Assembly (NCBI GenBank): GCA_003554945.1
Contig: PWHN01000072.1
Span: 1 to 15,272, forward strand
Reading direction: 5' to 3'
From: a bacterium
Lineage (GTDB): Bacteria; T1Sed10-126
Length of the DNA stretch: 15,272 nt
The notes under the pieces: generated by a model
Databases searched by the model: none
What the model saw: only the letters and a program-made list of their open reading frames with translations
Told to the model about the DNA's origin: nothing
Position numbers and translations under genes: made by a program
Part shown: positions 1 to 15,272 of the stretch, in pieces
Layout: each line of letters begins with the position of its first letter
How positions within the stretch are numbered: the first letter of the stretch is position 1

Positions 1-567
1 CAATATGTCTGCGTTTACATACTGGGTAACGGCGAGCGAAAAGATTTTTTGAACAATTTTAAGGACGCAATTCCTGCTGATTTTGACCCCGATGAAGACC
101 TGGAGAGAATCGGACTGGCCAACCAGACGACAATGCTAATGAACGACTCTTTGCAAATTTTTAACCTGTTTGAAAATACGATAAAAAAACGTGACGGTAA
201 TTTAGATAATTTCCTCAGCATTGACACAATCTGCAGTGCCACACAGGACCGGCAGGACGCTGTCAAAAATCTCATTTCAGAAAATGATTTTGACCTCTTT
301 ATCGTGGTCGGTGGACACAACAGTTCAAACACCCAGAACCTGGCACGGACGGTTGAATCATCGGCAGATATACCGGTCTATCACATCGAAGAACCGGATG
401 ATTTTAATCGTCAGCAGATTACTTTCCTGCCGCCCGGCGAAAAAGAAGAACAGGTTGAGCAGGAGTGGCTGCCGGCGGGGGAGATAAATTTAGGAATAAC
501 AGCGGGGGCAAGCACGCCACACTCACAACTTGAGTCAGTTATTAAAAAGCTGCTCTCATACTACTAA
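1..567 (+). CDS. ispH: 4-hydroxy-3-methylbut-2-enyl diphosphate reductase, C-terminal part (5'-truncated by window edge)
   Basis: IspH catalyses the last step of the MEP isoprenoid pathway, reducing HMBPP to IPP and DMAPP with a [4Fe-4S] cluster. The frame is open from base 1 (QYVCVYILGNGERKDF), so the gene starts outside the window; the TTG at 49 is internal. The conserved third cluster cysteine lies in DTICSATQDRQDAV (TGC at 232-234). It is followed by the substrate-binding GGHNSSNT motif and the C-terminal GITAGASTP motif. The stretch FDPDEDLERIGLANQTTML and the TICxATQxRQDA signature match the longer cyanobacterial/plant-type IspH (about 400 residues) better than the short E. coli type; this is from memory of the families. 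The gene ends TAA and converges on the sigma gene, with a terminator between them. The two N-terminal cluster cysteines are outside the window. Confidence 0.93.
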   Translation, partial: QYVCVYILGNGERKDFLNNFKDAIPADFDPDEDLERIGLANQTTMLMNDSLQIFNLFENTIKKRDGNLDNFLSIDTICSATQDRQDAVKNLISENDFDLFIVVGGHNSSNTQNLARTVESSADIPVYHIEEPDDFNRQQITFLPPGEKEEQVEQEWLPAGEINLGITAGASTPHSQLESVIKKLLSYY

Positions 568-581
568 AGTTTTGCGGCTTC

Positions 582-622
582 CAAAAAAATAAGGCCGGAT
601 GTCCGCCGCAGGACATCCGGCC
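582..622 (-). terminator. Rho-independent terminator of the nlpD-sigma unit
   Basis: A perfect 12-bp stem (593-604 with 611-622, arm GGCCGGATGTCC) closes a 6-base loop at 605-610. Read on the minus strand it is followed by TTATTTTTTT, a classical U-tract. On the plus strand the bases after the stem (AAACACTATA) have no T-run, so it serves minus-strand transcripts from the sigma gene, about 140 nt past its stop, rather than ispH. Confidence 0.82.
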
Positions 623-761
623 AAACACTATAATAAGTGCAGAGTGCAAGTCCTACCGATGGGAAGGTCTATTAACAACCAAGAGGGAGTAGATACTTAA
701 ACACTCTAATACATATATCGTCCTGACCTGTTATATCTTTAGAGAAAAATAATCATCTAAT
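623..761 (-). other. 139-nt 3' untranslated stretch between sigma stop and terminator
   Basis: No convincing open frame is visible. The stretch contains a short imperfect hairpin (CCTACC ... GGGAAGG, about 652-668) and purine-rich runs. It would be the 3' UTR of the sigma mRNA if the terminator at 582-622 is used. I do not recognise an RNA family. Confidence 0.3.
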
Positions 762-1973
762 TTAATCGGCAAGAGAATTCAAAAAACTGCGCAAATCTTC
801 GCTGTAATCCGACTCCCTTATTTTTCTGAGCGCCTCCTGTTGAATCTGTCTGATTCGTTCCCGAGTCAAATCTATCTTTTTTCCTACCTCTTCCAGGGTT
901 AATTCTTCTTTGCCCAACAGCCCGTAACGATGAAGAAATACTGTCCGTTCCTTCTCAGTCAGCTCAGCGTCAATAGCTTCCCACAGTTTCTCACGCATCC
1001 GCTGTTCACTCAGCCACTTCTCGGCATCGTTAAACGCCGTCGGGGTGGATTGGATTATATCCTTGAGCTCAGCGTCGGCGTTTTCCCCTATAGGCGTCTC
1101 CAGCGAGGTGGGAGCCTGTGAGTGGCGCATTATATGAGTGGCCTTTTCATAATCTATATTTAGCTCGTCCGCGACCTCCATCATGTGGGGTTCACGCCCA
1201 AGATTTTGACGCAGCTCTTCTTTTTTACGTCGCCATTTTCGCAGTAAATCAATCATGTAAACAGGCAGACGGATAGTCCGGCTTTTGTTAGAAATTGCAC
1301 GCAGAACAGCCTGGCGTATCCACCAGGCGGCATAAGTACTAAAGCGGAAGCCCTTTCTATAATCATAGCGGTCGACGGCACGCATCAAACCCAGGTTACC
1401 CTCGTTTATTAAATCTTCAAAACTTAACCCGCAGTTCTGATATTTTTTGGCTATGGTAATGACTAACCGCAAATTGGCCTGGACCATCTCATCGTGCGCC
1501 TGCCTGTATTTATTTTTCTGCCGGTTTAGTCTTTGCATAAAACCACTCAGCTGATTCCCGGTCACACCCTCTTCTTTTAAAACGCTATGAATGAGATCTT
1601 TATTGGCACTTTTTAACAGAGTCGGTATACAATCCTCGCTAACGTCGTAATCCTCGCAGAGCTTCTCAATCGCCTTGCGAGCCTCAAATATCTGTTTTGA
1701 AAGTCTGATTTCTTCTTCGGGTGAGAGCAGCTCAAGCCGGGAAATTTCGTCAAGATAAATTTGCAGGGAGGTTTTGCTAGATTTTATTTCATAACTGTCA
1801 CCGACTGAATCTTCAGCTACCGTAATCTCTTTCTGCCGGAGTTTTCCCAGGACCTCTTCAAGCGAAAAATCCCGCTCTTCCATAAAATCGGAGACCTCGT
1901 CTATAGTCAAGCGCCCTTCTTTTATACGGGCTTTTTTTAACAGCGGTTCAATATCATCATCGGTCAAACTCAT
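762..1973 (-). CDS. RNA polymerase sigma-70 factor, RpoD/RpoS family (group 1/2)
   Basis: This 403-residue protein directs RNA polymerase to promoters. Residues 4-55 resemble a short region 1.1. Residues 68-100 (SLQIYLDEISRLELLSPEEE) are region 1.2. Residues 160-230 are region 2, including ANLRLVITIAKKY and the -10 reading segment RFSTYAAWWIRQA. Residues 237-310 are region 3. Residues 326-399 are region 4, with the -35 helix-turn-helix LTLEEVGKKIDLTRERIRQI. The ATG start overlaps the stop of the upstream nlpD-like gene (ATGA), so translation is probably coupled. Domain content alone does not separate a primary RpoD from a stationary-phase RpoS. The nlpD neighbour favours RpoS-like; the region 1.1-like start and the LRSFL ending favour RpoD-like. 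No symbol is assigned for that reason. Confidence 0.93.
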   Translation of the reverse strand: MSLTDDDIEPLLKKARIKEGRLTIDEVSDFMEERDFSLEEVLGKLRQKEITVAEDSVGDSYEIKSSKTSLQIYLDEISRLELLSPEEEIRLSKQIFEARKAIEKLCEDYDVSEDCIPTLLKSANKDLIHSVLKEEGVTGNQLSGFMQRLNRQKNKYRQAHDEMVQANLRLVITIAKKYQNCGLSFEDLINEGNLGLMRAVDRYDYRKGFRFSTYAAWWIRQAVLRAISNKSRTIRLPVYMIDLLRKWRRKKEELRQNLGREPHMMEVADELNIDYEKATHIMRHSQAPTSLETPIGENADAELKDIIQSTPTAFNDAEKWLSEQRMREKLWEAIDAELTEKERTVFLHRYGLLGKEELTLEEVGKKIDLTRERIRQIQQEALRKIRESDYSEDLRSFLNSLAD

Positions 1974-2740
1974 CCTGGTTCACCCAAAAATAAGAGCGGG
2001 TCTCGGGGTTCAAGCTGATAACGCAGTTCAAAATAGGTCACATCGCCTTCCGCCACACCGGTGCTACCAACCACTCCGATCTGCTCACCGCCTTCAACCG
2101 TGTCCCCACGGGTCACTTTAGTTTCATCAAGATGGGCGTAAACAGTTACAAATTCACCCTCGTGAGCGATTATAATTATTTTACCAAACTCAGGATAAGA
2201 TTCCCACAGGCCGGCCATTTTAACTTCACCACTGGCAGCGGCTTTCACCGCTGTCCCCGGTGGTGCTTCAATCAAAATCCCGTTTTCGGTGGGATCACCA
2301 CCGGGTTTAAAGCGTGAAATAAGCCTGCCGTCAACGGGCCAGACCGGCTCAAAGTCAACCTCTTCCGGCGAGACAAAATCGCTTCCGGCAGCCTCAGGCA
2401 ACTCAGCATAATCTTCCTCGCCCGGTTCTTCCTCTCCGACCGCTTCCTCCTCTCTTTCCCCCACGGCTACACGTGCAACCTCTCCCCGTTTTCTAGAGGA
2501 AATGGGAAGCAGTATCTCGTCGCCGGGCACAATATCAGTGGCATCTTCTATGTTGTTAAGACTGATAAGTGTCTCAAGGGGAATGTCATAAGCCCGTGAT
2601 ATTTCCCATAGTGTCTCGCCGCTTTCGATAGTGTGGGTGCGTACCCGCTGAACAGCACAGGTGTACAATACCACTACGGCAAAGAGCAGAAACAATACTG
2701 TAGAAAAACGTAACCCTTTTGCAAGTATCTGTCGTCCCAA
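1970..2740 (-). CDS. nlpD: NlpD-like envelope protein: membrane anchor, LysM, degenerate LytM/M23 domain
   Basis: This 256-residue protein is probably a cell-wall amidase regulator in the periplasm. It has an N-terminal hydrophobic segment (about 12-28), a LysM domain (about 35-80, THTIESGETLWEISRAY ... LLPI), an acidic linker (95-132) and an M23/LytM fold (about 133-250). Three of the four expected zinc ligands are missing: HxGxD is replaced by E152-N-G-I-L156, and the final HxH by V234-T-Y236. Only H203 in YAHL remains. It is therefore likely non-catalytic, as E. coli NlpD and EnvC are. The segment LYTC (24-27) is a poor lipobox, so lipidation is uncertain. The TTG start is supported by GGAGGG nine bases upstream. 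The gene ends inside the sigma ATG, the same order as nlpD-rpoS elsewhere. Confidence 0.82.
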   Translation of the reverse strand: MGRQILAKGLRFSTVLFLLFAVVVLYTCAVQRVRTHTIESGETLWEISRAYDIPLETLISLNNIEDATDIVPGDEILLPISSRKRGEVARVAVGEREEEAVGEEEPGEEDYAELPEAAGSDFVSPEEVDFEPVWPVDGRLISRFKPGGDPTENGILIEAPPGTAVKAAASGEVKMAGLWESYPEFGKIIIIAHEGEFVTVYAHLDETKVTRGDTVEGGEQIGVVGSTGVAEGDVTYFELRYQLEPRDPLLFLGEPG

Positions 2741-2749
2741 GTATATAAA

Positions 2750-2755
2750 CCCTCC
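2750..2755 (-). promoter_or_regulatory. Ribosome binding site deciding the TTG start of the nlpD-like gene
   Basis: The minus strand reads GGAGGG, then nine bases, then TTG. This strong Shine-Dalgarno supports the non-ATG start, which also gives a proper N-terminal hydrophobic segment. Confidence 0.7.
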
Positions 2756-2965
2756 ATTCCGTCAAACGGGCGGATTCAATTGTAAGCAAACATACTGTCC
2801 CGGTGGACTGTTTTAATTTTCGACAGAAAAGCTGTTAGTATTAATATTTATAACCACAACTTTCCGGCATTAGCCCTGTCGTTTTTTCCTTCCTCAGCGA
2901 ATATAGATTACGAGTCGTGGGTTACGGGTTAACTACTAAAACTAAAAACTGAAAACCATAAAGAT

Positions 2966-2992
2966 GGATTGCGGGTCGGAGCCCGCAATGAC
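2966..2992 (-). repeat. Palindromic intergenic repeat, copy d (GTCATT...AATCC type)
   Basis: The stem is ATTGCGGG (2968-2975) with CCCGCAAT (2982-2989) around a 6-base loop. It is flanked by GG and GACG, so the minus strand reads GTCATT-stem-loop-stem-AATCC. It shares this frame with three copies near 6076-6222, but the stem bases differ. Confidence 0.7.
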
Positions 2993-3031
2993 GAGCGTTA
3001 AAGCAAGGTCAAGTTCAAGTCCCCCCACCTT

Positions 3032-3063
3032 AGCCCTCGCCCGCCAGGGAGGAGGGCTTTTTT
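3032..3063 (+). terminator. Orphan terminator-like hairpin on the plus strand
   Basis: AGCCCTC (3032-3038) pairs with GAGGGCT (3052-3058), with further CCC/GGG pairing inside, followed by TTTTTT. The shape is a plus-strand intrinsic terminator, but no plus-strand gene lies directly upstream. On the minus strand an A-run precedes the hairpin and no T-run follows, so it is a poor terminator for the tad genes. Confidence 0.45.
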
Positions 3064-3073
3064 AAACAGATAA

Positions 3074-3472
3074 TTAAAAAGATAAATCCCGGTAAGAGAG
3101 AGCCGGATAGCTGCTGCGGTGGGCCAGTTCGGGCGATAAGCGGATCTTCAACTGTGTTGCAGGAAGCTGTGGCAGAGAGCCGGGGGGCAGCTCGACAACT
3201 CCGCTCGCCTGCGAGGGCGCCGTTAAAAATCGAAAAGGCCGAAGGCCGTGTGATGTCTTCAGAGCCTGCCCGCGCTCATCAAAGTATAGAACGTCGATTG
3301 AACGGCGCATGAAAAAGGTATGGAGGGAAACAGGATGGGGGAAAAGATAGGCACTGCCCGGTGCGACTCGCCCAGCCGGCAGGGCGCCCAGCAAACGCGT
3401 TATAAAAGTATTGCAGAGATGAACTTCTTCAATACTGACAATTAATTTTGAGCGAGCGAGAAGGTAAAGCAA
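3074..3472 (-). CDS. DUF192 family protein at the end of the tad locus
   Basis: This 132-residue protein matches the DUF192 pattern: NTFITRLLGAL near the start, then the family core LHTFFMRRSIDVLYFDERGQ (about 50-69), and near the end the VVELPPGS segment. Short DUF192 proteins begin close to this core, so the length is normal. The molecular function of DUF192 is not established, though such genes do occur in tad loci. The TTG start has no clear Shine-Dalgarno. It lies one codon after the TAG stop of the tadG-like gene and in the same frame, so expression probably depends on re-initiation after that gene. An unrecognised downstream start is possible but would cut into the domain. No good minus-strand terminator follows. 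Confidence 0.75.
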   Translation of the reverse strand: MLYLLARSKLIVSIEEVHLCNTFITRLLGALPAGRVAPGSAYLFPHPVSLHTFFMRRSIDVLYFDERGQALKTSHGLRPFRFLTAPSQASGVVELPPGSLPQLPATQLKIRLSPELAHRSSYPALSYRDLSF

Positions 3473-3475
3473 GAA

Positions 3476-4879
3476 CTAACTCACAATTCTAACAGTGACA
3501 TCCGAATAAAGGGGGCGCTCAAGCTCCTCCTGAATCATTTTTTCCCAATCGCCGGCATCCAAAAAATCGGTGTCAACATATTCCTCATCAAGAGTAATCT
3601 CAGCCGCGTCCGAGTTGGAGGGCAAATTAAAGTCACCACCGGCCACCAGGAGCCCCCGCAGAATGGGACCGGTGCCTCCGCCCATACTCCCAAAATTGAA
3701 ATCACCACTGGAACCGGCAAGCCCTTTTATTTCAATATTATTTCGTTCAAAATCTACGTCGGCTTCCGCTTCAACATCTCCCTCCCCCCAGAGGGCCAGT
3801 CCGCCAAACTTGTCGGGGTCTCCCTCGAACTCATAGTTATTCCCTTCCACTCTAATCCCCCCCTCAGCATAGAGCCCACCGAGCAGCCCGTTACCATTGC
3901 CTTCAAAGACGAAATCAGCGTCGGAATAGATAGTGACTGAACTACCGTCGGCTCGCTGGATCTGGCCGCCATCGTTATCAGTAATTGAATAACCGTGCTG
4001 ATCCTTCTGCACGCAGACCGGTGATCCATCCTCCCAGGTAACGTCGGTATCTGAACCGTCAGTAGGACGAAGCGCTTTTCCCTGCGGACAGTCTGGGGTC
4101 TCCGCCCAGTCGTCGAAGTTGTTTAAATCTACCGTATAATCGGTTGGATCGCCGGCAGGAAACTGCGGTGCCGATCTTTCCAGGTCATCGCTGGTCACAG
4201 TTCCCGCACCACCGCCTGGCGGCGAGAAATTAGCTCCCGAGGGCAGATGCACGTTGCCCATAACTCCAGACTGTGAGCGACTGCCGTCAATATCTCCGGC
4301 GCCACAAAAATTCGCCCCGGAAGCGTCAAAATTATTACCGGATAAATCCATCGCCCCCCCTGCAAAAACACCACAGTCGGCAATCGTGTGCAATGTTCGA
4401 TATATCTTTTGCGGATGAATTTCTGCCACTGCAGCATGAGTAAATACAACTACATCAGAACCACCAAACAATGCTGAGGGCCAGAAATGGGGGTTAAAAA
4501 CACCGTAGGTAACCACACCAACGCGGTAATACTCTTCAACCACACCATTTGTTTCACTGGTAAAATATTCAAGAAAAATTCCATCAACATCATCCGGGGC
4601 GTGACGTTCGTAAAAGCCTAAACGTCCTTCCCCCTGGCTGGAAGCTATATAGTCGAGGACCGCATCATAGACAAGAGCTTCGTCGGGCTCGTCCCGATAT
4701 TGATTCAGGGCCTGCCCGCCCGCACGGGCTGCATTGTCGGCCACTGACTGCACTTCCTGGCGCAACATGTAATAACGGGATAAATCAACCCCCAGAGTGG
4801 CAGCAAAAATAAAGAAAAATAGAAAAAAAGCACCGGCTACAATGAAGGAACCACGTTCCGTAACCAAAAAATTATTCAT
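3476..4879 (-). CDS. TadG-like pilus protein with long glycine/asparagine-rich C-terminal region
   Basis: The protein is 467 residues from the preferred start. The N-terminus (LVTERGSFIVAGAFFLFFF) is a TadE/TadG-type membrane helix after a glycine that could be a prepilin-peptidase site, although the usual Glu at +5 is Ala. It is followed by the TadG-like segment RQEVQSVADNAARAGGQAL. Residues of about 165-440 are rich in Gly, Asn and Asp, with beta-type repeats (DLSGNNFDASGANF, GNGLLGGLYAEGGIRVEGNN, VDFERNNIEIKGLAG) resembling the repetitive beta tails of some pilus-associated proteins. I see no von Willebrand A domain, which TadG often has. There are cysteines in the middle region. The ATG at 4879 is chosen over the GTG at 4888 because GGAG lies eight bases before it. 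The gene probably makes a surface-exposed or periplasmic minor component. Confidence 0.72.
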   Translation of the reverse strand: MNNFLVTERGSFIVAGAFFLFFFIFAATLGVDLSRYYMLRQEVQSVADNAARAGGQALNQYRDEPDEALVYDAVLDYIASSQGEGRLGFYERHAPDDVDGIFLEYFTSETNGVVEEYYRVGVVTYGVFNPHFWPSALFGGSDVVVFTHAAVAEIHPQKIYRTLHTIADCGVFAGGAMDLSGNNFDASGANFCGAGDIDGSRSQSGVMGNVHLPSGANFSPPGGGAGTVTSDDLERSAPQFPAGDPTDYTVDLNNFDDWAETPDCPQGKALRPTDGSDTDVTWEDGSPVCVQKDQHGYSITDNDGGQIQRADGSSVTIYSDADFVFEGNGNGLLGGLYAEGGIRVEGNNYEFEGDPDKFGGLALWGEGDVEAEADVDFERNNIEIKGLAGSSGDFNFGSMGGGTGPILRGLLVAGGDFNLPSNSDAAEITLDEEYVDTDFLDAGDWEKMIQEELERPLYSDVTVRIVS

Positions 4880-4887
4880 TTTGTCCA

Positions 4888-4891
4888 CTCC
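4888..4891 (-). promoter_or_regulatory. Ribosome binding site deciding the ATG start of the tadG-like gene
   Basis: GGAG on the minus strand sits eight bases before the ATG at 4879. It overlaps the alternative GTG (4886-4888), which has no site of its own. Confidence 0.6.
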
Positions 4892-4917
4892 AGTTTTTTT
4901 GGTTGGTATGCACTAAA

Positions 4918-4947
4918 AGTATACGATATTTTGGGTCCAAAATCCAA
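4918..4947 (-). promoter_or_regulatory. Weak candidate promoter before the tadG-like gene
   Basis: The minus strand reads TTGGAT, 18 bases, TATACT. The -10 is 5/6 and the -35 only 3/6. The spacer contains a perfect dyad ATTTTGG-GT-CCAAAAT (4928-4943) that could be an operator. This is suggestive only. Confidence 0.3.
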
Positions 4948-4957
4948 TTGGAGCCAG

Positions 4958-5917
4958 TTAAAGGGCGGGACCTTCGGCCATCTGTGTAATAACTTCCAGT
5001 ATTACGGGGCCAAGGACAACAATGAAAATGGTTGGAAAAATAAACAGGACCATGGGAATTAACATTTTTACGGGCGCCTCCTGGGCTTTTTTCTCAATCC
5101 TCTGGCGACGGTCGGTCCGCATTTGCTCGGCCTGGATACGCAGAACCTCGCCGATGCTGGCACCGAGTTCTTCCGCCTGAATAATAGCCGAGACAAAACT
5201 GTCGAGAACATCAACGTCAACTCGCTCAAGCATATTTCGCAGGGCTCGCTTGCGGGGCGTGCCCAGTTTTATCTCTTCGAGCACCCGGCGAAATTCCAGA
5301 GCCAGGGCTCCCTCCATCTTCTGAACAACCCGGTTTAAAGCCATGTCAAAGCCCAGCCCGGCCTCGGCGGAGACAACCAGTAAATCAATTGCGAAGGGGA
5401 GAGTTTTCCGGACCTCGTTTTCACGCTGGGTAATCATTTTTTTGAGATAGAACCGGGGAATTATGTAGCTGGCCATACCGGCAACGGCGGCGAAAATTAT
5501 TGCCAGGGCCAGGCCACGCGGTGTAGTCGGGCCTATCAAAAGAGCAACTATTGCCACAATGGAGACGCTCAGCAGACCAAGGACAAGCTGAAGAGCAATA
5601 AATTCATTGGGGCCCAGGTTTCCCGGACGGCCGGCGGATATCAAATGACGCTCAAGTTTTTCCCGTTTTGACTCCCCCTCCCCGGCAATTAAAGAGGCTA
5701 TCTTCTCCAGCATAGGATAAATATTACGTTCGTAAAAAGTTCCCTTAAGCAGCTCCTCGTCAAGGTCCATCTCTTCTTCCTGCTGACGGTAACCGGTTAC
5801 CTCACAAAAACGCTGGAATACCCGCGACCCCTGCTCGCTCCGGGAGCCAAAGAGAAAAATAGTTACTGAAGCCAGAAATAATAAAACAGCCACAAAAACT
5901 GCAAAGTATACTAACAC
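4958..5917 (-). CDS. tadC: Tad platform protein TadC (type II secretion F domain)
   Basis: This 319-residue inner-membrane protein forms the pilus assembly platform with TadB, passing motion from TadA to the pilin subunits. It has an N-terminal membrane segment (2-25), a cytoplasmic stretch, two hydrophobic segments (about 105-152), a T2SSF domain (about 168-295; LPFAIDLLVVSAEAGLGFD, LGTPRKRALRNMLERVD, SAIIQAEELGASIGEVL) and a C-terminal membrane helix (about 288-312). The FVSAIIQAEELG type segment and its position after tadB identify it as TadC. The GTG start is supported by GGTGA six bases upstream. It is separated from tadB by about 390 bp of non-coding sequence holding a MITE-like element, unusual because tadB and tadC normally abut. 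Confidence 0.9.
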   Translation of the reverse strand: MLVYFAVFVAVLLFLASVTIFLFGSRSEQGSRVFQRFCEVTGYRQQEEEMDLDEELLKGTFYERNIYPMLEKIASLIAGEGESKREKLERHLISAGRPGNLGPNEFIALQLVLGLLSVSIVAIVALLIGPTTPRGLALAIIFAAVAGMASYIIPRFYLKKMITQRENEVRKTLPFAIDLLVVSAEAGLGFDMALNRVVQKMEGALALEFRRVLEEIKLGTPRKRALRNMLERVDVDVLDSFVSAIIQAEELGASIGEVLRIQAEQMRTDRRQRIEKKAQEAPVKMLIPMVLFIFPTIFIVVLGPVILEVITQMAEGPAL

Positions 5918-6075
5918 TTAGATCACCGTTATTATGATAATTAACTACCACTTAAAATCCACAGCAGATCTTTTATCCACTTCCCCTTCCTCCAGGTGAG
6001 GAGAAATGCTGTAGTAACCCTAGTGCTTAGTCACAATTGAATTTTCGGGTTGTCTCTTGCCGTCATTGGCCACAG

Positions 6076-6110
6076 GTCATCATGACCGGACTTGATCCGG
6101 GTATCAACCA
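6076..6110 (+). repeat. Palindromic repeat, copy a, inside the MITE-like element
   Basis: CCGGA (6086-6090), loop CTTGA, TCCGG (6096-6100), preceded by a second short palindrome GGTCATCATGACC. It has the GTCAT...CCAGG frame of copies b-d but is less regular, as if something had been inserted or duplicated in it. Confidence 0.55.
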
Positions 6111-6130
6111 GGCAATCAGCATTACGAACG

Positions 6131-6160
6131 TCATTGCCCAACTTGATTGGGCAATCCAGT
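6131..6160 (+). repeat. Palindromic repeat, copy b, inside the MITE-like element
   Basis: Perfect 9-bp stem ATTGCCCAA (6133-6141) with TTGGGCAAT (6147-6155) around the loop CTTGA, followed by CCAGTG. The loop is the same as in copy a, while the stem bases differ. Confidence 0.7.
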
Positions 6161-6190
6161 GACTTTGACCTTCGACCGTTAGAAATTCAA

Positions 6191-6222
6191 CGGCACTGGA
6201 TTCCCGCTTCCGCGGGAATGAC
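6191..6222 (-). repeat. Palindromic repeat, copy c, inside the MITE-like element
   Basis: Perfect 8-bp stem ATTCCCGC (6200-6207) with GCGGGAAT (6212-6219) around TTCC. On the minus strand it reads GTCATT-stem-AATCCAGTG, so it faces copy b. The two share CCAGTG/CACTGG flanks and form a larger inverted pair. Confidence 0.7.
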
Positions 6223-6307
6223 AACCGAAAAACGGATAAAAGTGCGGCCACATTTTCAACTGTGACTGAGCACTAGCTACTGGTTAATCAAATTTAAAGT
6301 ATCATGA

Positions 6308-7321
6308 TCAAATATCTATATTCACTATCTGCCAGATAAAGAAGAAACCTATTCCCTGCCAGAAAAGAGCGAAGATAATAGCCGCGATACCAACCGGATG
6401 AGTTAAAAACTGGACCATCATCTCCGTCTGCAAAAAGTAAAAAACAACCCCAAGGAGGAAGGGCAGTAACGAAATAATCGCTCCACCCATTTTACCCTGC
6501 GCAGTCAGGGCTCTAATCTGACCCTGAATCTTAACCCGTTCACGGATAGTTGAGCTTATCTGGTCCAGAATTTCGCTGAGCCGACCTCCAACCTGGCGCT
6601 GAATAAGCACGGCTGTCACCACCAGGTCCAGGTCATCACTTTCCATTCGATCAACCAGGCGCTCCAGAGCATCCTCGACGGGAATACCAAAACGGTTCTC
6701 GCGCACGACACGTTCAAATTCTTCTGATGCCGGTGGTCGGGCTTCACTGGCGACAAGCTGCAGCGCCTGAATAAAGCCATAGCCCGACTTAAGACCATTG
6801 GACATCAAATTTATTAAATCTAAAAGCTGACTGTTGAAAGCTTTCATTCGCTGGTGACGGCGGTAAAAGACGTAAATAACCGGAAAAATCCAGCCAAGAG
6901 CAAATCCTACCAGGCCCAGCACGGCTACCCGGGCACCAAATAAAAAATAACCTAGCAGAGCGCTTAAAAACCCTATAACAACCATAACAAAAAAACAGAT
7001 TATCACGTATTCAGCCGGCCGGACCCGCAGGCCACTGCGCAAAAGCCAGTTCCTCATTTTTTCCTCAATTTCTTCGCTAATCGCAGTTTCTGACAGATAC
7101 TCGGCTATCCCGCGAATAAAAGAAAAGCTTTCCTCTTCCGATTCGGCAGATTTCTGCCGTGCAAGCTCTTCCCTGTAGGCCTGGTCAACGTAAGGGCGGA
7201 TGCGCTCTTTTATTGTAGCGTGACGGCGTTTCTCACGTTTTTTCAGGGTATAAAGGACAATCACTATGCCAAGGCTGGAAAACAGTAAAAGAAGCTGGAG
7301 AATACGGGCGGGCGTTAACAT
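6308..7321 (-). CDS. tadB: Tad platform protein TadB (type II secretion F domain)
   Basis: This 337-residue inner-membrane partner of TadC forms the pilus assembly platform above the TadA ATPase. It has an N-terminal membrane helix (about 7-25), a basic and acidic cytoplasmic stretch, two helices (about 104-152), a T2SSF domain (about 163-295; QLLDLINLMSNGLKSGYGF, FGIPVEDALERLVDRME, IQRQVGGRLSEILDQI) and two C-terminal helices. Its ATG overlaps the TAA of tadA by one base (TAATG), so the two are translationally coupled. Length and order (tadA-tadB-tadC) are typical of the family. Confidence 0.92.
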   Translation of the reverse strand: MLTPARILQLLLLFSSLGIVIVLYTLKKREKRRHATIKERIRPYVDQAYREELARQKSAESEEESFSFIRGIAEYLSETAISEEIEEKMRNWLLRSGLRVRPAEYVIICFFVMVVIGFLSALLGYFLFGARVAVLGLVGFALGWIFPVIYVFYRRHQRMKAFNSQLLDLINLMSNGLKSGYGFIQALQLVASEARPPASEEFERVVRENRFGIPVEDALERLVDRMESDDLDLVVTAVLIQRQVGGRLSEILDQISSTIRERVKIQGQIRALTAQGKMGGAIISLLPFLLGVVFYFLQTEMMVQFLTHPVGIAAIIFALFWQGIGFFFIWQIVNIDI

Positions 7322-8670
7322 TACTTTTCCACAAACATGTCGGAAGGTACTTCTATGCCTTCCTGCTTAAAGCGTGAAAAGAAAGAAGGGCGAACCCCGG
7401 TAGGTTTAAGTTCACCGACCACTTTTCCATCAACCATTCCCTCCTGCTGGAAGGTAAATATTTCCTGAAGTTGAACTGTGTCACCCTCGAGCCCCTGGAC
7501 TTCGGTAACACTGACAATCTTACGACTGCCGTCGCGAAGACGCGACTGCTGAACAATAAGATCAACGGCCGAGGTTATCTGTTCACGTATTGCTTTTTGC
7601 GGCAGCTCCATGCCGGCCATTAAGACCAACGTTTCAAGCCGCGAAACACACTCGCGGGGATTATTGGAGTGAATTGTGGTAAGCGAGCCATCGTGGCCGG
7701 TATTCATGGCCTGAAGCATATCAAGTGCCTCGGCGCCACGACATTCACCAACGATAATGCGGTCCGGTCGCATCCGCAGTGAGTTTTTAACTAACTCCCG
7801 CATCGTTACCTCTCCCTCCCCTTCAATATTGGGTGGGCGAGTTTCAAGCGAAACAACATGCTCCTGCTGAAGTTGCAACTCCGCCGAATCCTCAATCGTA
7901 ACAATTCGGTCACCATCGGGAATAAAACTGGAAAGAACATTAAGCGTCGTCGTCTTACCGGACCCAGTTCCTCCCGAAACGATAACATTTAATTTACACT
8001 CTACACAACCACGCAAAAATTCAGCCATTTCTTTGGTCATTGTGCCAAAATTTATCAAATCATTTACATCAAAGGGATCCTCGGAAAATTTTCTTATCGT
8101 AAGCGTGGGACCGTTAAGAGCCAGCGGCGGTATAATAACATTTACACGGGAACCATCAGCAAGACGGGCGTCACAGTAAGGTTGGCTCTCATCAACCCGA
8201 CGTCCCAGGGGCGCAACTATTTTTTGGATAATATTCATCATGTGGTCGGTATCGTTAAAACTAACCTCGGTCTCCTGCAGTTTACCGTCCCGCTCAATAT
8301 AAATTTGATCGGGGCCATTAGCCATTATCTCGGTTACTTCAGGTTGAGCAAGTAGAGGTTCCAGCGGGCCTAACCCCAGTATTTCGTTCAAAAGCTCTTG
8401 AATTAGTTGCTCGTGTTCGTTTCGAGAGAGATGAATATCTTCTTCTGATCCTACCGTAATCACGTGTTCCTCAACACTGCCGCGGATACGCTGGCGCTGC
8501 TGCTCGTCGTCTTCAGCAGCAGGTAGCGATTCCGACCCCAACTGCTCCACAACACGCTCATGAACTTTTTCTTTTAACCGCTCCTTGGGCGATTTTACAT
8601 CGGATACCCCCTCGGATTTTTTGGCGGGAGCTTTATCCTGTGCGTCTTTTAGACGATCTAATAATGACAT
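7321..8670 (-). CDS. tadA: Tad pilus assembly/retraction ATPase TadA (CpaF)
   Basis: This 449-residue cytoplasmic hexameric ATPase of the type II/IV secretion family powers Flp pilus extension and retraction. After a charged N-terminal region (1-75) come the N-terminal domain (about 80-210) and the ATPase core. Motifs seen are Walker A GGTGSGKT (233-240), the Asp box TIEDSAEL (258-265), Walker B RIIVGE (304-309) and the His box [13 protein letters not shown] (324-336). All key residues look intact and the length is usual. The ATG start has GGTGA nine bases upstream. It sits 41 bases after tadZ and overlaps tadB by one base, placing it in the main tad transcription unit. Confidence 0.95.
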
Positions 8671-8711
8671 AACTTTCGATCACCGGTTTAATTGTAATAG
8701 ACTACCCGGAA

Positions 8712-10361
8712 CTACTCATCAATTACTACCGTGGTCCCGGCGATTAGATCGTGCCAGGCCCGCTGTTTTTCATCAATCAGTATCCAGAGATAACCAAGTC
8801 CCAGGGGCAACAGAGAAACCAGAAGTGCCAGGGCTCGTAAAAACGAAACACCCAGCAAGACCGGAGTATCCTCCGGCCCCGACAGCCGCAGACCCATGAG
8901 CCGTTTGCCAAGTGGCTGACCACCCACGTGAAGCAGCGAAAAATAGAGCAGCGGTGGAAGAAACGAGAACAACAGACCGCCAAAACCAATCAAAAGACCA
9001 AGCGGCTGGTCAAGGAGCATGAAACTTAACAGCGCCGGCAGACCCAAAAGTAGCCATAAAATACCGGCCACAGCGTGATCCACAACTCCGGCGGCAATTC
9101 TCTGGCCCAAAGGCGGAGACTCGCCCCCATCTAACAGAGGGTCCTCTTCTTCTACAACAAGATCTTCTTCGCGATCAAAATAATCCTCCACCAGAAATTC
9201 TGTCAGTTCAAAAAGATGTCTGGCAAAATCTGATTCGGGATGTGATAAAACCAGTGGAGTGCCTTCGTCAATCGAAGGCATTACCAGGTTACCCTGGCTG
9301 GGAACTCGCCCGATAATTTTACGACCCAGCGCTTCCTCAACTTCTTCTACCTGTAGCTCTGAGTCGGGAACGTCACGGTTCATAACTATGCGTATATGAT
9401 CCTCGGAGAGGCCGATATTTTCCATCAACTCAAGCATTAATTTGCCATTTTTTATAGTTGGTAACTCAAGCGTCAGCAAGAGCAGGATCAAATCCGACTC
9501 TTCCACGGCGACCATCATCGGCTCGGAAATATGCGATGAAGTGTCGACAATCACATAGTCGTAATGACGACGCAAAGCGGCAACAATTTTATGAACGTCC
9601 TCCGCTTCAACGTATTCCGCTTCCTCGGGCCGTGGTGGCGAGGGTAACAGATCAACGCCAGATGGTTCGTGGGTGTGCATATAATTTTCCAGCAAGTCGT
9701 AACCCACCCGTTCTTCGTGCTTGCAATCGCGGGCAAGGGTGGCGATCATAGTGGTCGGTTTCATGTCCATCAGAATGGCGTCGTCACCAAACTGCAGGTC
9801 AAGATCGACCAGGGCGACCCGTTTTTTCGTTAACTTGCGAAAAGAGCAGGCCAGATTGACGGCAAATAGTGAACGGCCAACACCCCCTTTTGTGCTAAAG
9901 ACAGAAATCACCTTGCCCGGACGAGTTTTTTTGCCAGGAGAGCGCCCGGAGACAACTTCGGACAGCTTTTCCTGGCGCCGGCGGGAGGTCTCAACTATCT
10001 CCACCACCGCTTCCACCAGTTCTTCGGCATCACAGGGCTTATTCAAATAATCAAACGCTCCAGCCCGGACCAGTTTACGGGCCAGTTCATCTGTCTCCCC
10101 GCCGGGGCTTAAAAGAAGAATTTCCAACTGAGGGAACTCAACCACCACCTCCCGGACCAGCTCCTCTAAATCCGCTGCACTGGCCAGCTCAAGTGAGAGC
10201 AATAGCAGGTCGGGCTGATGATCTTTCAATTCGGATACACATTCGGTGAAGTCTTCTATTTCGGTAAGAATTTCGAGGTCGGGATCCTCGAATAACATCT
10301 TTTTAAGGTCTATGCGCTGTTGAAGGTCAGGATGAGCGAGAGCAACACTTACGGTATCCAA
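8712..10361 (-). CDS. tadZ: TadZ/CpaE-like localisation ATPase fused to a C-terminal RDD membrane domain
   Basis: In Tad systems TadZ, a ParA/MinD-type ATPase, marks the site of pilus assembly. This 549-residue protein has three parts. Residues 1-125 are a receiver-like domain without the phospho-acceptor Asp (PDLLLLS where REC domains have D) but with K108 in LNKP. Residues 149-395 are a MinD-like ATPase with deviant Walker A STKGGVGRS (K158; the second, usual Lys is R163), VDLDLQFGD and IVDTS. Residues of about 413-549 are an RDD domain with three membrane helices (about 427-450, 453-478, 506-529) and family motifs GQRIAAGVVDH, GKRLMGLRL and AWHDLIAGT. The frame is continuous with no sign of a frameshift. 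The TTG start has GGAG ten bases upstream and lies one codon after the secretin TAG. The RDD tail would fix the ATPase to the inner membrane. Confidence 0.88.
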   Translation of the reverse strand: MDTVSVALAHPDLQQRIDLKKMLFEDPDLEILTEIEDFTECVSELKDHQPDLLLLSLELASAADLEELVREVVVEFPQLEILLLSPGGETDELARKLVRAGAFDYLNKPCDAEELVEAVVEIVETSRRRQEKLSEVVSGRSPGKKTRPGKVISVFSTKGGVGRSLFAVNLACSFRKLTKKRVALVDLDLQFGDDAILMDMKPTTMIATLARDCKHEERVGYDLLENYMHTHEPSGVDLLPSPPRPEEAEYVEAEDVHKIVAALRRHYDYVIVDTSSHISEPMMVAVEESDLILLLLTLELPTIKNGKLMLELMENIGLSEDHIRIVMNRDVPDSELQVEEVEEALGRKIIGRVPSQGNLVMPSIDEGTPLVLSHPESDFARHLFELTEFLVEDYFDREEDLVVEEEDPLLDGGESPPLGQRIAAGVVDHAVAGILWLLLGLPALLSFMLLDQPLGLLIGFGGLLFSFLPPLLYFSLLHVGGQPLGKRLMGLRLSGPEDTPVLLGVSFLRALALLVSLLPLGLGYLWILIDEKQRAWHDLIAGTTVVIDE

Positions 10362-10364
10362 AAG

Positions 10365-11927
10365 CTACAGCTCCGCTTCTTCCGGCAAATCTCCTGCATC
10401 TATTACCGGAGTGTCTTCTAATGGTTCATAGTCGTCGGGCAATTCTTCCTCCTCAAGTTCTTCCGGGTCCAGATCAACTATTTCAGCAGTTAAGAAGATT
10501 GTTAACCTTTCTACTTGCTGACTGTCTTCTTCATAACGGAAGAGAGCAGGACCTAAGAAAGGTATGCTACCCAGAATGGGTACTCTATGCTCCGCAGCGC
10601 TTTCCAGTTCTCGATCCAGGCCGCCAATTACCAGTGTTTGACCATCACGAAGTGCTACATCCAGATCAACCCTGCGTCTATCCACTTCAGAAGTGTAAAC
10701 AGGATATTCTTCAATATCCGCCACTCTGTTTAATGTCGCTATTTTCATTTCCGGTTTAACATTCAAATAAATTAAACCGTCACCGCCAATTAAAGGAGTA
10801 GCTTCAAGCGTAATACCATCCTGAACACTTTCCATAATTGGCGTCGTTCGAGTGGTTTGATCAGTCTCTACAACTTCCACGTCAGCCGTATAGGATTGTT
10901 CACTTATAACCTCCAGTTCCGCTTTCCGTTGATTTCGGGTCATAACCGTGGGGGAAGATATAAGGTTTATAAGATCTTCTGTCTCTAGAAACTGCATAGC
11001 CAACCGGAGCTCATCAGGTTCTACGTCACCAATACCAAGTCGTAATCCCCCGTCTCCAAACCCTATACCGGCATCCTCTCCTGAGACAACTCCATTGTAA
11101 TCCCAGTCCACCCCTATTCGTCGTTCTGCCTCATCAGTCATTTCAACAAAACGTGCCTCAATACGGACTTGCGCTACTGTTTCGACATCAATAGAAGTTA
11201 CGTAATCCTCCAGCCTTTCTACCCGATCCATCTTATCAGCAATCAAAAGAGTATTCGTCTCTTCGTCCATAATGACTTCCCCGTCGCCAGAGAGCATTTC
11301 TTTTACTTTATCAATAATTTCGGTGGCAGGCCGATGCTCCAACTCCAACCGGCGAGAAAAAAGTTCGTCACGATCAGGTACATCAAGCTCATCAGTAATT
11401 TTTTCAATTTTATCCAGTAATTCTGTCGGTCCATAGACGAATATCTTTCGTGCTTCAGCGTCTGCAAGCAAAATTTCACCGTCATCTTGAAGTAACTCGT
11501 CTACGTAGTCTTCAAATTCACTTATACCCCGGTGTCGCGGAGAAATTTCACGTAATTCCATACCTTCCTCTACTTCTTCAATCATACGTAAAAAATCCCG
11601 TTCACGCCTTTCTAAATCACGCCGGACTCGCAAATTATACTGGTGCCTACCTTCTTCAGACCAAACATGCAGTGTAGTTTGCCCTGCTTCTTTGCCAAAT
11701 ATTAAAATTTCTGTTGAACTTATTACTTTCAGCCGGGCCATTTCGTCGGCGGCCAAAACCACACGTTCCACAGGCGCAACTGTTTCTAAGACAACACTGC
11801 CCCGAACTTCTACCTCGATCTCACTATAGCTCCAGGCAGAATTGATCGTAATGAAGCTCGTAATAAGTAGCCATAAAACAACTAATAATTTGAATCGGGA
11901 CAAAATTACTTTTTTGTTAATTTCCAT
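10365..11927 (-). CDS. cpaC: Tad outer-membrane secretin CpaC/RcpA
   Basis: The protein is 520 residues from the preferred ATG and forms the outer-membrane channel through which the pilus passes. It has a signal peptide (about 1-34, ending near NSAWS), a T2SS/T3SS pilus N-terminal domain (about 35-105; VEVRGSVVLETVAPVERVVL), secretin N domains (about 145-250; NTLLIADKMDRVERLEDYV) and a secretin domain (about 255-485; ISSPTVMTRNQRKAEL, GQTLVIGGL, VPILGSIPFLG, IFLTAEIVD). A very acidic tail of about 35 residues follows. The ATG at 11927 overlaps the cpaB TGA by one base (TGATG), so it is preferred over the TTG one codon upstream. Hand-counted lines here are often 40-48% G+C, against 50-63% in many lines of the neighbouring genes. 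Confidence 0.93.
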   Translation of the reverse strand: MEINKKVILSRFKLLVVLWLLITSFITINSAWSYSEIEVEVRGSVVLETVAPVERVVLAADEMARLKVISSTEILIFGKEAGQTTLHVWSEEGRHQYNLRVRRDLERRERDFLRMIEEVEEGMELREISPRHRGISEFEDYVDELLQDDGEILLADAEARKIFVYGPTELLDKIEKITDELDVPDRDELFSRRLELEHRPATEIIDKVKEMLSGDGEVIMDEETNTLLIADKMDRVERLEDYVTSIDVETVAQVRIEARFVEMTDEAERRIGVDWDYNGVVSGEDAGIGFGDGGLRLGIGDVEPDELRLAMQFLETEDLINLISSPTVMTRNQRKAELEVISEQSYTADVEVVETDQTTRTTPIMESVQDGITLEATPLIGGDGLIYLNVKPEMKIATLNRVADIEEYPVYTSEVDRRRVDLDVALRDGQTLVIGGLDRELESAAEHRVPILGSIPFLGPALFRYEEDSQQVERLTIFLTAEIVDLDPEELEEEELPDDYEPLEDTPVIDAGDLPEEAEL

Positions 11928-13168
11928 CAACGTTTGGGAACCCGGTGGGTCTCTTCCCGGTCTCCCTGGATCACCTCCACCGGTCTGGATTCCATTAACC
12001 CTTCAACCTCGCGACGCATTCCCGGATCAAAAAGCTCGGGATCTGTTATTTTTCTTAACCCGTATTTGGTCTCCAGTGAGCTGGGACGTAAAATAGCATA
12101 AAAGTGAACGTCCATCCCCCGGTCCTTCATCCCCTCAACAAGCCGAACTTTTTCCGCTTCTTTCAGGGTCAGGGCGAGTGTCATACCGTCATAAGTCAGG
12201 GGTGAGTCGTCCTCCTCCAGGGCGGCCAGCTCTCCTCGCTCCCAGATGCTGCGATCGTCCCGGCTCAGGGCCAGAACTTCCGCTGCCTCGGCTACTTTTT
12301 GCAGAACGTGCAAGCGGTCACCCGCCCCCGGTAATTCCTCCAGTTGCTCGGCGCTATACTCACGCGGGTGATAGATGTATAAATCAATTAGATCACCGGG
12401 ACGAATCATGTAGTAGATGGAACGCGAACGGTCGACGTCAACGTTGACTGCCCGTAGATAGGAGGGAATAAAGAAAGAGAGCTGAAGATCATCTTCAAAT
12501 AAATCAGCGCCGTGAATAATCTCTCCGGCCTCCCGTGCTTGACGCAGAGCTCGCCCGGTCAAATCCTCGACATCATCAAAGGTGTCATCGGGAACATCCG
12601 GACGCGATTCAACCCGTAAATCTTCGGTCCGCAACAGTCTATTCGCACTGAGCGGGCGGGCAGCCACCACTACCTGTTCTTCCTCTTCATAAACCTGATC
12701 CCTGGTTACAACATTACCGGCAGGAATACTTTCCCTAACCATTTTGTCGATTAGCCAGTCGAGATCCGCTACAGCACGATCGGGTTTTTCTTCAACATAC
12801 TCCTCCTCTACCATTTCTCCACTTATACGATTGCCGGCAGGAATTGAGTCAATACTCTTAAACACGCGGTAGTCAGAACGCAAATCATCAGCGAAAAAAT
12901 GGTCTCCCCTCGAAACCTCACGAACTAAAACTTGACCAATTAACTCCCGGGAATCCGTAATGGCGTCCGCCGGTGGAGCTTCGTCAATCTCTTCTTCAGT
13001 CAGGTGGGTTTCGGAAAGGCGAGTGTTGGGAGAAATGTCTGTCGCCGCGACTATCACGGTGTGTGGTTCCTCCACGGTCAGATAGAGGACAGCAAATATA
13101 GCCGATCCCATCAGGACGGCAAGCAAAAAGAGAACAACGGCAACAACTATTAGTATTCGGTTCTGCAT
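11927..13168 (-). CDS. cpaB: Tad pilus assembly protein CpaB/RcpC with three SAF-like repeats
   Basis: This 413-residue periplasmic protein is anchored by an N-terminal helix (about 6-31) and works with the secretin, perhaps on its assembly or on peptidoglycan. Three tandem stretches of about 60 residues (about 37-96, 101-161 and 166-224) each show the SAF pattern: VIVAATDISPNTRLSETHL, FKSIDSIPAGNRISGEMV and VVVAARPLSANRLLRTEDL, each ending in a GxxxxxxDL-like segment. Most CpaB proteins show one. A RcpC/CpaB C-terminal domain follows (about 236-345; LRAVNVDVDR, RPGDLIDLYIY, LALTLKEAEKVRL). The ATG at 13168 is preferred over that at 13174, because GGGAG abuts the first ATG but is six bases from the second. 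A good promoter lies just upstream. Confidence 0.88.
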   Translation of the reverse strand: MQNRILIVVAVVLFLLAVLMGSAIFAVLYLTVEEPHTVIVAATDISPNTRLSETHLTEEEIDEAPPADAITDSRELIGQVLVREVSRGDHFFADDLRSDYRVFKSIDSIPAGNRISGEMVEEEYVEEKPDRAVADLDWLIDKMVRESIPAGNVVTRDQVYEEEEQVVVAARPLSANRLLRTEDLRVESRPDVPDDTFDDVEDLTGRALRQAREAGEIIHGADLFEDDLQLSFFIPSYLRAVNVDVDRSRSIYYMIRPGDLIDLYIYHPREYSAEQLEELPGAGDRLHVLQKVAEAAEVLALSRDDRSIWERGELAALEEDDSPLTYDGMTLALTLKEAEKVRLVEGMKDRGMDVHFYAILRPSSLETKYGLRKITDPELFDPGMRREVEGLMESRPVEVIQGDREETHRVPKR

Positions 13169-13174
13169 CTTCAT

Positions 13175-13179
13175 CTCCC
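13175..13179 (-). promoter_or_regulatory. Ribosome binding site deciding the cpaB start
   Basis: GGGAG on the minus strand directly abuts the ATG at 13174 (too close) and is six bases before the ATG at 13168, favouring the latter. Confidence 0.6.
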
Positions 13180-13228
13180 GGGGCGTCTGTAATGGCAGTT
13201 ATGGAACCGTATACATACCCTTTACCCT

Positions 13229-13257
13229 AATATAACACAAAATGCACTGAATGTTAA
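13229..13257 (-). promoter_or_regulatory. Sigma70-type promoter for the cpaB-cpaC-tadZ-tadA-tadB unit
   Basis: The minus strand reads TTAACA (13257-13252), a 17-base spacer, then TATATT (13234-13229), each 5/6 to consensus, with TGT directly before the -10 (extended -10). Transcription would begin near 13222, leaving a leader of about 54 bases before cpaB. A TATAAT at 13261-13266 has no matching -35. Confidence 0.65.
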
Positions 13258-13287
13258 GAAATTATAGCCAAAACTTCAGAACTTTAT

Positions 13288-14082
13288 TCACGGGCCGACG
13301 GCCGGGTTTTGGTAGAGACGATTGTTCCCAACGTCAAATTTGTCTTCAATTCCGTCATTGGTATAATCATAGGGATATTCATCCTCCGATTTGGCAAGCC
13401 CGTCACCGTCAATGTCCGGATCCCCAACTGTATCAAGCTGCCCGGTATAGTCCCGGTGACTTGGATGGACCCACTCACGGTCAACCCCGCCGCCCTCGTA
13501 TATTTCGTTCAAATAATAGAGCACATACCCCGCCTCCCATGAGTCCACAAGGCCGTCACGGTCAATATCATTGGATACCTGAATAATCTGAGACCCCCGG
13601 ACCCGCTGGTTGAAAGTCAACGGGGGCAAAAAAGGAATTTTAATGCCAACTGCATAGTCCACACTAACAACAATCCGATAACCTTGCGTCCAGAAGAGAT
13701 ATGGCGCTACATTTTCTTTTCCTGGCGCCAGGCGCGGTTCATCAAACGGAAACTCATCTGTCTCCAGGGGGGCCAGACGCCGGTTGTCATGTGGATTATA
13801 AATTTCAACAGTTATCTCGTCGGGGTCGTAGTCCTGGTAACTGAAAGCGGTTGGTAAAAGGTTAGCCCGTTCACGCGAAAAAACTTCCTCCAGCCGGGGC
13901 AGCGGCGCCGCATAAGAAGCATAGTGAGCTGCATTGTCCGCAGTACGACTGAGAACTGCAAGATTATGAACATAAACGCCCAGCTCAAAAATCCCAAAGG
14001 CAAACATCAGGGCGACAACCACTACCAGCAGTAATTCAACCAACGCCTGCCCTGAACATTCACCGCGGCGTTTCAGACTCAT
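13288..14082 (-). CDS. TadE-like minor pilin with C-terminal EF-hand-like calcium loops (paralogue 2)
   Basis: The protein is 264 residues from the chosen start. It begins MSLKRRGECSGQALVELLL, with a TadE prepilin site G11/Q12 and Glu at +5, then a membrane helix (about 17-38). A periplasmic beta-rich region follows to about 170. The tail carries three EF-hand/thrombospondin-3-like loops: DIDRDGLVDSWE (172-183), DIDGDGLAKSED (223-234) and DYTNDGIEDKFD (239-250). The ATG at 14082 is chosen because it aligns residue for residue with the N-terminus of the neighbouring paralogue. A GTG at 14151 with a good Shine-Dalgarno would add 23 basic residues before the pilin site and overlap the upstream gene by 7 bases. 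Calcium-stabilised folding or binding is inferred. Confidence 0.78.
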   Translation of the reverse strand: MSLKRRGECSGQALVELLLVVVVALMFAFGIFELGVYVHNLAVLSRTADNAAHYASYAAPLPRLEEVFSRERANLLPTAFSYQDYDPDEITVEIYNPHDNRRLAPLETDEFPFDEPRLAPGKENVAPYLFWTQGYRIVVSVDYAVGIKIPFLPPLTFNQRVRGSQIIQVSNDIDRDGLVDSWEAGYVLYYLNEIYEGGGVDREWVHPSHRDYTGQLDTVGDPDIDGDGLAKSEDEYPYDYTNDGIEDKFDVGNNRLYQNPAVGP

Positions 14083-14144
14083 TGCCTTAATGGGATTTAT
14101 GCTTCGCCCTCTCGCCTGCTCGCTTCTTCGCCTCTTCGTGAACT

Positions 14145-15083
14145 TCACCACCTATCCACCTCATCCGGGTAACTATCGAACTTATTAACCCAGCCATTGT
14201 TGACTTTATCGTGGGCGGTGCGTAGTTCACGAATAATATAGGCGCGATCCGTATTTTCCACTCCCCAGCTTGGTAGGCGACGCTCAAACAGCTTTGGTGA
14301 CGCTTCGCTACCATCATCCCATATCTCCGGCGCATGATACCAGCCGTCTGTCTCCAATTCTTCGTCCCAGCCATCAATTCCGCCGAATTCACAGGTAGAA
14401 CCTAACGGGCTGTCATTAGGACGATAAAGATAGTAGCCGGACTCACAGGTCCCCTCGCTACCGTCTGTATAACCAATAGCAATAGTATCGGCATACCAGG
14501 GGTTACCGTCACCATCGGCGTCCTCCCCGGGACCGCCAAATAAATAAGCGTCTTGAACACCGTCGTTCGCATGATCTTCCCGGTAGGTATCCTCGAAAAA
14601 TTGATAACCCTCACAGTCAACCCCTTCTCCGGCCAGCTCATCCTTGCAACCGTCTCGGTCCTGGTCGTTGTGCTGAACAATAAGCGTATTGGTTTTTACC
14701 GGCAAGGAGATCGTAAGCTGACCCGGCCAGGTGGTAAATAAACCGTAGGAAATTTCTGTGGAAAGGGTTACTTCACGACCGTCTACACGCTCAATTTCAG
14801 CGGAAGGACTAATAGATATTTCCCCCGGCGCACTGGCAAAAAAGATGGTAGGAATTAAATGGTCGGATAACGTTTTCCCAACCGTCTCACGGATCTCTGA
14901 GTTGGAGCCACCCAGGGCACCGGCGCGGGCGCCGCGAACAAGTGCATCGTGATACAAATTCTGGTTATAGATAACCAGAGCAATGTCAAACACAAAGAGC
15001 ACAAAGAAAACAAAAACAACAAAAGCAAGGGCAAACTCAACCATGTATTGTCCGGAACAGTCTTTTAAACGCTTAATAATCAA
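14145..15083 (-). CDS. TadE-like minor pilin with C-terminal calcium-loop region (paralogue 1)
   Basis: This 312-residue protein starts TTG-ATT-ATT-AAG. The N-terminus MIIKRLKDCSGQYMVEFAL has the TadE processing site G11/Q12 with Glu at +5 and a membrane helix (about 17-38). Residues of about 85-135 are beta-rich. From 138 on come Asp-rich loops: DQDRDGCKDEL (140-150), DHANDGVQDAY (170-180) and DADGDG (188-193). Four cysteines (146, 157, 213, 231) in this exported part could form disulfides. It is the first tad gene in the window, and an 8-bp tandem repeat begins 70 bases upstream. The start is uncertain: the nearest purine-rich site, GGGA, is rather far from the TTG. I see no clear promoter in the 70 bases before it. 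Confidence 0.77.
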   Translation of the reverse strand: MIIKRLKDCSGQYMVEFALAFVVFVFFVLFVFDIALVIYNQNLYHDALVRGARAGALGGSNSEIRETVGKTLSDHLIPTIFFASAPGEISISPSAEIERVDGREVTLSTEISYGLFTTWPGQLTISLPVKTNTLIVQHNDQDRDGCKDELAGEGVDCEGYQFFEDTYREDHANDGVQDAYLFGGPGEDADGDGNPWYADTIAIGYTDGSEGTCESGYYLYRPNDSPLGSTCEFGGIDGWDEELETDGWYHAPEIWDDGSEASPKLFERRLPSWGVENTDRAYIIRELRTAHDKVNNGWVNKFDSYPDEVDRW

Positions 15084-15152
15084 AATTATCAGTCCCGATT
15101 TTGATCGCCCGCCCGCGGTATCACGTCGCTAAAGTTTAAAGTTTAACTCTGA

Positions 15153-15272
15153 CACTTTCACACTTTCACACTTTCACACTTTCACACTTTCACACTTTCA
15201 CACTTTCACACTTTCACACTTTCACACTTTCACACTTTCACACTTTCACACTTTCACACTTTCACACTTTCA
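15153..15272. repeat. Tandem repeat: 15 perfect copies of the 8-bp unit CACTTTCA, running off the window
   Basis: From 15153 to the last base there are exactly 15 identical units with no mismatch. On the minus strand (the direction of the tad genes) every frame meets TGA once per 24 bases, so it is non-coding there. On the plus strand all three frames are open and read the same 8-residue cycle, but no gene is visible. It lies upstream of the first tadE-like gene. Confidence 0.95.

Follow-up and report, generated by a model that had tools for sequence, protein, structure and literature searches.

MinD attaches to the membrane via its extreme C-terminus. For CpaE of Caulobacter a C-terminal amphipathic helix has been reported, and the protein was modelled in situ as six dimers ringing CpaF, so that it lies close to CpaF and, more tentatively, to CpaB (PMC13170226). 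The only characterized RDD protein that was found is reported to be a Na+(Li+,K+)/H+ antiporter of Halobacillus andaensis (PMC5996927). The gene described here brings the two families together: it lies in a tad operon and encodes an ATPase of the CpaE/TadZ type that is fused to an RDD membrane domain.

The window, i.e. the whole stretch of 15,272 nucleotides that was analyzed, contains the fusion gene as one frame of 549 codons without an internal stop (Table 1). The neighboring genes encode CpaB, CpaC, CpaF/TadA, two platform proteins, two TadE-like proteins and one TadG-like protein, and therefore the fusion gene stands at the place of cpaE/tadZ in a tad operon. With CpaF/TadA, the TadA-family model TIGR03819 reached 345.6 bits, just below its cut-off of 373. 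A Flp-type pilin (PF04964) had no match in the same genome with a search that is insensitive for such short proteins and reached the cut-off in only one of 14 control genomes. In both TadE-like proteins the C-terminal region is long and contains acidic motifs of the DxDxDG type (DRDGLVDSWEAG, DADGDGNPW); these motifs resemble the calcium sites of thrombospondin-3 and EF-hand proteins and are kept in the relative described below (L003 149-1937). A non-coding gap of about 390 bases separates tadB and tadC (5918-6307); it contains an inverted repeat (6150-6173 / 6182-6205) that looks like a dispersed REP/MITE-like element.

Table 1. Features of the fusion gene and of the surrounding tad operon. 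Residue numbers refer to the fusion protein.
Feature	Position	Strand	Basis or remark
cpaE/tadZ::RDD fusion gene	8712..10361	-	549 aa, TTG start
Atypical receiver (REC) domain, residues 1-125	9987..10361	-	Pfam Response_reg 2.4e-11
ParA/MinD-type ATPase domain, residues 150-393	9183..9914	-	AAA_31 4.4e-13, CbiA 5e-12
Acidic linker, poorly conserved, residues 394-415	9117..9182	-	23% identity between the two copies
RDD membrane domain (PF06271), residues 416-542	8736..9116	-	Pfam E 2.3e-17
Predicted TM1 region, residues 421-450	9012..9101	-	hydropathy; low-confidence AF2 helix 418-449
Predicted TM2, residues 455-477	8931..8999	-	hydropathy; low-confidence AF2 helix 454-477
Predicted TM3, residues 500-529	8775..8864	-	hydropathy; low-confidence AF2 helix 496-541
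cpaC/rcpA secretin, directly upstream of the fusion gene	10365..11930	-	Secretin, T2SS-T3SS_pil_N
cpaB/rcpC alignment protein	11927..13174	-	TIGR03177 114 bits, cut-off 71
cpaF/tadA pilus ATPase, next gene downstream of the fusion	7321..8670	-	T2SSE 9e-67
tadB platform protein	6308..7321	-	T2SSF
tadC platform protein	4958..5917	-	T2SSF
TadG-like protein	3476..4888	-	Pfam Tad PF13400
Two TadE-like minor pilin genes	13288-14151 and 14145-15083	-	Pfam TadE

The receiver domain was recognized at residues 20-119 by the Pfam model Response_reg (hmmscan, 44 bits versus a cut-off of 30.2). Its phospho-acceptor position is occupied by Ser56 (codon 10194-10196), whereas an Asp stands at this column in 35 of 62 homologues. 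Two ATPase models exceeded their curated cut-offs in the central part, AAA_31 at residues 150-313 and CbiA at residues 152-355, and this part also matches the solved structures 3ea0 and MinD. The deviant Walker A motif S-T-K-G-G-V-G-R-S comprises residues 156-164 (9870-9896). K158 of the P-loop KGGVGRS is found in 46 and R163 in 10 of the 62 homologues. Neither Ser56 nor this P-loop is peculiar to the RDD fusion; other CpaE homologues have them as well. The RDD domain was detected with 64 bits versus a cut-off of 24.1, covering positions 2-137 of the 137 profile positions, and a profile search of the whole genome found it at the same place with 68.6 bits. The uninterrupted transition from the ATPase to an RDD domain, which had been proposed in the preliminary description, is thus confirmed by the single open frame, by the significant RDD match and by the presence of the signature residues R421, D428 and D538.

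The same architecture is encoded in a second genome, a soda-lake sediment MAG (L003, PWOD01000227.1; reached independently as G001:C86), with 61% identity over residues 1-545. It is the single relative found in a pattern scan of GTDB genomes, which reaches close relatives. The two genomes belong to different genera of one family in a tiny, uncultured bacterial phylum, and both genomes of this phylum in the searched set carry the fusion. The gene of L003 also has a TTG start, the gene order is TadE-TadE-CpaB-CpaC-CpaE::RDD, cpaF starts 119 bases past the fusion stop, and the RDD domain was detected with 71.1 bits (E 1.5e-19). Identity between the two copies is 73% for the ATPase, 59% for the receiver, 45% for the RDD domain and 23% for the linker. 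For the RDD codons pN is 0.34 and pS is 0.73 (dN 0.46, dS 2.6); these values indicate purifying selection on this domain, although dS is almost saturated. Two separate genes in relatives would have spoken against the preliminary description; L003 has one fused frame. A separate RDD gene, or a stop lost at position 9125, was considered and rejected, because the frame of L003 is continuous.

Three membrane segments had been predicted at the outset, and hydropathy peaks were indeed found in both copies at about the positions listed in Table 1. The TM1 region contains R421 and D428, and the motif DEKQRAWHD with D538 comes after TM3, a segment that could possibly be kinked or a re-entrant pair. The three signature residues are kept in both copies and in aligned RDD proteins, and the motifs G-K/E-x-LMGL and LG-x-x-W are kept in the RDD domain of the fusion. 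An AF2 model built from a two-sequence alignment draws three helices as well, with a mean pLDDT of 47; due to this low confidence the topology is taken from hydropathy alone. Loop 1 has no basic residue; in loop 2 (478-499) the window copy has three K/R and the relative has one. With a cytoplasmic ATPase, loop 1 would be outside and loop 2 inside. This arrangement agrees with the positive-inside rule for the window copy, whereas the single K/R of the relative hardly supports it. The RDD tail had no match by sequence among solved structures, and a search of viral contigs, made to deepen the RDD alignment, revealed no relative. The single other RDD match in the same genome had 21.9 bits for its best stretch (24.8 with its neighbors; cut-off 24.1), and because this match is weak, a copy of a paralogue of the same genome was rejected as the source of the domain.

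The whole protein was searched against 386 genomes from across the bacteria, 81 of which gave matches, against 301 genomes of a phylum rich in CpaE (174 with matches), against 294 genomes (41 with matches) and 80 genomes (5 with matches) of two further phyla, and against a handful of very small phyla; scoring in the large searches was confined to the top few candidates of each genome. Outside the two genomes of the phylum, none of the matches listed has an RDD domain in frame with a CpaE-like ATPase. Among these matches, those to the ATPase extend to about residue 429 at most, apart from one degenerate, stop-containing frame that goes as far as residue 463. An RDD gene beside cpaE was also absent from the fetched stretches of other genomes, which were mostly 3-5 kb long, and no site in plasmids or phages reached 80% coverage of the fusion query. 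A full-text literature search for TadZ together with RDD yielded no relevant paper. Therefore, the fusion seems to be rare, and the literature that was searched does not describe it, in agreement with the earlier remark that this domain order is not known as a described one.

The preliminary description had also assumed that TadZ proteins are normally soluble and reach the membrane through partners. This view was not supported by the C-termini of the homologues. Their alignments to the window protein end at about residue 390 and are followed by a short tail, for example KSGLFSRLSTRR, KGGLMGLFGKKK, GLFSRLSTRR, GGFFGKKKK or KIKRALVRRR. The last 15 residues have a net charge of at least +2 in 49 of 57 distinct homologues (mean +3.4), versus 16% of control 15-mers (mean -0.3), and the tails are usually also hydrophobic. 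A basic tail is thus common, yet not universal, and is typical rather than defining for CpaE/TadZ. No stretch of 19 residues with a mean hydropathy above 1.6 follows the ATPase in any of the 65 homologue segments that were scored. Basic, usually hydrophobic tails are widespread over distant genomes (e.g., L034, L035, L039 and L064). This wide distribution supports a MinD-like membrane-targeting role of the tail in the CpaE family, and the reported helix of Caulobacter CpaE points in the same direction. Because the homologue tails are basic and usually hydrophobic, the RDD domain would change the kind of attachment, from peripheral to integral, and not create attachment from nothing.

It was directly observed that the fusion exists, that a second genus has kept it, that the RDD domain lies precisely at the place of the tails in other CpaE proteins, and that the gene belongs to a tad operon. 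The explanation that we regard as rather probable is that this is a CpaE/TadZ protein in which the basic amphipathic C-terminal tail was replaced by an integral RDD domain, so that a permanent anchor took the place of a reversible MinD-like tail. The RDD domain would sit within the inner membrane, leaving the receiver and ATPase domains in the cytoplasm, and it would hold the ATPase permanently beside CpaB, TadB/TadC and CpaF. Positioning would then occur by lateral movement or capture in the membrane together with ATP-dependent dimerization, and not by MinD-like on/off cycling. Several features of the sequence support such a replacement, namely the full-length match to the RDD profile, the segment of residues 395-420 with ten acidic and one basic residue, which leaves no basic amphipathic tail before TM1, the conserved R421, D428 and D538, and the signs of purifying selection. 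The conservation of the RDD domain, which is lower than that of the ATPase, counts against the anchor reading. A plain anchor has no obvious need for the RDD signature residues, and therefore the domain may do more than anchor. A change in membrane attachment is the likely consequence of the fusion.

One such additional role would be docking. The RDD domain might mainly be an intramembrane interaction module, e.g. for TadB/TadC, CpaB or a polar landmark, and anchoring might be a by-product. This is possible but rather unlikely. The retained signature residues and the two retained motifs speak for docking, as does the proximity of CpaE to CpaF, and more tentatively to CpaB, in the Caulobacter model. 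RDD domains are also fused to other modules, e.g. in L012, where RDD ends a long coiled-coil-like frame. However, an integral anchor accounts for the swap with fewer assumptions.

A second possibility, which appears improbable, is that the RDD domain acts as a Na+/H+ antiporter or as an ion or pH sensor that signals salt, pH or the energy state of the membrane to the pilus ATPase. The report of antiport by the H. andaensis protein (PMC5996927) and the origin of L003 from a soda-lake sediment (sampling: PMC6146748) are in agreement with this possibility. In the H. andaensis protein, R124, R129, D154 and D158 are reported to be essential and the family-wide R35 and D42 to be dispensable; R124, R129 and D158 are conserved solely among its close homologues (PMC5996927). 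Its essential D154, the family-wide Asp next to a His, corresponds to D538 of the fusion. However, the second essential Asp, D158, four residues further on, corresponds to Gly542 in the window copy and to a Lys in L003, and at most one Arg has a counterpart (R509), as judged from spacing and not from an alignment to the H. andaensis protein. The absence of a D158 counterpart argues against antiport, while sensing remains compatible with it; on the basis of these residues, a role in ion transport is less likely.

It is very improbable that an internal start yields a free RDD protein in addition to full-length CpaE: in the window copy Leu418 is encoded by TTG, preceded by a G-rich stretch, but the linker of L003 contains no in-frame ATG, GTG or TTG up to R421, and the frame is continuous in both copies. 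An internal start for a free RDD protein was therefore rejected as not conserved. That an assembly or sequencing error joined two genes is practically negligible: although the window is a whole MAG contig, the base composition runs smoothly over the ATPase-RDD junction, and the independent assembly of L003, at 61% identity, has the same junction in an open frame with cpaC upstream and cpaF downstream, which excludes an assembly join, a frameshift and a lost stop at about 9125.

The fusion is real, it is conserved in two genomes of the phylum, and it is a variant of CpaE/TadZ rather than a new kind of system. It is tempting, albeit tentative, to extend this to an obligate integral membrane Tad positioning ATPase in a phylum-level lineage, with spatial pilus control that does without the on/off cycling assumed for MinD-like ATPases, and with an RDD bundle that possibly senses ions or the membrane directly. 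The fusion is a natural test case for this question: should pili still be positioned by a CpaE with a permanent anchor, then membrane cycling is not required. Furthermore, the exchange of a putative membrane tail for an integral domain at the same position supports the view that the C-terminal end of CpaE is its membrane-targeting end.

Like CpaE of Caulobacter and TadZ of Aggregatibacter and Eubacterium rectale, the fusion protein consists of a REC-like domain and a deviant-Walker ParA/MinD ATPase, and its gene lies between those for the secretin and the CpaF/TadA motor. While the known proteins end soon after the ATPase, mostly with a basic and often amphipathic tail, the fusion ends in an RDD domain of 130 residues. 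Fusions of CpaE-type ATPases are not restricted to this case. Among the fetched long open frames, TPR follows the ATPase in L043, the ATPase is in frame with CpaF/TadA in L009 and L074, and the CpaE frames of L042 and L081 are N-terminally extended. These examples show that CpaE-type ATPases accept fusions, but none of them has a membrane domain after the ATPase. With the RDD family proteins (PF06271) the fusion shares the full-length profile match, the three hydrophobic segments and the conserved R, D and D; in contrast to the H. andaensis antiporter, its RDD domain is joined to a pilus ATPase and has no counterpart of the antiport-essential D158. With MinD it shares the ATPase superfamily. 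However, MinD and most CpaE proteins have short helices as tails, whereas the C-terminal attachment of the fusion would be integral.
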